DNA from: Chitinophagales bacterium
Lineage (GTDB): Bacteria; Bacteroidota; Bacteroidia; Chitinophagales; JADIYW01
Direction of reading: 5' to 3'
Length of the DNA: 64,000 bases
Assembly (NCBI GenBank): GCA_017984135.1
Contig: JAGNZZ010000007.1
Span: forward strand, 1-64,000
The notes beneath the pieces were generated by a model, which searched no databases, had not been told where the DNA came from, and was given only the letters and a program-made list of their open reading frames with translations. Both the position numbers and the translations under genes were made by a program. Positions 1 to 64,000 of the stretch are shown here, in pieces; positions within the stretch are counted from its first letter, which is position 1, and each line of letters starts with the position of its first letter.

Positions 1-797
1 TAAGTGATTTGCATGTGTTGTTTTTGTCTAAATTCATTGCGAAGTAATACAATGCCCATTTCAAAAATATCGATAGTTAAGCTGACTTCTTTGTGATTTT
101 TAATGTATTCCCAAGCTTCTTGCATTTCCTCACTCCAATGAATATCGTCAAATAAAAGAATGGTATCGTTGTGACAAAATGGTATAACGGTATTGAAATA
201 ATCAATAGTGGGCAATTCTCGATGGTTACCATCAATAAAAATTAAATCGAATTTTTGTCGTTTGGTGCAAATTTTTTGTAGTTCATCGTCAAAATTCCCA
301 ACCACTAATTCAATATTTTTCAAGCCTAATTTATCGAAATTCTCTTGTGCAATTTTTGCAATGGACTCACTGCCTTCTACTGTAATTACACGTGTATTTG
401 GATGTGCCGATGCTAAATAAGAAGTGGTAATTCCGAGTGAGGTACCTAATTCTAAAATGGAATTTGCCTTAAAATGTCGAACCATCATAAACATCAAATG
501 TCCATATTTTTCTTTCTTTACGCTTTTACGAGCAATCTTGCTGATTTTTCGTTGGCTGACATGTTTTGTTTTTCTAAATGTTTTTGAGCCAGCACCTAAA
601 TCAATGACATCAATTTCTGTATCATTCTCTTTTAATTCATCTCGAAGTTTTTCAATTTTTTCAAAATCTGCATACAACATTTTTTTTTCAAAAACTTCGG
701 TCACCAATTTATATACAAAAGGTGAGTGGATTTTATACTTGTTAAATGAAGTAATCCAGTAATATAAATATTCTTCTATTTGAAATAAATTAGCCAT
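1..797 (-). CDS. Class I SAM-dependent methyltransferase (partial, 3' end beyond window)
   Basis: The frame opens with ATG at 797 on the minus strand and stays open to base 1, about 265 codons, so the C-terminus lies outside the window. The N-terminus begins MANLFQIEEYLYYW. A glycine-rich SAM-binding stretch (ILELGTSLGITTSYLA) is followed by VEGSE, then FDLIFIDGNH and LLFDDIHWSEEM. This is the layout of an O-methyltransferase-like class I fold (Methyltransf_24 type). The substrate cannot be told from sequence. It is divergent from the P450 at 884. The plus-strand open frames across this stretch are shadows of it. Confidence 0.85.
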   Translation of the reverse strand, partial: MANLFQIEEYLYYWITSFNKYKIHSPFVYKLVTEVFEKKMLYADFEKIEKLRDELKENDTEIDVIDLGAGSKTFRKTKHVSQRKISKIARKSVKKEKYGHLMFMMVRHFKANSILELGTSLGITTSYLASAHPNTRVITVEGSESIAKIAQENFDKLGLKNIELVVGNFDDELQKICTKRQKFDLIFIDGNHRELPTIDYFNTVIPFCHNDTILLFDDIHWSEEMQEAWEYIKNHKEVSLTIDIFEMGIVLLRNEFRQKQHMQIT

Positions 798-883
798 TAG
801 CTCAAAAATACATATTCTCGAACTAAAATTAAACACTGCTTATCCACGAATATGAATAATACGTACTTTTATCTAAATTTTTT

Positions 884-2212
884 ATGAAAGTTTCTAAAAT
901 TCCTTGGTATTTGACCTTGCAGAATATTTTCCATCTGTCTAGTGATATTTTAGGTTTTTTTGAAAAATATTTGAATCGATATAATCAATCTTTTATTTTT
1001 CAATTATCAAAAAATAGAAAGTATATGGTAACGAGTGATGCAGATGTGATAAAACATATTCTCATTACTCATCATAAAAACTACAGAAAAGATTATGCGC
1101 ATAATAAACTTAAATTAGCTTTAGGAAATGGTTTGCTCACGAATGATGGTGATTCTTGGCTTCGACAACGTAGGTTGATGCATCCTGCTTTTTATAAATC
1201 AAGATTGGAAGTTTTTTTTAATTCCATGAACAACCAAACCATTCAACATCTTAATAGTTGGAGTGAAATTGAAAATGTTTTTATTGATGAAGAAATGATG
1301 CAGCTGACTTCTAAAATAGTTGTAGAAACCTTATTGGGAAGTCAGGCTTCCAACGAACTAAGGTCCATTCAACATTATATTTATACGTTACAACAATATT
1401 TAGTCAATTGTATTCGAAATCCAATTTTTGAAAATTGGTCAAATTATAATGGTGAAAAAACGAAATTTAAGCATTCATTAAAAGAATTAGATGCTATTTT
1501 ATATAAAATAATTCAACATAAAAAAACAGAAAAACATTCGAATGACTTAGTGAGTATGTTAATAGAAGCACGCGATGCGGATACGCATGAAGGCATGAGC
1601 GATCAACAATTACGCGATGAATTGATGACTATTTACGTGGCAGGTCATGAAACTTCCGGTTATGCACTTTCTTGGATAATGTATAATTTATGCCAGCATA
1701 AAGAAGCCTACAAAAAAGCAAAGCAAGAAGTTTTATCCGTGATGTCAAATGGGAATTTAACGCTTGAAAATTTTAAGCATTTAATTTATTTAAAAGCCGT
1801 TATTGATGAAACGTTACGATTATATCCAACAGCGTATGTTATAAGTAGAGAAAGTAAAGAAACAGATATAGTGAATGAAATTGAAATTCCTGATAAAACA
1901 ATTCTATTACTTAGTGTATATCATTTACACAGAAATCCTAGATATTGGAAGCATGCAGATGAATTTATTCCGGAACGTTTTTTAGATAAAAAAGATACTT
2001 TATTTAATGCAAATGCCTATTTTCCGTTTGGTGCCGGACCGCGAATGTGTATTGGAATTAATTTTGCTTTGATGGAAATAACCATCGTATTGGCACAACT
2101 TTTATTTCATTTTGATTTTGAATTAGCCACGAATCAAAATATTGACATTGAACCCTTGGTGACATTAAAACCTAAATATGGGATAAAATTAAATATCATC
2201 AAAAATCAGTAG
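884..2212 (+). CDS. Cytochrome P450
   Basis: A 442-residue haem-thiolate monooxygenase. Family motifs are complete and in order: the I-helix oxygen-activation motif AGHETS, the K-helix ExxR within IDETLRLYP, the PERF segment FIPERF, and the haem-binding loop FGAGPRMCIG with Cys389 as the axial ligand. There is no N-terminal membrane anchor, so it should be soluble and need a separate ferredoxin or reductase; none is visible nearby. It is clearly paralogous to the P450 at 12793. The substrate is unknown; fatty acid or terpenoid hydroxylation is only a family-level guess. A near-consensus -7 box (TACTTTTA, 864-871) lies just upstream. Confidence 0.95.
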   Translation: MKVSKIPWYLTLQNIFHLSSDILGFFEKYLNRYNQSFIFQLSKNRKYMVTSDADVIKHILITHHKNYRKDYAHNKLKLALGNGLLTNDGDSWLRQRRLMHPAFYKSRLEVFFNSMNNQTIQHLNSWSEIENVFIDEEMMQLTSKIVVETLLGSQASNELRSIQHYIYTLQQYLVNCIRNPIFENWSNYNGEKTKFKHSLKELDAILYKIIQHKKTEKHSNDLVSMLIEARDADTHEGMSDQQLRDELMTIYVAGHETSGYALSWIMYNLCQHKEAYKKAKQEVLSVMSNGNLTLENFKHLIYLKAVIDETLRLYPTAYVISRESKETDIVNEIEIPDKTILLLSVYHLHRNPRYWKHADEFIPERFLDKKDTLFNANAYFPFGAGPRMCIGINFALMEITIVLAQLLFHFDFELATNQNIDIEPLVTLKPKYGIKLNIIKNQ

Positions 2213-2297
2213 AAATATTTTTTTAGTTTATTGTGTTTGGTCAATAATTACCAAAAAGTACAACTTAAACTTCATATTGAGTAATAAAAAAAAAATG

Positions 2298-2305
2298 TAT
2301 TTTTG
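2298..2305 (+). promoter_or_regulatory. Bacteroidota -7 box driving the cobalamin riboswitch transcript
   Basis: TATTTTTG matches the Bacteroidota sigma-70 -7 consensus TAnnTTTG exactly. An ATTG at 2276-2279, 18 bases upstream, is a possible -33 element. Transcription would start just before the riboswitch aptamer. Confidence 0.55.
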
Positions 2306-2317
2306 TATTGAATTTTG

Positions 2318-2500
2318 GTTTTCGGTTTCAAATCCGAAATTAAAAGGGAAACAAGTGAAAGTCTTGTACAATCCCAGTTGCTGTAAACACACCAAGAATT
2401 TAAATGAGCTTGGTACTGAACGCTACAACCACTGAATTGTTAAATCAATTCGGGAAGGTTTCAGTAAAGTGTAAGTCAGAAGACCTGCCAATTTCAATCA
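2318..2500 (+). promoter_or_regulatory. Cobalamin (AdoCbl-type) riboswitch
   Basis: This 5' leader contains the conserved blocks of the B12 riboswitch in the right order: AAAAGGGAAACAAGTGAAA, then AATCCCAGTTGCTGTAA, then the B12 box GTCAGAAGACCTGCC at 2475-2489. The spacing between blocks suits the peripheral helices. It sits 45 bases before the start codon of a TonB-dependent receptor. Known riboswitches of this class lower expression of uptake genes when cobalamin is plentiful. No T-tract terminator follows the box, so control of translation initiation is more likely than termination. It occupies most of the 321-base gap between genes. Exact edges are approximate. Confidence 0.92.
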
Positions 2501-2533
2501 CTAAAAAGTGTTCTGAGGAAACATTTGTAGTAT

Positions 2534-4489
2534 ATGCAAAAGCGAATTGACTACATATTATTTATTTCAATGCTTGTACTATGTACAGCATTTTCGTATA
2601 GTCAACAAATTGATACTTTTCAACAATTAGATTCGGTGCTAATTATTAGTCAACCACTTGATAGATCAAATTCAAATAATAGCATTTCATCATTTCGTTT
2701 GAATTCTTCAACTATACATTTATTGCAAAATGATTTAGGAAATACACTGCAACATCTGTTTCCAGTACAAATTAATTCGTATGGTTTGGGAAATATATCC
2801 AGCATTTCAGTTAGAGGTGCAAATGATGACCAAACCAATATTTATTGGAACGGATTAAAAATAAATTCATTGACCTTAGGTGGTACAGATATTTCCTTGT
2901 TGCCGGCTTTGTTAGATGGAAATGATAGAATAAGTTTAGATAAAAACAATCATGCGATTGGTGGTGCTTTATCATTGCAAAATAAGGTAGATTGGAATAA
3001 TATAATAAAACTAAAACTTAGAAGTGATGTCAATAGTTTTGATGCCTATTATAATGCATTGACCGTTCAGTTTGGCAACAAAAAGATACAATGGAATTCT
3101 TCTTCCTTTTATAGAAATGCCCAACTTAATTTTTTATATAAAGATGTATATAAATTTGGCAGTCCAATAGATACTATGCGCCATAATCAATTAAAGGCAG
3201 CGGCAACTATTAATAGTTTTTATGTTAAGCTCAAAAAAAATCAGACTTTATCTTTTCATAATTGGTATCAACAAAAGAACAAAGAAGTTCCATCTATTAT
3301 GGGTTCTAATGAAATAAGTGGAAAATTTCAGCGTGACCAATCCGTAAAATCTATATTGAATTATGAAAATAAATTTAATAAAAAACAAATACAAATTTCC
3401 ATAGCACATCTGTATGATTTTTTACATTATTCAGATAAGCGTTTGCCAACAGATACCGTTTTATTTATTAATTCAAAATACAAAACACACCGCGTTTTTA
3501 ATAGCCTAAATTTTATAGACTCTTTAAAACACCAATTGTTACTTGAAGTAGGATTAACATATAATATAGATATTGCCAATGTGAAAGAATATACAAAAAA
3601 AATGATTGAACTTGTGGGAGATGTACATGGAAAATTAAGTTGGCAAAATTCTCATTTTTATACCTCTTTTCAATTGACACAGCCATTTACTTCCTATAAA
3701 TATTTAAGGCCACAGTTTGCTTTAAATGCTACTTATTTTACCAAAAATAAAAGGTATGCCTTATCTTTAATTTATGCAGATAAATATCACTTTGCAGACA
3801 TGAATGATCGATATTGGAATCCAGGAGGAAATCCTACATTACAGCCAGAAACAGCGTGGTCATTGAGTCTTGAGAATAATTTTAAAATTTTTTCATACAA
3901 ATCAATTGCCTTTCATGAGTTATTTGCTGCAATAAATGTGTATTATACAAAAATAAAAAATAATATTATTTGGACTCCAATGAATAGCGTGATATGGTCA
4001 CCAAAAAATATTAAAACAACACAGTTGTATGGATCCGAAATACAAGTAAAATATGCAGTTCAACAAGCTGAAAAGTTCAATTTTTTTATTAATACGATAT
4101 ACAGTTTTAATCGTGCTGAAATAGTAAAAGATATTAATAATTCCGGATTAAAAGGAAATTTTCTGCGATACAAACCACAACATACTTTTAAATCTAATTT
4201 CTATGTAGAACAAAAATATATTGGCTTAGGTGCAGATTATATGTTTGCTTCATTAAAATATACAGATGAAGAAAATTTTGATTTCTTTGCTTTAAAACCA
4301 TATCATTTACTAGATGCGTATATAACTTTTAAAGGTGCAATAAAAAAACATGAACTCCAATTTATGTTTAAAGTAAATAATATTACCAATACATCGTATG
4401 AATCCATTCGGTCGTATGCCCAACCACTACGAAATTATTCAATCACATTTATTTATAATTTTTCAAAATCTCAAAACAATTCACAATGA
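2534..4489 (+). CDS. btuB: TonB-dependent outer-membrane cobalamin receptor (BtuB-like)
   Basis: A 651-residue outer-membrane receptor. It has a signal peptide (first ~24 residues), a plug domain with ISSISVRGANDDQTNIYWNG near residues 85-110, and a long beta-barrel ending in an aromatic strand (YSITFIYNF). It lacks the N-terminal carboxypeptidase-regulatory domain of SusC proteins and is the size of BtuB. The cobalamin riboswitch directly upstream is the main evidence for the substrate; sequence alone gives only the receptor family. Its stop codon overlaps the start of the next gene (ATGA), indicating translational coupling with the lipoprotein. Confidence 0.88.
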   Translation: MQKRIDYILFISMLVLCTAFSYSQQIDTFQQLDSVLIISQPLDRSNSNNSISSFRLNSSTIHLLQNDLGNTLQHLFPVQINSYGLGNISSISVRGANDDQTNIYWNGLKINSLTLGGTDISLLPALLDGNDRISLDKNNHAIGGALSLQNKVDWNNIIKLKLRSDVNSFDAYYNALTVQFGNKKIQWNSSSFYRNAQLNFLYKDVYKFGSPIDTMRHNQLKAAATINSFYVKLKKNQTLSFHNWYQQKNKEVPSIMGSNEISGKFQRDQSVKSILNYENKFNKKQIQISIAHLYDFLHYSDKRLPTDTVLFINSKYKTHRVFNSLNFIDSLKHQLLLEVGLTYNIDIANVKEYTKKMIELVGDVHGKLSWQNSHFYTSFQLTQPFTSYKYLRPQFALNATYFTKNKRYALSLIYADKYHFADMNDRYWNPGGNPTLQPETAWSLSLENNFKIFSYKSIAFHELFAAINVYYTKIKNNIIWTPMNSVIWSPKNIKTTQLYGSEIQVKYAVQQAEKFNFFINTIYSFNRAEIVKDINNSGLKGNFLRYKPQHTFKSNFYVEQKYIGLGADYMFASLKYTDEENFDFFALKPYHLLDAYITFKGAIKKHELQFMFKVNNITNTSYESIRSYAQPLRNYSITFIYNFSKSQNNSQ

Positions 4490-5562
4490 ACAAAAAATTG
4501 CTTTTAATTGCACTTTCAATAAGTGTATTATTTTCATGTCAGAAAGAAGATAATAATTCAGTAGATAATTACATAGAACCAGGCTCTGCATTGGTGGTGA
4601 ATGAAGGCGGATTTACTAAGAATAATGGAAGTATTTCTTTTATTACTTTAAGTAAAACTGTAAAAAACAATATCTTTGAACAATCGAACAATGGGTTAAC
4701 TATTGGTGATGTAGTGCAGTCGTTTACACGTATAGGAAACCTTGGAATTATTTGTGTCAACAATTCTCAAAAGGTTAGTGTAGTTGATGTTCGAACATTT
4801 AAACAAGTAGCGGAAGTTACCAATGGAACAGATTATCCACGCTATGCAGTAGGCATCAATAATGACAAAGCGTACATTTCTAATGGAAGTGGTGCTGGAA
4901 AAATATTGGTATTAAATCTTAAAACATTTAATGTAGATAAAACCATTACAGTAGGAAATGGTCCTGAAGAAATGATCCTGTCAAATGGAAAAGTATTTGT
5001 AGCCAATAGTGGTGGTTTTGGTTCTGCAAATACCATTAGCGTAATTAACACTACAACAGATGCTGTTATAAATACCATTCCAGTAGCAGACAATCCAACA
5101 GAATTTGTACGTGATGCACAAGGTTATTTATGGGTTTTATGCAAAGGAAATGTCTTGTATTTACCGCCAACGTATGCTCCTGTAAGACAATCAGCAGCAA
5201 AATTGATTCGTATTAATCCAGCATTAAATAGTATTGATCGTGAAATTGAAATTATTCCAGCCACTTCAAATTATAGTTCTACAGATAATTTAGCAGTTAG
5301 TGGCGATGGAAGTAATCTTTACGTTTGCGTGGATAATAAAGTATATCAATTTCCTTACTCATCAACTACATTGCCTTCAACTGCATTCACTACTGGATAT
5401 TATTATGGTTTAGAGGTGCATCCATCAACCGGTGATGTTTGGGCTTTAGATGCAGGAAACTACAACGAAGCTGGAAAAGTGATAAGATACAATTCAACTG
5501 CAACCGCATTAGATACATTTACAGTAGGAATCATTCCGAATTCCGTTTATTTTAATTATTAA
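4486..5562 (+). CDS. Surface lipoprotein with YncE-like beta-propeller (BtuG-like)
   Basis: 358 residues. The signal peptide ends in a lipobox with Cys18 (VLFSC). The following QKED resembles the Bacteroidota lipoprotein export signal, so the protein probably faces outward on the outer membrane. The rest consists of repeated propeller blades of YVTN/YncE type (for example AYISNGSGAGKILVLNLKT and VFVANSGGFGSANTISVINT). In Bacteroides, BtuG is a surface beta-propeller lipoprotein that captures B12 for BtuB. Location, coupling to the receptor and the riboswitch all fit that role here. Orthology to BtuG is inferred, not demonstrated. Confidence 0.78.
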   Translation: MNKKLLLIALSISVLFSCQKEDNNSVDNYIEPGSALVVNEGGFTKNNGSISFITLSKTVKNNIFEQSNNGLTIGDVVQSFTRIGNLGIICVNNSQKVSVVDVRTFKQVAEVTNGTDYPRYAVGINNDKAYISNGSGAGKILVLNLKTFNVDKTITVGNGPEEMILSNGKVFVANSGGFGSANTISVINTTTDAVINTIPVADNPTEFVRDAQGYLWVLCKGNVLYLPPTYAPVRQSAAKLIRINPALNSIDREIEIIPATSNYSSTDNLAVSGDGSNLYVCVDNKVYQFPYSSTTLPSTAFTTGYYYGLEVHPSTGDVWALDAGNYNEAGKVIRYNSTATALDTFTVGIIPNSVYFNY

Positions 5563-5586
5563 TCTATAACTATTTAAATCCTAGTG

Positions 5587-5621
5587 AACTTGCATTGTTT
5601 TTACGATGCAAGTTTTTTTTT
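5587..5621 (+). terminator. Rho-independent terminator after the BtuB/BtuG-like operon
   Basis: A perfect 9-bp stem (AACTTGCAT 5587-5595 with ATGCAAGTT 5606-5614) and a 10-base loop, followed by a run of T. It closes the cobalamin operon. It also shows that an upstream ATG-like start for the next gene at 5595 would lie inside the terminator. Confidence 0.9.
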
Positions 5622-5654
5622 ACTAACATCTGTATTTTAAAAAAGGTACACATA

Positions 5655-6962
5655 ATGAAAATATTGCATACTTTTGTTAAAACTGTAAAGTGTGTGAAAA
5701 AACGTTACATTCTTTTAATCTTATTTTTTTTATTCGTACTGTATGTAATATGGTGTAATATTAGTATTATTTACACACGTAAACCACCAGCTTCATCCAT
5801 TTTATTAGTGGATAATATTAAGTATCCAAAAGATTCGTTTTTAACAAATCAAGCTACTATTATTTGGCAAGGATTTTATCACGATTGGACATACAATCAT
5901 CGAGTAAATCGATTAGGAGATTGGGTACAACCTGTTTCAACGAATCAAGAAAATTTTTCATCCGTTTTTAATCATTCAGCAGCTTCTGGTATTGGAGCAG
6001 ATGTTTTGAGTTATAACTCATTTTTTACATTTTTAAACTCAACTAAAATAAAATCAATTTCATCAAATGTTAGTGCAATTGTTCGAGGAAGAGAAGCTAC
6101 CATCACCACCAAAATAATTACGGTTACTGGCATTATTCCCGAAACCATGAAGTCATATAACAATGCGACTATCTTGTTAAATGGATTTGATATTTATTGT
6201 AGAAGCACTTCTGATGGTAAAATTATGGGCACTGGAAAAGCAGATAAACTTTCAGATTTATTTATTGAATTAACACATTTAAAATGGAAAAGAGATACGT
6301 TTGAGTTTGATTTAATTTTAAAGTTAGGCGCTGATTGCGATTCACCAGAATGTTTAAATTTTGTTCCAGGTGATAATGAATGGTTTGACTATAACGTTAC
6401 AGTCGCGTACCAAATTATTGGCTATAATGATGGCGTACGAGTGAGCAATGCAAACATCAAAAATCAATATAAATGGTACAAACCACTTAAATCAAGACCA
6501 AGCATGGATCCCAATGAAATTTATCGAACACGAAAAATGCTGACTAATTTAAAAATAAAAGGCGCAATAGGCTACAATATTGGTATTCCTGGCATTAATA
6601 AAATAGACATTCATTTGCCAAAAGATGAAGGCGGATTTTTACGAAAAAGGTTGGAAACACCGCACATGCTATCTCTAAATATTGCTATTTCAGATTATAT
6701 TTATGAAGCAACAACTGGAATATGTACCTATAATGCAGATTTGTTTTTTAAAAATTGGAAACCTAATATGCCGATACTTTCTTATGGAAATAATGGACGT
6801 GCATATATCAATTTAGGCGTTAAATTACTTCAAATAAATGATGCGAATGCAATGATAGAAGACGAATCAGTGAAAGGTACAATTGATTGGCAAACCACTG
6901 AGTTTGAAGAACGAAATGCCAATGATCCAAATTCCATTAAATCGTTTATGTTTACTAAATAA
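5655..6962 (+). CDS. Unknown membrane-anchored protein
   Basis: Not recognised. The open frame extends back to 5595, but that start lies inside the terminator hairpin; ATG 5655 (MKILHTFVKTVK) is the likelier start, giving about 435 residues. A basic N-terminus is followed by one strong hydrophobic segment (ILLILFFLFVLYVIW). After it comes a long polar region rich in beta-type sequence, with no Cys pattern or catalytic motif I can name. The topology suggests a single-pass protein with a large periplasmic domain. It is separated by only 2 bases from the Nudix gene downstream, so the two are probably co-transcribed. Confidence 0.75.
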   Translation: MKILHTFVKTVKCVKKRYILLILFFLFVLYVIWCNISIIYTRKPPASSILLVDNIKYPKDSFLTNQATIIWQGFYHDWTYNHRVNRLGDWVQPVSTNQENFSSVFNHSAASGIGADVLSYNSFFTFLNSTKIKSISSNVSAIVRGREATITTKIITVTGIIPETMKSYNNATILLNGFDIYCRSTSDGKIMGTGKADKLSDLFIELTHLKWKRDTFEFDLILKLGADCDSPECLNFVPGDNEWFDYNVTVAYQIIGYNDGVRVSNANIKNQYKWYKPLKSRPSMDPNEIYRTRKMLTNLKIKGAIGYNIGIPGINKIDIHLPKDEGGFLRKRLETPHMLSLNIAISDYIYEATTGICTYNADLFFKNWKPNMPILSYGNNGRAYINLGVKLLQINDANAMIEDESVKGTIDWQTTEFEERNANDPNSIKSFMFTK

Positions 6963-6964
6963 AT

Positions 6965-7504
6965 ATGATAAATCAGCAGAAATATTGCAGCAACTGTGGA
7001 AAAGATGTCGTAATAAAATATACCGAAGGACGAGATAGATTTGTTTGCGAATATTGTAATACAATACACTATACTAACCCAAAAATTGTTGCAGGAGCAT
7101 TGTGTGTTTGGGAAGATAAAGTGTTGCTTTGCCGTCGTGCCATTGAGCCTCGTAGAGGTTATTGGAATTTACCAGCCGGATATTTAGAAGATTTCGAGAA
7201 AGTAGAAGACGGCGCTATTCGGGAAACATGGGAAGAAGCCGGCGCTACTATAAAAATTGAAAAAGTATTTACAATTTATAATTTACCACAAGCCAATCAA
7301 GTATATATTCATTTTTTAGCAATGTTAACAGATGGAATTATTCGAAACGGTGATGAAAGTATAGAATCTGCTTTGTTTTTAGAATCTGAAATTCCTTGGG
7401 ACGAAATGGCATTTACTTCTTCCGCTTTTGCATTGCGTAAATATTTTGAAGACAGGAAAAATGGTGTTTTTAATACACACTTAGGCGCATTTCCAGAAAA
7501 ATAA
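6965..7504 (+). CDS. Nudix hydrolase with N-terminal zinc ribbon
   Basis: 179 residues. An N-terminal zinc ribbon (YCSNCGKDV ... VCEYCNTIHY) supplies four cysteines. Next comes a Nudix domain with a complete Nudix box: GYLEDFEKVEDGAIRETWEE, followed by AGA. Nudix enzymes hydrolyse nucleoside diphosphates linked to another group; the zinc ribbon plus Nudix arrangement is seen in NudC-like and ADP-ribose pyrophosphatase-like members. The exact substrate is not clear. Start ATG 6965 lies 2 bases after the preceding stop, so it is probably in one operon with the unknown membrane protein. Confidence 0.88.
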   Translation: MINQQKYCSNCGKDVVIKYTEGRDRFVCEYCNTIHYTNPKIVAGALCVWEDKVLLCRRAIEPRRGYWNLPAGYLEDFEKVEDGAIRETWEEAGATIKIEKVFTIYNLPQANQVYIHFLAMLTDGIIRNGDESIESALFLESEIPWDEMAFTSSAFALRKYFEDRKNGVFNTHLGAFPEK

Positions 7505-7528
7505 TAGTTCCGATTATTCAATTTTAAG

Positions 7529-7536
7529 TATATTTG
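7529..7536 (+). promoter_or_regulatory. -7 promoter box immediately before the DUF6580 gene
   Basis: TATATTTG matches TAnnTTTG. Only 4 bases separate it from ATG 7541, so the transcript would start at or next to the start codon (leaderless). No clear -33 box is seen. Confidence 0.5.
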
Positions 7537-7540
7537 CAGT

Positions 7541-8125
7541 ATGAAAACATCTACTACTAATAATAATCTTTTATTGGCAACCATTTTAATTATTACATCA
7601 CTAATATGGAGAGTACTTTCTAATCAATTTTCATTGTTTAATTTTACTCCAATTATCGCCATGTCATTGTTTGCCGGAGCGCGCATCCAAAACAATAAAA
7701 TGGCATTAGTCATTCCAATAATTACATTATTTATTTCTGATTTGGTCTTGGCATATCTAAATAATTTTAGTATTCTTCACAAAACTATACTGTTCACGTA
7801 TGGTTCATTAATACTGATAATTGCTTTAGGAAAATTATTGAAAAATGAAAAATTGAACGTAGCTAAAACAGCTTCATTTTCATTGCTTTCTTCCGCCATA
7901 TTTTTTATTTTAACCAATTTCGGCGTTTGGCTTTTTGGCAATTTATATACTTTAAATATAGATGGTCTAATCAAATGCTATTTAATGGCAATTCCATTTA
8001 ATAAATTTTCTTGGCTAGGTGATTTGGCTTTTTCCATTTCCTTTTTCATGATATATGAATGGCTAAGTGTTAAAAATTCTATATCTTCTACTGAATTTGC
8101 TTTGGAAAAAAATAAGCTTAAGTAA
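7541..8125 (+). CDS. DUF6580-type integral membrane protein
   Basis: 194 residues with about five or six hydrophobic segments. The N-terminal part (SLIWRVLSNQFSLFNFTPI then AMSLFAGARI) resembles the DUF6580 family common in Bacteroidota. Such proteins look like small permease subunits or substrate-binding membrane components, but no function is established. The C-terminal tail is polar. It stands alone between the Nudix gene and glmM with its own apparent promoter. The family name is from memory of the N-terminal pattern. Confidence 0.75.
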   Translation: MKTSTTNNNLLLATILIITSLIWRVLSNQFSLFNFTPIIAMSLFAGARIQNNKMALVIPIITLFISDLVLAYLNNFSILHKTILFTYGSLILIIALGKLLKNEKLNVAKTASFSLLSSAIFFILTNFGVWLFGNLYTLNIDGLIKCYLMAIPFNKFSWLGDLAFSISFFMIYEWLSVKNSISSTEFALEKNKLK

Positions 8126-8240
8126 GTTATACTTTAGGAAAATTTTTCTTACCTAAATGTTATTTTAACATCTGTTATTATCTTTCACCTCTTGTCTTTA
8201 TGCTAATTTGCATACATTTACCATTCTAACTTTTTGAACA

Positions 8241-9617
8241 GTGTCATTAATAAAATCAATATCAGGCATACGCGGAACAATTGGTGGTAAATCAGGAAAT
8301 GGATTAACACCTATTGATATTGCCAATTTTACCTTAGCTTTTGCTAGTATTTTAAAAGCCAAAGACGGAAAAAAAATTGTAGTAGGACGAGATGCTCGGC
8401 TTTCTGGAGAAATGGTGCATCATATTGTTGTAGGCAATCTAATTAGCATTGGAATGGACGTCGTAGATTTGGGATTAGCCACCACGCCAACCGTAGAAAT
8501 GGCAGTAGTTGCAGAAGAAGCAGATGGCGGAATTATTATCACCGCATCACACAATCCAAAACAATGGAATGCACTTAAATTATTAAACCATAAAGGCGAA
8601 TTTATATCCGATAAAATTGGACGCGAAGTATTGAAGAAAGCCACTTCTAAATTCGATTTTGCAGAAGTTGATAAATTAGGTCAAGTTACCAAAAAAGACT
8701 ATCTCGATTTTCATATTGAACAAATTTTGAAGATTCCTTACGTGAACATAAATGCCATTAAGGAAAAAAAAATCAAAGTAGTAGTTGATGCAGTGAATAG
8801 TGTTGGTGGAATTGCCGTTCCTAAGTTATTAAATGCATTGGGTGTGGAAACTGTATTTGAATTATATTGCGAACCAAATGGAAAGTTTGCTCACAATCCG
8901 GAACCATTACCAGAACATATTTCTGCCTTATCTTCCGAAGTAAAACAACGCAAAGCAGATCTTGGAATTGCAGTGGATCCAGATGTAGATAGATTAGCAT
9001 TAGTAGATGAAAAAGGAACTCCATTTGGAGAAGAATATACATTAGTTGCTGTTGCTGATTATGTTTTGCAACACAAAAAAGGAAATACTGTTTCTAATTT
9101 ATCTTCTACAAAAGCATTGCGTGATATAAGTCAGAAACACGGTGTGCAATACAATGCTTCTGCAGTTGGTGAAGTAAATGTAGTAGAAAAAATGAAAGAA
9201 ACAAATGCCGTGATTGGAGGTGAAGGAAATGGTGGAATTATTTTACCAGAATTACATTATGGACGCGATGCATTAGTAGGAATTGCTTTATTTTTATCAC
9301 ACTTAGCAACTACAAAAAAAAGCGTGCATGCCATACGTGCTCAATATCCAAATTACGTAATATCTAAAAATAAAATTCAATTAGAAGATAGCATGAATTT
9401 GCAAGATATCATTGAAAAAGTTAAAGATAAATACAAGCAATATCCACATAACACCATTGACGGATTGCGCATCGATATTGATGATGATTGGGTACATCTT
9501 CGCGGTTCCAATACAGAACCTATTATTCGTATTTATGCAGAAAGTTCAACCGAACAAACAGCCAATGCCATCGCACAAAAAATGATGAAAGATATAACAG
9601 CTATTTTGAAAGCTTAA
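8241..9617 (+). CDS. glmM: Phosphoglucosamine mutase
   Basis: 458 residues, start codon GTG. It converts glucosamine-6-phosphate to glucosamine-1-phosphate for peptidoglycan and LPS synthesis. The active-site serine loop ITASHNPKQWN (Ser103), the Mg-binding loop DPDVDRLAL, the sugar-binding GGEGNGG segment and the C-terminal phosphate-binding RGSNTEPIIRIYAES are all present. Length is normal for the alpha-D-phosphohexomutase superfamily. A phosphomannomutase activity cannot be excluded on sequence alone. It is followed by holA in the same direction. Confidence 0.9.
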   Translation: MSLIKSISGIRGTIGGKSGNGLTPIDIANFTLAFASILKAKDGKKIVVGRDARLSGEMVHHIVVGNLISIGMDVVDLGLATTPTVEMAVVAEEADGGIIITASHNPKQWNALKLLNHKGEFISDKIGREVLKKATSKFDFAEVDKLGQVTKKDYLDFHIEQILKIPYVNINAIKEKKIKVVVDAVNSVGGIAVPKLLNALGVETVFELYCEPNGKFAHNPEPLPEHISALSSEVKQRKADLGIAVDPDVDRLALVDEKGTPFGEEYTLVAVADYVLQHKKGNTVSNLSSTKALRDISQKHGVQYNASAVGEVNVVEKMKETNAVIGGEGNGGIILPELHYGRDALVGIALFLSHLATTKKSVHAIRAQYPNYVISKNKIQLEDSMNLQDIIEKVKDKYKQYPHNTIDGLRIDIDDDWVHLRGSNTEPIIRIYAESSTEQTANAIAQKMMKDITAILKA

Positions 9618-9736
9618 TTATTGTTTAGTTCATTTTTTTTCATTAACAACAGTTTTAAGATGTTGAATAATTGCGCATTTGACTAAATATTCTTGTTGTT
9701 TTATTTTGTAAATTGCATGTCTAAATACAATTAAAA

Positions 9737-10735
9737 TTGGCAGCAACCATTGAATCTATTTGGAAAAATTTTCAAGCAAACAAGTTTGAACCTGTTTATT
9801 TTCTATTTGGTGAAGAAGCTTATTATATAGATTTAATTGAAAATTTTATTTCAGAAAATGCACTTGAACCACATGAAAAAGATTTTAATTATTCAATGTT
9901 TTATGGAAAAGATGCCGATGTAATTTCCATCTTAAATGAGGCTAAGCAATATCCCGCTTTTGCAAATAGAAGAGTTGTAATCGTACGCGAAGCACAAGAT
10001 ATAAAAATAAAAGATTGGGAAATATTTGAGAAATATTTTGAACAACCAGTAGCTTCTACCATATTGGTTTTCGCACACAAGAATAAAGCATTAGATAAGC
10101 GAACTAAAATAGCCAAACTAATAGAGAAAAAAACGCTTTATTATGAATCAAAAAAGATTTCAGAAGATTCATTGCCACAATGGATTTTGGGTTATGTAAA
10201 AAAGAAGAATTTTTTGATAGCAAATGATGCAGCAAAATTATTGTCTGAAAGTTTAGGAAATGATTTATCTCGAATTACATCTGAGATAGATAAATTATCC
10301 GTATTGTTAGCAGAAAATGCAACCATCACTTCAGAAATTATTGAAAAATATATAGGTATTTCTAAAGAATACAATATTTCAGAGTTCAATAGTGCTATCA
10401 TAAAAAGAGATTATACCAAAGCCATGAAAATGGTTTTATATTTTGAAAAAAATCCGAAAGCCGGACAAATTATTCCCATTATTGCATATATGTATAATCA
10501 TTTTAGTAAATTATTTGTGTTGCATCAACTAAAAGATGTGAAAATGGCTACACAAGCAATTGGTTGGATACCAGCTGATGTGTCAAATGGCGTAAAATAC
10601 TATTCATTGCCTAAAACATTGAATATTTTACATCTACTATGTGAGTACGATGCTAAATCAAAAGGGTTGTACGCTACAGGAAATAGCAGTAATGCGGATT
10701 TACTTAAAGAATTAGTGATAAAAGTAATGAACTGA
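9737..10735 (+). CDS. holA: DNA polymerase III delta subunit (clamp-loader)
   Basis: 332 residues, start codon TTG (MAATIESIWKNFQ). It has the HolA pattern: an N-terminal FEPVYFLFGEEAYYIDLIE replacing a nucleotide-binding loop, VVIVREAQ, a central helical region (LLSESLGNDLSRITSEIDKL) and a helical C-terminal collar. In the clamp loader delta opens the beta ring. The gene ends 4 bases before the 3' end of the convergent sulfotransferase. Confidence 0.9.
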   Translation: MAATIESIWKNFQANKFEPVYFLFGEEAYYIDLIENFISENALEPHEKDFNYSMFYGKDADVISILNEAKQYPAFANRRVVIVREAQDIKIKDWEIFEKYFEQPVASTILVFAHKNKALDKRTKIAKLIEKKTLYYESKKISEDSLPQWILGYVKKKNFLIANDAAKLLSESLGNDLSRITSEIDKLSVLLAENATITSEIIEKYIGISKEYNISEFNSAIIKRDYTKAMKMVLYFEKNPKAGQIIPIIAYMYNHFSKLFVLHQLKDVKMATQAIGWIPADVSNGVKYYSLPKTLNILHLLCEYDAKSKGLYATGNSSNADLLKELVIKVMN

Positions 10736-10739
10736 TTGG

Positions 10740-11891
10740 TTATTTCTCAAACCCAAATTCATCAAAAATAAATTTTAATTCTTGGTAAATGTGGTCTTTT
10801 TCAAAGCCATACGTCTCTATTGAATAACTATGTGTACTCTTATATTTTTTAGCTGTAGAAGTTGCTTTTTCTAGTCGTTCTAAAAATGCAGGATGAATTT
10901 CTAATTTTAGTTGCTCGTATATTTTTAAAACGGTTTGTTTGGGATGCGATACTAAATCGGTATAGGCAATCGTGATAAAATTCTCAGTTTTAAAATTTTG
11001 TTTTTGCTCATTAAAATATTTATAATATTGAATTCCTAATTCGCCCCATTCTCTGTACTCTTCAGAGTTTTCTTTTATATCCGGATGTAGTTTCGTCCAA
11101 GGTTCGGCAAACATGGATGTAAATGAAGGGATAGCCTGGTATGGATTTCGAATTAAAAATATAATTTTCACATCAGGAAATAATTCATGTAACATTTCTA
11201 ACCGACCTGAACTCATTACTGTTTTACTCAGAAATAATTTATCGCTACCTAATGCGTACATCCAACGTTGAATGGTACTTTTATAGTATTTTTTAATTTG
11301 TTCTTTGGTTTTGTCATCTAATTTATCTGGAATATAAAGTTCTTTAAATTCTTTTAAAAATGGAGTAACTAAACCTACACTGGCAGAAATTCCTGAAATA
11401 AAATGCATTCCTTCATCTTCTTCTGATTTATTGAATCCTGTGGCGTGAATATCATCCCAGCCACCAAACATTTTATTATTTATCCATTCTATTAACTTAT
11501 TAAGCGGTTTGCCTATTTTTTTGTCAATAGTACTGAAAAATTGTATAATTCGATATAAAGTAATACTAGGAAAGGTAGTGTGATACAATAAATTATACAC
11601 AAATTTCTCTTCATCCAAACATAAAAGCCGATGTAAGAAAGTGGTACCACTTCGAGGATTACTAATAATAAAAACAGGTTGTTTTATGTTTATTTTTTTA
11701 TAGTTCGGAAAAAGAATTTCATCCAATAAGCGCATAGCAAAATTGAGCATATTTACCAAAAAAATAACCAATATATAAACGATGCCTATGGAAAACCTGC
11801 GAACTGTAAAATGTTTAAAACAATGTAAATAAACAAACCTAGCATGTGTGCGAAATCGCACATAAAGTATATCAGAGTCTATAAATGTCAT
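10740..11891 (-). CDS. Sulfotransferase family protein
   Basis: 383 residues. The phosphosulfate-binding loop is clear near residues 77-85 (FIISNPRSGTTFLHRLL), and the 3'-phosphate region is seen in SKTVMSSGRLEML and KIIFLIRNPYQAIPSF. These match the PAPS-dependent sulfotransferase family (Sulfotransfer_3-like). A hydrophobic N-terminal stretch (IGIVYILVIFLVNMLNF) may attach it to the membrane. The acceptor is unknown; bacterial relatives modify lipids or glycans. It lies between two P450 genes, but no operon links them. Confidence 0.85.
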   Translation of the reverse strand: MTFIDSDILYVRFRTHARFVYLHCFKHFTVRRFSIGIVYILVIFLVNMLNFAMRLLDEILFPNYKKINIKQPVFIISNPRSGTTFLHRLLCLDEEKFVYNLLYHTTFPSITLYRIIQFFSTIDKKIGKPLNKLIEWINNKMFGGWDDIHATGFNKSEEDEGMHFISGISASVGLVTPFLKEFKELYIPDKLDDKTKEQIKKYYKSTIQRWMYALGSDKLFLSKTVMSSGRLEMLHELFPDVKIIFLIRNPYQAIPSFTSMFAEPWTKLHPDIKENSEEYREWGELGIQYYKYFNEQKQNFKTENFITIAYTDLVSHPKQTVLKIYEQLKLEIHPAFLERLEKATSTAKKYKSTHSYSIETYGFEKDHIYQELKFIFDEFGFEK

Positions 11892-11907
11892 TTGTTAGTT
11901 GCGGGAA

Positions 11908-11915
11908 CAAAAATA
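11908..11915 (-). promoter_or_regulatory. -7 promoter box of the sulfotransferase gene
   Basis: Read on the minus strand this is TATTTTTG, an exact TAnnTTTG match, 16 bases upstream of the ATG at 11891. Confidence 0.5.
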
Positions 11916-11964
11916 CTATATATCACACTAAAAAAATCAACAATTAATGTTAAGTTATTGATAG

Positions 11965-12657
11965 TTATAGAGATATACTGCCACGTAAATGACCCATTTG
12001 TCGCAAAATCCAATTTTTTCTTTTGTTAATATATGAAGATGGTTTAGCAGCATTCCATTTTCTTGGATTGGGTAAAACAGCCGCAATAGTTGCCGCTTCT
12101 GCTTTTGTTAAATTTATAGCATCTTTTTTAAAAAATGTTTTTGCAGCCGCTTGCGCTCCATAAATGCCATCGCCCATTTCTATTACATTTAAATAAACCT
12201 CCATAATGCGTTTTTTACTCCAAAAAAGTTCAATTAAAAATGTAAAATACACTTCAAATCCTTTACGAATCCAACTGCGTTGTGGAAATAAATAGACATT
12301 TTTAGCACATTGCTGACTAATTGTACTTCCACCTTTAATGGGTTTTCCTCTTTTTTCTAATTTAATATTTTGCTTTGCCACTTTCTCAATAGCTTCAAAA
12401 TCAAATCCGAAATGTTCTGCAAATTTTTGATCTTCAGATGCAATGACAGCCAGCATTAAGTTAGGTGAAATTTCATCCATCGAAACCCAATTCTTTTTTA
12501 GTTTAGGAACCTCACCATCAACCACTTGTTCCACACATCGTAGAATCATTAATGGCGTTACAGGAACAGGTATAAATCGGAACAATAACGTGGATAGAAT
12601 ACTTAAAACAAAAAATGCAATCACCAATCGTTTTGTCCATTTCCAAATTTTTTTCAT
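11965..12657 (-). CDS. mtgA: Monofunctional peptidoglycan glycosyltransferase
   Basis: 230 residues. One N-terminal membrane segment (LVIAFFVLSILSTLLF) is followed by a GT51 transglycosylase domain carrying ASEDQKFAEHFGFD (catalytic Glu), KGGSTISQQCAKNVYLF and KRIMEVYLNVIEMGDGIYGA. It polymerises lipid II into glycan strands at the periplasmic face. No transpeptidase domain follows, so it is the monofunctional type. Length is typical. It is divergent from the second P450. Confidence 0.95.
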   Translation of the reverse strand: MKKIWKWTKRLVIAFFVLSILSTLLFRFIPVPVTPLMILRCVEQVVDGEVPKLKKNWVSMDEISPNLMLAVIASEDQKFAEHFGFDFEAIEKVAKQNIKLEKRGKPIKGGSTISQQCAKNVYLFPQRSWIRKGFEVYFTFLIELFWSKKRIMEVYLNVIEMGDGIYGAQAAAKTFFKKDAINLTKAEAATIAAVLPNPRKWNAAKPSSYINKRKNWILRQMGHLRGSISL

Positions 12658-12792
12658 ATTGCTTTTTAATCGTAATTAAATTATATAAGTGTAACTTTTT
12701 CTTCTATTTATTTATCAAAAATTAAAACTAACTTTTGTTAAATCACAATATCTGAAAGAAATCGTAACTTCAAAAATAATTATTTCAACGCA

Positions 12793-14157
12793 ATGTTAAA
12801 CACTAAAAAATATAGTGATCTCCAGCATCCCAATTCTTTCCTTTTTTTTATAAATAATCTACTACAAATTCGTAATGATAAAATTGATTTTTTCATAAAA
12901 CAAAAAGAAAAACTTGGAGATATTTATAAATTAGAAATTCCAAATAGGAAAGTAGTAGTTGTCACTCAACCGGAATGGATAAAGTATATATTAGTGGACA
13001 ATAATAAAAATTATACAAAGAGCTTTGCTTATGATGCGATTAAATTATTTTTAGGAAATGGATTATTAAGTAGTGAAGGTGAATTTTGGAAACGTCAACG
13101 CCGCATGGCACAACCGGCTTTTCATAAAGAAAAATTGGCTTTCATGTTTCAAAATATGGTCAATCAAACACAACATTGTGTGGATGAATTATCTCTATTA
13201 GCAGATACAAAACAGACAATTCATTTATCCAATGTGTTGTATAAACTAACTTTAGATATTGTAAATTCTACATTGTTTTATAATGAAGTAGCAAATACCA
13301 CCAATCAAATATTTAAGCTGGTTTCAAAAGGAAATGAATACATTTCAAAACGAGTAAATAGTCCGATTCAATTACCCGATTGGATGCCAACGCCAAATAG
13401 ATTGACAGAAAATGCAATTTTAAGAGCAATGGATGATGTATTTTTTGATGTAATTGAACGAAGAAAAAATAAAAATGAAATTCATCACGATTTATTGTCT
13501 ATGCTCATGGAAGCACGTGACGAAGAAACCGATGAAGGAATGAGCAATCGCCAATTGCGGGATGAGATTTTAACCATCTTTATTGCCGGTCACGAAACCA
13601 CACAAATTGCACTTTCATGGATATTTTATTTGTTGACCCAAAATCCAGATAAAAAAGCTATTTTACTACAAGAAATTGATTCAGTATTAAAAGGGCAACC
13701 ACCTACAATACAGAATATTCGTAGTCTGCATTATTTAAAACAAGTAATTGATGAAGCCATGCGTTGTTTTCCACCAGCTTGGATTATGGGTAGAAAAACA
13801 ATTCATACCGACGTAATAAACGGCTATGAAATTCCTCCAAATACAAATGTAATTATGCCAATTTATGTGGTTCATCATGACCCACAAATTTGGGAAAACC
13901 CTAATGAATTTATTCCAGAACGTTTTTCATTTGATAATTTAAAAGAGAAACATAAATTTGCTTACTTTCCTTTTGGAGGTGGTCCAAGGTTATGTATTGG
14001 AAATAATTTTGCCATTCAAGAAATGCAAATTGCATTATGCATGTTCCTTCAAAAATTTGATATTATAGTGGATAAGAACTTTAAACCAGAATTAGATCCT
14101 TTAGTAACTTTACGACCTAAGCATGCACTGTACGCAACTATTCAAAAACGAAATTAA
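12793..14157 (+). CDS. Cytochrome P450 (second paralogue)
   Basis: 454 residues with all core P450 motifs: AGHETTQIALSW (I helix), ExxR in IDEAMRCFPP, FIPERFSF, and the haem loop FPFGGGPRLCIG with Cys401. Long stretches match the P450 at 884 (for example DLLSMLMEARDEETDEGMS against DLVSMLIEARDADTHEGMS), so the two are duplicates that have diverged. No redox partner gene is adjacent. It is followed closely by a thioredoxin-like gene, but functional linkage is not evident. Confidence 0.95.
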   Translation: MLNTKKYSDLQHPNSFLFFINNLLQIRNDKIDFFIKQKEKLGDIYKLEIPNRKVVVVTQPEWIKYILVDNNKNYTKSFAYDAIKLFLGNGLLSSEGEFWKRQRRMAQPAFHKEKLAFMFQNMVNQTQHCVDELSLLADTKQTIHLSNVLYKLTLDIVNSTLFYNEVANTTNQIFKLVSKGNEYISKRVNSPIQLPDWMPTPNRLTENAILRAMDDVFFDVIERRKNKNEIHHDLLSMLMEARDEETDEGMSNRQLRDEILTIFIAGHETTQIALSWIFYLLTQNPDKKAILLQEIDSVLKGQPPTIQNIRSLHYLKQVIDEAMRCFPPAWIMGRKTIHTDVINGYEIPPNTNVIMPIYVVHHDPQIWENPNEFIPERFSFDNLKEKHKFAYFPFGGGPRLCIGNNFAIQEMQIALCMFLQKFDIIVDKNFKPELDPLVTLRPKHALYATIQKRN

Positions 14158-14205
14158 TTGAGTACCTTCAACAAGAAATATTAAACATCATCAAGAATAA
14201 AATTC

Positions 14206-14760
14206 ATGGCAGCAACTGAAACGATACGAATTCCATTAGGCTTTAAAGCACTTGACTTCAATTTATTAGACACAATTTCTGATTCGTATTTATCTCTACA
14301 ACAATTAAAAGGAGAGAAAGCAACTGTAATTATGTTTATCTGTAATCATTGTCCTTACGTCAAACACGTCAATCAACAATTGGTCTTGTTGGCAAAAGAA
14401 TATATTCCCAAAGGTATTTCGTTTATTGCAATTAGCTCAAATGATATTGTAAACTATCCACAAGATGGCCCGGAATTAATGAAGCAAAATGCAATAGAAG
14501 AAGGTTATCCTTTTCCATATTTATATGATGAAACACAAGATGTTGCCAAAGCATATCATGCAGCATGTACACCTGATTTTAGTATTTTTGATAAAAATTT
14601 GTTGTGTGTCTATCGTGGACAATTAGATGATTCTCGCCCAAAAAATGATAGTGTTTCAGATGGTAAAGACATACGCGCAGCTTTGAATAATATTATATCT
14701 AATATTGAAGTAAACGAAGTGCAAATTCCAAGTTTAGGATGCAATATAAAATGGAAATAA
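14206..14760 (+). CDS. Thioredoxin-fold protein (AhpC/TSA-like)
   Basis: 184 residues. It has a peroxiredoxin/thioredoxin-like fold with a CxxC active site in FICNHCPYVKH. KGISFIAISSNDIVNYPQDG and the later DFSIFDKNLLCVYRGQLDD follow the pattern of a well-known thioredoxin-family group common in Bacteroidota. No signal peptide is present, so it is cytoplasmic. The likely role is thiol redox chemistry, but the partner is unknown. The downstream eIF-2B-like gene starts 36 bases after the stop. Confidence 0.85.
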   Translation: MAATETIRIPLGFKALDFNLLDTISDSYLSLQQLKGEKATVIMFICNHCPYVKHVNQQLVLLAKEYIPKGISFIAISSNDIVNYPQDGPELMKQNAIEEGYPFPYLYDETQDVAKAYHAACTPDFSIFDKNLLCVYRGQLDDSRPKNDSVSDGKDIRAALNNIISNIEVNEVQIPSLGCNIKWK

Positions 14761-14796
14761 AATTTGAAATGTATTTTTAATAAAAGATAAATATCA

Positions 14797-15699
14797 ATGA
14801 GTATTTTTAAAAAAATAAAAGATAATCCAATCGTTGAAAGTGCACGTGCATTTCAGAATGCCATTAAAACAGCTAATAATTTAATTTCTTTAATTTCTGA
14901 TAATAAAATTTCTAATTCAGTTCGCGAAATGTTGAAAGGTTTGCGCACCGTCATTATGGAAAAACCAAACATTACGTCCGTAAATCATTATATTAATCAT
15001 TTTTTATTGAAAATTGATCCGGAAAATCAACCAATTGTTATTAAAGAAATGCTGGAAGTTTTTCATGAAAGATGGAAAAATGTAGATAGGAAAACGGCTG
15101 AAGTAGCGAACCTGCAATTTGATTTTTCCAATAAAACAATTTTACTTCAAGGAAATGATATAAACGTACAATCGCTCATTGATTTATTAAACGTAAACCA
15201 AGTGAATTTTAACATTATTCAAATCATTTCTTTTGAAGGGAAAATAGGAAAGCAACAAGCAAAAATATTAGCATCGAAAGGCGTGTACGTAAAAGTGATT
15301 GACGATGCCGGTTTGGGTAAATTCTTGAATCAAGTAGATGTTATTTTATTGGGATGTGATATTATTATGCACGAAAATTTTATCACCAAATCAGGCGCAC
15401 ATTTATTAGCTGCCGCTGCCAAAACATATAACATTCCTGTTTTTGTTTTAGCAGATAGTCGAAAAATATTTAATAAGAAATTTTTTCCGCAATCTGTGGT
15501 GGGCACTTTTATTGGTAGCGAAGAAAAATCGGGCGATGAAATTTGGAATAATGCACCTGAAAATATAGAAGTAATTTTTAATCATATTGAAGAAGTACCC
15601 AACCATCTGATTACCAAATTTATTTTAGAAAGAGATGCCTTTTCACCAGTAGAATTGACAGAAAAAATTGATAAAGTATTAGTGGCTAATTTTTTCTAA
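14797..15699 (+). CDS. eIF-2B alpha/beta/delta-family protein (sugar-phosphate isomerase-like)
   Basis: 300 residues. The C-terminal half has the eIF-2B/MtnA/R15P-isomerase fold signature: VDVILLGCDIIMHENFITKSG, then AHLLAAAAKTYNIPVFVLAD. The N-terminal half is helical, as in eIF-2B regulatory subunits. The MtnA substrate motifs around the catalytic Cys are not apparent, so methylthioribose-1-phosphate isomerase is unlikely. Bacterial relatives are often sugar-phosphate isomerases; here the function is open. Context (thioredoxin, TonB-type, folC) does not help. Confidence 0.75.
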   Translation: MSIFKKIKDNPIVESARAFQNAIKTANNLISLISDNKISNSVREMLKGLRTVIMEKPNITSVNHYINHFLLKIDPENQPIVIKEMLEVFHERWKNVDRKTAEVANLQFDFSNKTILLQGNDINVQSLIDLLNVNQVNFNIIQIISFEGKIGKQQAKILASKGVYVKVIDDAGLGKFLNQVDVILLGCDIIMHENFITKSGAHLLAAAAKTYNIPVFVLADSRKIFNKKFFPQSVVGTFIGSEEKSGDEIWNNAPENIEVIFNHIEEVPNHLITKFILERDAFSPVELTEKIDKVLVANFF

Positions 15700-15790
15700 T
15701 CATTAATTTAATCTCATTTTTTATCATTATTTTACAATATTTGGCACTTCATTTGAGTTTAATAACATACGTGAGTATCTATTATTTATT

Positions 15791-15798
15791 TAATTTTG
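15791..15798 (+). promoter_or_regulatory. -7 promoter box upstream of the TonB-type gene
   Basis: TAATTTTG matches TAnnTTTG exactly and lies 49 bases before the ATG at 15848. No convincing -33 box. Confidence 0.45.
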
Positions 15799-15847
15799 AG
15801 AAAATGTAGAATTTTGATCTGAATTATATTGTCTAATAATTTTCTTT

Positions 15848-16780
15848 TTGAATATGTCCAACGCCATTCAACTTCAACAAAGTAAGTCCAACCAGCAATC
15901 TTTTGTGATTACGGCAGTGATGCTTATTGCTTTGTTATTGAGTTTAATGTTTGTGTATTTACCACATCCACTTGTTCAAGATAAAATAGATGGAGTTATT
16001 ATTGATTTTGGAGATAGTGAAACCGGACTTGGGGATGATAATTTGCGAGAAGCAGGTGGTTCATCGGCACAGCAAACCACTTCCACGCCAGAGCCAATAC
16101 CTACGCCACCAACAGCTACACCAACGAAAACACCAACAGCTCCGAAAACGCCACAAAACAGTGTGTTGTCAGCCGAAGATGCACAAGCCGTAGCGATAGT
16201 AAAATTACAAAAAGAAGAAAAAATTAAACAACAAAAAGCCTTGTTGGAGCAACAACGAATAGCTGAAGCTGTGAAACAAGCCGAACAAGAACGCTTGGCT
16301 CGTGAAGCAGAAGAAAAAAAGATTAAAAATCAAATGGCTTCTGCGTGGACAAAAGGAAAAAATAATACAGGATCAGGTTCCGGTAATGGAAATGGTAATG
16401 CAAGTGGAAACGGACCCGGAAATGGAGCAGGAAACGGAAGTCCAGGCGGAAATTCGGGCTCGCCCAATGGAACACCAGGTGGAAGTCCAAATGGTGGTGG
16501 TAACAGTGCAGGCTATAACTTAGCCGGCAGAACATGGAAACCTTACATGATTAAAGACGATAGCCAAAAAACAGGTAAAGTAGTAGTGATGATTAAAGTG
16601 GATAGAAATGGCAATGTCTTGTATGCAAAATACCAACAAAAAGGTAGCACTACCTCCGATCTTTATTTAATTAAATTAGCAGAAGAAGGCGCGATGAAAA
16701 CTAAATTCAGTGCCAACTCAACTGCTGTGGAAGAACAAGTTGGAACAATAACTTATAAATTTGGTTTCACAACACAATAA
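15848..16780 (+). CDS. TonB-type energy transducer
   Basis: 310 residues. There is a single N-terminal membrane segment (VITAVMLIALLLSLMFVYL), then a Pro/Thr-rich stretch (EPIPTPPTATPTKTPTAPKT), a Gln/Glu-rich helix, and a Gly/Asn/Ser-rich linker around residues 170-225. The C-terminal domain GKVVVMIKVDRNGNVLYAKY ... GSTTSDLYLIKLAEEGAMKTKF ... VGTITYKFGF is the TonB C-terminal fold. It would couple inner-membrane ExbB/ExbD motion to receptors such as the BtuB-like protein. ExbB and ExbD are not adjacent, although Bacteroidota often place exbBD-tonB next to folC. Confidence 0.82.
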   Translation: MNMSNAIQLQQSKSNQQSFVITAVMLIALLLSLMFVYLPHPLVQDKIDGVIIDFGDSETGLGDDNLREAGGSSAQQTTSTPEPIPTPPTATPTKTPTAPKTPQNSVLSAEDAQAVAIVKLQKEEKIKQQKALLEQQRIAEAVKQAEQERLAREAEEKKIKNQMASAWTKGKNNTGSGSGNGNGNASGNGPGNGAGNGSPGGNSGSPNGTPGGSPNGGGNSAGYNLAGRTWKPYMIKDDSQKTGKVVVMIKVDRNGNVLYAKYQQKGSTTSDLYLIKLAEEGAMKTKFSANSTAVEEQVGTITYKFGFTTQ

Positions 16781-16820
16781 TTAAAACACATTTAATTTTT
16801 TTCTTCATCTTTGTTCCAAT

Positions 16821-18104
16821 ATGAGCTACGAAGAAACACTTGATTATTTATATACAAAATTGCCTATGTTTTCACGCATTGGCAATCTCGCCATTAAAAA
16901 AGATTTAGATAATACATTTTCACTTTGTGAATTTTTAGGAAATCCTCATCATAAAATAAAAACTATACATATTGCAGGAACCAATGGAAAAGGTTCGGTG
17001 GCTCATATTTTAGCATCCGTTTTGCAAGAAGCAGGATACAAAACAGGGCTTTATACGTCGCCACATTTGAAAGATTTTAGAGAACGAATTAAAATAAACG
17101 GAAAGCCATGTAAAGAAAAATTTGTGATTCAATTCACAGATAAAATAAAACCTAAAATTGAAGAAATAGAACCATCTTTTTTTGAGATTACTGTAGCAAT
17201 GGCTTTTACTTATTTTGCGAAGAAAAAAGTGGATATTGCCATTATAGAAACAGGATTAGGTGGTCGTTTGGATTCAACAAATATTATACACCCGATATTG
17301 TCTATAATTACCAATATAGGTTTTGATCACCAGCAATTATTGGGAAATACTTTGCAAGAAATAGCAGCAGAAAAAGCAGGAATTATCAAAAAGGAAACGC
17401 CTGTTGTTATTGGCAAAAAACAACTTGAAACGTCGTCCATTTTTATAGAGCAAGCTACAAAAAAAAATGCTCCAATTATATTTTCTGATGATGTGGTTTC
17501 AGATGTGAAAACGGCCATAACATCAAACTATTTAATGATGGATGCAATGATTTCTAATCAAAGTTATAATGTATGTTGTGATATAAATTCCATCTATCAA
17601 ACTGAAAATATAAAAACAGTATTAACATCTATTCATGTTTTAAATGAAACAAAAAAGTTAGAAATAAAATCCAAAGCTATTCAATTGGGTTTTTATAAAG
17701 TCAAAAAAAATACTCAATTTCAAGGTAGATGGCAAACCATTTTAAATTCGCCCAGAGTAATCGTAGATGTTGGGCATAATGAAGATGGAATTATTAAAAT
17801 AAATGAACAGTTAAATCAAGAAAAATACAAGCAACTTCACATCATCTTTGGAATGGTAAAAGATAAAGATGTGGACACAATTTTGAGTGTACTACCCAAA
17901 AATGCAAATTATTATTTTACAGAGCCACCCATTCCAAGGAAATTAGAGTCAACTATTCTAAAAGAAAAGGCATCTAAATATCAATTAAACGGTGATGCAT
18001 TCAGCTCTCCAGTTGTAGCATTAGAATTTGCCAAAACTAAAGCAAATACAGATGATTTGATATTGGTTTGTGGAAGTTTTTTTGTTATTGCGGAAGTTTT
18101 ATAA
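16821..18104 (+). CDS. folC: Folylpolyglutamate synthase / dihydrofolate synthase
   Basis: 427 residues. The Mur-ligase-like ATP-binding loop GTNGKGSVAHILASVL, the folate loop YTSPHLKDFRERIKING, and ETGLGGRLDSTN are all present, with VDVGHNEDG in the C-terminal domain. It adds glutamate to dihydropteroate and tetrahydrofolate in the cytoplasm. Length is normal. A near -7 box (CATCTTTG, 16806-16813) sits 7 bases before the ATG, so an independent, nearly leaderless transcript is possible besides read-through from the TonB-type gene. Confidence 0.93.
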   Translation: MSYEETLDYLYTKLPMFSRIGNLAIKKDLDNTFSLCEFLGNPHHKIKTIHIAGTNGKGSVAHILASVLQEAGYKTGLYTSPHLKDFRERIKINGKPCKEKFVIQFTDKIKPKIEEIEPSFFEITVAMAFTYFAKKKVDIAIIETGLGGRLDSTNIIHPILSIITNIGFDHQQLLGNTLQEIAAEKAGIIKKETPVVIGKKQLETSSIFIEQATKKNAPIIFSDDVVSDVKTAITSNYLMMDAMISNQSYNVCCDINSIYQTENIKTVLTSIHVLNETKKLEIKSKAIQLGFYKVKKNTQFQGRWQTILNSPRVIVDVGHNEDGIIKINEQLNQEKYKQLHIIFGMVKDKDVDTILSVLPKNANYYFTEPPIPRKLESTILKEKASKYQLNGDAFSSPVVALEFAKTKANTDDLILVCGSFFVIAEVL

Positions 18105-18207
18105 TGCTGTAATTATTTGTCTTTTATTTTATATTTATAAAAAAAATCAACTAAAAAGTGTAAAATTCAATTTTTTGTTTAAATTGTGAAAAATTATTTT
18201 TAAAATC

Positions 18208-18600
18208 ATGGCTAAGAAAATCCCATTTACAGTAGAAAGAACCTTTAAATCTTCTCCTGCAATTTTGTATAATTTCTTGACAACACCATCTGGGTTAGTA
18301 CAATGGTTTGCAGATTATGTGGATTTAGATCCAAATGGAGAAGTGTTTACTTTTGAATGGAATGGAGATGAGCAAACTGCCGAAGTACTTAACTATGAAG
18401 AAGATGAGCACATTAAACTACGTTGGGAAGATGAAGAAGATGATAGAGCTTATTTTGAATACAAAATAAAAGTAACAGATATCACCAAAGAAACTATTTT
18501 GACAGTTACTGATTTTGCCTATAAAGAGGATGTTGCTAGTTCAAAAGAATTGTGGAACAGTCAATTAAATGATTTAGCCAAAGCATTGGGTAATGGTTAA
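18208..18600 (+). CDS. START-like (SRPBCC/AHSA1-type) domain protein
   Basis: 130 residues, very acidic. The sequence FTVERTFKSSPAILYNFLTT, GLVQWFADYVDLDPNGEVF and the C-terminal SSKELWNSQLNDLAKALG follow the START-like helix-grip fold family typical of Bacteroidota. These bind hydrophobic ligands or act as Hsp90 cochaperone-like proteins; the ligand here is unknown. No signal peptide. It ends 1 base before the 3' end of the convergent ABC ATPase gene. Confidence 0.8.
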   Translation: MAKKIPFTVERTFKSSPAILYNFLTTPSGLVQWFADYVDLDPNGEVFTFEWNGDEQTAEVLNYEEDEHIKLRWEDEEDDRAYFEYKIKVTDITKETILTVTDFAYKEDVASSKELWNSQLNDLAKALGNG

Positions 18601-18601
18601 T

Positions 18602-19336
18602 TTATTGACGCTGAAAATGTGAGTCATCTCGACTTATTGAATTATAGGCACACATATAAATAATTCCTGGATATTGTTCTATTAATTGATAATTGTGTGT
18701 AGCAAATACCATTGGCGTTTGCGTTTCCTTGAAAATGGAATAAAATAAATCCATTATTTCTGTGGTGGTTTCTGGGTCTAAATTTCCCGTTGGTTCATCA
18801 GCTAAAATAAGCTCCGGATTATTTAATAATGCTCGTGCAATAGTTACACGTTGTTGCTCGCCACCAGAAAGTTGATTAGGCATTTTATGAATCTTTTCGG
18901 AAAGTTTTACACGCTCTAAAGCATCTTGAATCGTATTCTTAATCTTATTTTTGTCTATCCAGCCGATGGCTTGCAACATGAATGCTAAGTTTTCAAAAAC
19001 TGTACGGTCACTTAATAATTGAAAATCTTGAAACACAATACCCAACCTTCTTCTTAAGTAAGGAACATCCGTACGTTTAATATTTTTTAAATTATAACCA
19101 CAAACATCCGCGTCACCTTTGGTAAATTCCAAGTCGCCATATAGCGTTTTTAATAAACTACTTTTTCCACTTCCTGTTTTTCCAATTAAATAAATAAAAT
19201 CGCCTTTACGAACTTCAAAATTTACATTTTCTAAAACCAAGTGTTTGTCGTGAAAAATAGAAGCATTTTTTATATCCACAATTCGTGGCATTACTCTAGT
19301 TACTGTTGGATTGTTAATTTCTATTACTTCGCCCAT
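18602..19336 (-). CDS. ftsE: FtsE-like ABC transporter ATP-binding protein
   Basis: 244 residues. Walker A ([14 protein letters not shown]), Q-loop region ([15 protein letters not shown]), signature [15 protein letters not shown] and Walker [14 protein letters not shown] are intact. Close similarity to FtsE suggests a role with FtsX in controlling peptidoglycan hydrolases at division. No ftsX is adjacent in this window, but separated ftsE/ftsX is common in Bacteroidota. A LolD-type role cannot be excluded. Confidence 0.82.
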
Positions 19337-19427
19337 ATTCTATACTGTTTTCTTGCAAAACGTACATTGCAAATTATTGTTTCAATAAATCACCTAAAAA
19401 TAGATAAAATTTAGCTCTAAGATTTTG

Positions 19428-19435
19428 TACTTTTG
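19428..19435 (+). promoter_or_regulatory. -7 promoter box of hemE
   Basis: TACTTTTG matches TAnnTTTG. It ends 6 bases before ATG 19442, so the mRNA probably begins at or within a base or two of the start codon. It overlaps the alternative upstream TTG 19433, which is therefore unlikely to be used. Confidence 0.55.
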
Positions 19436-19441
19436 CCCATT

Positions 19442-20461
19442 ATGTTGAAAAATGATTTGCTTTTAAGAGCTGCCAAAGGAGAATTTACAGAGCGTATTCC
19501 TATTTGGTTAATGCGACAAGCGGGACGAATTTTACCCGAATATAGAGCTGTGCGCAGCAGCGTAAATGGATTTAAAGAGTTAGTGAAAAATCCGGAATTG
19601 ATTTGCGAAGTCACCATTCAGCCAGTGGATATTTTAGATGTAGATGCAGCCATTATCTTTTCAGATATTTTAGTAATACCGGAAGCAATGGGTTTGAATT
19701 ATGAAATGATTGAAAGCAAAGGTCCATTTTTTCCAAAAACAATCATAAATGAATACGATGTTGAACAACTTACAACAAATGTAGTTCCTAATCTACAATA
19801 TGTATTTGACTCTATAAAATTAACAAAAACTACTTTAAACAATAGAGTTCCATTAATAGGATTTGCAGGAGCACCTTGGACTATTTTTTCGTATATGATT
19901 GAAGGGAAAGGAAGTAAAACATTTTCTCAAGCAAAGAAAATGTTATATACAAATCCAACATTATCTCATCAATTATTGGACAAAATAACTACCTCAACAA
20001 TTGTTTATCTACAAGAACAAATTAAATGTGGTGCTGATATTGTACAAGTATTTGACAGTTGGGCTGGCGTTTTAAGCAAAGCGCAATATGTAGAGTTTGC
20101 ACTGCCTTATATGCAACGAATTGCAGCTGCCATACAAGATGTACCTGTAATTTTATTTGCCAAAGATGCTCATTATATTTTGCAAGAATTTGCTGCTACT
20201 AATTGTTCTGTTATTGGTTTAGATTGGACAATTGACCCGCAAAAGGCTAGGAGTGAAGCACCTACCAAATCGTTACAAGGCAATTTGGATCCTTGTGTGT
20301 TATATGCTGATCGTGCAACCATAAAAAGCGAAACAGAAAAAATGTTGAATGCCTTTGGTGGCCAACAATACATTTGTAATTTAGGTCATGGCGTTTATCC
20401 AGATGTTGATTTTGAAAAAGTGAAATATTTCATTGAGACGGTAAAGAATTTTAAGGCATAA
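19442..20461 (+). CDS. hemE: Uroporphyrinogen decarboxylase
   Basis: About 339 residues from ATG 19442. An upstream in-frame TTG at 19433 overlaps the promoter box and is rejected. The N-terminal RIPIWLMRQAGRILPEYR carries the family's substrate-binding arginines. FAGAPWTIFSYMIEG, VFDSWAGVLS and CNLGHGVYPDVD complete the pattern. It decarboxylates uroporphyrinogen III to coproporphyrinogen III in haem synthesis. It stands alone here with no other hem genes nearby. Confidence 0.95.
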   Translation: MLKNDLLLRAAKGEFTERIPIWLMRQAGRILPEYRAVRSSVNGFKELVKNPELICEVTIQPVDILDVDAAIIFSDILVIPEAMGLNYEMIESKGPFFPKTIINEYDVEQLTTNVVPNLQYVFDSIKLTKTTLNNRVPLIGFAGAPWTIFSYMIEGKGSKTFSQAKKMLYTNPTLSHQLLDKITTSTIVYLQEQIKCGADIVQVFDSWAGVLSKAQYVEFALPYMQRIAAAIQDVPVILFAKDAHYILQEFAATNCSVIGLDWTIDPQKARSEAPTKSLQGNLDPCVLYADRATIKSETEKMLNAFGGQQYICNLGHGVYPDVDFEKVKYFIETVKNFKA

Positions 20462-20506
20462 TCATTTAATTTTTACTTTATTTTAGTTCATTTTTGTTAA
20501 ATTTTT

Positions 20507-20537
20507 CCGTTTAAGAACTAAAATTACCGTCTGCTAA
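20507..20537 (+). promoter_or_regulatory. Paired direct-repeat element, copy 1 (putative LytTR activator site)
   Basis: Two half-sites start with CCGT at 20507 (CCGTTTAAG) and 20527 (CCGTCTGCT), a period of exactly 20 bp. A near -7 box TAATTTTA (20567-20574) lies about 30 bases downstream and the ATG at 20595. From 20507 to 20535 it matches 22 of 29 positions of the element at 50718-50746. Tandem half-sites about two helical turns apart directly upstream of the core promoter are the known geometry of LytTR-family activators. A LytTR regulator is encoded at 20962. Binding is inferred. Confidence 0.6.
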
Positions 20538-20594
20538 TTATAAAAACAATTTGTTTGAGTTGGGTATAATTTTACATCAACAAAAACAAATAAC

Positions 20595-20849
20595 ATGAAA
20601 AATTTAATCAAAAGAGCAGATGCAGTTAATCAATCATTAATTGCTCGCACAGCACCAAAAACATCAAAAGCCTTATTTTTAATTTTAATGATTACTGTCG
20701 CTTTCTTTAGCTCCTGTGCACGACAAAGTGCAAGTGGTTGTGGCGCTTGGATTTGCAAAAGCAACATGAAAATGCAAAATGATAAAAAATATCAAAAACA
20801 TATCGTAAATATTTATAAATGCCCATCCGCAGTTGCATCTGCAAGATGA
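20595..20849 (+). CDS. Small Cys-containing protein, possible lipoprotein
   Basis: 84 residues, not recognised. A basic N-terminal stretch of about 25 residues precedes a hydrophobic segment (ALFLILMITVAFF) ending in SSC, with Cys41 as a possible lipobox cysteine. The long N region is unusual for a lipoprotein. The mature part is short, basic and contains a CGAWIC motif and one more Cys. It is preceded by the direct-repeat element at 20507 and followed by a strong terminator, so it is a single-gene unit. The next gene is the LytTR regulator. Confidence 0.7.
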   Translation: MKNLIKRADAVNQSLIARTAPKTSKALFLILMITVAFFSSCARQSASGCGAWICKSNMKMQNDKKYQKHIVNIYKCPSAVASAR

Positions 20850-20873
20850 TTATTTACATAAGTTATTTTGTGA

Positions 20874-20910
20874 ACAGGAATAGGTGGAAAATGTCTATTT
20901 CTGTTTTTTT
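20874..20910 (+). terminator. Rho-independent terminator after the small Cys-containing protein
   Basis: Stem ACAGGAATAG (20874-20883) with CTATTTCTGT (20895-20904), containing one G-U pair, an 11-base loop, then a T run. It separates the small gene from the LytTR regulator. Confidence 0.82.
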
Positions 20911-20961
20911 ATTGATTTTCTCTTTAATTTTCATTATTTTTAATATACAAAACTATAACAC

Positions 20962-21741
20962 ATGAATACTTTAATTGTAGAAGATGATCCCATTTTTAGG
21001 GATATGCTTTTGGAAATGCTGCCGAAAGCCTCAGTAAAAACAAATGTTAAGGCTTCTTGCCCAACACTCAGGCAAGCCAAAGAAGCATTGGCACAACACA
21101 AACCACAATTGCTTTTATTAGATGTGGAACTACCAGATGGTAAAGGTGTAGAATTGCTACAAGAATTTGAGGAGCATGAACACGGCGATTTTGAAACTAT
21201 TTTTATTACTTCACATGACAAGTATGCCATTGAAGCCATTAAGAAAAATGCAACAGACTATTTGTTAAAACCGATTAAGTTATCAGAACTTAATCAGGCA
21301 TTACAGAAAGTAAAACGCAGAATTGAAGCGTATGAAAAATTATTGAAAGTGGATGAATTGTCCAATCATGTTGAAAAATTGGATAAGCAAAATCTTCAAG
21401 AGCAAAAATTGATGATTAATACCAATGATGGTACTATTTTTATTAAAGTAAAGGATATCATCAAATTGGAGTCAGAGAGTAATTACACGGTTTTTTATTT
21501 AGAAAACAACAAAAAAGTAATTGCCTCTAAAACCTTATCCGTTTTTGAAGAAATTTTAGAAAGTTTAAATTTTATGCGAATCCATCGCTCGTATGTAGTA
21601 AATCTTACAAAAATTTTGAATATCGAAAATAATTCGAATAATTACTTTACACAATTAAGCGATGGAAGTAAAGTTGAAATATCTAGAAGAAAGAAAAAAG
21701 ATTTTTTTGAGAAAATTACAGTAAATCACAATAATACATAA
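20962..21741 (+). CDS. LytTR-family response regulator
   Basis: 259 residues. The receiver domain has the acidic pair in IVEDDP, the phospho-acceptor Asp54 in LLLDVELPDG and the conserved Lys in YLLKPIK. The C-terminal domain from about residue 145 to 250 is LytTR: IFIKVKDIIKLESESNYTVF ... FMRIHRSYVVNLTKI ... LSDGSKVEISRRKK. LytTR domains bind tandem direct repeats and usually activate transcription. No histidine kinase gene adjoins it. The direct-repeat element 0.4 kb upstream, shared with a second promoter at 50.7 kb, is a plausible target. Confidence 0.93.
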   Translation: MNTLIVEDDPIFRDMLLEMLPKASVKTNVKASCPTLRQAKEALAQHKPQLLLLDVELPDGKGVELLQEFEEHEHGDFETIFITSHDKYAIEAIKKNATDYLLKPIKLSELNQALQKVKRRIEAYEKLLKVDELSNHVEKLDKQNLQEQKLMINTNDGTIFIKVKDIIKLESESNYTVFYLENNKKVIASKTLSVFEEILESLNFMRIHRSYVVNLTKILNIENNSNNYFTQLSDGSKVEISRRKKKDFFEKITVNHNNT

Positions 21742-21748
21742 ATTGTAT

Positions 21749-22990
21749 TTAGTGATGATCTTTGTTTAGTTCATGTCCCATTTTATCTCGTTTTGTTTCC
21801 AAATATTTTTTATTGAAAGGATTGGGAACAATTTGGATAGGGATATTTTCTACTATTTCTAAACCATACCCATTTAAAGCAGCTCTTTTTTTAGGGTTAT
21901 TGGTAATTAATTTCATTTTGGTCACATTCAAATCACGAAGAATTTGGGCGCCAATTCCGAAATCGCGTTGGTCGGCTTTAAATCCTAATGCGATATTGGC
22001 ATCTACTGTATCCATGCCTTCTTCTTGTAATTTATAGGCTTTAAGCTTATTCATAAAGCCAATGCCACGACCTTCTTGCATCATGTATAAAATAACGCCT
22101 TTGCCTTCTTTTTCAACCATTTTCATGGCATTGTGTAATTGGTCGCCACAATCGCAACGCATAGAGCCTAAAATATCGCCGGTAATACAAGAAGAATGTA
22201 CGCGTACCAACACAGGATCATCAATTTCCCATTCTCCTTTTACTAAAGCAAAGTGTTCGTCATTGCTGCCAGATTGTTTGTATGCTACTAATTTAAAGTC
22301 GCCGTATTTTGTAGGCATATTTACTTCCACTTCACGTGCAATCATTCTGTCGTGTTGCAATCTATATTCCACTAAATCCTTTATAGAAACAATAGGCATG
22401 TCAAATTTGTCAGCGATTAAATATAAATCGTTTAAACGAGCACATTCGCCATCTTCTTTTAAAATTTCTACTAATAAACCTGCAGGTTCAAATCCTGCCA
22501 AACGCGCCAAATCAATGGCTGCTTCGGTATGTCCTGTTCTGCGAAGAACACCTTCTTTTTTTGCTTTTAACGGAAAAATATGACCAGGTTTTCCAAGTTC
22601 ATCGGGTCGAGTATTTTTATCTACCAATGCCAAAACAGTTTTTGCTCTATCGGATGCAGAAATTCCGGTGGTGCAACCATGTCCAATTAAATCAACCGAC
22701 ACGGTAAAAGGTGTTTCGTAATGAGATGAATTAGAATTAACCATTAAGTCTAATTGTAATTCGTCACATCGATCTTCCACTAAAGGTGCGCAAATTAAAC
22801 CACGACCATGTGTAGCCATAAAGTTGATAACTTCAGGCGTTGCGTTGCGTGCTGCGGTGATGAAATCGCCTTCGTTTTCACGGTCTTCATCATCTACTAC
22901 GATGACGATTTTTCCGTTGCGTACAGCCTCAATGGCACTTTCTATGGTGTCTAATTGGCTCTTAGTTTCTTGATGTTGGTTGCCAGACAT
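21749..22990 (-). CDS. ribBA: Bifunctional DHBP synthase / GTP cyclohydrolase II
   Basis: 413 residues. The N-terminal RibB half has [27 protein letters not shown] and [16 protein letters not shown]. The C-terminal RibA half has the zinc ligands in [19 protein letters not shown], and [14 protein letters not shown]. Both halves look intact, so it should start both branches of riboflavin synthesis. Its start lies 29 bases inside the 3' end of the glycosyltransferase gene, suggesting co-transcription. No FMN riboswitch is seen. Confidence 0.95.
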
Positions 22991-24095
22991 TTGTTTTTAC
23001 TCCTTTACAAAATTTAATAAAACCGATTAAAACGGCCAAGTTCATAATTATAAAATAATGAAACTTGCGCAATGGTTTAAATTGCACTCCAAAAGTAAAC
23101 AAAAGCAAGTCAATTATTGGTAAAAATAAGGTTACGATTAAGATAAACAATGTGTATTCTAATAGTAAAATATAGTAAATAACAATTAGAAAAAACGGAG
23201 TAAACCATCTTATAATTTTATGTGAAATGAAAATAAATCCTACTTCTGAATGAAATTGGAATGCTATTTTCTTGAAATGCCATAGATTTTGAAAGTTGCC
23301 TGTTGAAATTCTAATCTTTCTAAAAAATTCTTGCTTCCAATTGGTAAGTAAATCTTCATAACAAATAGCATCTTTGTTAAGAATTGATTTATATTTTTTG
23401 AGCAATACATTGAATCCAACAAAAAAATCATCTACCATGAAGTTAGTTGGAATTTTAGTAAAAACTTCATTTCTGATAGCATAACAGCCACCGGATGGAC
23501 CTAAAATTTTTCCATATACAATACTTTCATTTTGTTTTATTTCTGTTTCATAATTCCAGTATTCCATTTCAAATTTATTGTCATTTTTTTGTGGTTGAAT
23601 ATTTGCATCTACTAACCCAATACGAGCATCTTTAAAATACTTAACTATCTCTAAAATGGTGTTTTGTGTGAAAAGAATATTGGCATCTGTAAGTATTAAA
23701 ATAGCATTTTTATCTTCAATTTTTTGTTCAATAATTTGATTTAAAATACTAGGCTTTCCTTGCCTTTCCGTAAATTCAACAAGGTGTAAATTGATTTCAT
23801 TAAATTGATTTTCAAGAATAGATTTTGTAGCATCTGTACAATTATCTAATCCGATGAAAATGCTTATTTTTTCTTTCGGATAATTTGTTTGTAAGATGCT
23901 ATTTAGTTTATGTGCAATAACTTTTTCTTCATTGCAAACAGGAATAATAATGTTGACTATTGGAAGTTCATCTTTATATGAAAACATATTAAAATTTAAT
24001 ACGTTATCTTTTGCTTTTTGCTTCACAAAAATTGGGTAAAGGATGTAGGCGTACATCAAAATTATGAAGCAGATTATCAATAGTATAAAACTCAA
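22962..24095 (-). CDS. Membrane-associated family 2 glycosyltransferase
   Basis: 377 residues, start codon TTG. An N-terminal membrane segment is followed by a GT2 domain: [46 protein letters not shown] (DxD-like) and [30 protein letters not shown] resembles the QxxRW-type acceptor motif. Three hydrophobic segments follow at the C-terminus. This resembles poly-hexose or cell-surface polysaccharide synthases of the cellulose-synthase-like type. The sugar is unknown. It overlaps ribBA by 29 bases. Confidence 0.85.
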
Positions 24096-24152
24096 TGTTA
24101 TTTAAATTCGGTTTATTTTAATCTTGTTTATGTTGATTGTATTATTAATTTA

Positions 24153-25616
24153 TCAATCACTTGCTCTATTTTTATACGTAAATAATTGTTGACTCAATTT
24201 CTTTAAATTACTATAGATATTGGAATACCATTCACCTCTGAAAATTACGGAATCTCTATTGGCTTTATATGTTAAGAATAAAGCTAAAGGCATTAAAATT
24301 AAAGACGCTAACCACATGCCAGCAAATGGTGGAATAACCATATTTTTCGCAAGTTTTTCACCTATTACATTCAAAACATGAAATACTACAAAATATAAAA
24401 CAGCAATTAGAATAGGTACGCCAAATCCACCTTTTCGAACAATAGCACCCATGGAACAACCTACAAATAATAAGACTAAGCATGCAAACGATAAACTGAA
24501 TTTTTTATACCATTCACAATACATTGCAACATAATTGGATTCTTTGTATTCTAAATCTGAAATTGCCATTTGTGAGTAATTGATCACACTACTTACATTG
24601 CTTCGTGCTATGTTTAGCATGCTTCGAGTAATATTATTGCTGAATATATCTTCTATCTGTATTTTGGTTGGAGTGGCAAATGGTTTTAAGCTATCATTTT
24701 CTATTACTATTTTATTGGAAGCAAAATAGTTTCCGTTGTTCTGTTTTATCTCTTTTATTTTATTTAGAATATCTTTTTCAGTGGAATCGGCTTCATGCAT
24801 CAACTGTTTGGAGTTGTACATCATGTAATGTGATTTAAACAACGATTCGTCTGTACGTGACATTTTAAACTCAGTTAGGTCAAATACTTTTCTCCATTGT
24901 TTAAATTCCATGATAGTTTGTTCGGGCTGAGGCTCACCTGTTTGGCTCACTCTTTTTTTGATGTCTTGATATTGTTTGCCATTGAATAACGTTAAAATCA
25001 AAAATTGTCCGGAGTTACTCAAGGCGATATCTCCTTTTTTTGCTAAAACTATATTGTCATTTCCTTTTCCGTCAGAATGATCGTACACCATGATATCATG
25101 TAAGGTTTTATTGTCGGCTTCTTTTTTATTTACTTTAATAGCGAAGCCAGAAATTCCTCTATAAAAAACACCTTCAGTTATATCCAGTGCTGGTTTTTGT
25201 TTGCGAATATCAAATAATAACGAATAAAATTTTAAATGCACTTTGGGTAAGATATTGTCGGAAAAATAAAATGCCAATCCAGCTAAAAAAATGCTAAATA
25301 CAATTAAGCTACCCATAATACGAAGTAATGATAAACCACCAGATTTATAAGCAGTAAGCTCATTATTTTCGCCTAAATTCCCAATAACCATAGTAGAAGC
25401 CAATAATATAGCTAGAGGCAAAGCCATAGGAGTAATGGTGAGCGTGAATAAACCTACTAGTTTTGCAATAAGAGCTAATTCTATTCCTTTCCCAACGATA
25501 TCGTCAATATATTTCCATAGAAATTGCATCATGAAAATAAAGGACGTTAATCCAAAAGTAATGATTAATGGTAAAATAAAACTACCTAAAACAACTCTGT
25601 CGATACGTTTGAGCAT
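24153..25616 (-). CDS. LptF/LptG-type permease (YjgP/YjgQ family)
   Basis: 487 residues. Two or three N-terminal membrane segments (including FILPLIITFGLTSFIFMMQF) and three at the C-terminus flank a large periplasmic region of jellyroll type, the layout of LptF and LptG. GNLGENNELTAYKSGGLSLL is the family's conserved cytoplasmic coupling region. It would form the inner-membrane part of the LptB2FG lipopolysaccharide exporter. Whether it is LptF or LptG is not decided. It is divergent from rpoD, sharing a 131-base intergenic region. Confidence 0.9.
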   Translation of the reverse strand: MLKRIDRVVLGSFILPLIITFGLTSFIFMMQFLWKYIDDIVGKGIELALIAKLVGLFTLTITPMALPLAILLASTMVIGNLGENNELTAYKSGGLSLLRIMGSLIVFSIFLAGLAFYFSDNILPKVHLKFYSLLFDIRKQKPALDITEGVFYRGISGFAIKVNKKEADNKTLHDIMVYDHSDGKGNDNIVLAKKGDIALSNSGQFLILTLFNGKQYQDIKKRVSQTGEPQPEQTIMEFKQWRKVFDLTEFKMSRTDESLFKSHYMMYNSKQLMHEADSTEKDILNKIKEIKQNNGNYFASNKIVIENDSLKPFATPTKIQIEDIFSNNITRSMLNIARSNVSSVINYSQMAISDLEYKESNYVAMYCEWYKKFSLSFACLVLLFVGCSMGAIVRKGGFGVPILIAVLYFVVFHVLNVIGEKLAKNMVIPPFAGMWLASLILMPLALFLTYKANRDSVIFRGEWYSNIYSNLKKLSQQLFTYKNRASD

Positions 25617-25684
25617 GATTTTTATTACGTTGCTAAAATAGTAATTAAATTATAAAAGGTTGATGTTAATCTAATATTAAGATA

Positions 25685-25715
25685 TTGACATTCAGCTTTT
25701 AAATTATTAATTTTG
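25685..25715 (+). promoter_or_regulatory. Promoter of rpoD
   Basis: TTG at 25685-25687 and TAATTTTG at 25708-25715 are separated by 20 bases, close to the Bacteroidota TTTG-N19-TAnnTTTG consensus. The predicted leader is about 25-30 bases. Confidence 0.65.
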
Positions 25716-25747
25716 CACTCTTTTTATAATCATCCAATTAATAAAAC

Positions 25748-26617
25748 ATGCGTCAGCTCAAGATTACCAAATCCATTACTAACCGCGAGAGCCAATCCTT
25801 AGAGAAATATTTACAAGAAATCGGAAAAGTAGACCTCTTAACTCCAGAAGAAGAAGTGGACTTGGCTCAACGTATTCGTGCCGGTGATCAACGTGCATTA
25901 GAACGTTTAACAAAAGCCAATTTGCGTTTCGTGGTGTCTGTGGCAAAACAGTATCAAAACCAAGGTTTAACATTAAGTGACTTAATTAATGAAGGTAACT
26001 TAGGATTAATTAAAGCAGCTCAACGTTTTGATGAAACTCGAGGATTTAAATTTATTTCATACGCTGTTTGGTGGATTCGTCAATCAATTTTGCAAGCATT
26101 GGCTGAGCAATCTCGGATAGTTCGTTTGCCATTAAATAAAGTAGGTTCATTAAATAAAATCAATAAAGCATTTTCCAACCTAGAACAAGAATTTGAACGG
26201 GAACCATCTGCAGATGAATTAGCAGAAATTTTAGAAATAACCCGTGAAGAAGTAGAAACTACTTTAGGTGTTGCAGCACGTCACGTTTCTGTTGATGCTC
26301 CTTTCCAAGAAGGTGAAGAAAATTCGTTGTTAGACGTTTTAGAAAATACATCGGCTCCAAGAACTGATTCACAATTGGAATATTTAGAATCATTAAGAAA
26401 AGAAATAGAACGTTCATTATCCACTTTAACGGATAGACAGAAAGATGTAATTAAATATTATTTCGGAATTGGCGTGGAGCATCCAATGTCATTAGAAGAT
26501 ATTGGTGAAAAATTTGGCTTAACACGTGAACGCGTTCGTCAAATTAAAGATAAAGCAATTAATAAATTAAGAGCCACATCAAGAAGCAAATTGTTGAAAA
26601 ATTATTTAGGAAACTAA
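25748..26617 (+). CDS. rpoD: Primary RNA polymerase sigma factor (short Bacteroidota type)
   Basis: 289 residues. Region 1.2 is seen in [20 protein letters not shown], region 2 in [20 protein letters not shown] and [20 protein letters not shown], then region 3, and region 4 in [20 protein letters not shown]. Region 1.1 and the long non-conserved insert of proteobacterial sigma-70 are absent, as is usual for the Bacteroidota primary sigma that reads TAnnTTTG promoters. It is followed 51 bases later by the long GAPDH gene in the same direction. Confidence 0.95.
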
Positions 26618-26668
26618 GTATCGTCTTTTAAAATCTTGTAAAAAAATCTAAACATAAACATAAAAAAA

Positions 26669-28090
26669 ATGAGCAATTGGACCTCAAAAGAAAAAAGTGC
26701 ATTAGAACTTATCAATGTAGCTGGAACGCTTTGGTTGGATAAGAATATTGAATTAGTTATTCTTAGAAGAAATATTGCAGATGCACGTTATACCGAGGTG
26801 CTTAATAATAAAGAATTCGCAAAAGGACACTTAAATCTGCCTATTTCCATCGAATTATTTGTAGCTATAGCAAAAGCTATTACCCACTTAGAATTAGCAC
26901 CTACTCGCATAGATTTGGCAACATTGGCTACTCAATATTTAAATGAAAATGCGACGGATATTAATGCATTTGTAGTTGAAAAATTAAAAGAATACGGAAA
27001 AGAAAAACGTACGATTAAACCCATTGATGTCGTATTGTTTGGTTTTGGTCGTATCGGCCGCTTAGCAGCTCGTGAATTAATCCAACAATATGGAAATGGA
27101 GAGCAATTAGTATTAAAAGCGATTGTAACAAGAGGAAAAAATACAGAAGAAGAGATAAAAAAACGTTCTTCATTATTACGCAAAGATTCTGTTCATGGAA
27201 AATTTCGTGGCGTTATTACAGAAGATTACGATAATAAAGCATTGATTGCAAATGGAAATAAAATTCATTTAATAGTTGCGGATAATCCATCTGAAATCGA
27301 TTATACACAATATGGTATTAAAGATGCTTTATTAATTGATAATTCAGGTATTTTCCGCGATGAAGAAAAGTTAAGCACACATTTAAAAGCCAAAGGAATA
27401 GCAAAAGTACTTCTAACCGCTCCAGGAAAAGGAAGTTTGCCTAATATAGTTTATGGTGTTAACCATTTAAATTACAATCCAGATGAAAGTAAAATTTTTA
27501 CGGCAGCTTCTTGTACTACCAATGCCATTTCTCCAATTATAAAAGTCATTTCGGATAAATTAGGTATTGAAAGCGGACATGTTGAAACCGTTCATTCTTA
27601 TACCAATGACCAAAATTTATTGGATAATTACCATAAAAGTTATCGACGTGGCCGTTCAGCGCCATTAAATATGGTAATTACAGAAACAGGTGCAGCAAGT
27701 GCCATTACGAAAGTAATGCCTGAAATGTCAGGTAAATTTACAGGTAATGCCGTTCGTGTGCCTACACCAGATGTATCCTTAGCCATTTTAAATTTAAACT
27801 TGTCTAAAGAAGTAGATTCTATTGAAGAAGTAAACAGTATCCTCAAAGATGCAGCAACTTATGGCAGCTTAGTAGAGCAAATCGAATTTTCAACTTCTCG
27901 TGAATTGGTTTCTACGGATTGTGTAGGCAACTCGCATGCTTCTATTGTCGATTCACCAGCTACATTAATATCTCCCAATAAAAAATCGATCGTATTATAT
28001 GTATGGTATGATAACGAATATGGATATACACGCCAAGTTATTCGATTAGCTAAATATTTGGGTAAAGTACAACGATTGACATATTATTAG
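26669..28090 (+). CDS. Glyceraldehyde-3-phosphate dehydrogenase, long form
   Basis: 473 residues, about 130 longer than classical GAPDH. The extra N-terminal region (to about residue 125) is helical and ends before the Rossmann start VVLFGFGRIGRLAARELIQ. The catalytic loop TAASCTTNAISPI carries Cys282, and VETVHSYTNDQNLLDN, RRGRSAPLNMVITETGAA and WYDNEYGYTRQV are intact. Long GAPDHs of this kind are known in several bacteria, but the purpose of the extension is not clear to me. It may serve gluconeogenesis beside a standard GAPDH elsewhere. Confidence 0.9.
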   Translation: MSNWTSKEKSALELINVAGTLWLDKNIELVILRRNIADARYTEVLNNKEFAKGHLNLPISIELFVAIAKAITHLELAPTRIDLATLATQYLNENATDINAFVVEKLKEYGKEKRTIKPIDVVLFGFGRIGRLAARELIQQYGNGEQLVLKAIVTRGKNTEEEIKKRSSLLRKDSVHGKFRGVITEDYDNKALIANGNKIHLIVADNPSEIDYTQYGIKDALLIDNSGIFRDEEKLSTHLKAKGIAKVLLTAPGKGSLPNIVYGVNHLNYNPDESKIFTAASCTTNAISPIIKVISDKLGIESGHVETVHSYTNDQNLLDNYHKSYRRGRSAPLNMVITETGAASAITKVMPEMSGKFTGNAVRVPTPDVSLAILNLNLSKEVDSIEEVNSILKDAATYGSLVEQIEFSTSRELVSTDCVGNSHASIVDSPATLISPNKKSIVLYVWYDNEYGYTRQVIRLAKYLGKVQRLTYY

Positions 28091-28153
28091 TATTATTAAT
28101 ATAATTATCCAATTAACTATTTTGCGAATTAGTTAATTATCAAATTAATTATT

Positions 28154-29461
28154 ATGTTTGAAAACTTACAAGATAAACTAGAAGGTGCGTTTCAGAATCT
28201 GAAAGGTCAAGGAAAACTGACCGAATTAAATATTGCATCCACTGTAAAGGATATTCGTCGTGCATTGGTTGAAGCCGATGTCAACTATAAAATCGCCAAG
28301 GAATTTACGGATACCATTAAAGATAAAGCACTCGGACAAAATGTATTAACAGCAGTTTCGCCTGGCCAATTAATGATAAAAATTGTAAGTGATGAACTGA
28401 CGCAATTAATGGGCGGAACAGCTAGTGAAATCAACATTAAAGGAAATCCTGCTGTTGTATTAATTTCCGGACTACAAGGTTCTGGTAAAACTACTTTTTC
28501 TGGAAAATTAGCACATTTTGTAAAAACAAAATTAAATAAAACACCATTACTAGTAGCTTGTGATGTATATCGTCCTGCAGCGGTTGACCAATTAAAAGTA
28601 TTGGGCGAGCAATTAGGCGTGGAGGTCTATACGGAAATTGAAAATAAAAATCCTGTTGAAATTGCTCAAAATGCCATTGCTTATGCCAAACAAAAAGGAC
28701 AAAATGTAGTCATTGTAGATACTGCTGGTCGATTGGCAGTTGATGAAGAAATGATGACCGAAATCTACAACGTTAAGCAAGCCATACAACCACAAGAAAC
28801 CTTGTTCGTGGTAGATTCCATGACTGGACAAGATGCTGTAAATACTGCCAAAGCATTCAATGAAAGAATAAACTTTGATGGCGTTGTGCTCACTAAATTA
28901 GATGGCGATACACGTGGTGGTGCTGCTATATCTATTAAATACACCGTAAATAAACCAATCAAATTTGTTTCTCGAGGAGAGAAATTAATTGATACCTTAG
29001 ATATTTTCTATCCCGAACGTATGTCTCAACGTATTTTGGGTATGGGCGACATCGTGTCTTTCGTGGAAAAAGCGCAAGAACAATTTGATGAAAAAGAAGC
29101 ACAGCGTTTACAAAAGAAAATTGCTAAAAACCAATTCGATTTTGAAGATTTCTTACAACAAATCAATCAAATTCGCAAAATGGGAAACATCAAAGATTTG
29201 TTAGGCATGATTCCTGGAGTAGGTAAAGCAGTGAAAGATATTGATATTGACGACAATGCATTTAAAAAAATCGAAGCAATGATTTTTTCGATGACTATTG
29301 TAGAACGCAGAAATCCGGATTTATTAAATGGAAAACGCAGAGAACGCATCGCTAAAGGCTCCGGAAGTACCATACAAGAAGTGAATGCATTCGTAAAACA
29401 ATTTGACCAAATGAAAGTGATGATGAAACGTATGCAAAGCATGGGAATGGGCAAACGCTAA
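28154..29461 (+). CDS. ffh: Signal recognition particle protein Ffh
   Basis: 435 residues. N domain, then the GTPase G domain with GLQGSGKTTFSGKLA, VDTAGRLAVDEEMM, TKLDGDTRGGAA and KFVSRGEKLIDTLD, then a methionine-rich M domain ending in MKRMQSMGMGKR. It binds signal sequences with 4.5S RNA and targets membrane proteins to FtsY. All features are intact. A strong terminator follows directly. Confidence 0.97.
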   Translation: MFENLQDKLEGAFQNLKGQGKLTELNIASTVKDIRRALVEADVNYKIAKEFTDTIKDKALGQNVLTAVSPGQLMIKIVSDELTQLMGGTASEINIKGNPAVVLISGLQGSGKTTFSGKLAHFVKTKLNKTPLLVACDVYRPAAVDQLKVLGEQLGVEVYTEIENKNPVEIAQNAIAYAKQKGQNVVIVDTAGRLAVDEEMMTEIYNVKQAIQPQETLFVVDSMTGQDAVNTAKAFNERINFDGVVLTKLDGDTRGGAAISIKYTVNKPIKFVSRGEKLIDTLDIFYPERMSQRILGMGDIVSFVEKAQEQFDEKEAQRLQKKIAKNQFDFEDFLQQINQIRKMGNIKDLLGMIPGVGKAVKDIDIDDNAFKKIEAMIFSMTIVERRNPDLLNGKRRERIAKGSGSTIQEVNAFVKQFDQMKVMMKRMQSMGMGKR

Positions 29462-29488
29462 TTTTTTATTTTAATTTTATGATACATG

Positions 29489-29514
29489 ATTCCCGCTTCG
29501 CGGGAATTTTTTTT
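29489..29514 (+). terminator. Rho-independent terminator after ffh
   Basis: Stem ATTCCCGC (29489-29496) and GCGGGAAT (29500-29507), a 3-base loop TTC, then T tract to 29514. The most GC-rich hairpin in the window. Confidence 0.95.
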
Positions 29515-29550
29515 AAACATCTAATGTTATTCTAATAAATAAAAAAAATC

Positions 29551-29851
29551 ATGGAACAAACTTTAACTTATAACAGAAAAGCATTAATCGCATCATTTGA
29601 GAAAAAAACAGGCATAACTCAATCGGTAAAAATAGATTCTGTTTTAGAAGCAAAAACAAATTATAAATCATTTAATTCGATTATTGGAAATACACCATCT
29701 CAACTTTATTGAAGATGATTTTATTATGCCTGATTTTAACAAAGACACCATAAAAATTAGATTTACTACGATAGATGATAAAGTGAATAATGCTGATTTT
29801 TTAGAGAGTATTAAAACGTTTAATAATTATATTCTTGCAACGAATAAATAA
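29551..29851 (+). pseudogene. Small frameshifted gene of unknown function
   Basis: An ATG frame at 29551 encodes 53 residues (MEQTLTYNRKALIASFEKKT...) and stops at TGA 29712. The next frame continues in-register from about 29703 with FIEDDFIMPDFNKDT and reads to TAA 29851, ending NNYILATNK. Codon use and charge pattern are alike on both sides, so a single-base insertion or two-base deletion near 29700 has probably split a gene of about 100 codons. An ATG at 29726 could restart the second part (41 residues). No homologue is recognised. The rest of the 506-base gap holds the ffh terminator and AT-rich spacer. Confidence 0.5.
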
Positions 29852-29967
29852 CGTTTAACACAAATATCATTTCTTATTTCATTTATGCTTGTTTTTTTCT
29901 ATTAATTTAGAATTTTAATTCATTTTTGTAAAATAGATTACAAAGTAAATTGGTTTGAAGTTAAACA

Positions 29968-30942
29968 ATGGATAATAAAATTAAAGCAGGAATTATTGGT
30001 GCAGCCGGTTATACCGGTGGCGAATTAATGCGCATTTTACTACAACATCCAAAAGTAGAAATGGTATGTTGTTATAGTAGAAGCCAGCAAGGAAAACCAA
30101 TTTCCGATGTTCATAGCGATTTAGTAGGTGAAAGTGATTTGTATTTTACGAATGAAATTCCCAAAGACATTGATGTATTATTTTTATGTTTGCCACATGG
30201 TGAAGCTAAACCTTTTTTAGAAACAAATTCGTTTCCTTCAACTACAAAAATCATCGACTTAAGCAATGATTTTCGCTTGAAAAAAAATGCGGATAAGTTT
30301 GTTTATGGCTTACCAGAACTGAACAAAAATGACATTAAATTGGCGCAATTTGTTGCCAACACTGGTTGTTTTGCTACTACCATTCAATATGCTTTATTGC
30401 CATTAGCACATGCTCAATTATTAAAAAACGATATTCATATTTCCGGAATAACTGGTAGCACAGGTGCAGGTGTTGGACTTTCGGAAACAGCACATTTTAG
30501 CTGGCGTACTAATAATATTTCTGTTTATAAAGCCTTTACGCACCAGCATTTAGGAGAAATAACAGAATCCATTCAACAACTTCAACCAACCTTTAATTCA
30601 GAAATTAATTTTATTCCGTATCGTGGAAATTTTTCGAGAGGCATTCTAATTACAGCATACATTCAGTTTGAAAAAACAATTGATGATGCCAAACAATTAT
30701 TTTCTGACTTTTATAAAGATGCTCCATTTGTAATTTTATCTAATAAAAATATACATTTAAAACAAGTGGTAAATACCAATAAATGTTTGATATATATAGA
30801 AAAAATTGGAAATAAATTGATGATTATTGCCGCAACAGATAATTTGGTAAAAGGAGCATCCGGACAAGCCGTTCAAAATATGAACCTAATGTTTGGTTTT
30901 GATGAAGAAGAAGGATTAAAACTTAAACCTGTTGCCTACTAA
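29968..30942 (+). CDS. argC: N-acetyl-gamma-glutamyl-phosphate reductase
   Basis: 324 residues. The Rossmann start IIGAAGYTGGELMRILLQHP and the catalytic Cys134 in VANTGCFATT are present, as are IDLSNDFRL and the catalytic His region FTHQHLGEI. It reduces the acylglutamyl phosphate to the semialdehyde in arginine synthesis. It begins the cluster argC-argD-argF', with argH further on. In Bacteroidota that use succinylated intermediates the substrate may be N-succinyl. Confidence 0.95.
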   Translation: MDNKIKAGIIGAAGYTGGELMRILLQHPKVEMVCCYSRSQQGKPISDVHSDLVGESDLYFTNEIPKDIDVLFLCLPHGEAKPFLETNSFPSTTKIIDLSNDFRLKKNADKFVYGLPELNKNDIKLAQFVANTGCFATTIQYALLPLAHAQLLKNDIHISGITGSTGAGVGLSETAHFSWRTNNISVYKAFTHQHLGEITESIQQLQPTFNSEINFIPYRGNFSRGILITAYIQFEKTIDDAKQLFSDFYKDAPFVILSNKNIHLKQVVNTNKCLIYIEKIGNKLMIIAATDNLVKGASGQAVQNMNLMFGFDEEEGLKLKPVAY

Positions 30943-30950
30943 TATAATTT

Positions 30951-30980
30951 CATGCAATTCCGAAGTTTCGGAATTGCGTG
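30951..30980 (+). other. Intercistronic hairpin between argC and argD
   Basis: CATGCAATTCCGAA (30951-30964) pairs with TTCGGAATTGCGTG (30967-30980): 11 perfect bp plus three more including one G-U. No T tract follows on either strand, so it is not a standard terminator. It may be an RNA stability or processing element. Confidence 0.6.
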
Positions 30981-31000
30981 AAAATAAAAACTAAACAAAC

Positions 31001-32128
31001 ATGAAATTATTCGACGTTTATCCATTATTTGACACTCATTTAGAAAAAGGAAAAGGATGTTATGTGTATGATACCAATGGGCAAAAATATTTAGACTTTT
31101 ATGGAGGTCATGCGGTGATTTCTATCGGACATGCTCATGAACATTATATTAAACGCATTACTGATCAATTACATAAATTATCCTTTTATTCTAATTCTGT
31201 TCAGTTAGATATTCAACAAGAATTTGCTTCTAAATTAGGTCAACTTTCCGGTTGTGATGACTATCATTTATTTTTAATCAACAGTGGTGCGGAAGCCATT
31301 GAAAATGCGCTTAAAGTAGCATCCTTCCACAATGGACGTAAAAAAATAATTGCGTTTAAAGGTGCTTTCCATGGTCGTACTTCAGCTGCAGTGGCTGTTA
31401 CGGATAATCCAAAAATAAAAGCGCCAATTAATGACGATTCAAATGTTATTTTCTTAGCATTAAACGATGTACATGCGTTAACGAACGCATTTAATGAACA
31501 CGAAATTTGTGCGGTTGTGGTAGAATCAATTCAAGGAATTAATGGAATTTATGAAGCCAATGCGTCATTTCTACAACAAATACAAGCACTTTGCCACCAA
31601 CATAATGCCTTATTCATTGCAGATGAAATCCAATGTGGTTATGGTCGAAGTGGAAAATTTTTCGCCTTTCAATATGCAAATGTTCAACCGGATGTGATTA
31701 CTATGGCAAAAGGAATGGGCAATGGTTTTCCAATTGGTGGAATTTTAATTCATCCTAAATATGCAGCAAAATATGGAATGTTGGGCACCACATTTGGAGG
31801 TTCGCCTTTAGCTTGTGCTGCAGGTTTGGCTGTATTGGAAGTGATGGAAAACGAAAAATTAATGGATAATACAACAACAGTCGGCAATTATTTATTGGAA
31901 CAATGTATGTCATTAAGCAACATAAAAGAGGTACGTGGCAAAGGGTTGATGATAGGTTTAGAGTTTGATTTCCCGATTAAGGATTTACGCAACCAATTAT
32001 TGCAAGAATATCATATATTTGTTGGAAACTCCAATAACGTCCATACGTTACGCTTATTACCAAGTTTAACTATTGGCAAAACAGAAGTTGATATTTTTAT
32101 GGCTACGTTGAAAAAATGTATAAAATGA
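31001..32128 (+). CDS. argD: Acetylornithine (or succinylornithine) aminotransferase
   Basis: 375 residues, class III PLP aminotransferase. FINSGAEAIENALK-like sequence (LINSGAEAIENALKVA), AFHGRTSAAVAVT, the Asp in LFIADEIQCGYGRSG and the PLP lysine in VITMAKGMGNGFPIGG are intact. It transaminates the N-acylglutamate semialdehyde to N-acylornithine. The stop TGA overlaps the argF' start as ATGA. Neighbours fix the pathway; acetyl versus succinyl preference is not visible. Confidence 0.92.
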   Translation: MKLFDVYPLFDTHLEKGKGCYVYDTNGQKYLDFYGGHAVISIGHAHEHYIKRITDQLHKLSFYSNSVQLDIQQEFASKLGQLSGCDDYHLFLINSGAEAIENALKVASFHNGRKKIIAFKGAFHGRTSAAVAVTDNPKIKAPINDDSNVIFLALNDVHALTNAFNEHEICAVVVESIQGINGIYEANASFLQQIQALCHQHNALFIADEIQCGYGRSGKFFAFQYANVQPDVITMAKGMGNGFPIGGILIHPKYAAKYGMLGTTFGGSPLACAAGLAVLEVMENEKLMDNTTTVGNYLLEQCMSLSNIKEVRGKGLMIGLEFDFPIKDLRNQLLQEYHIFVGNSNNVHTLRLLPSLTIGKTEVDIFMATLKKCIK

Positions 32129-33072
32129 AAAACTTCCTAAACGTACACGATGTAGATAATGTAGAGCAATTAGCACAAGAAGCTATTGCACTCAAAAACC
32201 ATAAATTTGAATTTCAGCACTTAGGCAAGCAAAAAACAATGGTGTTGTTGTTTTTAAATTCAAGTTTGCGTACACGTATTTCTACTCAAAAAGCAGCTCA
32301 AAATTTAGGCATGCAAACTATAGTTCTAAATTTAGGACAAGATAGCTGGCAAATGGAATATGAAGATGGTGCTATAATGAACGGCAATACCGCAGAACAT
32401 ATTAAAGAAGGTGCCGCCGTAATTAGTGAATATGCCGATATTATTGGTATTCGTGCATTTCCTACATTAGTAGATAAACAACGCGATTATTCTGAATATG
32501 TGTTGCATAAATTTTTAGAAAATGTAAAAGTTCCTGTTGTCAATATGGAATCGGCAACGGTGCATCCGTTACAATCGCTGACTGATTTAATGACGATTCG
32601 CGAACATAGTAACAAGCCGAAACCAAAAGTAGTTTTAAGTTGGGCACCACATATTCGTGCTTTGCCACAATGTGTTTCTAATTCATTTGCAGAATGGATG
32701 AATAGGGCAGAAGTCGAGTTCGTTATTACGCATCCCAAAGGATATGAATTAGATGAAAAATTTTCTGGTAAAGCAAAAATAATTCATAATCAAGAGGAAG
32801 CCTTTGAAAATGCCGATTTTATCTATGCTAAAAATTGGAGTGCTTATACAGATTATGGAAAAATTTTAGACGAGCATGCAAATTGGATGATTACAGATGA
32901 AAAAATGCAAATAACCAATGAAGCAAAATTTATGCATTGCTTACCTACTCGTAGAAATTTAGAAGTAGCAGATGATGTATTGGATGCTACCTATTCATTG
33001 GTAATTAAAGAAGCGGCGAACCGTGAATTTGCGGCTCAAGCTGTTTTAAAACGAATTTTGGAAAACTATTAA
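32125..33072 (+). CDS. N-acylornithine carbamoyltransferase (ArgF'-type)
   Basis: About 315 residues from ATG 32125, which overlaps the argD stop (ATGA); another ATG at 32116 would overlap argD further. The carbamoyl-phosphate loop is SSLRTRIS. SWQMEYEDGAIMNG and the C-terminal MHCLPTRRN follow the acetyl-/succinylornithine carbamoyltransferase family rather than ordinary ArgF. The specificity position (Glu92 in Xanthomonas AOTCase, Pro90 in Bacteroides SOTCase, from memory) is Ala90 here (GNTAEHI). This favours a larger succinyl substrate but is inference. Confidence 0.9.
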   Translation: MKNFLNVHDVDNVEQLAQEAIALKNHKFEFQHLGKQKTMVLLFLNSSLRTRISTQKAAQNLGMQTIVLNLGQDSWQMEYEDGAIMNGNTAEHIKEGAAVISEYADIIGIRAFPTLVDKQRDYSEYVLHKFLENVKVPVVNMESATVHPLQSLTDLMTIREHSNKPKPKVVLSWAPHIRALPQCVSNSFAEWMNRAEVEFVITHPKGYELDEKFSGKAKIIHNQEEAFENADFIYAKNWSAYTDYGKILDEHANWMITDEKMQITNEAKFMHCLPTRRNLEVADDVLDATYSLVIKEAANREFAAQAVLKRILENY

Positions 33073-33459
33073 TTGTTTTATAAATTGAAGTTTATATATA
33101 TAGCCATTGGCGGAGCATGTGGTAGTGTATGTCGTTATATACTTTCTGAATATGTTTCTACTAAATACACGACAAATTTTCCTTTAGGAACTTTGTTGGT
33201 CAACACAATAGGTTCGCTTATAATAGGCTTCTTATTTGGTTTTTTTTCTATAAATGGAGAAGTGAATGATAGGCTTAAATTTCTAGTATTTATTGGTTTT
33301 TTAGGTGGTTTCACCACCTTTTCATCCTATGCTTTAGAGAATATGAAGCACCTACAGAATAATTTATTTTCAACAGCTTTGTTGTATATTTTACTTTCTA
33401 ATTTTTTGGGCATATTGTTAGCTTATTTTGGTTATATTTTAGCATTGAAACTTAAATAA
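33073..33459 (+). CDS. crcB: Fluoride ion channel CrcB/Fluc
   Basis: 128 residues with four membrane segments. IGGACGSVCRYILSEY, FPLGTLLVNTIGSLIIGFLF and LGGFTTFSSYALE are the family signatures; the Asn and Phe residues line the fluoride pore. It exports F- as a dual-topology dimer. The start codon is TTG, either at 33073 directly after the argF' stop or at 33085; the shorter form begins MKFIYIAIGG. No fluoride riboswitch is seen upstream because the gene is fused to the end of the arg cluster. Confidence 0.92.
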   Translation: MFYKLKFIYIAIGGACGSVCRYILSEYVSTKYTTNFPLGTLLVNTIGSLIIGFLFGFFSINGEVNDRLKFLVFIGFLGGFTTFSSYALENMKHLQNNLFSTALLYILLSNFLGILLAYFGYILALKLK

Positions 33460-33490
33460 AAAGAGGTGGAAATTATTTCCACCTCTTTTT
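33458..33490. terminator. Bidirectional terminator between crcB and the GNAT gene
   Basis: A 15-bp perfect inverted repeat (33458-33472 and 33476-33490) with a 3-base loop, A-rich on one side and T-rich on the other. It can serve both the arg/crcB operon and the convergent acetyltransferase gene. Confidence 0.93.
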
Positions 33491-33520
33491 ATTTAATACT
33501 TAATTTACCTAATAAAAAAG

Positions 33521-34018
33521 TTATTTTATTTTCATAGAGTATAATTGCAACGTTTCATCATTGTCTAAAAAATCGGCTTCATAGATTAAGCCTAATTTTT
33601 CAATCAGCTTAATGGATGCTGTATTTTCCGGTAAAGTGATTGCAATGATTTTGTCTTCTATAATTTCTTTTTTCACTAAATCTAAATAGGCGTTACTTGC
33701 TTCAAAGGCATAACCTTTTTTTTCAAATTTAGGCAATATAGCAAATCCAATGTCAGGATGTTGATGATTATCGCGATACAAAAAAGTAATAATTCCAATT
33801 GGTAAATTTGTATTTTTTAATTCAAAAACGCTGTAAAAGAAATTTTTGTTGTCTATAATTTTCTGTATATATTCTTCAGCTGTTTTTAACGTATTAATTT
33901 TTCGATTTCCAATAAATTGTAACCACGCTTTTGTATTTACAAGTTCAAGTATAAAATTTTTATCATCAAGGTGTAAAGGTCTAATATTTAAACGTGCTGT
34001 TTCAAAATGCCTATACAT
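33521..34018 (-). CDS. GNAT acetyltransferase (RimJ/RimL type)
   Basis: 165 residues. It begins FETARLNIRPLHLDDKNFIL and contains the acetyl-CoA-binding motif region IGFAILPKFEKKGYAFEASNAYL, then LPENTASIKLIEKLGL. This is the pattern of N-acetyltransferases modifying protein N-termini or small amines. The substrate is unknown. It is convergent with crcB and shares its terminator. Confidence 0.87.
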   Translation of the reverse strand: MYRHFETARLNIRPLHLDDKNFILELVNTKAWLQFIGNRKINTLKTAEEYIQKIIDNKNFFYSVFELKNTNLPIGIITFLYRDNHQHPDIGFAILPKFEKKGYAFEASNAYLDLVKKEIIEDKIIAITLPENTASIKLIEKLGLIYEADFLDNDETLQLYSMKIK

Positions 34019-34066
34019 AAAAAATTGTTTGTTTCGTTTTATGCTTGAACCTTACCAATCCAACCG

Positions 34067-34876
34067 TTATTGAAACTCGAAATCGGTATTGATTAAGTTC
34101 ATGCCTAATTTTAAGCCTTTAAACTCGTAGATTTCATAAATTCCTTTTTCATCTTCCATTTTATGGTAGATAGGTAAGAAGTTTGATTTATCAATGTATA
34201 ACGTTGTTTTTTTAGCGTAAGAAGAAGGAATTTTAAGCGTTTGGCCTGGTTTTACTTCATCGCCAATGTCGTTTAATTCTTTTATTTTATATTCAGAAAT
34301 AGCTAATTTTTTTCCAATTTGCCATACAGATTTTTCATTTGCAGCCACTGTATAGTTTATAATTGCATAATCAGCATCTGTTATTTCAATTTTCCAGCAT
34401 TCTTGATTGTCGTAGGTTAAAGAGCCTAACACTTTTACATAGTTTGCCAAGTTTTCACCTTTGCGTTGTGCCATGCTAGTTTCTAATATTTTTTTGATTT
34501 GTCCAAATCCAGCTCTTATTATTGGATTGTGCACACCTTTCATTAAAAGGCTATTTGTTGGGCTTAAATTTAATTTAAATCCTTTTTTTACACGTACATC
34601 TTTTGACACTGCATCGTCGTAAATTAACTGTGCCGATTGTGGAAGTTTCGCTTTAGCATATATTTTTAGTGGACTTGCGATGACTTTAAATTCTACGTCA
34701 CTTTTGCTATATTTACCATCATGCATACGTTCTTGTGCATAAAAGTGATAGGTCATGGTTTTGGCATTTCCCATGGCTGCCATAACTTTTGGAATCATTT
34801 CCGTTACATTTTGTGCAAAAGAAGATGTTGCCAAAAATAAAATGGCAAGGAATAAAATACTGTTTACTTTTCTCAT
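34067..34876 (-). CDS. Secreted DUF1571-type protein with an internal LysM-like segment
   Basis: 269 residues with a clear Sec signal peptide (first ~21 residues, ending SSFAQ). The body from about 25 to 170 and 225 to 269 resembles the DUF1571 family, a lipoprotein-carrier-like fold (MTYHFYAQERMHDGKYSKSD, KIYAKAKLPQ, ... LYIDKSNFLPIYH). Residues 175-219 (YTVAANEKSVWQIGKKLAIS ... IKELNDI ... VKPGQTLKIP) follow the LysM consensus closely. A peptidoglycan-binding insert in a periplasmic DUF1571 protein is the reading; function unknown. Confidence 0.72.
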   Translation of the reverse strand: MRKVNSILFLAILFLATSSFAQNVTEMIPKVMAAMGNAKTMTYHFYAQERMHDGKYSKSDVEFKVIASPLKIYAKAKLPQSAQLIYDDAVSKDVRVKKGFKLNLSPTNSLLMKGVHNPIIRAGFGQIKKILETSMAQRKGENLANYVKVLGSLTYDNQECWKIEITDADYAIINYTVAANEKSVWQIGKKLAISEYKIKELNDIGDEVKPGQTLKIPSSYAKKTTLYIDKSNFLPIYHKMEDEKGIYEIYEFKGLKLGMNLINTDFEFQ

Positions 34877-34951
34877 GTTTTTATAAAAATTTAACTTTAA
34901 AAATAATGTTTTATGTCAAATTAAACAAAATGCTTGCCAATTTTTTTCGAT

Positions 34952-36289
34952 TTAATTTGAAATTAGATTTTTTAGTTTTTGATGGATATGTTTAAATGGA
35001 AATTGTTGGATGGTTTTTTCCATGTTTTGCTGAATTTTTTCATTACAAAGATTGCCGATACTTCCTGCTAACGTATGTTTAATTTCCGTTGGTTTGATGT
35101 AGGTTTTATTTTCAACTTGTTTGCCAATTTCAATATAAGCATCTCTAAAAGTGAATTTTTTCTCGTGTATTAATTGGTTGATGCTATCTACTGTAAATAA
35201 ATAATTGAATTTTTCATCGTTCAATAAATTTTCTTTTACTTCAATATTTTCTAAAAGTATTTGCATCATTTCTAAACAATCTATTAATGTGTCAAAAGAT
35301 AATAAATAATCTTCTTTGATAATTTGCATGTCACGATGATAGCCGGAAGGTAAGTTATTGGTAATGGATTGAATTTGATTAGGTAAGTTTTGTAGTTTAT
35401 TGCATTTGGCTCGAATCAATTCAAACACATCTGGATTTTTTTTGTGAGGCATGATGGAAGAACCGGTTGTTAAAACATCTGGAAATGAGATAAACGAAAA
35501 ATGTTGGTTTAAATAAATTGTGGCATCCATTGAAAGTTTAGAAAGCGTTGCAGCTATGTTTGCTAATGCTTGCGTTACAACACGTTCCATTTTTCCACGA
35601 TTCATTTGCGCATAAACCACATTGTAGTTTAAATCATCAAAACCTAATAATTCAGTAGTATAATTTCTATCTAATGGAAAAGAGCTTCCGTAACCGGCAC
35701 CAGAACCCAAAGGGTTTTTATTAGCCATTTTAAAAGCAGCATATACACATTCTATGTCGTCCACTAAGTTTTCTGCATAAGCAGCAAACCATAGTCCAAA
35801 ACTACTTGGCATAGCTAATTGCAGATGTGTATATCCTGGAAATAAATGGTTTTTATGTTGGTTAGATAATTTAATTAATAAGTCGAAAACATGTTTTGTA
35901 TGTTGAACAATTTGTTCTAATTTATCTCTGGTGAAAAGCTTAATGTCAACTAATACCTGATCGTTTCTGCTGCGTCCTGTATGTGTGGCTTTTCCTTTAG
36001 TTAATCTGAATTCTATTTCGGAATGTATGTCTTCACTTTGTGCTTGGATAATAAATTTTCCAGCATCTATCTCATTTAAAATTTCTTTTAATTCTGCTTG
36101 TACCGATTGGTAGTCTTCAGTAGAAAGTAAGTTTATTTTATTCAACATTTTAGTATGTGCCAATGTGCCTAAAACATCAAATTTTGCTAGGAGTAAGTCG
36201 AGTTCTTTATCTTTGCCTACCGTAAATTTTTCTACCTTTTTTGCCAGTTCACTTTCGTTGTTATTTCCCTTTTGCCAAAGCTTTGCCAT
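34952..36289 (-). CDS. argH: Argininosuccinate lyase
   Basis: 445 residues. The superfamily signature GSSIMPHKKNPD, the N-terminal DIHSEIEFRLTK, and GRSRNDQVLVDIKLF are intact. It releases fumarate from argininosuccinate, the last step of arginine synthesis. It is on the opposite strand from argCDF'. The ATG overlaps the stop of the PPK2 gene by one base (TAATG), showing translational coupling. Confidence 0.95.
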   Translation of the reverse strand: MAKLWQKGNNNESELAKKVEKFTVGKDKELDLLLAKFDVLGTLAHTKMLNKINLLSTEDYQSVQAELKEILNEIDAGKFIIQAQSEDIHSEIEFRLTKGKATHTGRSRNDQVLVDIKLFTRDKLEQIVQHTKHVFDLLIKLSNQHKNHLFPGYTHLQLAMPSSFGLWFAAYAENLVDDIECVYAAFKMANKNPLGSGAGYGSSFPLDRNYTTELLGFDDLNYNVVYAQMNRGKMERVVTQALANIAATLSKLSMDATIYLNQHFSFISFPDVLTTGSSIMPHKKNPDVFELIRAKCNKLQNLPNQIQSITNNLPSGYHRDMQIIKEDYLLSFDTLIDCLEMMQILLENIEVKENLLNDEKFNYLFTVDSINQLIHEKKFTFRDAYIEIGKQVENKTYIKPTEIKHTLAGSIGNLCNEKIQQNMEKTIQQFPFKHIHQKLKNLISN

Positions 36290-37053
36290 TATTTTTTAAT
36301 TTTATCTTCAGTAATTAATTCAGGATATTTTAATTTCATTTCTTTTAAAGCATTGATTACTAAGTTGGCGATTTGATGTTCTTTAAACCAATTTTGATCA
36401 ACTGCTACAATATTCCATTTTGCATATTTTGAGCATTTGTTCATGGCATCTTCATAAGCATTCATATACTCTTTCCAAAGTTTTCGTTCGTTCCAATCGT
36501 TGTCGCGATGTTTCCACATTTTTGCTGGATTTACTTTGCGTTCTTCTAGTCGTTCTAGTTGTGCTTCTGGAGAAATGTGCATGTAGCATTTGATGATTTT
36601 AGTGCCATTTTGTTCCAATAGTTTTTCAAAATTATTGATGGCATCTATGCGTTGTTGTACAGTTTTTTCATCTATCCATTTGTGTACACGTTGAATCAAA
36701 ATATCCTCGTAATAGGAACGATTGAAAATAACAATTTCCCCTTTTTGTGGTGTTACTTTGTGTAATCTCCAAATGAAATCATGGGCTAATTCTTCCTCTG
36801 TTGGTCGTTTAAACGTTTCCACACGTAAGCCTGCCGGATTTATACCACTGAATACTTTTTTGATAGCTCCATCTTTTCCGCTGGCATCCATGCCTTGCAA
36901 AATAACTAAAACACTTCTTTTTTGCGATGCAATTAAAACATCTTGCAACTCAGCAATTTTTAAGATGGTTTCTTTTGTTTTTAGTTTTGTCAACTCTTTA
37001 TCCATCGACTTAGGAGCGATTGTTTCTATTTTGGATAATTTGATATTTTGCAT
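36289..37053 (-). CDS. Polyphosphate kinase 2 family protein
   Basis: 254 residues. Walker A in LQGMDASGKDGAIKKVFSG, FNRSYYEDILIQRVHKW and PAKMWKHRDNDWNERKLW define the PPK2 family. These enzymes move phosphate between polyphosphate and nucleotides. The length and single domain fit the class I/III group that phosphorylates NMP or NDP; the class is not fixed by eye. It is coupled to argH by a one-base overlap, though no metabolic reason is evident. Confidence 0.92.
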   Translation of the reverse strand: MQNIKLSKIETIAPKSMDKELTKLKTKETILKIAELQDVLIASQKRSVLVILQGMDASGKDGAIKKVFSGINPAGLRVETFKRPTEEELAHDFIWRLHKVTPQKGEIVIFNRSYYEDILIQRVHKWIDEKTVQQRIDAINNFEKLLEQNGTKIIKCYMHISPEAQLERLEERKVNPAKMWKHRDNDWNERKLWKEYMNAYEDAMNKCSKYAKWNIVAVDQNWFKEHQIANLVINALKEMKLKYPELITEDKIKK

Positions 37054-37128
37054 AGTGAAAATTGTTGAATGGTGTAATTAATTTAAGTTTTTTATCTTAA
37101 AAATGTAACAAATAACTTAACCCAAAAT

Positions 37129-38673
37129 TTATTTAAACATACCTTTTAATGCACCTAATAATCCACGCGTTAAAGTAGTCGTAGCTGTTCGTGCAATTTG
37201 TTTAGTCACAGTACTGTTTAATACTTTTTCTAACGTTGTTTTTTGCACTTTTCCACTTGGCAATTTTTGTGCTTTAGCTGCGGCTTTTACTTGTTCATCT
37301 TCTAATTCTTGTTCTTGTAATTTTTCCATTTTTGCACTTAAAATTTCAAAGGCACTTTCTGGATCTATAACATCTTTGTACTTTCTATATAATTTTGATT
37401 TTTGAATCAAGATTGTCATTTCATCTTCATTTAATACATCCATTCTAGACTGTGGAGCGCTCATCATACAATGAACTAAAGGTGTTGGAATACCTTTTTC
37501 ATTTAGTGCGGTAACAAATGCTTCTCCAATACCTAATTGTGTAATTAAGTCTTCTACTTTATAAAAGTCAGTCATAGGATAGTTGTCTGCTACTAATTTA
37601 ATAGCTTGTCTATCTTTTGCGGTAAACGCACGTAAAGCATGTTGTACTTTTAATCCTAATTGTGCTAATATACTTTCTGGGATATCATTTGGATTTTGAG
37701 TACAAAAGAAAATACCAACACCTTTAGAACGTATTAATTTTATGATAGCTTCTAATTGGTCTTTTAAAGCATTGCTTGCATTATCAAAAATCAAATGAGC
37801 TTCATCTAAAAAGATAATTAGTTCTGGTTGTTCTACATCGCCACGTTCAGGAAATTTTGAATAAACTTCAGCTAATAAACTCAACATAAAAGTTGAAAAT
37901 AGTTTCGGTTTATCCTGTATATCTGTTAATCGTACGATGTTGATGTAGCCATATCCATTCTCATCTTTTCTCAATAAATCATTGACATCAAAAGATGTTT
38001 CTCCAAAAAATAATTCAGCACCTTGTTGTTCTAATTCTACTACTTTGCGCAAAATAGTGCCCACTGTTGCCGGACTAATGGCTCCATATTCTTTTTCAAA
38101 AATACTTTTACCTTCATTTGTTAAAAATTGCAACACTTTTTTAAAGTCAGGTAAATCAACCAATGCTAATTGTTGGTCATCACAAAACTTAAACACCATG
38201 GCTACTACACCTTGTTGTGTGTCGTTTAAATCTAATATTTTTGAAATCAAAACTGGACCAAATTCAGTTACAGTAGCACGCAAACGAACACCATCTTGAG
38301 TGGAAATAGACATTAACTCCACTGGATATGCTTTAGGGTTCCAAGTGTTTCCGATAGCTGCCACGCGTTCTTCAATTTTTGGATTACTGTTACCTGCTTC
38401 TGCCACACCTGAAAAATCACCTTTTATATCCATCATTAAAACAGAAATTCCATTTTCAGATAAGCGCTCTGAAATAGCTTGTATGGATTTAGTTTTTCCG
38501 GTTCCAGTTGCACCGGCAATTAATCCATGTCGGTTTAATGTTTTAAGTGGTAACTTAATAAGTGTGTTTGGAACGGATGTAGTGTTGAACATGCCTCCTC
38601 CAATAGTGATGTATGCACCTTTAAAGGTATAACCTTGTTGTATTGTTTGAACAAATTGTTCTTGATTTGCCAT
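37129..38673 (-). CDS. HerA-like ATPase (DUF853 family)
   Basis: 514 residues. Walker A at about residues 53-61 (IAGATGTGKT), Walker B in ELIIFLDEAHLIF and FFCTQNPNDIPESILAQLGL are clear. This matches the DUF853 branch of the HerA/FtsK ATPases, often annotated as a helicase-like NTPase. The C-terminal part is a charged helix ending in a short basic hydrophobic tail (RGLLGALKGMFK). Its role is not established. No NurA-like nuclease is adjacent, so a HerA-NurA pair is not supported. Confidence 0.87.
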   Translation of the reverse strand: MANQEQFVQTIQQGYTFKGAYITIGGGMFNTTSVPNTLIKLPLKTLNRHGLIAGATGTGKTKSIQAISERLSENGISVLMMDIKGDFSGVAEAGNSNPKIEERVAAIGNTWNPKAYPVELMSISTQDGVRLRATVTEFGPVLISKILDLNDTQQGVVAMVFKFCDDQQLALVDLPDFKKVLQFLTNEGKSIFEKEYGAISPATVGTILRKVVELEQQGAELFFGETSFDVNDLLRKDENGYGYINIVRLTDIQDKPKLFSTFMLSLLAEVYSKFPERGDVEQPELIIFLDEAHLIFDNASNALKDQLEAIIKLIRSKGVGIFFCTQNPNDIPESILAQLGLKVQHALRAFTAKDRQAIKLVADNYPMTDFYKVEDLITQLGIGEAFVTALNEKGIPTPLVHCMMSAPQSRMDVLNEDEMTILIQKSKLYRKYKDVIDPESAFEILSAKMEKLQEQELEDEQVKAAAKAQKLPSGKVQKTTLEKVLNSTVTKQIARTATTTLTRGLLGALKGMFK

Positions 38674-38804
38674 ATAATTTTAATTTAGTATAAAAGTAAG
38701 AAATTGAATAAATAGTAGAAATTTTATTGAATAATATAACAATAGATTAAGTTGAAGTAATTTTAATTTGATTTTTAGTTATGAATTTGTTAGTGCTATA
38801 ATGA

Positions 38805-40193
38805 TTACAACTCAATGATGGTGCCAATTTTTGGAATTTGAATATTTTTATATTGATGTTTTAATAGTGTTTCTTTTAGAGCTTCTTGTCGTTTTGATTC
38901 GCCATGCACTAAAAAGATATTTTGAAGTTGATATTTGTTTTGATTAGAAATGAATTTCAATATTTCAGGTTCATCAGCATGTGCGCTCATGCTGCTTAAT
39001 ATTTCGATTTGTGCGTTTACTTTTTTTTCATCTCCAAATATTTTTACCATTTTTGGTTTTTGAGTGAGTTGTTGTCCAAGTGTTCCATCTGCACAATACC
39101 CAACAATTAGTATGGTATTTTCATTTTTTTCTATTTGATTATAAATATGATGTCGAATACGACCGGCATTAGCCATGCCTGAAGCAGCAATTATGATACA
39201 AGGTTCTGAGTTTGAATTTAATTTTTTAGATTGCTCGGCATCTCGAATGTATTTTAAATTATTCCATCCGAATGGATTGTCATCAGCAATCATATATTTT
39301 TCTAATTCTTTATCATAACATTCTGGATGCATAATAAATATTTCTGTTGCATTCATAGCCAATGGACTATCAATATATACGGGAATATTTCCAAGTTTTC
39401 CTTCTGAATAAAATTGATCTAAACGATAAATTAATTCTTGCGTTCTGCCCACGCTAAATGCTGGAATGATGAGCTTTCCACGTTTTGTGATACAAGTGTC
39501 AAAAATGATTTTTAAAAATTTATCATTGCTTTCTGGTGTTTCTTCGTGCGTTTTTCCGCCATACGTAGATTCGCAAATTAAATAATCTAATGGAGGCATT
39601 TGTTTTGGATCATTTAAAATTGGACGATTGTATCGACCAATATCTCCTGAAAAACCGAACATTTTTTGTTGTTTGTTTTCATTAATGCTCAAGGTTACTG
39701 AGGCACTTCCTAAAATATGTCCGGCATCTGAGAAAAGTACTTTAACATCTTTATTAATAGAAAACCATTGATCGTATTCCACCGTTCTAAAATGTACTAA
39801 ACTTCTTTTGGCGTCATATTGTGTATATAATGGTAAAATATTTCTATGTTTTCTTTTTGATTCATGCTTGGCATCACTTTCTTGTATAAAGGCACTGTCT
39901 AAAAGCATAATGGCAGATAAATCACGAGTGGCAGAAGTACAATAAATTTTACCATTGAATCCATCTTTCACTAATTTTGGAATTCTTCCACTATGGTCAA
40001 TATGTGCATGAGATAAGATTAAAACATCAATATCTGCTGGTTTAAAAAACCATTGATTATTAAAAGCTTCAAATTCGTCTTCACGACCTTGGTATAAACC
40101 ACAATCTAATAAGATTTTAAAACCATTGTCAAGGGTAAGTAAATGGCTGCTTCCTGTTACCGTTTGAGCAGCACCACAAAATTGTATTTTCAT
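38805..40193 (-). CDS. Beta-CASP metallo-beta-lactamase RNA-processing hydrolase
   Basis: 462 residues. The metal-binding motif SHAHIDHSGRIP is followed by DAGHILGSAS, the beta-CASP region with PAFSVGRTQELIYRL and IIAASGMANAGRIRHH, and the RMMBL-type end VHGESKRQEALKE. This architecture is the Ysh1/CPSF-73-like exonuclease group. It probably acts on RNA in the cytoplasm. Length and motifs are complete. Confidence 0.92.
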   Translation of the reverse strand: MKIQFCGAAQTVTGSSHLLTLDNGFKILLDCGLYQGREDEFEAFNNQWFFKPADIDVLILSHAHIDHSGRIPKLVKDGFNGKIYCTSATRDLSAIMLLDSAFIQESDAKHESKRKHRNILPLYTQYDAKRSLVHFRTVEYDQWFSINKDVKVLFSDAGHILGSASVTLSINENKQQKMFGFSGDIGRYNRPILNDPKQMPPLDYLICESTYGGKTHEETPESNDKFLKIIFDTCITKRGKLIIPAFSVGRTQELIYRLDQFYSEGKLGNIPVYIDSPLAMNATEIFIMHPECYDKELEKYMIADDNPFGWNNLKYIRDAEQSKKLNSNSEPCIIIAASGMANAGRIRHHIYNQIEKNENTILIVGYCADGTLGQQLTQKPKMVKIFGDEKKVNAQIEILSSMSAHADEPEILKFISNQNKYQLQNIFLVHGESKRQEALKETLLKHQYKNIQIPKIGTIIEL

Positions 40194-40271
40194 TTCATTT
40201 TCATTTCATAATAGATAAAACGAATGTACAATAATATTCCAAAAATGATAAATATCTTAAGATTTCTTTCT

Positions 40272-40279
40272 TATATTTG
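40272..40279 (+). promoter_or_regulatory. -7 promoter box of the 155-residue hypothetical gene
   Basis: TATATTTG matches TAnnTTTG and lies 17 bases before ATG 40297. Confidence 0.5.
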
Positions 40280-40296
40280 AATCAAATACTACGATT

Positions 40297-40764
40297 ATGT
40301 TTCAAGAAATTTATAATGATATTCAAGCAAAAATTCAGCAACAAATTCAGGATAAATTTGGATTAAGTGCTGACCAAACTACACAAAGTACACATGTTTT
40401 ACTAGATAATTTTAAAAAGTTCATTAACGAAGACTTGATGGCTGGTGGAATGAGCGGTTTGAAAGAGTTAATGAGCAATGGTATTAATGACATTAAAAGT
40501 AATCCTATATTACAAAAATTACGAGATAATGTGTTGAATGATTTAGTGAATAAAGTAGGATTATCGGAAGATACAGCTCAAAAGGTGCGTGATTTTTCAA
40601 TGACTGAAATTTTTGAACGCTTCAAATCAGAGTTTTTAGATGAACAAGGAAAGCCTGATTTTAGTAAAATTATGAGTAAAGTAAATTTGTCAGATTTTCA
40701 AGGAAAAGCTCAAGAGTTAATGAGTAAATTTGGTTCGGATATTGGTAAATTATTTGGAAGATAG
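40297..40764 (+). CDS. Unknown small helical protein
   Basis: 155 residues, not recognised. It is almost entirely predicted helix with many Gln, Lys, Asp and Phe and repeated short motifs (NDIQAKIQQQIQDKFGLS, DNFKKFINEDLM, LSEDTAQKVRDF, KVNLSDFQGKAQELMSKFG). There is no signal peptide, Cys or membrane segment. It has its own promoter and ends 48 bases before the 3' end of the convergent tamB. Confidence 0.7.
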   Translation: MFQEIYNDIQAKIQQQIQDKFGLSADQTTQSTHVLLDNFKKFINEDLMAGGMSGLKELMSNGINDIKSNPILQKLRDNVLNDLVNKVGLSEDTAQKVRDFSMTEIFERFKSEFLDEQGKPDFSKIMSKVNLSDFQGKAQELMSKFGSDIGKLFGR

Positions 40765-40812
40765 TTTTTGTTTATTTCAATCTTATTTTCTTTTAATTAG
40801 AATCTTATTTTT

Positions 40813-43800
40813 TCATTTTTTGAGAATGGTATCATTTAGTGTTTTTTTAGTGTTAGTGGTATCTTCAGATTTGTTTTTCTTTTCTTTCTTATTTTTCAAT
40901 TGAAACAAATCTTTAATGTTGTCAAAATCTTTTTGAAATGAAATAGCTCCACCGGTTCGTATTCTATCTTGATTAATGATATCATAATTGGCAGTTCGAG
41001 CATAGGTTTTAAGTCGAATTCTTCCATCTGGCGTTACTAAATATTCCAACATAAAATCGCCTGCAATAGCAGCATTGTTAGCAGGTTGTCCGGTGATGTT
41101 GCCGTTTGTGATTGTTGGATTTCCAAAATTCACATTACCACCAATAGTTAAAATAAGACGATTACCATATAATTCTTGTTTATAACTAAAGCCAAAATTT
41201 CTAGAGTCTTTGGATTCCAAATCGGATAATAATAAATCAATGGAAGCACCTTTAATAACACTTCCTAATCCTCGTGAAAGTAAGTTAGATAGTTGAGCTG
41301 AAACCAATTGAGTTACCGTATTAGATGCTCCAGTGAAACGTTGATCGCTGGAACTACCTGATGGAAAAAATGTATTAAATAATAATAAAGCAACGGCTTG
41401 ATTGTTTCGTTCGTTTTCATTGCTATTGATTTCAGTAAGTTTTCTATTTAAATCATCGGATTGCGCAGAAATGGTACCAGAAGTAGGTTCTATTTTAAAG
41501 ACGATTTCAGGATTGTCGAGAGTTCCGCTAATTAATAGATTTAAGTCGATTGGGAAAGAGCGATTGCGCATGGCATTTGTACTGTCAAATAAATTACGAA
41601 CGGAAGCAGATTTTACATTGTATAATGCAGTGATATCGAGTTCTGCTTTTAAAGGATCGCCGGCAAAATTTATTTTACTTCCAGGTTTAATATTAAATGT
41701 TTTATTTAAAACACCTTGGAAGCTAAAGTCATATTTTCCTTCAGTTAGATTGTAAGTTCCATTGATTAATAAATCTCCTTTTTTATCTATAGTTAGATTA
41801 AGATTATCGCTAAAGCCTCGTGCAACAATTTTATCGTTCGTATTTGGATCAAGAATAATATTTGCTTCAGCATCTGGTGTCGCTTCAATATTCATATTGA
41901 TGTTTAATCCACTTAATTTCGTTTTATATTCTACTTGTTTAATTGGATTTTTAGGATCTACAAACCGAATAAATGTATAGCCTTTGTCGGATGTTTTCCC
42001 ATTTACAGGAAGATTGAAAACAGTGTTTTTCATAGTTTCCAAACGTGTAATATCAATTTTTAAATCATTAAAGTAGCCATCTAATTCTACTTCGCCTTTG
42101 GCAAATACAATTCCATAAAAATCTTGATTGTCGTTGTAAGTGGTATTCATAAAATTGTAGCCAGTTGGTGCACTTAAATATGCTTTATCCACTTTCCATT
42201 CTTTAAAGCTATTGTGTAATAATTTTCCGGATAACAATGCGGTATTTCCATAATTATCATACAAAGTTACTTTGCCAAAGTCAAAACCTTTATTGGTTAA
42301 TTTAATTTCTTCATTTACCAATTTAAACGTAGTACCTAAATATTTCATTTTTAATTCTGCTGTATCAATTATGGAAGCAGTGCCGGTTAAAATTGGTTTT
42401 TTAATACTTCCAGATACATGTACTTGTCCTTTAATAAACGCTTTAGGTATTAATAATTCTTTCTTCAATAATGTTTCTAAGAAATTTAAATTTAGACGTT
42501 CAATATCTGCATCCACATCTAGTATTTCTTTTCCTTTTTTTTGCATATCATAGATGCCATCAAAGGATAACTGGTAGTTAGAATCAACAATAGTGCCACC
42601 AGCTTCCACTATTTTTTTACCATTTCTACCATATATGGCATCTAAGCCAATGTATTTAACTTTGTAATTTAAGATTTGAAAATCATGAATGGAAACATCC
42701 GCATTCGCTTGTAGTTTTGTGAGCATGTTTTTTAAGTTTACCGTTCCGGATAGTTTCCCATTTTTTATGGCACCAGTTGTGTCAATTAATTGACTAACAT
42801 CTGCTAAATCTAAATTTTCAATATTGATTTTGGCATCTGCTAATGTGTTTCTGCCGTTTTGTATGTTTATTTTTTGATTGCCTTGAATAATTGAAAAGTT
42901 TTGAGCAATAATTGAACTATCCACAAAAGTGAGTTGATTGTTTTTTTCCAGTTGCCAAATTTTATTGTTGAGTTTTAATTTGGAGTCAATTATTTTAGCA
43001 ATAATAGTATCATACTTAAAGTCTAGAATTGACATTAATCGAACGGCATTTGAAGCACTATCATTGGAGATGCTTATGGTACTAAGTAATTGTTCTAATG
43101 AACTATTTACATTTATTTTTATGTCGTTGATTTCTGTTTTGCTAACTTGTAATTTTTGGATATTTCCGTTTAGTAATAATTCCGTTTGATTGGTATTGCC
43201 TTCTATGTTTATCGCATTTATGGCAGTTCCACTGTAATTGGCGGAATCCATTTTTGCATGAACATTAAACATATTTTGAAGTGTATTGATGTTTGTAGAT
43301 AAGTCTAATTCACTTAAATATCTAATTTGTGGTACAAATACTTTTATTAAACCAAAATCTGATTTTAATTTTATGGTTGCATCGACTTGCTGTGCTTTTG
43401 CTAACTTAAAATCCTTTGCATTAGGTTTTATTAACTTAGAATATTTACTTAGATATACTTTTAAGGAAGGTACAATAGTTAATGGATCAAAATTTCCTAT
43501 AAGATTAGCATTAAATTGGTCAGAACTTATGGTGTAATTTTTTATATCTCCATCGTTGTCCATTACAATATCTACATCAGAAAGTGCCAGAATATCTTTA
43601 TTGTTTTGAAGGATGATATTGCTGAATTTTCCAGTTCCAGTGAAATTTTCTATTTTATTTCCTATTCCGTGAATTTCACCATCTAACGAAACCATTAATG
43701 AATCTTTGGATAAATTAAGTTTGTTTAGATCTGCATTTTTGATACTCGTTTTGAAATCAAATTTTGGAAGTTGCTCATTAAAATCTGCGATACCATTAAA

Positions 43801-45615
43801 ATCAATTAAAAAGCAATCATCATCAAAGAAAGCATGTCCTTTGAATTTTTTCTTTTCAATTAATCCATCCACTTTTATTTTATCAAATACATATCCATTT
43901 AAATAAAAATTTCGGATTGTTCCGGTGAGTTTTGTATTCAACTCTTTTGTGTTAAAGCCATTTCCATCAGCATTAATATCTAAATCAACAGTGCCAAGTA
44001 ATTTTTTATTGCCAGTAATTTCTGCTAAGTTTAAATTTTTTGCTACAATTTTACCAATATATTTAGGAGGTTTTCCACTCGGAAAATTCATGCGTACATC
44101 TGTCACTAATTCGCCTAAATTGTTGGTTTTTAAATTTCCTTTGGCTACAAAATCATTGGTGAAACCAAAGAAAGTTCCTTTAAATGAAATATTTCCGGCA
44201 TTATCTATTAGTTTAGGCATTTTCACAAATGCTAACATCTGTTTTAATTCAGAAGGATTGGTTTTAAATTCATTTATTTTTAAATCAAAAAGTGTATTTT
44301 TAATTTTAGGCAATCCTTTTATGTTTCCACTTATATCCAATACGGTATTTTTTCCTGCATGAATATGTAATTCTTCAGTTCTTAAATTGGCTAATTTGCC
44401 TTTTATTTCACCATGCAGTTGAATATTTTGCGGAATATATTTTTCTGCTTTTGGTGCGAACAATGCGACATCTTTCGCTTTTACATCGGCATTTTTTACA
44501 TCCGCTTTTAACGTTACTTTATTAGCAAAATCACCAAAAGAACGCCATTCGTCGCTAAATGATAAAGAATATGCGCCTTCTAAAGTTGATGAATTATACT
44601 TCAATAATAAATCATCTAAATAAATTCCATTATTATCTAAAAGTGCTTTTGCTTGTATTTTTTTTACAACAATAGAGTTATCTAAGGTGGTATTCAAATT
44701 TTCAATAGTAACATGCATGCCAGTTGAATCCCATTTGTAATTTTTTACATCCATATTTATTTTATGAATATTCATTTGGCTGATTAAAAAGGATCCCGCT
44801 TTTTGGTTTTTCTTTTTAAAATCCATGGCATGGTTTCCATTCCGCATAGTCAGTTTGTTCACCGTAATATTTAGTAAATTCCCTAGACCTTGAACATTAA
44901 AACCTTTACTTGGTTTATTTGATTTTGGTTTATTAATTTCGTTATAATCAGTTAATTTAAAATAGGGATCTACTAAATCTAATTGTTTGACGTCTATTTT
45001 TAAATGATTGATATCTAATTCACGAACATCCACAAATACTTTTGAAAAACGAATATCCATACGTTTGTCAGTATGTGGATCATCTATAATAATATTTGAA
45101 TTGGTCAGTAATAATTTATTGAGTCGTAACTCTAACGGTTTACTCTTTGTTTTTTTCTTTGGATTTTTATTATCTGAAGCAAATTGTTCTAACAGAAAAT
45201 GAAAATTATAGATGCTATCCTCTTTAGCTCTGTAGCCATTCAATAGAACGCCATCTAACGTTAAATTATCAATGTAAATTTTTTTGTTTCGAATAGTTCT
45301 AATTTGATCAAGCAATGTTCTACCTAACATCAAATCGATATCTAATTTTTTTACAAATAAAATGGTATCTGTTTTGCTCTTTTGAGAAGATAAATAAACA
45401 TTATAAATTTCAACAGTTCTAATAAAATTAATACTAACAGAATCAATTTTTACTTCACTGTTTAATTGTTTTGATAAATAATCGCTTACTTTGTGCACCA
45501 AAAATGTTTGCACTTTAGGTTGTTGGATGAGGAAAAAAGTGGACGTAAATAGAATCATCAGTAATAGCAAAATAACTAATACTGTTCGAAATGTATATTT
45601 AAAGAATTTTTTCAA
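40813..45615 (-). CDS. tamB: TamB-like translocation and assembly module protein
   Basis: 1600 residues, start codon TTG. One N-terminal membrane anchor (VLVILLLLMILFTSTFFLI) is followed by AsmA-like repeats of beta strands (SVSINFIRTVEIYNVYLSS, ...) and a C-terminal DUF490/TamB domain (LLINGTYNLTEGKYDFSFQG ... IDLLLSDLESKDSRNFGFSY). Such proteins bridge the periplasm and are linked to outer-membrane lipid transport or protein assembly. The BamA-like TamA partner is not adjacent. The very long beta-helical region is normal for Bacteroidota. Confidence 0.9.
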   Translation of the reverse strand: MKKFFKYTFRTVLVILLLLMILFTSTFFLIQQPKVQTFLVHKVSDYLSKQLNSEVKIDSVSINFIRTVEIYNVYLSSQKSKTDTILFVKKLDIDLMLGRTLLDQIRTIRNKKIYIDNLTLDGVLLNGYRAKEDSIYNFHFLLEQFASDNKNPKKKTKSKPLELRLNKLLLTNSNIIIDDPHTDKRMDIRFSKVFVDVRELDINHLKIDVKQLDLVDPYFKLTDYNEINKPKSNKPSKGFNVQGLGNLLNITVNKLTMRNGNHAMDFKKKNQKAGSFLISQMNIHKINMDVKNYKWDSTGMHVTIENLNTTLDNSIVVKKIQAKALLDNNGIYLDDLLLKYNSSTLEGAYSLSFSDEWRSFGDFANKVTLKADVKNADVKAKDVALFAPKAEKYIPQNIQLHGEIKGKLANLRTEELHIHAGKNTVLDISGNIKGLPKIKNTLFDLKINEFKTNPSELKQMLAFVKMPKLIDNAGNISFKGTFFGFTNDFVAKGNLKTNNLGELVTDVRMNFPSGKPPKYIGKIVAKNLNLAEITGNKKLLGTVDLDINADGNGFNTKELNTKLTGTIRNFYLNGYVFDKIKVDGLIEKKKFKGHAFFDDDCFLIDFNGIADFNEQLPKFDFKTSIKNADLNKLNLSKDSLMVSLDGEIHGIGNKIENFTGTGKFSNIILQNNKDILALSDVDIVMDNDGDIKNYTISSDQFNANLIGNFDPLTIVPSLKVYLSKYSKLIKPNAKDFKLAKAQQVDATIKLKSDFGLIKVFVPQIRYLSELDLSTNINTLQNMFNVHAKMDSANYSGTAINAINIEGNTNQTELLLNGNIQKLQVSKTEINDIKINVNSSLEQLLSTISISNDSASNAVRLMSILDFKYDTIIAKIIDSKLKLNNKIWQLEKNNQLTFVDSSIIAQNFSIIQGNQKINIQNGRNTLADAKINIENLDLADVSQLIDTTGAIKNGKLSGTVNLKNMLTKLQANADVSIHDFQILNYKVKYIGLDAIYGRNGKKIVEAGGTIVDSNYQLSFDGIYDMQKKGKEILDVDADIERLNLNFLETLLKKELLIPKAFIKGQVHVSGSIKKPILTGTASIIDTAELKMKYLGTTFKLVNEEIKLTNKGFDFGKVTLYDNYGNTALLSGKLLHNSFKEWKVDKAYLSAPTGYNFMNTTYNDNQDFYGIVFAKGEVELDGYFNDLKIDITRLETMKNTVFNLPVNGKTSDKGYTFIRFVDPKNPIKQVEYKTKLSGLNINMNIEATPDAEANIILDPNTNDKIVARGFSDNLNLTIDKKGDLLINGTYNLTEGKYDFSFQGVLNKTFNIKPGSKINFAGDPLKAELDITALYNVKSASVRNLFDSTNAMRNRSFPIDLNLLISGTLDNPEIVFKIEPTSGTISAQSDDLNRKLTEINSNENERNNQAVALLLFNTFFPSGSSSDQRFTGASNTVTQLVSAQLSNLLSRGLGSVIKGASIDLLLSDLESKDSRNFGFSYKQELYGNRLILTIGGNVNFGNPTITNGNITGQPANNAAIAGDFMLEYLVTPDGRIRLKTYARTANYDIINQDRIRTGGAISFQKDFDNIKDLFQLKNKKEKKNKSEDTTNTKKTLNDTILKK

Positions 45616-45631
45616 CTGCTCGTAAAAAATG

Positions 45632-45639
45632 CAAAATTA
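45632..45639 (-). promoter_or_regulatory. -7 promoter box of tamB
   Basis: On the minus strand TAATTTTG, an exact TAnnTTTG match, 16 bases before the TTG start at 45615. It lies in the 44-base divergent gap with tsaD. Confidence 0.5.
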
Positions 45640-45659
45640 AATGAAAATAACCAAATTTT

Positions 45660-46667
45660 ATGCCTGAAATAATCATCTTAGCCATAGAATCTTCTTGTGA
45701 CGATACTTCTGCTGCCATTTGTGTGGATGGAAAAGTAGTGTCTAATTTAACGGCAAATCAACATGTACACGAACAATTTGGTGGTGTGATACCAGAATTA
45801 GCAAGCCGTGAGCATACAAAAAATATCATTCCGGTTGTAGCTGAAGCAATAAAACAAGTGGGAATTTCTAAAAATCAGATTCATGCAGTTGCATTTACAC
45901 GTGGGCCAGGTTTGTTGGGTTCGTTATTAGTTGGTGGAATTTTTGCCAAATCATTTGCACAAGCAATGCAAGTTCCATTGATAGATGTACACCACATGCA
46001 AGCACATGTTTTAGCACATTTTATTGATGCTCCAATGCCGGCGTTTCCATTTTTATGCCTAACCGTTTCAGGCGGCCATACCCAAATTGTTCTAGTGAAC
46101 GATTATTTGGATATGAAAGTGATAGGAACTACAATAGACGATGCAGCTGGTGAAGCCTTCGACAAAACTGCAAAAATGCTAAATTTACCCTATCCAGGTG
46201 GTCCATTAATTGATAAATACGCACAATTAGGAAATTCTGCAGCATTTAAATTTACAGAGCCTCAAATTGAAGGTTTCAATTTTTCTTTTAGTGGCTTGAA
46301 AACAAATATTTTATATTTCTTACAAAAAGAATTAAAACAGAATCCCAATTTTATAGATGAAAATTTAAATGATATTTGTGCTTCGGTTCAGCATACAATT
46401 GTTTCAATTTTAATAAAAAAACTACTCAAGGCATCTAAAGAAACAACTATCAACGAAATTGCCATTGCAGGTGGTGTAAGTGCTAATTTAGGTTTGAGAA
46501 ATGCATTGACAGAAACAGGAAAAAAAAATAATTGGAAAACATACATACCTCAATTTCAATACTGCACCGATAATGCAGGAATGATAGCTATTGCTGCATA
46601 TCATAAATACTTGAGAAATGAATTTTGTCCCATTGATATTCCCATAAAAGCTCGGTTAGAATTTTAA
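45660..46667 (+). CDS. tsaD: tRNA N6-adenosine threonylcarbamoyltransferase
   Basis: 335 residues. IIILAIESSCDDTSAAI, PELASREHTKNIIPVV, the metal-binding VHHMQAHVLAHF and GGHTQIVLVND are typical. GGVSANLGLRNAL closes the nucleotide site. With TsaB, TsaC and TsaE it makes t6A37 in ANN-decoding tRNAs. It is divergent from tamB and followed after 9 bases by a thioesterase-like gene. Confidence 0.97.
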   Translation: MPEIIILAIESSCDDTSAAICVDGKVVSNLTANQHVHEQFGGVIPELASREHTKNIIPVVAEAIKQVGISKNQIHAVAFTRGPGLLGSLLVGGIFAKSFAQAMQVPLIDVHHMQAHVLAHFIDAPMPAFPFLCLTVSGGHTQIVLVNDYLDMKVIGTTIDDAAGEAFDKTAKMLNLPYPGGPLIDKYAQLGNSAAFKFTEPQIEGFNFSFSGLKTNILYFLQKELKQNPNFIDENLNDICASVQHTIVSILIKKLLKASKETTINEIAIAGGVSANLGLRNALTETGKKNNWKTYIPQFQYCTDNAGMIAIAAYHKYLRNEFCPIDIPIKARLEF

Positions 46668-46676
46668 TATATAATT

Positions 46677-47102
46677 ATGCAACGCGTTCAAATAGATTTT
46701 CCAGAAACTACTTTGTTTACCTATCAATTTACTATTGTAGAAGAAGATATCAATATTGCTAATCATGTAGGGAATGAACGAATATTGGTATTAGCGAATC
46801 ATTCTCGTGAAAAAATGTTTGAACATCTAAATTTAAAACTTTATGATTTAAATGAATTACATGGAATTGTAGTTGCCAATCATACCATAAATTATAAGTC
46901 AGAAGGATTTTTAAATGATATTATTACTTGCTATGGTTCAATAGATACATTGACAGAATGTAGCTTTGATTTGCTTTTTCATTTTAAAAAAGAAAATGGA
47001 AAAACATTAGCCATGTTACGAACAGGTTGTATTTATTATGATTTTCAAACTCGAAAAATAAAGGCTTTGCCCGAAAGCTACAATATCGTTTTTAATAAAT
47101 AA
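46677..47102 (+). CDS. Hotdog-fold thioesterase-like protein
   Basis: 141 residues. The pattern FTIVEEDINIANHVGNERIL, then HGIVVANHTINYKSEGFLND, then ITCYGSIDTLTECSFDLLFHF fits the 4HBT/acyl-CoA thioesterase hotdog fold, with the start helix after the first strand. No signal peptide. Coupled closely to tsaD (9-base gap) but functionally unrelated as far as can be seen. The acyl substrate is unknown. Confidence 0.78.
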   Translation: MQRVQIDFPETTLFTYQFTIVEEDINIANHVGNERILVLANHSREKMFEHLNLKLYDLNELHGIVVANHTINYKSEGFLNDIITCYGSIDTLTECSFDLLFHFKKENGKTLAMLRTGCIYYDFQTRKIKALPESYNIVFNK

Positions 47103-47238
47103 TTGAGTTCAATTTATGGTTACTTACATCTAAGTAGTGGCATTTTAAGATATTATTATTTATGTCTTTTAAGATTTTTTTTTAGGTAATAAAACTAACA
47201 TTCACTTATCTTTAGCTAATTATAATAGAATTTATAGT

Positions 47239-48864
47239 ATGTCCTTTTCAGCAAGAAATAGAAGTCGATATTTACAGCAATTACAAAATGAACAATTTGA
47301 CTTATTGGTAATAGGTGGTGGTATCACAGGTGCTGGTATAGCATTAGATGCAACCGCACGTGGATTAAAAGTATGTTTAATCGAAAAAGATGATTTTGCT
47401 TCCGGAACAAGTTCACGTTCAACGAAATTAATTCATGGAGGTTTGCGTTATTTAAAACAATTAGAATTTGGCATCGTGCGTGAAGTAGGTCAGGAGCGTA
47501 CCATTTTATACAAGAACGCTCCTCATATTGTAATTCCAGAACGTATGTTGCTACCTATTATTGATGGTGGTTCTCTTGGTAAATATTCAACATCATTAGG
47601 TTTATATGTATATGATAGGTTAGCAGGTGTTGAAAAAGAAGAACGCAGAAATATGCTATCAAAAGAAGAAACGATGGAGCAAGAACCACTCTTAAATACA
47701 TCTATATTAAAAGGTGGTGGCATGTATGTAGAATATAGAAGTGATGATGCTCGATTAACTATCGAAGTTTTAAAAACGGCAGTAGAAAAAGGAGCATTGT
47801 GTTTAAATTATGTCGAATTTTCATCCTTTATTTTAAACGAACAAAACAAAATTAAAGGTGCAGTAGTAAAAGATATAATTGAGGATAAAGAGCTTAAAAT
47901 AAAAGCAAAAAAAATCATTAATGCTTGTGGTCCTTGGGTAGATGATTTACGAAAAAAAGATAATTCTCTAAATAAGAAACGATTGCACTTAACTAAAGGC
48001 ATTCATATTGTTTTAGCTAAAGAAAAACTACCTATCAAACAAGCAGTTTATTTTGATGTGCAAGACGGCAGAATGATTTTCGCCATTCCAAGACACAACA
48101 AAATTTATATAGGCACAACAGATACAAATTATCAATCGAATATTAATTTTCCGTATGCAGAAAAGGAAGATGTTATTTACTTATTAAATGCTGCAAATTA
48201 TATGTTTCCAACAGCCAATTTGGAAATAAATGATATAGAATCTACTTGGGCTGGCTTACGACCATTGATACACGAAGATGGAAAGTCGCCTTCAGATTTA
48301 TCGCGCAAAGATGAAATTTTTATTTCAGATTCAAACCTAATTTCAATTGCTGGTGGTAAATTAACCGGATTTAGGAAAATGGCAGAACGTAGTGTTAATG
48401 TGGTTTGCAAGCAATTGAAAATTGAAGAAGGTCGTCAGTTTCCAAAATGTTCCACCGAATTTATTAAATTAAGTGGTGGACATTTAGAAAAATTTTCCAA
48501 TGACTATGCTCGAGATTTACAAGATGATTTTAAGCAATTTTACTTAGATGATGTACTTGATTTGGTGTTAAAATACGGCAGCAATACACAATATATTTTA
48601 GCTTCTGCACAAACCCATTTCAATAATAATTTGTTATTGGCAGAAGCAGAATATTGTCTAGAATATGAGCTGACAAACAATACTTCCGATTTTATTATTC
48701 GTAGAACCGGAAGATTGTACTTTGAACGTCCTGAAATTAATTCGCACTTAGACGAATTAGATGCTTATTTCAACCATCAATTAAACTACACTGCTGATAT
48801 TGCAATTAAAAATTTAAAAGCATTTGAAAAGGAATATAAATCGGTAGTTGAATTTAAAGCATAA
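47239..48864 (+). CDS. glpD: FAD-dependent glycerol-3-phosphate dehydrogenase
   Basis: 541 residues. The FAD-binding LLVIGGGITGAGIALDATA, SSRSTKLIHGGLRYLKQLEF and GTTDTNYQSN are characteristic, with IESTWAGLRPLIHED and IAGGKLTGFRKMAE further on. It oxidises sn-glycerol-3-phosphate to dihydroxyacetone phosphate at the membrane and feeds the quinone pool. A near -7 box TATCTTTA lies about 30 bases upstream. No glpK or glpF is adjacent. Confidence 0.94.
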   Translation: MSFSARNRSRYLQQLQNEQFDLLVIGGGITGAGIALDATARGLKVCLIEKDDFASGTSSRSTKLIHGGLRYLKQLEFGIVREVGQERTILYKNAPHIVIPERMLLPIIDGGSLGKYSTSLGLYVYDRLAGVEKEERRNMLSKEETMEQEPLLNTSILKGGGMYVEYRSDDARLTIEVLKTAVEKGALCLNYVEFSSFILNEQNKIKGAVVKDIIEDKELKIKAKKIINACGPWVDDLRKKDNSLNKKRLHLTKGIHIVLAKEKLPIKQAVYFDVQDGRMIFAIPRHNKIYIGTTDTNYQSNINFPYAEKEDVIYLLNAANYMFPTANLEINDIESTWAGLRPLIHEDGKSPSDLSRKDEIFISDSNLISIAGGKLTGFRKMAERSVNVVCKQLKIEEGRQFPKCSTEFIKLSGGHLEKFSNDYARDLQDDFKQFYLDDVLDLVLKYGSNTQYILASAQTHFNNNLLLAEAEYCLEYELTNNTSDFIIRRTGRLYFERPEINSHLDELDAYFNHQLNYTADIAIKNLKAFEKEYKSVVEFKA

Positions 48865-48909
48865 AATTACTTGTTGTAACAACTAATCTTATTTTCAACA
48901 AAAAAGCAT

Positions 48910-48917
48910 TAATTTTG
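48910..48917 (+). promoter_or_regulatory. -7 promoter box of pruA
   Basis: TAATTTTG matches TAnnTTTG exactly, 53 bases before ATG 48970. Confidence 0.5.
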
Positions 48918-48969
48918 TTGTATGGATGTGAAAATCAATCGTTAATTTCATCTTTTTAATTTTATAGTT

Positions 48970-50601
48970 ATGCCAAATAAAATTGCACTTATTCCAATTC
49001 CGGCGAACGAACCGATATTAGGTTATATGCCGAATAGTCCAGAACGTAAAGCATTGAAAGCAGAGTTGAATAGACGTAAATCAATGGAATACGACATACC
49101 GATGTTTATTAATGGAAAAGAAGTGCGAACCGGAAATTTGATAAACATGTTTCCACCACATGAATTATCTCATAAAATTGGACAATATCATAAAGGAAAT
49201 GCAGCACATGTTCATCAAGCCATTGATGCTGCTTTACAAGCTAGACAAAAATGGGCAAATATGCATTGGGAAGATAGAGCTTCCATTTTTCTTAAAGCAG
49301 CCGATTTAATTGCAGGTCCATATCGCGCAGCCATTAATGCGGCAACCATGTTGGCACAATCTAAAAATGCATTTCAAGCAGAAATTGATGCAGCTTGTGA
49401 GTTGGCAGATTTCTTGCGCTTTAATGTCTATTTTGCGGCACAAATTTATAGCGAACAACCTATTTCTTCTCCAGGAATGCGCAATACCATCGAGTATCGT
49501 CCATTAGAAGGATTTGTGTATGCTATTACTCCATTTAATTTCACCGCAATTTCGGGTAATTTATCCGCATCGCCAATAATGATGGGAAATGTAGTGGTGT
49601 GGAAGCCATCGAATACACAAATTTATTCGGCTTGGACAGTGATGGAAATATTCAGAGAAGCCGGCTTGCCTGATGGCGTTCTAAATATGGTTTTTGCCAA
49701 TGCATCAGAAACGACCGATATCATTTTGTCGCATCGTGAATTTGCAGGTGTACATTTTACAGGATCCACCGGCGTATTTAATAGTATTTGGGAAACAATT
49801 GGAAAAAATTTACATCAATATAAAAATTACCCAAGAATAGTTGGTGAAACAGGTGGAAAAGATTTCATCTTTGCGCATCCAAGTGCGGATGTAGATGTGT
49901 TGGCAACTGCATTGTTGCGCGGTTCGTTTGAGTTTCAAGGTCAAAAATGTTCGGCTTGTTCACGTGCGTATGTGCCTAAATCTATTTGGGATGCTACATG
50001 GGAAAAAATGTACAACGCATTAAAAACATTTAAAATTGGCAATGTAGAAAATTTCACGGTAATGATGGGCGCAGTAATTTCTGAAGCGGCTTACAACCGA
50101 ATTACTCGATACATTGAGCAAGCAAAAGCTAATCCAGATAATATTATTATGTATGGTGGAAATTATGATAAGAAAAAAGGATACTTTATTGAGCCAACGG
50201 TTATACTAACTAAAGATCCTAAATCTCTAACAATGGTAGAAGAAATTTTCGGACCTGTTCTTACTATTTATGTGTACGAAGATGAAATGGTTGAAGATGT
50301 ATTACATTTAGTTGATACTACTTCCGAGTATGCCTTAACTGGAGCTATTATTGCGCAAGATATGTATGCTGTGGAAAAAATGAAAAATGCGTTGACAAAT
50401 AGTGCCGGTAATTTTTATATCAATGATAAATGTACAGGTGCTGTGGTAGGACAACAACCGTTTGGTGGTGCGCGCAAAAGTGGCACCAACGATAAAGCCG
50501 GTAGTAAATGGAATTTATTGCGATGGGTTTCGCCAAGAACCGTGAAGGAAAATTACGTGCCAGCTAAATCCTATAATTACCCATATATGAGTGAAGAGTA
50601 A
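48970..50601 (+). CDS. pruA: L-glutamate gamma-semialdehyde dehydrogenase
   Basis: 543 residues of the aldehyde dehydrogenase superfamily. FTGSTGVFNSIWETIGKNL, the Glu in IVGETGGKDFIFAHP and the catalytic Cys in FEFQGQKCSACSRAYVP are present, and the C-terminal QQPFGGARKSGTNDKAGS fits the P5C dehydrogenase group. It oxidises glutamate semialdehyde to glutamate, the second step of proline use. The proline dehydrogenase gene is not in the window. Confidence 0.93.
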   Translation: MPNKIALIPIPANEPILGYMPNSPERKALKAELNRRKSMEYDIPMFINGKEVRTGNLINMFPPHELSHKIGQYHKGNAAHVHQAIDAALQARQKWANMHWEDRASIFLKAADLIAGPYRAAINAATMLAQSKNAFQAEIDAACELADFLRFNVYFAAQIYSEQPISSPGMRNTIEYRPLEGFVYAITPFNFTAISGNLSASPIMMGNVVVWKPSNTQIYSAWTVMEIFREAGLPDGVLNMVFANASETTDIILSHREFAGVHFTGSTGVFNSIWETIGKNLHQYKNYPRIVGETGGKDFIFAHPSADVDVLATALLRGSFEFQGQKCSACSRAYVPKSIWDATWEKMYNALKTFKIGNVENFTVMMGAVISEAAYNRITRYIEQAKANPDNIIMYGGNYDKKKGYFIEPTVILTKDPKSLTMVEEIFGPVLTIYVYEDEMVEDVLHLVDTTSEYALTGAIIAQDMYAVEKMKNALTNSAGNFYINDKCTGAVVGQQPFGGARKSGTNDKAGSKWNLLRWVSPRTVKENYVPAKSYNYPYMSEE

Positions 50602-50632
50602 AATTGGATAAAATAATATAAATATTTAAACG

Positions 50633-50666
50633 AAAGTCTGTAGAAAAACCTACAGGCTTTTTTATT
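50633..50666 (+). terminator. Rho-independent terminator after pruA
   Basis: AAAGTCTGTAG (50633-50643) pairs with CTACAGGCTTT (50650-50660) including one G-U, loop of 6, then T-rich tail. Confidence 0.88.
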
Positions 50667-50717
50667 TTTTTTCAAATCAGATATTTCAAATACAGCACCA
50701 GTTATACATTATAATTA

Positions 50718-50748
50718 CCGTTTACTCACTAAAAATGCCGTTTACTCA
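50718..50748 (+). promoter_or_regulatory. Paired direct-repeat element, copy 2 (putative LytTR activator site)
   Basis: Two identical 11-mers CCGTTTACTCA start at 50718 and 50738, a period of 20 bp. A near -7 box TAGATTTA (50780-50787) follows about 31 bases after the second copy, and ATG 50829 follows that. The first 29 bases match 22 positions of copy 1 at 20507-20535, including the spacer ACTAAAA. It lies in the 227-base gap after pruA and its terminator, and would control the two-gene unit at 50829-52299. Confidence 0.65.
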
Positions 50749-50828
50749 TTCTGTGTGTTAAATTTTTAAAATTTTCAATTAGATTTAGTTGAATTTTTTA
50801 TTTTTTAAAATCAATATATTCATAAATT

Positions 50829-51233
50829 ATGGCAAACGTAACAATTCAACTTTCATTTATTTCTGAAGCAAATAACGATAGTACGAGAAGACTTAAATCT
50901 AAGTATTATGTAAATTGTTTTTTATTAAACCAAGTAGATGCTAATGGTCAACCACTTAAGAGAGGATTGTATCAACCTAAAATTAATTTAGATGATGGAA
51001 TTTTGTACCCATTAGGACAAGTGAATGAGAATGATAAAGTCGTAGAATTAGAAATTTGGATAGATGATAAAAAACCTATAAGCCGTACAAGTGAAAGTAA
51101 AATTGTAAAAATTCCTTTATCAAGCTATAAAACGAATAAATATAATACGGTAAGAATTTTAATAGAAGAAAAATACAATCCTGCAGGTCAATTAATGAGA
51201 ATCGTGCAACCAGGTTGGCCTAAAACAGTTTAG
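50829..51233 (+). CDS. Unknown protein paired with the M35-type peptidase
   Basis: 134 residues, not recognised. Likely all-beta (VTIQLSFISEANND, KSKYYVNCFLLNQVDANGQP, VVELEIWIDDKK, NTVRILIEEKYNPAGQ). No signal peptide, membrane segment or Cys pair. It is the first gene of a two-gene unit under the direct-repeat element, 19 bases before the peptidase gene. It could be a partner, inhibitor or carrier of the peptidase; nothing in the sequence decides. Confidence 0.7.
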   Translation: MANVTIQLSFISEANNDSTRRLKSKYYVNCFLLNQVDANGQPLKRGLYQPKINLDDGILYPLGQVNENDKVVELEIWIDDKKPISRTSESKIVKIPLSSYKTNKYNTVRILIEEKYNPAGQLMRIVQPGWPKTV

Positions 51234-51252
51234 TATAAAGATATAAATATTA

Positions 51253-52299
51253 ATGGGTTTATCCAATAAAATTGAATTCAACTATTCTATAAGTGATATT
51301 GATTATAGAAATCTAAATATCAATCTTGATTTTAGTGTATATAATAATTCAGAAGTAACGGTATATTTTTCACGTAGAAATACACCTTTTGATAACTATT
51401 TAGATAATTGTTTTGAAATATTATTTAATAACGATAGTGTATTAAGGTTTGATGGATACTACGTAAAGCGTTTTGATGAAAACGCAGATGATATAATAAC
51501 ACTTAAACCTAAAGAAAAATTAAGCACAAGAATCAACATTAGTGATTCGTATAATTTTTCATTAATTGGTAATTATACCATTTCCTATAAAGTTAAAAAT
51601 TTTAAGTATTACATAAACGTCCACTCATTCTTTAAATATAAAGAACAGTGTCATTCATTTGAATTAATTAATCCTTCTGCTTCTTTTCAATTCACTCAAA
51701 AATCACTATTGTTTACTACTATAGGCGAAAGGTTTAGAATTTTAAATAAAGATTTTATATTAACAGATAGAATACAATTTATAAATTCAAATGATGAACA
51801 AAAGCATAAAATAATTGATTTGATAGATGAGATTATCCATTTTTTTAATCATACGTTTCAGCTAAATCAGGATAAACTATTTATTAAGTGGTTTGGAGAA
51901 AAGTTTGATGAAAATTTAGAAAAAGTTAAAAATAATTTTTTGTTTATTTTTGATAAAGTAGAAACGAAAAATGTATCATTTATTATTGATAATAACCTAA
52001 AAAGTAATCAAAATGATTGGTATGCAGTAACGTATTATAACAGTAATTCAATAACATTGTTTCCGCCATTTTGGAATAAAAGTATGGATAAAGGTTTTAA
52101 TTCTAAATTAGGGATTCTTATACATGAATTTAGCCACATGGCTTGTGAATCAAATGATAATTCAACTTCTGTTTGTGATAGTTTGGGACTTGCAAAACAT
52201 AATCCTGACGAGGCAATTACATCTGCAAATAATTATGAATATTATGTAGAAGATTTATTATGGTCGCCAAAATTAAACGATCCGTGTGATTTTTCTTAA
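51253..52299 (+). CDS. M35-like (aspzincin) metalloendopeptidase
   Basis: 348 residues. The N-terminal ~115 residues form a beta-sandwich resembling the N-terminal domain of bacterial M35 proteases (FSRRNTPFDNYLDNCFEI, FDGYYVKRFDENADDIITL). The C-terminal catalytic domain has HEFSH (His291, Glu292, His295) and a likely third zinc ligand Asp302, then AITSANNYEYYVEDLLW, matching the NADNYEYF region of deuterolysin-like enzymes. The canonical GTxDxxYG is altered. There is no signal peptide. Its last 27 bases overlap the convergent hybrid kinase gene. Confidence 0.75.
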   Translation: MGLSNKIEFNYSISDIDYRNLNINLDFSVYNNSEVTVYFSRRNTPFDNYLDNCFEILFNNDSVLRFDGYYVKRFDENADDIITLKPKEKLSTRINISDSYNFSLIGNYTISYKVKNFKYYINVHSFFKYKEQCHSFELINPSASFQFTQKSLLFTTIGERFRILNKDFILTDRIQFINSNDEQKHKIIDLIDEIIHFFNHTFQLNQDKLFIKWFGEKFDENLEKVKNNFLFIFDKVETKNVSFIIDNNLKSNQNDWYAVTYYNSNSITLFPPFWNKSMDKGFNSKLGILIHEFSHMACESNDNSTSVCDSLGLAKHNPDEAITSANNYEYYVEDLLWSPKLNDPCDFS

Positions 52300-54450
52300 T
52301 AATTCATCTGCTTTAAAAGGTTTGTAAATAAAATCATCAAAGCCGATGGTTTGTAAATCTTCATCTGTAAAAGTGGACAACGAAGCCGTATTGCCTATAA
52401 TTTTAACGTGTTGATAGTTTTTATTTTGCCTAATTTTTTGAGTAGCTTCAATGCCATTCATGTTCGGCATATCCAAATCGGTAAAAATAATATCTGGAAT
52501 TTTCTTAAACATTAAATGAATAATTTCGGTTCCATCTTCCGCTTCCATAATTTTAATGGTATTATTAAAGCTCAATAAAATTTCTTTAGCGACCAATCTG
52601 TTTTCTTCATTGTCGTCAGCTATTAAAATAATTTTGTTTGTTAATAATTCTGAATTTAATATTTCTTTATTTTCAATTAATTCAATTTGTTGTTGTGGTA
52701 GATTGAATGGAATTGAAATAGTAAATTCTGTTCCGTGATTTGGTTTGCTTTTTACATCAATTTTACCATGTAAAACTTCCACAATTTTTTTGGAGATAGA
52801 TAACCCTAAACCAGTTCCACCAAATTTCCGGTGAATGGTTTTGTCGGCTTGTTCAAATCTATTAAAAATGGAATGAATATTTTCTTTGGCGATACCAATT
52901 CCAGTATCTTGAATGTGAAAATCTAAAACAATAGATTCAGTCGTTTTTTCTTTAATGCTAAGCGTAAATTTTACACCACCAACAGTTGTAAATTTAATGG
53001 CATTCGATACAAAGTTCAATAAAATCTGATAGATTCGAATGGCATCACCAATAACGTGAATATCTTTTTTGTATTTTTTAAAGACTTCTAATTTTATATT
53101 TTTTTCTAAAGCCTTTGGCTCTAAAGCATCAAAAACATCACGGAGAATAGTATTCAATGAAAATACTTCCTGATTTAATTCTATTTTTCCCGATTCAATT
53201 TTGGAAATATCTAATACATCATTAATAATACCTAATAAATTTTCGCCAGAACGTTTCAGTCGAAGTATGTAATTGCGTTGAATGTCATTTAATGCTTGTT
53301 GTTCCATTAAATAACAAATTCCCAATACACTGTTTATTGGTGTTCTAATTTCGTGGCTCATGTTCGCTAAAAAATCATGCTTAATATTGGCTAATTTTTC
53401 AGCATTATTTTTTTCAATGTTTAAGAGTTTTACATTTTCAATAATTTCTAAGTTTTTAATTTGCTTGCCGGTTTCTAAATTATATATTTCATCACTTAGT
53501 TTTTTGTATTTTTTATAATAAGATAATGATTTTTTGTACTCATTTTTCTGTTCATATAAATTCGATAGTAAATGATATACATCGGTTAAATTTGATTTTA
53601 TTACCTCATTTTTTGAAAACAATAACACCTCATTTAAAACTTTTTCAGCCTCTGAAAATTGTTGTGTTTTTAAACACACTTCGGCATACATTATCTTTAC
53701 TTGATGCTCATCATTTGTATTATTAAGTTGATGATATTGTTTTATAGAATTCAAATAAAACCGAATGGCATCATCATACTTTTTCTTCTTGGTAAATAAA
53801 ATTCCCAAATTTGAATTCGCTAATGCGATGAAATTATTGAACTCATTTTCTTTTGCAATATCAAAACCTTTATTTAAAATCTTTTCAGCTTCTTTCAGTT
53901 CATTATATTCTATTAAATGACCCGAATACGTTATATAAATCATAGCAAGAGAATATAGATTATTACTCTTTTTGCTATACTCAATGGCTTTTTGAAACGC
54001 TTGAATACATTCCTGTTTTTGGTTTTGTAAATAATACTGATACGCTTGATTTAAAAATGCACTGAATAATTGAATAGGATCATTAAATTCTAAAGCAATA
54101 TCTATTTGTTCATTTACTAATGCTTGTGCAGTTTCTAAATTACCTAAATAACGCTGAATACGATATTGGTTACTGATGGCATTAAGTAAAGATTCTAAAT
54201 TATTACTTTTTTTTGCATATTTTTTAGCTACTTCCGTTTGTATCCAAGCCTGACCATATTCACCTAAATCTATATAATATAATGATAGATGAATGTAAAT
54301 AAACGGAATTAAATCTTCTCTTTTATGAGTTTCTATTAATTGTTTACATATATTTAGTTTGTTCAATAATTCATCATTGCTCACCCAATTGTCAGAACGT
54401 TTTAAATTCTTTACAAATACGTCTGCTTGTTCTATGGTTGTTATTTCCAT
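52273..54450 (-). CDS. Soluble TPR-containing hybrid sensor histidine kinase
   Basis: 725 residues. TPR-like helical repeats fill about residues 1-330. A HisKA domain follows with the H-box FLANMSHEIRTPINSVLG (His366), then HATPase_c with LLNFVSNAIKF, DTGIGIAKENI and GGTGLGLSISKKIVEVL. A C-terminal receiver carries Asp658 in IIFTDLDMPNMNG. There are no membrane segments or signal peptide, so it senses an internal cue. Its 3' end overlaps that of the M35 peptidase gene. A near -7 box TAGATTTA lies upstream on the minus strand (54464-54471). Confidence 0.93.
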   Translation of the reverse strand: MEITTIEQADVFVKNLKRSDNWVSNDELLNKLNICKQLIETHKREDLIPFIYIHLSLYYIDLGEYGQAWIQTEVAKKYAKKSNNLESLLNAISNQYRIQRYLGNLETAQALVNEQIDIALEFNDPIQLFSAFLNQAYQYYLQNQKQECIQAFQKAIEYSKKSNNLYSLAMIYITYSGHLIEYNELKEAEKILNKGFDIAKENEFNNFIALANSNLGILFTKKKKYDDAIRFYLNSIKQYHQLNNTNDEHQVKIMYAEVCLKTQQFSEAEKVLNEVLLFSKNEVIKSNLTDVYHLLSNLYEQKNEYKKSLSYYKKYKKLSDEIYNLETGKQIKNLEIIENVKLLNIEKNNAEKLANIKHDFLANMSHEIRTPINSVLGICYLMEQQALNDIQRNYILRLKRSGENLLGIINDVLDISKIESGKIELNQEVFSLNTILRDVFDALEPKALEKNIKLEVFKKYKKDIHVIGDAIRIYQILLNFVSNAIKFTTVGGVKFTLSIKEKTTESIVLDFHIQDTGIGIAKENIHSIFNRFEQADKTIHRKFGGTGLGLSISKKIVEVLHGKIDVKSKPNHGTEFTISIPFNLPQQQIELIENKEILNSELLTNKIILIADDNEENRLVAKEILLSFNNTIKIMEAEDGTEIIHLMFKKIPDIIFTDLDMPNMNGIEATQKIRQNKNYQHVKIIGNTASLSTFTDEDLQTIGFDDFIYKPFKADELLRKITRIV

Positions 54451-54558
54451 GTTCTTGTATTTTTAAATCTACAATTATTTTTTAATAATTACATATAAAA
54501 ATTTCCTGCTTTTATACTCAAAAATTAAATAATCTTAAAATCGTTTATAAAATTAGTA

Positions 54559-54578
54559 TATCACCATAAATGGTGATA
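54559..54578. promoter_or_regulatory. 20-bp perfect palindrome, possible operator
   Basis: TATCACCAT and ATGGTGATA flank an AA spacer. It lies 22 bases before the ATG of the secreted hydrolase and touches a weak -7-like sequence TAATTTCA (54577-54584). There is no T tract, so it is not a terminator. A dimeric repressor site is the simplest reading. Confidence 0.5.
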
Positions 54579-54599
54579 ATTTCATAGAAAATTACGTAC

Positions 54600-55895
54600 A
54601 TGAAAAAAATCCTATTAACTATTGCTTTTTTAAATGCTTTCTTGTTTTCAACATGCTTTGCGAATGATTCTTATTTAGTGAGTTATTCGTTGGTAAAATC
54701 ACATACTACAAAATCTATTTCCGACCTTTGGAAGAAACATCATATTCCCAAAGTTATTTTACCAGTAAAAAACGATGTGGATATTTATGAAATCATTTAT
54801 AAAGCAAAATGGATTGATAGTTCATGGATAAAATGCTCCGGAATTTATTACGCTCCTAAAAACATTAAAAACACAGTTCCTACAGTAATGTTTGGACATG
54901 GAACACAAATACATAAACACCGCGACATAAGCGATGCCGATGCACAGCAAGGCATTTGTTTAGGATTCGCCACAGATGGTTATGCCGCTTGTTATCCGGA
55001 TTATTATGGCATTGCTAAAGGTGAAAAGGAACATTTATACCAACATGCTTGGTCTGAAGCGATGTCCTTTATTTATATGCTTTATGCCATAGATGAGTTA
55101 AATAAAAAAATTAATGTACAAACCAATGGACAATTATTTTTAACCGGATATTCACAAGGTGGACATGCCTCTTTTGCTGCACAAAAATATTTAGAAGAAT
55201 TAAATGATCCTCGTTTCCAAGTAACAGCTACCTCACCAATGAGTGGCGCGTATGATATGACCGGCGAACAACAAAAATATATGTTCCAAGAATATCCACG
55301 ACCATTTTATTTACCTTATTTGTTAGTGTCTTATCAAGAAGCATACAAAGTATTAAACATAGATAATATCTACTCTGTATTTAAACCACCATTCGATACA
55401 TTATTACCAAGGTATTATTCCAACAATAATGATAAAACGCTAGATGATTTAGATAAAATTATGCCTAAAATTCCCGCAGACGTTGTAATTGATTCATTTG
55501 TAAGTTTGTATAAAAGCGACCCTAATTTTCTTTTCAAACAAAAACTGACTGAGAACAATTTAACACATTGGAAACCCAAAGCGCCGGTGCAATTATGCTA
55601 TTGCAAAGGAGATAAAGAAGTAAATTATATGAATTCCATTGTCACTTACAATACCATGAAATCATTAGGCGTAAAAAATATTAAATTAAACAACCTTAGT
55701 GATAAATTGGACCATAATACATGTGCACCGTTTGCGGTAATGGCAACAAAATATTTCTTTGATAGATTTAAAAATAAAGGAGAGAATCCAGATTTAAAAG
55801 ATGTGCCTAAATTCAAAAAATCATTGGCAAATATCGTAAAAAAGAAAGAAGAAAAAAAATACTTAGAAACAGGACATGATGGTATTCGATATTAG
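54600..55895 (+). CDS. Secreted lipase-like alpha/beta hydrolase
   Basis: 431 residues with a Sec signal peptide (first ~21 residues). The nucleophile elbow is FLTGYSQGGHASFAAQKYL. VPTVMFGHGTQIHKH forms the oxyanion region, and the late DHNTCAPF holds a likely catalytic His. It resembles the secretory lipase group of alpha/beta hydrolases. The C-terminus is Lys-rich and has no T9SS domain, so it is probably periplasmic. A palindrome upstream may regulate it. Confidence 0.82.
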   Translation: MKKILLTIAFLNAFLFSTCFANDSYLVSYSLVKSHTTKSISDLWKKHHIPKVILPVKNDVDIYEIIYKAKWIDSSWIKCSGIYYAPKNIKNTVPTVMFGHGTQIHKHRDISDADAQQGICLGFATDGYAACYPDYYGIAKGEKEHLYQHAWSEAMSFIYMLYAIDELNKKINVQTNGQLFLTGYSQGGHASFAAQKYLEELNDPRFQVTATSPMSGAYDMTGEQQKYMFQEYPRPFYLPYLLVSYQEAYKVLNIDNIYSVFKPPFDTLLPRYYSNNNDKTLDDLDKIMPKIPADVVIDSFVSLYKSDPNFLFKQKLTENNLTHWKPKAPVQLCYCKGDKEVNYMNSIVTYNTMKSLGVKNIKLNNLSDKLDHNTCAPFAVMATKYFFDRFKNKGENPDLKDVPKFKKSLANIVKKKEEKKYLETGHDGIRY

Positions 55896-55984
55896 TAATT
55901 GAACCAACTTTGTTTTTCTTTTCGGATTTAAATTTATACAAACCATTTTTTGTTCTCAGATAGTTTATTTATTTTTCTGTTTAA

Positions 55985-56629
55985 ATGAAAATGAAAATTA
56001 AAATATGTGGGTTGAAATATCCAGAGAATATTCTGGATATTTCCAACTTAAAACCAGATTATTTAGGATTTATTTTTTATGATAAATCAAAACGATATGT
56101 GTTGGCTGATAATGATGTTGCATTTTCCAATTTCATGTTTAATAATGAATTTCGTCTTCAAAAAGTTGGTGTATTCGTAAATGAAGATCAAAAAAATGTA
56201 ATTCGATTAGCTACCATGTTTGACATCCAAATATTACAATTACATGGAGACGAATCACCTGCATATTGCGAAGAATTACAACTCTTAGGATTTGAAGTCA
56301 TTAAAGCTTTTGGTATAGATGAACAATTTGATTTTTCATCTTTAGATGAATACGAAAATACTTGTTCTTATTTTTTATTCGACACTAAAACTTCTAGCTA
56401 CGGTGGCGCAGGCATTCATTTTGATTGGAATTTATTAAAACAATATCACTTAAATAAACCCATTTTTTTATCAGGCGGATTGGAACTAAACGATATTCCA
56501 ACTATTCACGATTTATTAAACGATATTCCAATACATGCATTAGATTTTAATAGTAAATTGGAAATTGATTTTGGCGTTAAAGATGTAAATAAATGCAGCG
56601 AATTAATTGCGATTATTAGAAATACTTAA
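55985..56629 (+). CDS. trpF: Phosphoribosylanthranilate isomerase
   Basis: 214 residues, beginning KIKICGLKYPENI with the catalytic Cys in KICG. DYLGFIFYDKSKRYV, LQLHGDESPAYC, FLFDTKTSSYGGAGIHFDW and FLSGGL are intact, with the general acid in the DTK region. It isomerises PRA to CdRP in tryptophan synthesis. First of trpFBA. The 89-base upstream gap shows no leader peptide or attenuator. Confidence 0.95.
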   Translation: MKMKIKICGLKYPENILDISNLKPDYLGFIFYDKSKRYVLADNDVAFSNFMFNNEFRLQKVGVFVNEDQKNVIRLATMFDIQILQLHGDESPAYCEELQLLGFEVIKAFGIDEQFDFSSLDEYENTCSYFLFDTKTSSYGGAGIHFDWNLLKQYHLNKPIFLSGGLELNDIPTIHDLLNDIPIHALDFNSKLEIDFGVKDVNKCSELIAIIRNT

Positions 56630-56664
56630 TGCTACAGTCTTATTAATCTATTAAAATAGCCGAA

Positions 56665-57861
56665 ATGTCTCAATATTCCAATTCAAAATTTCAAGTCAAC
56701 AAACATGGTTATTATGGTCAATTTGGCGGTGCATACATTCCCGAAATGCTACATCCTAACATTGAAGAGCTTCAACAAAAGTACTTAGAGATCATTTATT
56801 CAGATGAATTTCAACAAGAGTTTAACGCATTAATGAAAGACTATGTCGGTCGTCCAACACCATTGTATTTTGCAAAACGATTAAGTGAAAAGTACCACAC
56901 GAATATTTATCTTAAACGGGAAGATTTATGCCATACAGGTGCACATAAAGTAAACAATACGATAGGTCAAATACTATTGGCGAAACGCCTAGGAAAAACA
57001 AGAATAATTGCAGAAACAGGAGCAGGCCAACATGGCGTTGCCACTGCCACAGTTTGCGCGCTAATGAATTTACCATGCGTCGTGTTTATGGGCGAAGTGG
57101 ATATTGAACGCCAAGCACCTAACGTAAAACGAATGCAAATGTTAGGAGCAGAAGTTCGTCCTGCTAAATCAGGTTCACGCACACTAAAAGACGCCACCAA
57201 CGAAGCCATGCGCGATTGGATTGCCAACCCAACAGATACACATTATATCATTGGAAGTGTAGTTGGCCCACATCCATTTCCCGATATGGTTGCTCGTTTC
57301 CAAAGCATTATTTCTAAAGAAATTAAACAACAGCTTTTAGAAAAAACAGGAAATGAAAATCCAGATTATGTGATTGCTTGTGTTGGAGGTGGAAGCAATG
57401 CTGCTGGTGCTTTTTATCATTTCTTAGATGATGAAAATGTTCAACTTATTGCTGTAGAAGCAGCCGGACATGGAATACATTCCGGTAAATCAGCAGCTAC
57501 AACTCAGCTCGGAAAAACAGGTATCTTACATAGTTCCAAAACATTGTTTATGCAAACAGAAGATGGACAAGTCGTGGAACCACATTCCATTTCTGCCGGT
57601 CTCGACTATCCAGGAATAGGTCCATTTCATGCGCATTTATTCGATACCCAACGCGCTACTTTTTTAAGTGCCACAGATGATGAAGCATTGCAGGCAGTTC
57701 AACTTTTATCACGTTTAGAGGGAATTATTCCTGCTTTGGAAAGTGCACATGCAATTGCTGCTTTAGACCAACTTCAGTTTAACCCAACAGATATTGTAGT
57801 GGTGAATCTTTCTGGAAGAGGTGATAAAGATTTAGACACGTACATTCGAGAATTAAAATAA
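56665..57861 (+). CDS. trpB: Tryptophan synthase beta subunit
   Basis: 398 residues. The PLP lysine is Lys95 in [42 protein letters not shown] and [12 protein letters not shown]-like sequence ([14 protein letters not shown]) complete the family pattern. It condenses indole with serine. It lies 35 bases after trpF and 27 before trpA. Confidence 0.97.
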
Positions 57862-57888
57862 AATAGAAGCATCCAATCGGTTAAATAA

Positions 57889-58665
57889 ATGAGTAATAGA
57901 ATACAACAATTATTTCAAAAGAAAAATAAAAACATACTGAGCGTATTTTGCACAGCTGGTTTTCCCAAAATAAATGATTTGGAAACTATATTGGTAGAAC
58001 TCCAAAAAAATGGAGTAGATATGGTGGAAATTGGCATGCCGTTTTCTGATCCAACAGCCGATGGTCCTGTTATTCAATATTCCAATACCATTGCCATAAA
58101 CAATGGCATGATGTTGAAAGTATTGTTTGAACAACTAAAAAATATAAGAGATAAAATAAATATTCCATTAGTATTAATGGGCTATTTTAATCCGGTTTAT
58201 CAATATGGAATAGATAAATTTTTACAAGATGCACATGCGTGCGGCATCGATGGCATTATTATTCCAGATTTGCCTATGTATGAATATGAATCGATGTATA
58301 AATCAAAGTTCGAACAATTTGGCTTACAAAATATTTTCCTAGTAACGCCTCAAACCTCCGATGAACGAATTCGTAAAATAGATGAGTTGACCAATTCATT
58401 TATTTATATTGTTTCTTCCAATGCGATAACTGGCGGAAATACAGCGATTAAACAAAGTCAAGAAAATTATTTTGAACGTGTACTCAAAATGCCATTAAAA
58501 AATCCAACATTAATTGGTTTTGGCATTAAAGATAAATCAACTTTTAATACAGCTTGCCAATATGCCAATGGCGCAATTATTGGCACTGCTTTTATTAATG
58601 CCATAGATTCATCAAATGATATAAAAGAATCTATTTCCAATTTTATTACATCCATCTATTTATAA
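57889..58665 (+). CDS. trpA: Tryptophan synthase alpha subunit
   Basis: 258 residues. Catalytic Glu47 and Asp58 lie in VEIGMPFSDPTADGPVIQ. VPMGYFNPVYQYG-like sequence (LVLMGYFNPVYQYG), GIIIPDLPMYEYE and a terminal GIGTAF-like loop (IIGTAF) are present. It releases indole from indole-3-glycerol phosphate. It is followed after 17 bases by hisH, so the trp and his genes may be joined. Confidence 0.96.
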   Translation: MSNRIQQLFQKKNKNILSVFCTAGFPKINDLETILVELQKNGVDMVEIGMPFSDPTADGPVIQYSNTIAINNGMMLKVLFEQLKNIRDKINIPLVLMGYFNPVYQYGIDKFLQDAHACGIDGIIIPDLPMYEYESMYKSKFEQFGLQNIFLVTPQTSDERIRKIDELTNSFIYIVSSNAITGGNTAIKQSQENYFERVLKMPLKNPTLIGFGIKDKSTFNTACQYANGAIIGTAFINAIDSSNDIKESISNFITSIYL

Positions 58666-58682
58666 ACACTAAATTTAATTAC

Positions 58683-59276
58683 TTGAATATTGTTATAATT
58701 AAATATAATGCCGGAAATACAAAAAGTGTCGAAAATGCACTGTTGCGTATAGGCATTCAACCTACAATTACGGACGATATAGAGAAAATTATTAAAGCAG
58801 ATAAAGTAATATTTCCAGGAGTTGGACATGCACAACCTACCATGCAATATTTGATAGAGCGACAATTAGATAAAGTAATTAAACAATTAAAGCAACCTGT
58901 ATTAGGGATTTGTTTAGGTCAACAATTGATGTGTGCCCACAGCGAAGAAGGAAATGTAGATGGATTAAATATCTTTCCTGTTCAAGTCAAGAAATTTTGT
59001 TCTGAAGATATTCAATATAAAATTCCACAAATGGGTTGGAATAGTATTCACCTTTTAAAAACACCTATTTTTAAGGATATTTCAGAAAATAGTTTTGTTT
59101 ATTTTGTACATAGTTATTACTGTGAAATGAGTGAACATACGAATGCTACTTGCGACTATTTAATCCCATTTTCTGCTGCATTACAAAAGGATAATTTTTA
59201 TGCTGTTCAATTTCATCCGGAAAAGAGCGCAGATGTTGGACAAAAAATACTCCAAAATTTTATAGAACTCATTTAA
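58683..59276 (+). CDS. hisH: Imidazole glycerol phosphate synthase, glutaminase subunit
   Basis: 197 residues, start codon TTG (MNIVIIKYNAGNTKSVENAL). The nucleophile Cys77 is in VLGICLGQQLM, and the His/Glu pair in VQFHPEKSADVG. It supplies ammonia to HisF. It is separated from hisA-hisF by the M43 peptidase gene. A weak hairpin with T tract (59289-59311) follows. Confidence 0.95.
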   Translation: MNIVIIKYNAGNTKSVENALLRIGIQPTITDDIEKIIKADKVIFPGVGHAQPTMQYLIERQLDKVIKQLKQPVLGICLGQQLMCAHSEEGNVDGLNIFPVQVKKFCSEDIQYKIPQMGWNSIHLLKTPIFKDISENSFVYFVHSYYCEMSEHTNATCDYLIPFSAALQKDNFYAVQFHPEKSADVGQKILQNFIELI

Positions 59277-59349
59277 AGTGATTTCTTGCAGTTAAAATCC
59301 AACTGATTTTTTCTAATTTTAATACTATATTTATTAGACAATTCGAACT

Positions 59350-61935
59350 ATGAAAAAAACAACTATTATTCTTGTTTTTATTTTGATTACTATTCTAAAC
59401 GTTTTTTCACAAGAGAAAAGTACGATTAAAAGAACTTGTGGCACCAAAGTGCCAACAGCAGAATGGAAAATGAATTTTTCAAAAAAGTTGCAATCTGCTG
59501 CTTTAATCAAACAAACACAACGAACAAATGCTAGTTATACCTTACCTATAATTGTGCATGTAGTTTATTGGGATGTAGCTGACAATATTTCTGCAGCACA
59601 AGTTAATTCTCAGTTACCTGTTTTAAATGCCGATTATGCAGGAACCGGATTTAATTCAGGAAATTGTCCGCCAGCATTTTCATCTCTTAAAGCCAATACG
59701 AATATCACCTTTTGTGCAGCTACAAAATCACCCAATGGTACAAATTTAGCAGAGCCTGGAATTCATCGGATAAATGCTCAAACCGCAGGATTTGATAATC
59801 CAGGTGCTAACGGATGGAGTGATACCTATATCGATCAAGTCATTAAACCTGCAACAAATTGGGATCCAACTAAATATTTAAATATTTGGGTGATGCCTTT
59901 AGCTGGTGGTTTGCTTGGCTATGCTACTTTTCCGGGTGGACCTGCTGATGAAGATGGTGTCGTAATTTTAAATACTGCATTTGGTACTACGGGAATTGCT
60001 ACGGCTCCATATAATAAAGGCCGAACCACTACCCATGAAATTGGACATTGGTTAGGCTTATATCATATCAGTGGCGATGAAGCTTGCGGTGATGATGAAG
60101 TAGGCGATACACCTGAACAACTAGGTGGTAATAACGATGGTGAAAATGGATTAAATTATGGTTGCCCAACTTTCCCATTTCAAGTAAACGGATGTGGCGC
60201 AGGCACCAGTCCAAATGGGGAAATGTTTATGAATTTTATGGATTATGTTGATGATGTATGTATGTATATGTTTACGAATGGTCAAAGCAGCCGCATACAA
60301 GATGTCATAACTGCATTCACTATGCGTGAGCAATTAACAACATCCAATGTTTGTTCAGGTACACCAGCCATTCCGGTTGCTAATTTTACGGCAGATAAAA
60401 CGGCTATTTGTCCAAGCACGACGGTTAATTTTACCGATTTGTCCACAAATACTCCAACTTCTTGGTTATGGACAATTTCACCTAATTCCGGATATAGCTT
60501 TACCGGAGGAACAAATGCTAATTCACAACACCCAAAAATTATTTTTAATAACACCGGAAATTACACCATTTCGTTAAAAGCAACTAACTCAATGGGCAAT
60601 GATACCGAAACCAAAACAAATTATATTTCAGTTTCAATACCAAGTGGTTTAAGTTTACCATTTTTAGAGAATTTTCAAAACGCCACATTTCCTCCAAGTG
60701 GTTGGAGTTTAGTAACTCGTTCTGGATTTAATTGGGAACGAACAACTGCTGCAGGAGGATTTGGATTGTCATCGGCTTCCATGTATTTTAATAACCATAC
60801 AAATAATGCCAATAAATTAGTGGACGATATTGTGTCTCCGGTGATTAACTTAAATGGTGCAACGAATCCAAGACTAAAATTTGATGTAGCCTATGCTCGA
60901 TATAGCAATTCATCCGTTGATTCGTTAACCATTTTAATTTCAACCGCTTGTTCGCCAACAACACAAATACTCTATAAAAAAGGTGGAGCAGAGCTTGCTA
61001 CAGCACCGAATACAAACACATCGTTTGTTCCTAGTTCAACTCAATGGGGAAAAGATTCCATTAATATTCCATCTGCTTTTTTAAACCAAAAAGTATATTT
61101 TACATTTAAAAATAATGGTGCTTGGGGAAATAATATTTATGTGGATAATATAAATGTGTATAATGCGATAACAGTAAGTTGCACCGGTTCACCTACCGCA
61201 AACTTTACTGCTTCTGCGGCTGCAATTTGTGCAGGTTCTTCCATTACGTTTACAAACACATCAACAGCATCTGTGGGTGCTGTCGATTCCGTTCGTTGGA
61301 CTATAAATGGAGGAACGACTACCACTTCTACTTCTACCACTACAGTTAATTCTACGTTTAATACACCTAGTGTATTTACTATCATATTAAAAGCATACAA
61401 ATGTGGAACCGTAAGCACTAAAAATATAAGCATTACAGTGCATCCTATTCCAGCAAAACCTGTAATTACACAAGTATTAGATTCTCTATATTTAACACCA
61501 ATTGTGAGTGGTGCAAATTATGATTGGTATAAAAACGGCGGATTTTTAACGACAACTTCTCTACCAAAATTGAAAATTACAGAAAATGGAATTTATACTG
61601 TAAAAACGTCTAATTTGGGTTGTACCTCTACGGTTTCCTCTAATTTTAATGCAGTGCTTACAAGTTTACATTTTAAGAAATTAAATATTGAATATGCAAT
61701 TGTCCCGAATCCAAATAATGGTACTTTTGAGCTAAATATCTCCTCTAAACAGAATAAGACATATTTATTGAAAATTTACACTATAAATGGTCAAGTACTT
61801 TTGGAAGATGAATTAAGATTAAAAATGGGATTAAATAATAAAATTATCCAATTACAAAATATAGAAAATGGAATGTATTTTTTAAGTATTATAGGAGAGG
61901 AAGGAGTAAGTACTCAATCCATTTTGATACAATAA
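59350..61935 (+). CDS. Secreted M43 metallopeptidase with T9SS C-terminal domain
   Basis: 861 residues. Sec signal peptide, then a pappalysin-type (M43) catalytic domain with zinc motif HEIGHWLGLYH (His229, Glu230, His233, His239) and a Met-turn region FMNFMDYVDD. A PKD-like domain (ANFTADKTAICPSTTVNFTD ...) follows, then a beta-sandwich of MAM/CUB-like sequence, a second PKD-like domain, and a C-terminal domain typical of type IX secretion (VPNPNNGTFELNIS ... LKIYTINGQVLLEDEL ... NGMYFLSI). It should be exported to the cell surface or medium. Its position between hisH and hisA is odd. A strong terminator follows. Confidence 0.93.
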   Translation: MKKTTIILVFILITILNVFSQEKSTIKRTCGTKVPTAEWKMNFSKKLQSAALIKQTQRTNASYTLPIIVHVVYWDVADNISAAQVNSQLPVLNADYAGTGFNSGNCPPAFSSLKANTNITFCAATKSPNGTNLAEPGIHRINAQTAGFDNPGANGWSDTYIDQVIKPATNWDPTKYLNIWVMPLAGGLLGYATFPGGPADEDGVVILNTAFGTTGIATAPYNKGRTTTHEIGHWLGLYHISGDEACGDDEVGDTPEQLGGNNDGENGLNYGCPTFPFQVNGCGAGTSPNGEMFMNFMDYVDDVCMYMFTNGQSSRIQDVITAFTMREQLTTSNVCSGTPAIPVANFTADKTAICPSTTVNFTDLSTNTPTSWLWTISPNSGYSFTGGTNANSQHPKIIFNNTGNYTISLKATNSMGNDTETKTNYISVSIPSGLSLPFLENFQNATFPPSGWSLVTRSGFNWERTTAAGGFGLSSASMYFNNHTNNANKLVDDIVSPVINLNGATNPRLKFDVAYARYSNSSVDSLTILISTACSPTTQILYKKGGAELATAPNTNTSFVPSSTQWGKDSINIPSAFLNQKVYFTFKNNGAWGNNIYVDNINVYNAITVSCTGSPTANFTASAAAICAGSSITFTNTSTASVGAVDSVRWTINGGTTTTSTSTTTVNSTFNTPSVFTIILKAYKCGTVSTKNISITVHPIPAKPVITQVLDSLYLTPIVSGANYDWYKNGGFLTTTSLPKLKITENGIYTVKTSNLGCTSTVSSNFNAVLTSLHFKKLNIEYAIVPNPNNGTFELNISSKQNKTYLLKIYTINGQVLLEDELRLKMGLNNKIIQLQNIENGMYFLSIIGEEGVSTQSILIQ

Positions 61936-61956
61936 AAAATAGTTATATTACAACAG

Positions 61957-61985
61957 AAGCTGCATTTTATGATGCAGCTTTTTTA
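61957..61985 (+). terminator. Rho-independent terminator after the M43 peptidase
   Basis: AAGCTGCAT (61957-61965) pairs perfectly with ATGCAGCTT (61972-61980), loop of 6, then T run. It overlaps the apparent upstream start of hisA at 61969, so that start is rejected. Confidence 0.9.
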
Positions 61986-61995
61986 TTTTTACATT

Positions 61996-62721
61996 ATGCT
62001 AATTGTTCCAGCAATCGATCTAATTGATGCAAAATGTGTACGCCTAACAAAAGGCGATTATGACACTAAAAAAACCTATAATGAAAATCCATTAGAAGTC
62101 GCAAAAATGTTTGAATCCAATGGTATTACGCATTTACATTTAGTAGATTTAGACGGCGCAAAAGCAGGGAAAGTGGTGAACTGGAAAGTATTAGAAAGTA
62201 TTACCAATAACACGACATTAAAAGTGGATTTCAGTGGTGGTATAAAAACAAAAGATACCGCATTACGAGCATTTGAATTAGGTGCCAATCAAATAGCGGT
62301 TGGTAGCTTGGCGGTAAAAAATCCGAAAGAATTTGTAGATTGGATTTGGGAATTTGGTGAAGAAAAACTGATTTTAGGCGCAGATGTGTTGCATGAAAAA
62401 GTGGCAGTAAGTGGTTGGCAAGAAAACAGTAACAAAGATGTTTTTTCATTCTTGGATTTTTATTCTGAAGAAGGAATAGATTATGTGCTTTGCACCGATA
62501 TTTCTAAAGATGGTATGTTATTAGGACCATCTATTGAACTTTATAAAAAAATAATTGCAGAATATCCAGAAATGAATTTAATTGCTTCTGGTGGTGTTTC
62601 TTCCATGAATGATTTGCATCAATTAAAAGAAATTGGGTGTTATGCTGCCATTGTAGGTAAAGCATTTTATGAAAACAAAATATCTTTGGTCGAACTTAAA
62701 AATTTTATTTTAACTACTTAA
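61996..62721 (+). CDS. hisA: Phosphoribosylformimino-AICAR phosphate isomerase
   Basis: About 241 residues from ATG 61996 (MLIVPAIDLIDAKCVRL); an earlier ATG at 61969 lies in the terminator. Asp8 and the second half-barrel Asp in VLCTDISKDGMLLGPS are the catalytic pair. FSGGIKTKDTALRAFELGAN and ASGGVSSMNDL are the phosphate loops. A TATTTTTA box five bases before the ATG could drive it. hisF follows. Confidence 0.94.
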   Translation: MLIVPAIDLIDAKCVRLTKGDYDTKKTYNENPLEVAKMFESNGITHLHLVDLDGAKAGKVVNWKVLESITNNTTLKVDFSGGIKTKDTALRAFELGANQIAVGSLAVKNPKEFVDWIWEFGEEKLILGADVLHEKVAVSGWQENSNKDVFSFLDFYSEEGIDYVLCTDISKDGMLLGPSIELYKKIIAEYPEMNLIASGGVSSMNDLHQLKEIGCYAAIVGKAFYENKISLVELKNFILTT

Positions 62722-62733
62722 TTTCATCTTACT

Positions 62734-63486
62734 TTGCTGACCAAACGCATCATACCATGTTTAGATATTAAGAATGGCGAAACCGTGAAAGGTGTCAATT
62801 TTGTTGACTTACGAAGTGCCGGAGATCCAGTGGAGTTGGCGAAACAATATGTGATTCAAGGTGCGGATGAATTGGTGTTTTTGGATATTACGGCAACAGT
62901 AGAAGCGCGTAAAACACTTATTGATTTAGTCGCAAACGTGAGTAAAGCAATTAATATTCCATTTACTGTGGGTGGCGGCATTTCAAGTGTGCAAGATGTA
63001 GATGCTTTATTAAATGCAGGTGCAGATAAAATTTCAATTAACTCATCTGCAGTTAAAAATCCATGGTTGATTGATGAATTAGCCAAACAGTTTGGTTCGC
63101 AATGTATCGTAGTTGCTATTGATACAAAACTAAATGATGATTGGAAAGTATATGTGAAAGGTGGAAGAGAGGCCACTGTTTTATATACTAAAAATTGGGC
63201 TCGTGAAATTGAATCGCGTGGTGCAGGTGAAATTTTATTAACGTCGATGAACCATGATGGTACTAAAAATGGATTTGCATTAGACATTACAAAATGGTGT
63301 TCTACTAATTTGAGTATTCCTATTATTGCAAGTGGTGGAGCAGGCAATAAACAACACTTTGTAGATGTATTTTTACATGCAAACGCTGATGCAGCTTTGG
63401 CAGCAAGTGTGTTCCATTTCGGCGAAATACTCATTCCGGAATTAAAACAATTTTTGAACTTGAATAAAATTAATGTACGATTGTAA
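62734..63486 (+). CDS. hisF: Imidazole glycerol phosphate synthase, cyclase subunit
   Basis: 250 residues, start codon [23 protein letters not shown] gives catalytic Asp11; [33 protein letters not shown] and [14 protein letters not shown] (second Asp) are intact. Together with HisH it makes imidazole glycerol phosphate and AICAR. It starts 12 bases after hisA. Confidence 0.96.
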
Positions 63487-63503
63487 ATCATAAATTCAAA
63501 AAA

Positions 63504-64000
63504 ATGGTACCAGATTTCTCAAAAAATAGTGATGGATTAATTCCTGTAATTATTCAAGATAACCAAACCGGAAAAGTATTGATGTTAGGTTATATGAATG
63601 AAGAAAGTTTTGCTAAAACAAAAGCAACGAATAAAGTAACTTTTTATTCAAGAAGTAAAAATAGATTATGGACGAAAGGTGAGGAAAGTGGGAATTTTTT
63701 AGATGTAGTAGATATTAAATTAGATTGCGATCGAGATACATTTTTAATAAAAGTGAATCCTGTTGGCGCTGTTTGCCATACCGGAAGTGATACCTGCTGG
63801 AATGAAAAAAATGAAATGGAATTTTCATTTCTCCATGATTTAGAAAAAGTAATTTTAGATAGAAAACAAAACCCTAAAGAAGGTTCTTATACCAATATTT
63901 TATTTAATAAAGGTATTAACAAAATAGCCCAAAAAGTAGGTGAAGAAGCGGTAGAAGTGGTAATAGAAGCAAAAGACAATAATATTGATTTATTTAAAAA
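63504..64000 (+). CDS. hisIE: Bifunctional phosphoribosyl-AMP cyclohydrolase / phosphoribosyl-ATP pyrophosphatase (partial)
   Basis: The frame begins at ATG 63504 and runs off the right edge (165 codons seen). The HisI domain has VLMLGYMNEESFAKT, TFYSRSKNRLWTKGEESGN and metal-binding CDRDT and CHTGSDTCW. The HisE part starts about residue 110 with FLHDLEKVILDRKQNPKEGS and continues to KVGEEAVEVVIEAKD. It carries out steps two and three of histidine synthesis. It starts 17 bases after the hisF stop, completing hisA-hisF-hisIE. Confidence 0.95.
   Translation, partial: MVPDFSKNSDGLIPVIIQDNQTGKVLMLGYMNEESFAKTKATNKVTFYSRSKNRLWTKGEESGNFLDVVDIKLDCDRDTFLIKVNPVGAVCHTGSDTCWNEKNEMEFSFLHDLEKVILDRKQNPKEGSYTNILFNKGINKIAQKVGEEAVEVVIEAKDNNIDLFK

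Follow-up and report, generated by a model that had tools for sequence, protein, structure and literature searches.

We found that a Chitinophagales bacterium carries a riboswitch-controlled operon for the capture of cobalamin and, a short way downstream, a gene that may complete the uptake route. Cobalamin is probably scavenged by two adjacent transcription units, with a membrane protein of the uncharacterised DUF6580 family acting as a solitary BtuM-like importer that replaces BtuCDF. The BtuB–BtuG operon itself is ordinary and of known type; the larger result is the missing inner-membrane step and the DUF6580 gene. The window, that is, the whole stretch of DNA analyzed, spans 64,000 nucleotides (contig JAGNZZ010000007.1, positions 1 to 64,000), and its relevant features are listed below.

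2277-2305, + strand: promoter-like pair, TTG (2277-2279) and TATTTTTG (2298-2305), spaced by 18 bases, read by eye
2298-2506, + strand: cobalamin riboswitch aptamer (RF00174; 95.8 bits, model positions 1-189, E 1.3e-22)
2534-4489, + strand: btuB-like TonB-dependent receptor, 651 aa (8p97_A, BtuB3, 2.9e-26)
4486-5562, + strand: btuG-like putative surface lipoprotein, 358 aa, DUF5074 (PF16819, 1.8e-30), lipid Cys18 followed by QKED
5586-5615, + strand: intrinsic terminator 3' of btuG, 13 pairs, then a T run
5655-6962, + strand: ORF of 435 aa (from ATG 5655), first gene past the terminator, from the ORF list
6965-7504, + strand: NUDIX hydrolase, 179 aa (PF00293, 6.2e-14)
7541-8125, + strand: DUF6580 (PF20221), 194 aa, six helices in a predicted ECF-S/BtuM-like fold
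8241-9617, + strand: gene whose product we take to be GlmM-like, next in the conserved neighbourhood

The riboswitch, the BtuB-like receptor gene, the overlapping BtuG-like lipoprotein gene and the terminator form one confirmed unit, in agreement with an earlier sequence-only reading that had proposed a cobalamin riboswitch, two coupled genes and a terminator. RF00174 was the only match above gathering in the covariance-model search of the window (95.8 against 31.5 bits), and 27 bases separate the aptamer from the start codon of the receptor. The receptor and lipoprotein reading frames overlap by 4 bases, and the terminator has a folding z of -5.79. The TTG and TATTTTTG pair fits the Bacteroidota promoter consensus and is a putative promoter. 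A second RF00174 match (L002) lies on a different contig of the same genome; among relatives, none was seen with a riboswitch ahead of the same gene.

Comparison with PDB sequences and with known structures upheld the naming of the two proteins as BtuB-like and BtuG-like. The receptor is homologous to BtuB of the Bacteroides type, matching 8bmx_C (7.3e-25) in addition to BtuB3. It scored 46.9 bits (E 1.5e-12) against TIGR01779, the E. coli-type BtuB equivalog, for which the curated cut-off is 599.7, and its Plug domain match (7.4e-5) fell slightly under the cut-off. For the lipoprotein, whose gene adjoins the btuB-like gene within the riboswitch operon as is characteristic of btuG, the best PDB match was BtuG (8bmx_D, 1e-38), and identity to BtuG2 was 30.2% over 334 positions. 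The residues following Cys18 are QKEDNN, as had been pointed out, and QKED after the lipid cysteine resembles the Bacteroidota surface-export signal. The propeller fold claimed earlier was recovered by structural comparison of the predicted model, in which the 11 best rows were all BtuG (Z 34.0-36.7, counting 3dsm as BtuG after PMC6143338) and the next row scored 30.3. Sequence and model together identify the lipoprotein as a genuine relative of BtuG. The five pocket aromatics of BtuG2 named in sections of PMC10404256 (W194, Y239, W272, Y316 and Y335) align with G, V, Y, Y and Y; two are identical, one is another aromatic, and W194 and Y239 are replaced. Given glycine and valine at these last two positions, the aligned residues suggest that the lipoprotein likely binds cobalamin but that its affinity may differ from that of BtuG2.

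The sequence-only reading also remarked that the BtuG arrangement appears in what looks like a different lineage. Its presence elsewhere in the phylum is only a modest extension: a survey of gut strains (PMC6143338) had already described btuG as a gene confined to Bacteroidetes and associated with btuB, and we therefore rejected BtuG as the chief novelty. A riboswitch-linked btuB beside btuG, the propeller fold and the lipoprotein signal are common to this operon and to BtuB2G2 and BtuB3G3 of Bacteroides thetaiotaomicron (sections of PMC10404256 and PMC6143338). The present operon differs in being a two-gene unit, in belonging to a genome without detected FecCD, in its 30% identity and in the loss of W194 and Y239.

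The operon had been described as a complete uptake unit, which it is not, as no component crosses the inner membrane. The accompanying remark that no BtuCDF genes lie nearby was, if anything, understated: a search of the entire genome turned up no FecCD/BtuC permease. Cobalamin synthesis genes, likewise said to be missing nearby, were sought genome-wide through CbiC, a marker of corrin-ring synthesis, and none was found. A search of this genome for EcfT also found none, which matches the BtuM pattern of a host without an ECF module. The genome encodes MetH-type and methylmalonyl-CoA mutase (MCM)-type enzymes. No inner-membrane B12 pump of the usual type was detected, yet enzymes that use B12 are present.

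The DUF6580 gene lies about 2 kb 3' of btuG and scores 143.5 bits against PF20221, for which the gathering threshold is 27. It falls outside the region covered by the sequence-only reading and was not pointed out there. The 435-aa ORF that follows the terminator had no match in Pfam or NCBIfam; it also separates BtuG from NUDIX in four relatives (G003-G006) and was not seen in three others (G001, G002, G007). In this genome, DUF6580 sits behind the terminator and is not clearly riboswitch-controlled. DUF6580 is likewise followed by GlmM in the Chitinophagales MAGs L139 and L148.

The predicted DUF6580 model (pLDDT 91.8) has six helices arranged as in the ECF S-component fold of BtuM. Foldseek alone ranked BtuM first with E 0.11, which is weak by itself; structural re-alignment, which re-ranks only Foldseek's own list, again placed BtuM first (8c7p, Z 15.1, rmsd 3.4 over 171 residues). 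All of the 17 best rows were ECF S-components, BtuM included (Z 9.2-15.1, with 4huq_S presumed to be an S-component), and the next, unrelated row scored 6.3. Only four of them exceeded Z 13, two from BtuM (15.1 and 14.9) and two from other S-components (13.4 and 13.3). Below about 13, according to the tool's note, helical bundles may reflect a common arrangement; the typical best Z for five mostly helical models was 14. By that note, 15.1 is only slightly above chance level for helical bundles. The weight of the fold evidence comes from all 17 rows being S-components and from the drop to 6.3. Sequence similarity to BtuM was not detected, as profile A1 gave no match to PDB sequences up to E 10. 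The single sequence matched only ATP-citrate lyase (E 0.83-2.2), which we took as chance.

A cysteine near the start of helix 6 (Cys146) is present in 64 of 73 DUF6580 members and absent in 9. Loop charges put L1, L3 and L5 outside, and helix order suggests that Cys146 lies in the pocket. BtuM of Thiobacillus denitrificans has an invariant cobalt-binding Cys80 in loop 3 and is reported mostly from Proteobacteria (sections of PMC6072759), whereas no loop 3 column of DUF6580 held cysteine at 70% or more in alignments A1 or A2, and our DUF6580 sample comes from Bacteroidota and other phyla. The two families are alike in their small six-helix ECF S-component fold, for which BtuM is the best structural match, in a nearly conserved cysteine, in linkage to btuB and cobalamin genes and in hosts that lack EcfT (155 of 166 DUF6580 genomes). 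They differ in having no detected sequence similarity and in the site of the cysteine. FolT, ThiT, BioY and PanT share the fold as well (Z 9.2-13.4), but ECF S-components mostly work with an ECF module, whereas most sampled DUF6580 hosts have no EcfT. The open-licence PMC literature yielded no mention of DUF6580 and nothing that combined a solitary S-component, vitamin B12 and a riboswitch.

DUF6580 and full-length FecCD show an almost complementary distribution. Across 392 Bacteroidota genomes, 140 carried DUF6580 only, 224 full-length FecCD only, 26 both and 2 neither; the Fisher values ignore phylogeny. Five families (f20, f23, f25, f35 and f44, by eye from labels) each contained both DUF6580-only and FecCD-only genomes. 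When this genome was taken together with 39 relatives (n=40), full-length FecCD occurred in 6 of the 9 genomes without DUF6580 vs 2 of the 31 with it, and in four of the six FecCD-only relatives (G019, G025, G030, G038) a cobalamin riboswitch was located no more than about 6 kb from it. FecCD permeases serve siderophores too. BtuCDF has the same proposed role as DUF6580, but is an unrelated ABC transporter and largely mutually exclusive with it. Beyond Bacteroidota, titles of DUF6580 records include Omnitrophota, Planctomycetota, Verrucomicrobia, Bdellovibrio relatives and Patescibacteria.

Gene context links DUF6580 to cobalamin. Using a regular expression that misses 6 of 42 known sites, so that its counts are low estimates, we detected a riboswitch core near DUF6580 in 25 of 80 named loci, where it always shared the strand of DUF6580 and lay upstream of it in 17 cases and downstream in 8, and in 14 of 38 sampled phylum loci; a reversed control of 784 kb gave 0 matches. 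A looser expression, with 4 matches in the reversed control, served for distances only and not for the 14 of 38. A core was present at 8 of 20 DUF6580 loci but, in the same genomes, in none of 20 control stretches taken 60-100 kb away. The flanks of 24 of the 38 sampled and 55 of the 80 named loci held no core, among them every locus titled Levybacteria or other Patescibacteria. DUF6580 immediately follows the riboswitch in L151, L177, L185, L197, G012, G156 and G289, and a riboswitch-BtuG-BtuB-DUF6580-MetH operon occurs in L186 and L198, and in L212 with one extra ORF. In the 38 phylum loci, BtuG-like matches were split between the same (5) and the opposite strand (5), and 2 BtuB-like matches lay opposite to DUF6580. 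A neighbouring propeller of the BtuG type carries limited weight, as the shifted control also gave 1 in 20.

The substrate of DUF6580 might instead be a different compound related to corrinoids, such as alpha-ribazole, a lower-ligand base or cobinamide, with intact cobalamin entering by an unrecognised route. CblT, the S-component-type transporters of Firmicutes to which it would then be likened, have the same fold and riboswitch control. In L049, CobU is encoded two genes downstream of DUF6580, and in L207 DUF6580 is preceded by a CobO-type adenosyltransferase, suggesting that some hosts handle partial corrinoids. We nonetheless regard this explanation as unlikely: an alpha-ribazole transporter would not substitute for BtuC, yet DUF6580 and full-length FecCD complement each other in distribution and 390 of 392 genomes carry at least one of them, and DUF6580 stands directly 5' of MetH in the three operons described above. 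Slightly less likely still is that DUF6580 is a generic membrane protein hitch-hiking beside btuB while an unrelated carrier, such as a BacA/SbmA-like ABC protein, moves cobalamin. Mycobacterial BacA does so, according to PMC10960864, and many DUF6580 loci have no nearby riboswitch core. Hitch-hiking, however, sits poorly with a riboswitch straight 5' of DUF6580 and no btuB between in several lineages, with its recurrence beside differing B12 neighbours, with a cobalamin-bound protein as best fold match and with the near-complete complementarity to FecCD.

That BtuB and BtuG here import something else, such as haem or a siderophore, is very improbable. Two of the five pocket aromatics of BtuG2 are replaced here and the receptor scores below the E. 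coli-type cut-off, but the riboswitch just ahead of the receptor gene is a cobalamin riboswitch and, for each protein, the closest match in the PDB is a B12 protein. The riboswitch and PDB searches gave no support for this reading, and we rejected it.

Under the favoured reading of two cobalamin units, in which we infer the substrate, transport, pocket, role of Cys146 and unit boundaries, the riboswitch would allow btuB-btuG synthesis at low cobalamin. By analogy with BtuBG of B. thetaiotaomicron, surface BtuG would capture cobalamin and pass it to BtuB, which would bring it into the periplasm on TonB energy. The second unit would provide the inner-membrane step: DUF6580, acting alone with its S-component fold as BtuM does and needing no ECF module, would take periplasmic cobalamin into a pocket made up of its conserved loops 1, 3 and 5 together with the beginning of helix 6, where Cys146 is a candidate ligand of the cobalt. 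It would then carry the cobalamin inside to MetH and methylmalonyl-CoA mutase. With somewhat less assurance, we lean towards DUF6580 being a widespread, hitherto unassigned family of such importers that stands in for BtuCDF in much of Bacteroidota and is also present in other phyla, without an ECF module and with a helix-6 cysteine ligand at a site other than that of BtuM; cysteine ligation would then have arisen or moved independently.

In a soil study, limited transporter annotation blocked the reliable prediction of corrinoid uptake genes (sections of PMC11287211). If DUF6580 is an importer, it would supply the missing step for 140 of the 392 sampled Bacteroidota genomes, allow B12 uptake to be predicted from sequence for many environmental lineages, and offer a second solitary S-fold transporter in which to study the mechanism of such proteins when no ATPase takes part.

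The sequence-only reading had proposed a B12 capture unit in which one cobalamin riboswitch, two coupled genes and a terminator serve a BtuB-like receptor and a BtuG-like lipoprotein, and all of these parts were borne out. The features are listed below, together with a nearby gene of the DUF6580 family.

2298-2506: cobalamin riboswitch, the single one in the window (95.8 bits)
From 27 bases beyond the riboswitch: receptor of 651 aa, matching BtuB3 and BtuB2
Overlapping the receptor gene by 4 bases: lipoprotein of 358 aa, with DUF5074 and a BtuG match
5586-5615: strong terminator, closing the unit
7541-8125: DUF6580 protein (PF20221; 143.5 bits against a cut-off of 27)

In a PDB sequence search, the receptor matched the Bacteroides thetaiotaomicron chains BtuB3 (2.9e-26) and BtuB2 (7.3e-25), and it scored far beneath the cut-off of the E. 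coli-type BtuB model. The lipoprotein matched DUF5074 in a family scan (1.8e-30; the sole such protein found in its genome), nine BtuG chain sequences (1e-38 to 1.6e-34) and BtuG1 chains (about 1e-20), and is 30.2% identical to BtuG2 across 334 positions. Comparing its modeled propeller (mean pLDDT 76.1, built from only five sequences, with residues 1-29 and 66-72 poor) with known structures returned BtuG entries as all of the best 11 (Z 34.0-36.7; next 30.3). The BtuB and BtuG reading therefore stands, based on the sequence matches of both proteins and the fold of the lipoprotein. By alignment, five pocket aromatics that PMC10404256 names in BtuG2 (W194, Y239, W272, Y316, and Y335) correspond to G, V, Y, Y, and Y. 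The pair adds one member to a kind already described, as PMC6143338 reports btuG, among gut strains, only from Bacteroidetes and adjoining btuB. Two cytochrome P450 genes also lie near the unit, at 884-2212 (PF00067, 1.1e-76) and 12793-14157 (the latter recognized by eye).

We then considered the whole genome (2.63 Mb, 71 contigs, completeness 100). A genome search found five proteins with B12-binding domains: a methylmalonyl-CoA mutase, two MetH-like frames, an IcmF-like protein, and a B12 radical-SAM protein. The earlier remark that neither BtuCDF nor cobalamin synthesis genes are nearby could be extended beyond the neighborhood: FecCD, the BtuC-type permease family, was not found in this genome by a search that was positive in 13 of 14 control genomes, nor was the ECF module marker EcfT, and the corrin-ring synthesis marker CbiC was found in none of 40 genomes (this one and 39 relatives). 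Since B12-domain proteins are present and FecCD, CbiC, and EcfT were not found, this organism needs cobalamin, appears not to build the corrin ring, captures cobalamin outside, and is missing the usual inner-membrane pump. The two MetH-like frames are on separate contigs (L035, G000:C44; L036, G000:C59), each without an in-frame homocysteine domain; MetH may be split or duplicated here, or the assembly may be responsible. The genome also carries a second cobalamin riboswitch (L002, 1501-1694, minus strand, G000:C43; 92 bits), about 150 bases ahead of a 410-aa ORF (119-1351, minus strand) that carries a tail for type IX secretion (PF18962, 5.2e-11); a secreted protein controlled by B12 would be unusual. 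The seven other genomes of the genus have one cobalamin riboswitch each.

Across these eight genomes (G000-G007), the order riboswitch, BtuB, BtuG, 435-aa ORF, NUDIX, DUF6580, and GlmM recurs, apart from three departures: no 435-aa ORF was seen in G001, G002, and G007; the G004 contig ends after NUDIX, with DUF6580 on another contig; and no BtuG ORF is visible in the G007 locus (L045), which retains the riboswitch, BtuB, and DUF6580. The gene following DUF6580 is presumably GlmM-like. Two records titled Chitinophagales (L139 and L148) share the DUF6580-GlmM order, which makes this group the probable home of the window. In G001, the run of riboswitch, BtuB, BtuG, NUDIX, and DUF6580 has gaps of 28 and 46 bases, with no terminator obvious by eye between BtuG and NUDIX, unlike in the window, where the terminator and the 435-aa ORF separate btuG from NUDIX. 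This ORF (5655-6962), located between btuG and NUDIX here and in four relatives (G003-G006), had no match in Pfam or NCBIfam.

The distribution of DUF6580 was nearly complementary to that of FecCD. Among the 40 genomes, 31 encode DUF6580 and eight a full-length FecCD (6.5e-70 or better), with weak matches only in nine more; six of the eight are among the nine genomes without DUF6580 and two among the 31 with it (p 5e-4). In a phylum sample of 392 genomes (completeness at least 95), DUF6580 was found in 166 (one, G098, under the cut-off) and FecCD in 280, of which 250 were strong (2.3e-55 or better) and 30 weak only (1.2e-14 or worse). Strong FecCD and DUF6580 occurred together in 26 genomes, DUF6580 only in 140, FecCD only in 224, and neither in two (G172 and G292), a complementarity of p = 3.5e-76 when shared ancestry is ignored. 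The cobalamin riboswitch was present in 375 of the 392; thus, cobalamin demand is nearly constant, whereas the pump differs. EcfT was detected in 81 of the 392 genomes and in 11 of the 166 with DUF6580. Three EcfT matches (G156:C12, G279:C72, and G208:C6) each contain one in-frame TGA, so these lineages have either EcfT pseudogenes or a recoded TGA.

We further examined the surroundings of DUF6580 in the best 80 loci of a profile scan of named genomes, whose titles span many phyla. Within the flanking sequence retrieved, at least one B12-related same-strand neighbor was found in 35 of the 80, not counting Dph6: BtuB/TBDR in 25, CobO in nine, BtuG in eight (one further BtuG-like neighbor was on the opposite strand), MetH in seven, BtuF-like proteins in six, and CobU in one. 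L186 and L198 read riboswitch, BtuG, BtuB, DUF6580, MetH, with gaps of about 10-16 bases on either side of DUF6580, and L212 has the same genes plus an extra ORF between BtuB and DUF6580; MetH was identified by family scan in L186 and by a near-identical opening in L198 and L212, and the BtuG of L186 has a weak sequence match (PDB BtuG1, 1e-6). The BtuF-like periplasmic binding proteins adjoin DUF6580 (L193 and L147 included), and the one in L071, recognized by eye and with no NCBIfam match, belongs to a genome without a FecCD match (G031); perhaps such a protein feeds a non-ABC transporter. A Dph6-like ATP pyrophosphatase lies beside DUF6580 on the same strand in eight of the 80 loci (e.g., L049, 3195-4037, PF01902 3e-35; L167; L193).

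A regular expression for the riboswitch core, which recovers 36 of 42 known sites and had no match across 784 kb of reversed sequence, matched at 25 of these 80 loci, always on the DUF6580 strand (17 upstream, eight downstream), and the riboswitch immediately precedes DUF6580 in L151, L177, L185, and L197. For 38 loci taken at steps down the DUF6580 matches listed in the 392-genome search, a core was found within 6 kb in 14 (12 upstream on the same strand, two on the opposite strand) and a B12-type neighbor in 18 (BtuB 13 same and two opposite strand; BtuG five and five). Stretches shifted by 60-100 kb in 20 of these genomes had no core, versus eight of the 20 matched loci, and one B12-type neighbor, a BtuG-like propeller.

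The DUF6580 model, built from the window sequence and 72 relatives, has six helices (pLDDT 91.8, pTM 0.86). Structural re-alignment placed S-components in all of the first 17 rows (Z 9.2-15.1), followed by an unrelated protein (Z 6.3). The first two rows were BtuM, the solitary cobalamin transporter of Thiobacillus denitrificans, with cyanocobalamin or hydroxycobalamin (Z 15.1 and 14.9, rmsd 3.4-3.5, 170-171 residues); Foldseek also ranked BtuM first with probability 1.00, but with E 0.11. BtuM and DUF6580 are alike in fold and solitary occurrence. However, the DUF6580 profile fails to reach BtuM among PDB sequences and DUF6580 does not have BtuM's conserved cysteine in loop 3, so these tests place it outside the BtuM family. 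Nine residues are invariant in 73 sequences (R24, D67, F121, N126, V129, W130, Y136, G142, and P152), and Cys146 is present in 64 (Ser in seven, Ala in two). Loops 1, 3, and 5 hold few Lys and Arg residues (0.01, 0.10, and 0.44 per protein) and loops 2 and 4 many (1.99 and 2.34), a pattern that puts loops 1, 3, and 5 on the predicted periplasmic side, where BtuM binds its ligand according to PMC6072759.

A cobalamin importer is not the only role that could be proposed for DUF6580. The large share of DUF6580 loci without a nearby riboswitch speaks against it: 24 of the 38 phylum loci have no core within 6 kb, and none was matched at loci titled Levybacteria or other Patescibacteria among the best 80. 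The substrate could instead be alpha-ribazole or another piece of the molecule, which would leave the exchange with BtuC unexplained, or an importer other than DUF6580, such as BacA/SbmA, may be present.

We consider cobalamin import by DUF6580 the most likely reading. By homology, BtuG and BtuB most likely act as in B. thetaiotaomicron. By analogy to BtuM, for which PMC6072759 suggests toppling and facilitated diffusion, DUF6580 would most likely bind cobalamin at its periplasmic face, with Cys146 as a candidate cobalt ligand comparable to BtuM Cys80 though at a different place, and carry it across the membrane with no ECF ATPase involved. This movement may be downhill, the cell's B12 enzymes trapping the cobalamin.

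Follow-up and report, generated by a model that had tools for sequence, protein, structure and literature searches.

A probable tandem LytTR operator with a candidate regulator and kinase in a Chitinophagales bacterium

Introduction

Sites of LytTR regulators are described as pairs of 9-bp direct repeats 10–13 bp apart (PMC11347149). The streptococcal repeat has the form ACCACTTAC-12-ACCACTTAC and is placed 10 bp before the -35 element, and LRS in S. mutans have competition-type targets (PMC6193735). Regulation from tandem LytTR sites is a known kind of control that is apparently undescribed in the Bacteroidota: no mapped LytTR binding motif for this phylum was found in the open-access literature, though the phylum has such regulators.

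The DNA analyzed here (the window) is a stretch of 64,000 nucleotides from a Chitinophagales bacterium, whose genome is designated G000. It carries two tandem elements (sites 1 and 2), the response regulator R1 and the hybrid histidine kinase HK1 (Table 1). Sites, their recurrence across the genus, their fixed spacing, the conservation of target promoters and the co-occurrence with R1 and HK1 were computed. We consider it probable that the elements form a tandem LytTR operator for R1 with HK1 as its likely signal input, site 1 serving autoregulation of the R1 cassette and site 2 driving the pair of genes for a 134-aa protein and an M35 peptidase. What is gained is a sequence motif, its geometry relative to the Bacteroidota -7 promoter, a named regulator-kinase candidate pair and a list of targets, by which many uncharacterized genes would acquire common control.

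R1 resembles regulators of the AgrA/AlgR/LytR type in its receiver and LytTR domains with an FhRhHRS motif, in ~9-bp direct repeats with an 11-bp spacer upstream of the promoter (within the 10–13 bp described for LytTR sites), and in probable autoregulation. It differs from them in its Bacteroidota promoter with an xxxxTTTA/G -7 box, in the half-site ACCRTTYAMTCA, in a TPR hybrid kinase (HK-REC) that is often encoded apart from the regulator, and in targets that differ strongly among sister species. LytTR regulators of LRS lack a receiver domain. R1 has one, and the partner encoded before it, 84 aa long and lipoprotein-like, is no multi-pass membrane protein, which places R1 outside the LRS. 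HdrRM and BrsRM nevertheless share with this locus nearly the same repeat, the same promoter distance and (here presumptive) autoregulation; in those LRS a membrane inhibitor is co-operonic with the LytTR regulator (PMC6193735), whereas no such partner was identified for R1. The ~33 bp from the end of the 9-bp repeat to the -7 box correspond approximately to the streptococcal 10 bp to -35 plus the -35 element and spacer (PMC6193735). CoxC/RcoM likewise use a LytTR domain on direct repeats at two-helical-turn intervals, three in their case and here possibly with a weak third; unlike the present system they have TTCNNGCA-type half-sites and gas-sensing N-termini, and CoxC represses (PMC11347149).

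Table 1. Coordinates of the elements, promoter boxes and genes in the window.
Feature	Position	Strand	Remarks
Site 1, degenerate tandem LytTR-type element	20507-20537	+	Half-sites 20507-20517 and 20527-20537
-7-like box TAATTTTA, site-1 promoter	20567-20574	+	+30 from site end
84-aa Cys-containing small lipoprotein-like protein	20595-20849	+	No Pfam/NCBIfam match
R1, response regulator	20962-21741	+	Receiver + LytTR domain, FMRIHRS motif; Pfam PF00072, PF04397
Weak third half-site CCAGTTATACA	50698-50708	+	One 20-bp period upstream of site 2
Site 2, perfect tandem element CCGTTTACTCA-N9-CCGTTTACTCA	50718-50748	+	N9 here is CTAAAAATG
-7-like box TAGATTTA, site-2 promoter	50780-50787	+	+32 from site end
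134-aa predicted all-beta protein	50829-51233	+	No family match (Pfam, NCBIfam)
Aspzincin_M35 metallo-endopeptidase	51253-52299	+	Pfam PF14521
HK1, TPR-HisKA-HATPase-REC hybrid histidine kinase	52273-54450	-	Beside the genes putatively controlled from site 2

Sites in the window

A first-pass annotation had reported an exact 20-bp period of the half-site at site 2 and a related pair at site 1, and both were borne out. In a repeat search, site 2 was the sole perfect 11-mer direct repeat with a 20-bp distance in the whole window. Site 1, laid out as CCGTTTAAGAA-CTAAAATTA-CCGTCTGCTAA upstream of the small lipoprotein/R1 cassette, has 22 of 29 bases in common with site 2 and was, site 2 itself aside, its best match in the window in a 29-base comparison. 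The -7 boxes claimed ~30 bases past both elements were also present. The weak third half-site upstream of site 2 scored slightly below the 99.9th percentile of background.

In 100 shuffles, the expected number of matches to a joint pattern of sites 1 and 2 was 0, also at a tolerance of 3 mismatches. Because this pattern had been taken from the two sites themselves, a separate test was run with an independent matrix trained on 23 sites, all from other genomes. Scores in the window were 38.9 at 50718, 26.2 at the overlapping position 50698 and 17.4 at 20507, followed by 8.8; the best score across 20 simulated windows was 16.1. A scan of the window's own genome with the half-site pattern at 2 mismatches (66 matches, 195 for the reversed control) was uninformative.

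The 134-aa protein gave a single-sequence structure model with a pLDDT of 72.6, and a fold search with it returned nothing significant. The M35 peptidase has no obvious signal peptide; relatives ~22–31% identical to it occur in Streptomyces, Polaromonas and Ruegeria plasmids.

Recurrence and promoter geometry across the genus

Eight congeneric genomes were scanned for CCRTTYAMTCA-N9-CCRTTYAMTCA at ≤3 mismatches, with the reversed pattern as control. There were 37 matches versus 1 for the control, and a stricter form of the motif gave 24 matches in 41 genomes versus 0. Several of the 24 stretches from the contig scan (L091, L094, L106, L109, L110) were set aside as low-complexity or coding chance matches. 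A 20-bp period was found in 9 of the 13 exact half-site pairs (gaps of 4–34), the other 4 having four different periods. To the question of whether the element lies mostly inside coding regions, the scan answered with almost exclusively intergenic, correctly oriented sites at a fixed distance from the -7 box; 22 of 25 sites had no overlap with an ORF of ≥60 aa. A TAnnTTT box started +30–32 after the second half-site at 11 of 33 sites (shuffle maximum 5; 0/400), and TTTA was present at +33–35 at 18 of 33 (shuffle maximum 9; 0/400). No -33 hexamer was visible in base counts at the matching position.

Between orthologous promoters, identity was 77% in half-sites, 46% in spacers and 35–39% in flanks, the half-site value being partly ascertained, as sites were found by motif matching. 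The spacer ACTAAAA noted in the first-pass annotation is indeed common to both elements of the window, but it varies from site to site and was ruled out as a component of the motif. A dispersed repeat or chance similarity with no regulatory role is extremely improbable: some weak G005 matches (C3, C8, C12:36572) do resemble chance and site 1 is degenerate, yet the matches far exceed the control, the half-sites are conserved where spacers and flanks are not, and the spacing to the -7 box is fixed. A mobile or viral repeat was rejected, as no viral contig has the element.

The same element was also seen before a gene that by eye resembles one for an ECF-type sigma factor in L090, L098, L102 and L104 (MAGs titled Chitinophaga pinensis, Bacteroidota and Bacteroidetes), and it precedes a 328-aa protein in L101 and L105 (Arcicella, Cytophagales). 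These occurrences suggest that sites of this type are not confined to the genus.

Genus recurrence, intergenic position and fixed -7 spacing support the earlier reading of a LytTR regulon. Regulators outside the LytTR family also use direct repeats with a period of about two turns, and the operator of, e.g., a LuxR-, MarR- or AraC-type activator could take this form. That origin is very unlikely, given that the half-site resembles known LytTR repeats, that the promoter geometry equals that of LytTR systems, that the R1 cassette itself has a site, and that the PAS-LuxR target described below is missing from G002, the genome with most sites.

The regulator

R1 matched PF00072 at an E-value of 3e-21 and PF04397 at 1e-20 (Pfam). 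It had been singled out as the only LytTR protein, which holds for the window; in the genome it is one of four. Preference is given to R1 because of its autoregulatory context and its co-occurrence with sites, not because of sole LytTR status. The cassette consists of a site, then an 84–90-aa lipoprotein-like protein, then R1, and its site is present in G000, G004 (C117) and G005 (C7); clear orthologs of the 84-aa protein were found in G004 and G005 only. Orthologs of R1 are present in G002, G004 and G005, with no site directly upstream of R1 in G002. Outside the genus, no relative of R1 above 40% identity was found among 299 sampled genomes of the order. Among complete genomes, G000, G002, G004 and G005 have R1, HK1 and sites, and G001 and G003 have none of the three, a co-occurrence that does not amount to independent evidence, the eight genomes being related. 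R1 is likely to be the regulator that binds and activates at these sites.

Alternatively, the regulator that reads this tandem site could be R2, the sister of R1 (G000 C34:54431; 48% identical to R1), alone or together with R1. The kinases of R1 and R2 are related, and no genome with sites lacks R2; it also occurs in the incomplete G007 (3 sites) and G006 (1 site, weak and well spaced), in which R1 was not seen. We regard a role of R2 as unlikely: R2-HK2 occurs in the complete genome G003, which is devoid of sites, the R2-HK2 intergenic regions showed no such repeat where the R1 cassette has one in three species, and the position of the DNA-contacting residue N201 of AgrA (PMC4227749) falls in HRS in R1 and in HQS in R2.

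With R1 as the preferred regulator, two subunits would sit immediately upstream of the promoter on the ACCRTTYAM(TCA) half-sites, separated by two helical turns along the same DNA face. Bound R1 could then bring RNA polymerase to -7 boxes with no visible -33 hexamer.

The kinase

HK1 had been overlooked in the first-pass annotation and lies 31 kb from R1. Its counterpart in G002 (C53) lies after hemE, next to R1 and divergent from it. In G007 too, HK1 comes after hemE, and the contig breaks off 38 bp ahead of its start codon, at the place where G002 has R1. The HK1 clade is restricted to genomes with sites (G000, G002, G004, G005 and G007). The sister pair HK2-R2 is adjacent in 7 genomes, the G000 copy being on C34, and by analogy with these paralogs HK1 would again be expected to pair with R1. 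G000 (C50) and G005 (C13) each have one more kinase of the HK1 clade, and the assignment of partners is therefore not unique. Genome context makes HK1 the likely cognate kinase of R1, which it would phosphorylate.

Targets in the window genome and its relatives

Besides sites 1 and 2, the sites of the window genome are C49:92914, before a lipoprotein gene, and C25:38385, before a gene for a PAS-LuxR regulator. If the explanation by R1 and HK1 is right as a whole, as it probably is, at least these two further promoters of G000 would belong to the regulon. In G000, G004 and G005 the ATG follows the site by 54–55 bases for the PAS-LuxR regulator and by 69–70 bases for the lipoprotein; site-to-ATG spacing is near constant at these conserved targets while the flanks diverge.

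Other targets vary by species, the whole set comprising lipoproteins, the PAS-LuxR regulator, a peptidase, patatin, PLD, SpvB/TcdB-RHS proteins and tiny ORFs. The largest set behind sites is that of G002, with an SpvB/TcdB-mid/RHS protein, a patatin-containing gene cluster, a PLD-like protein, a protein with a T9SS tail and a NarL-type regulator. This cargo suggests surface and competition functions. The slot downstream of pruA, where site 2 lies in G000, has in G004 a 0-mismatch site followed by a different gene (147 aa), and in G005 no site and another gene pair (for a 131-aa protein and an M48-like one). It is conceivable, though we hold it doubtful, that R1-HK1 commands a fast-evolving exo-protein or antagonism regulon, in which operator and promoter stay, the genes behind them are exchanged, and tiny ORFs or short terminator-bounded RNAs follow elsewhere.

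Several further observations were made at individual sites. Downstream of pruA (window 48970-50829, L036), different species have the site and promoter in common, and the genes that follow differ. A site copy stands in front of a 2528-aa SpvB/TcdB-middle/RHS protein (L145:3269-10855; G002 C98). A conserved ORF of 28–29 aa directly follows the site in L193 (G004 C78; MEPHELIM...SVWFCFY) and L194 (G005 C4; MEVQEFIM...SWLCFY), and a terminator apparently comes after it. An Rfam search of the short putative transcripts gave no match except the neighboring tmRNA. Upstream of dnaE in L195 (G007 C337) and L196 (G002 C1), the site is followed by a putative, terminator-bounded transcript of ~150 nt with no clear ORF, possibly a small RNA; the terminator loop TGCAATG is common to both.
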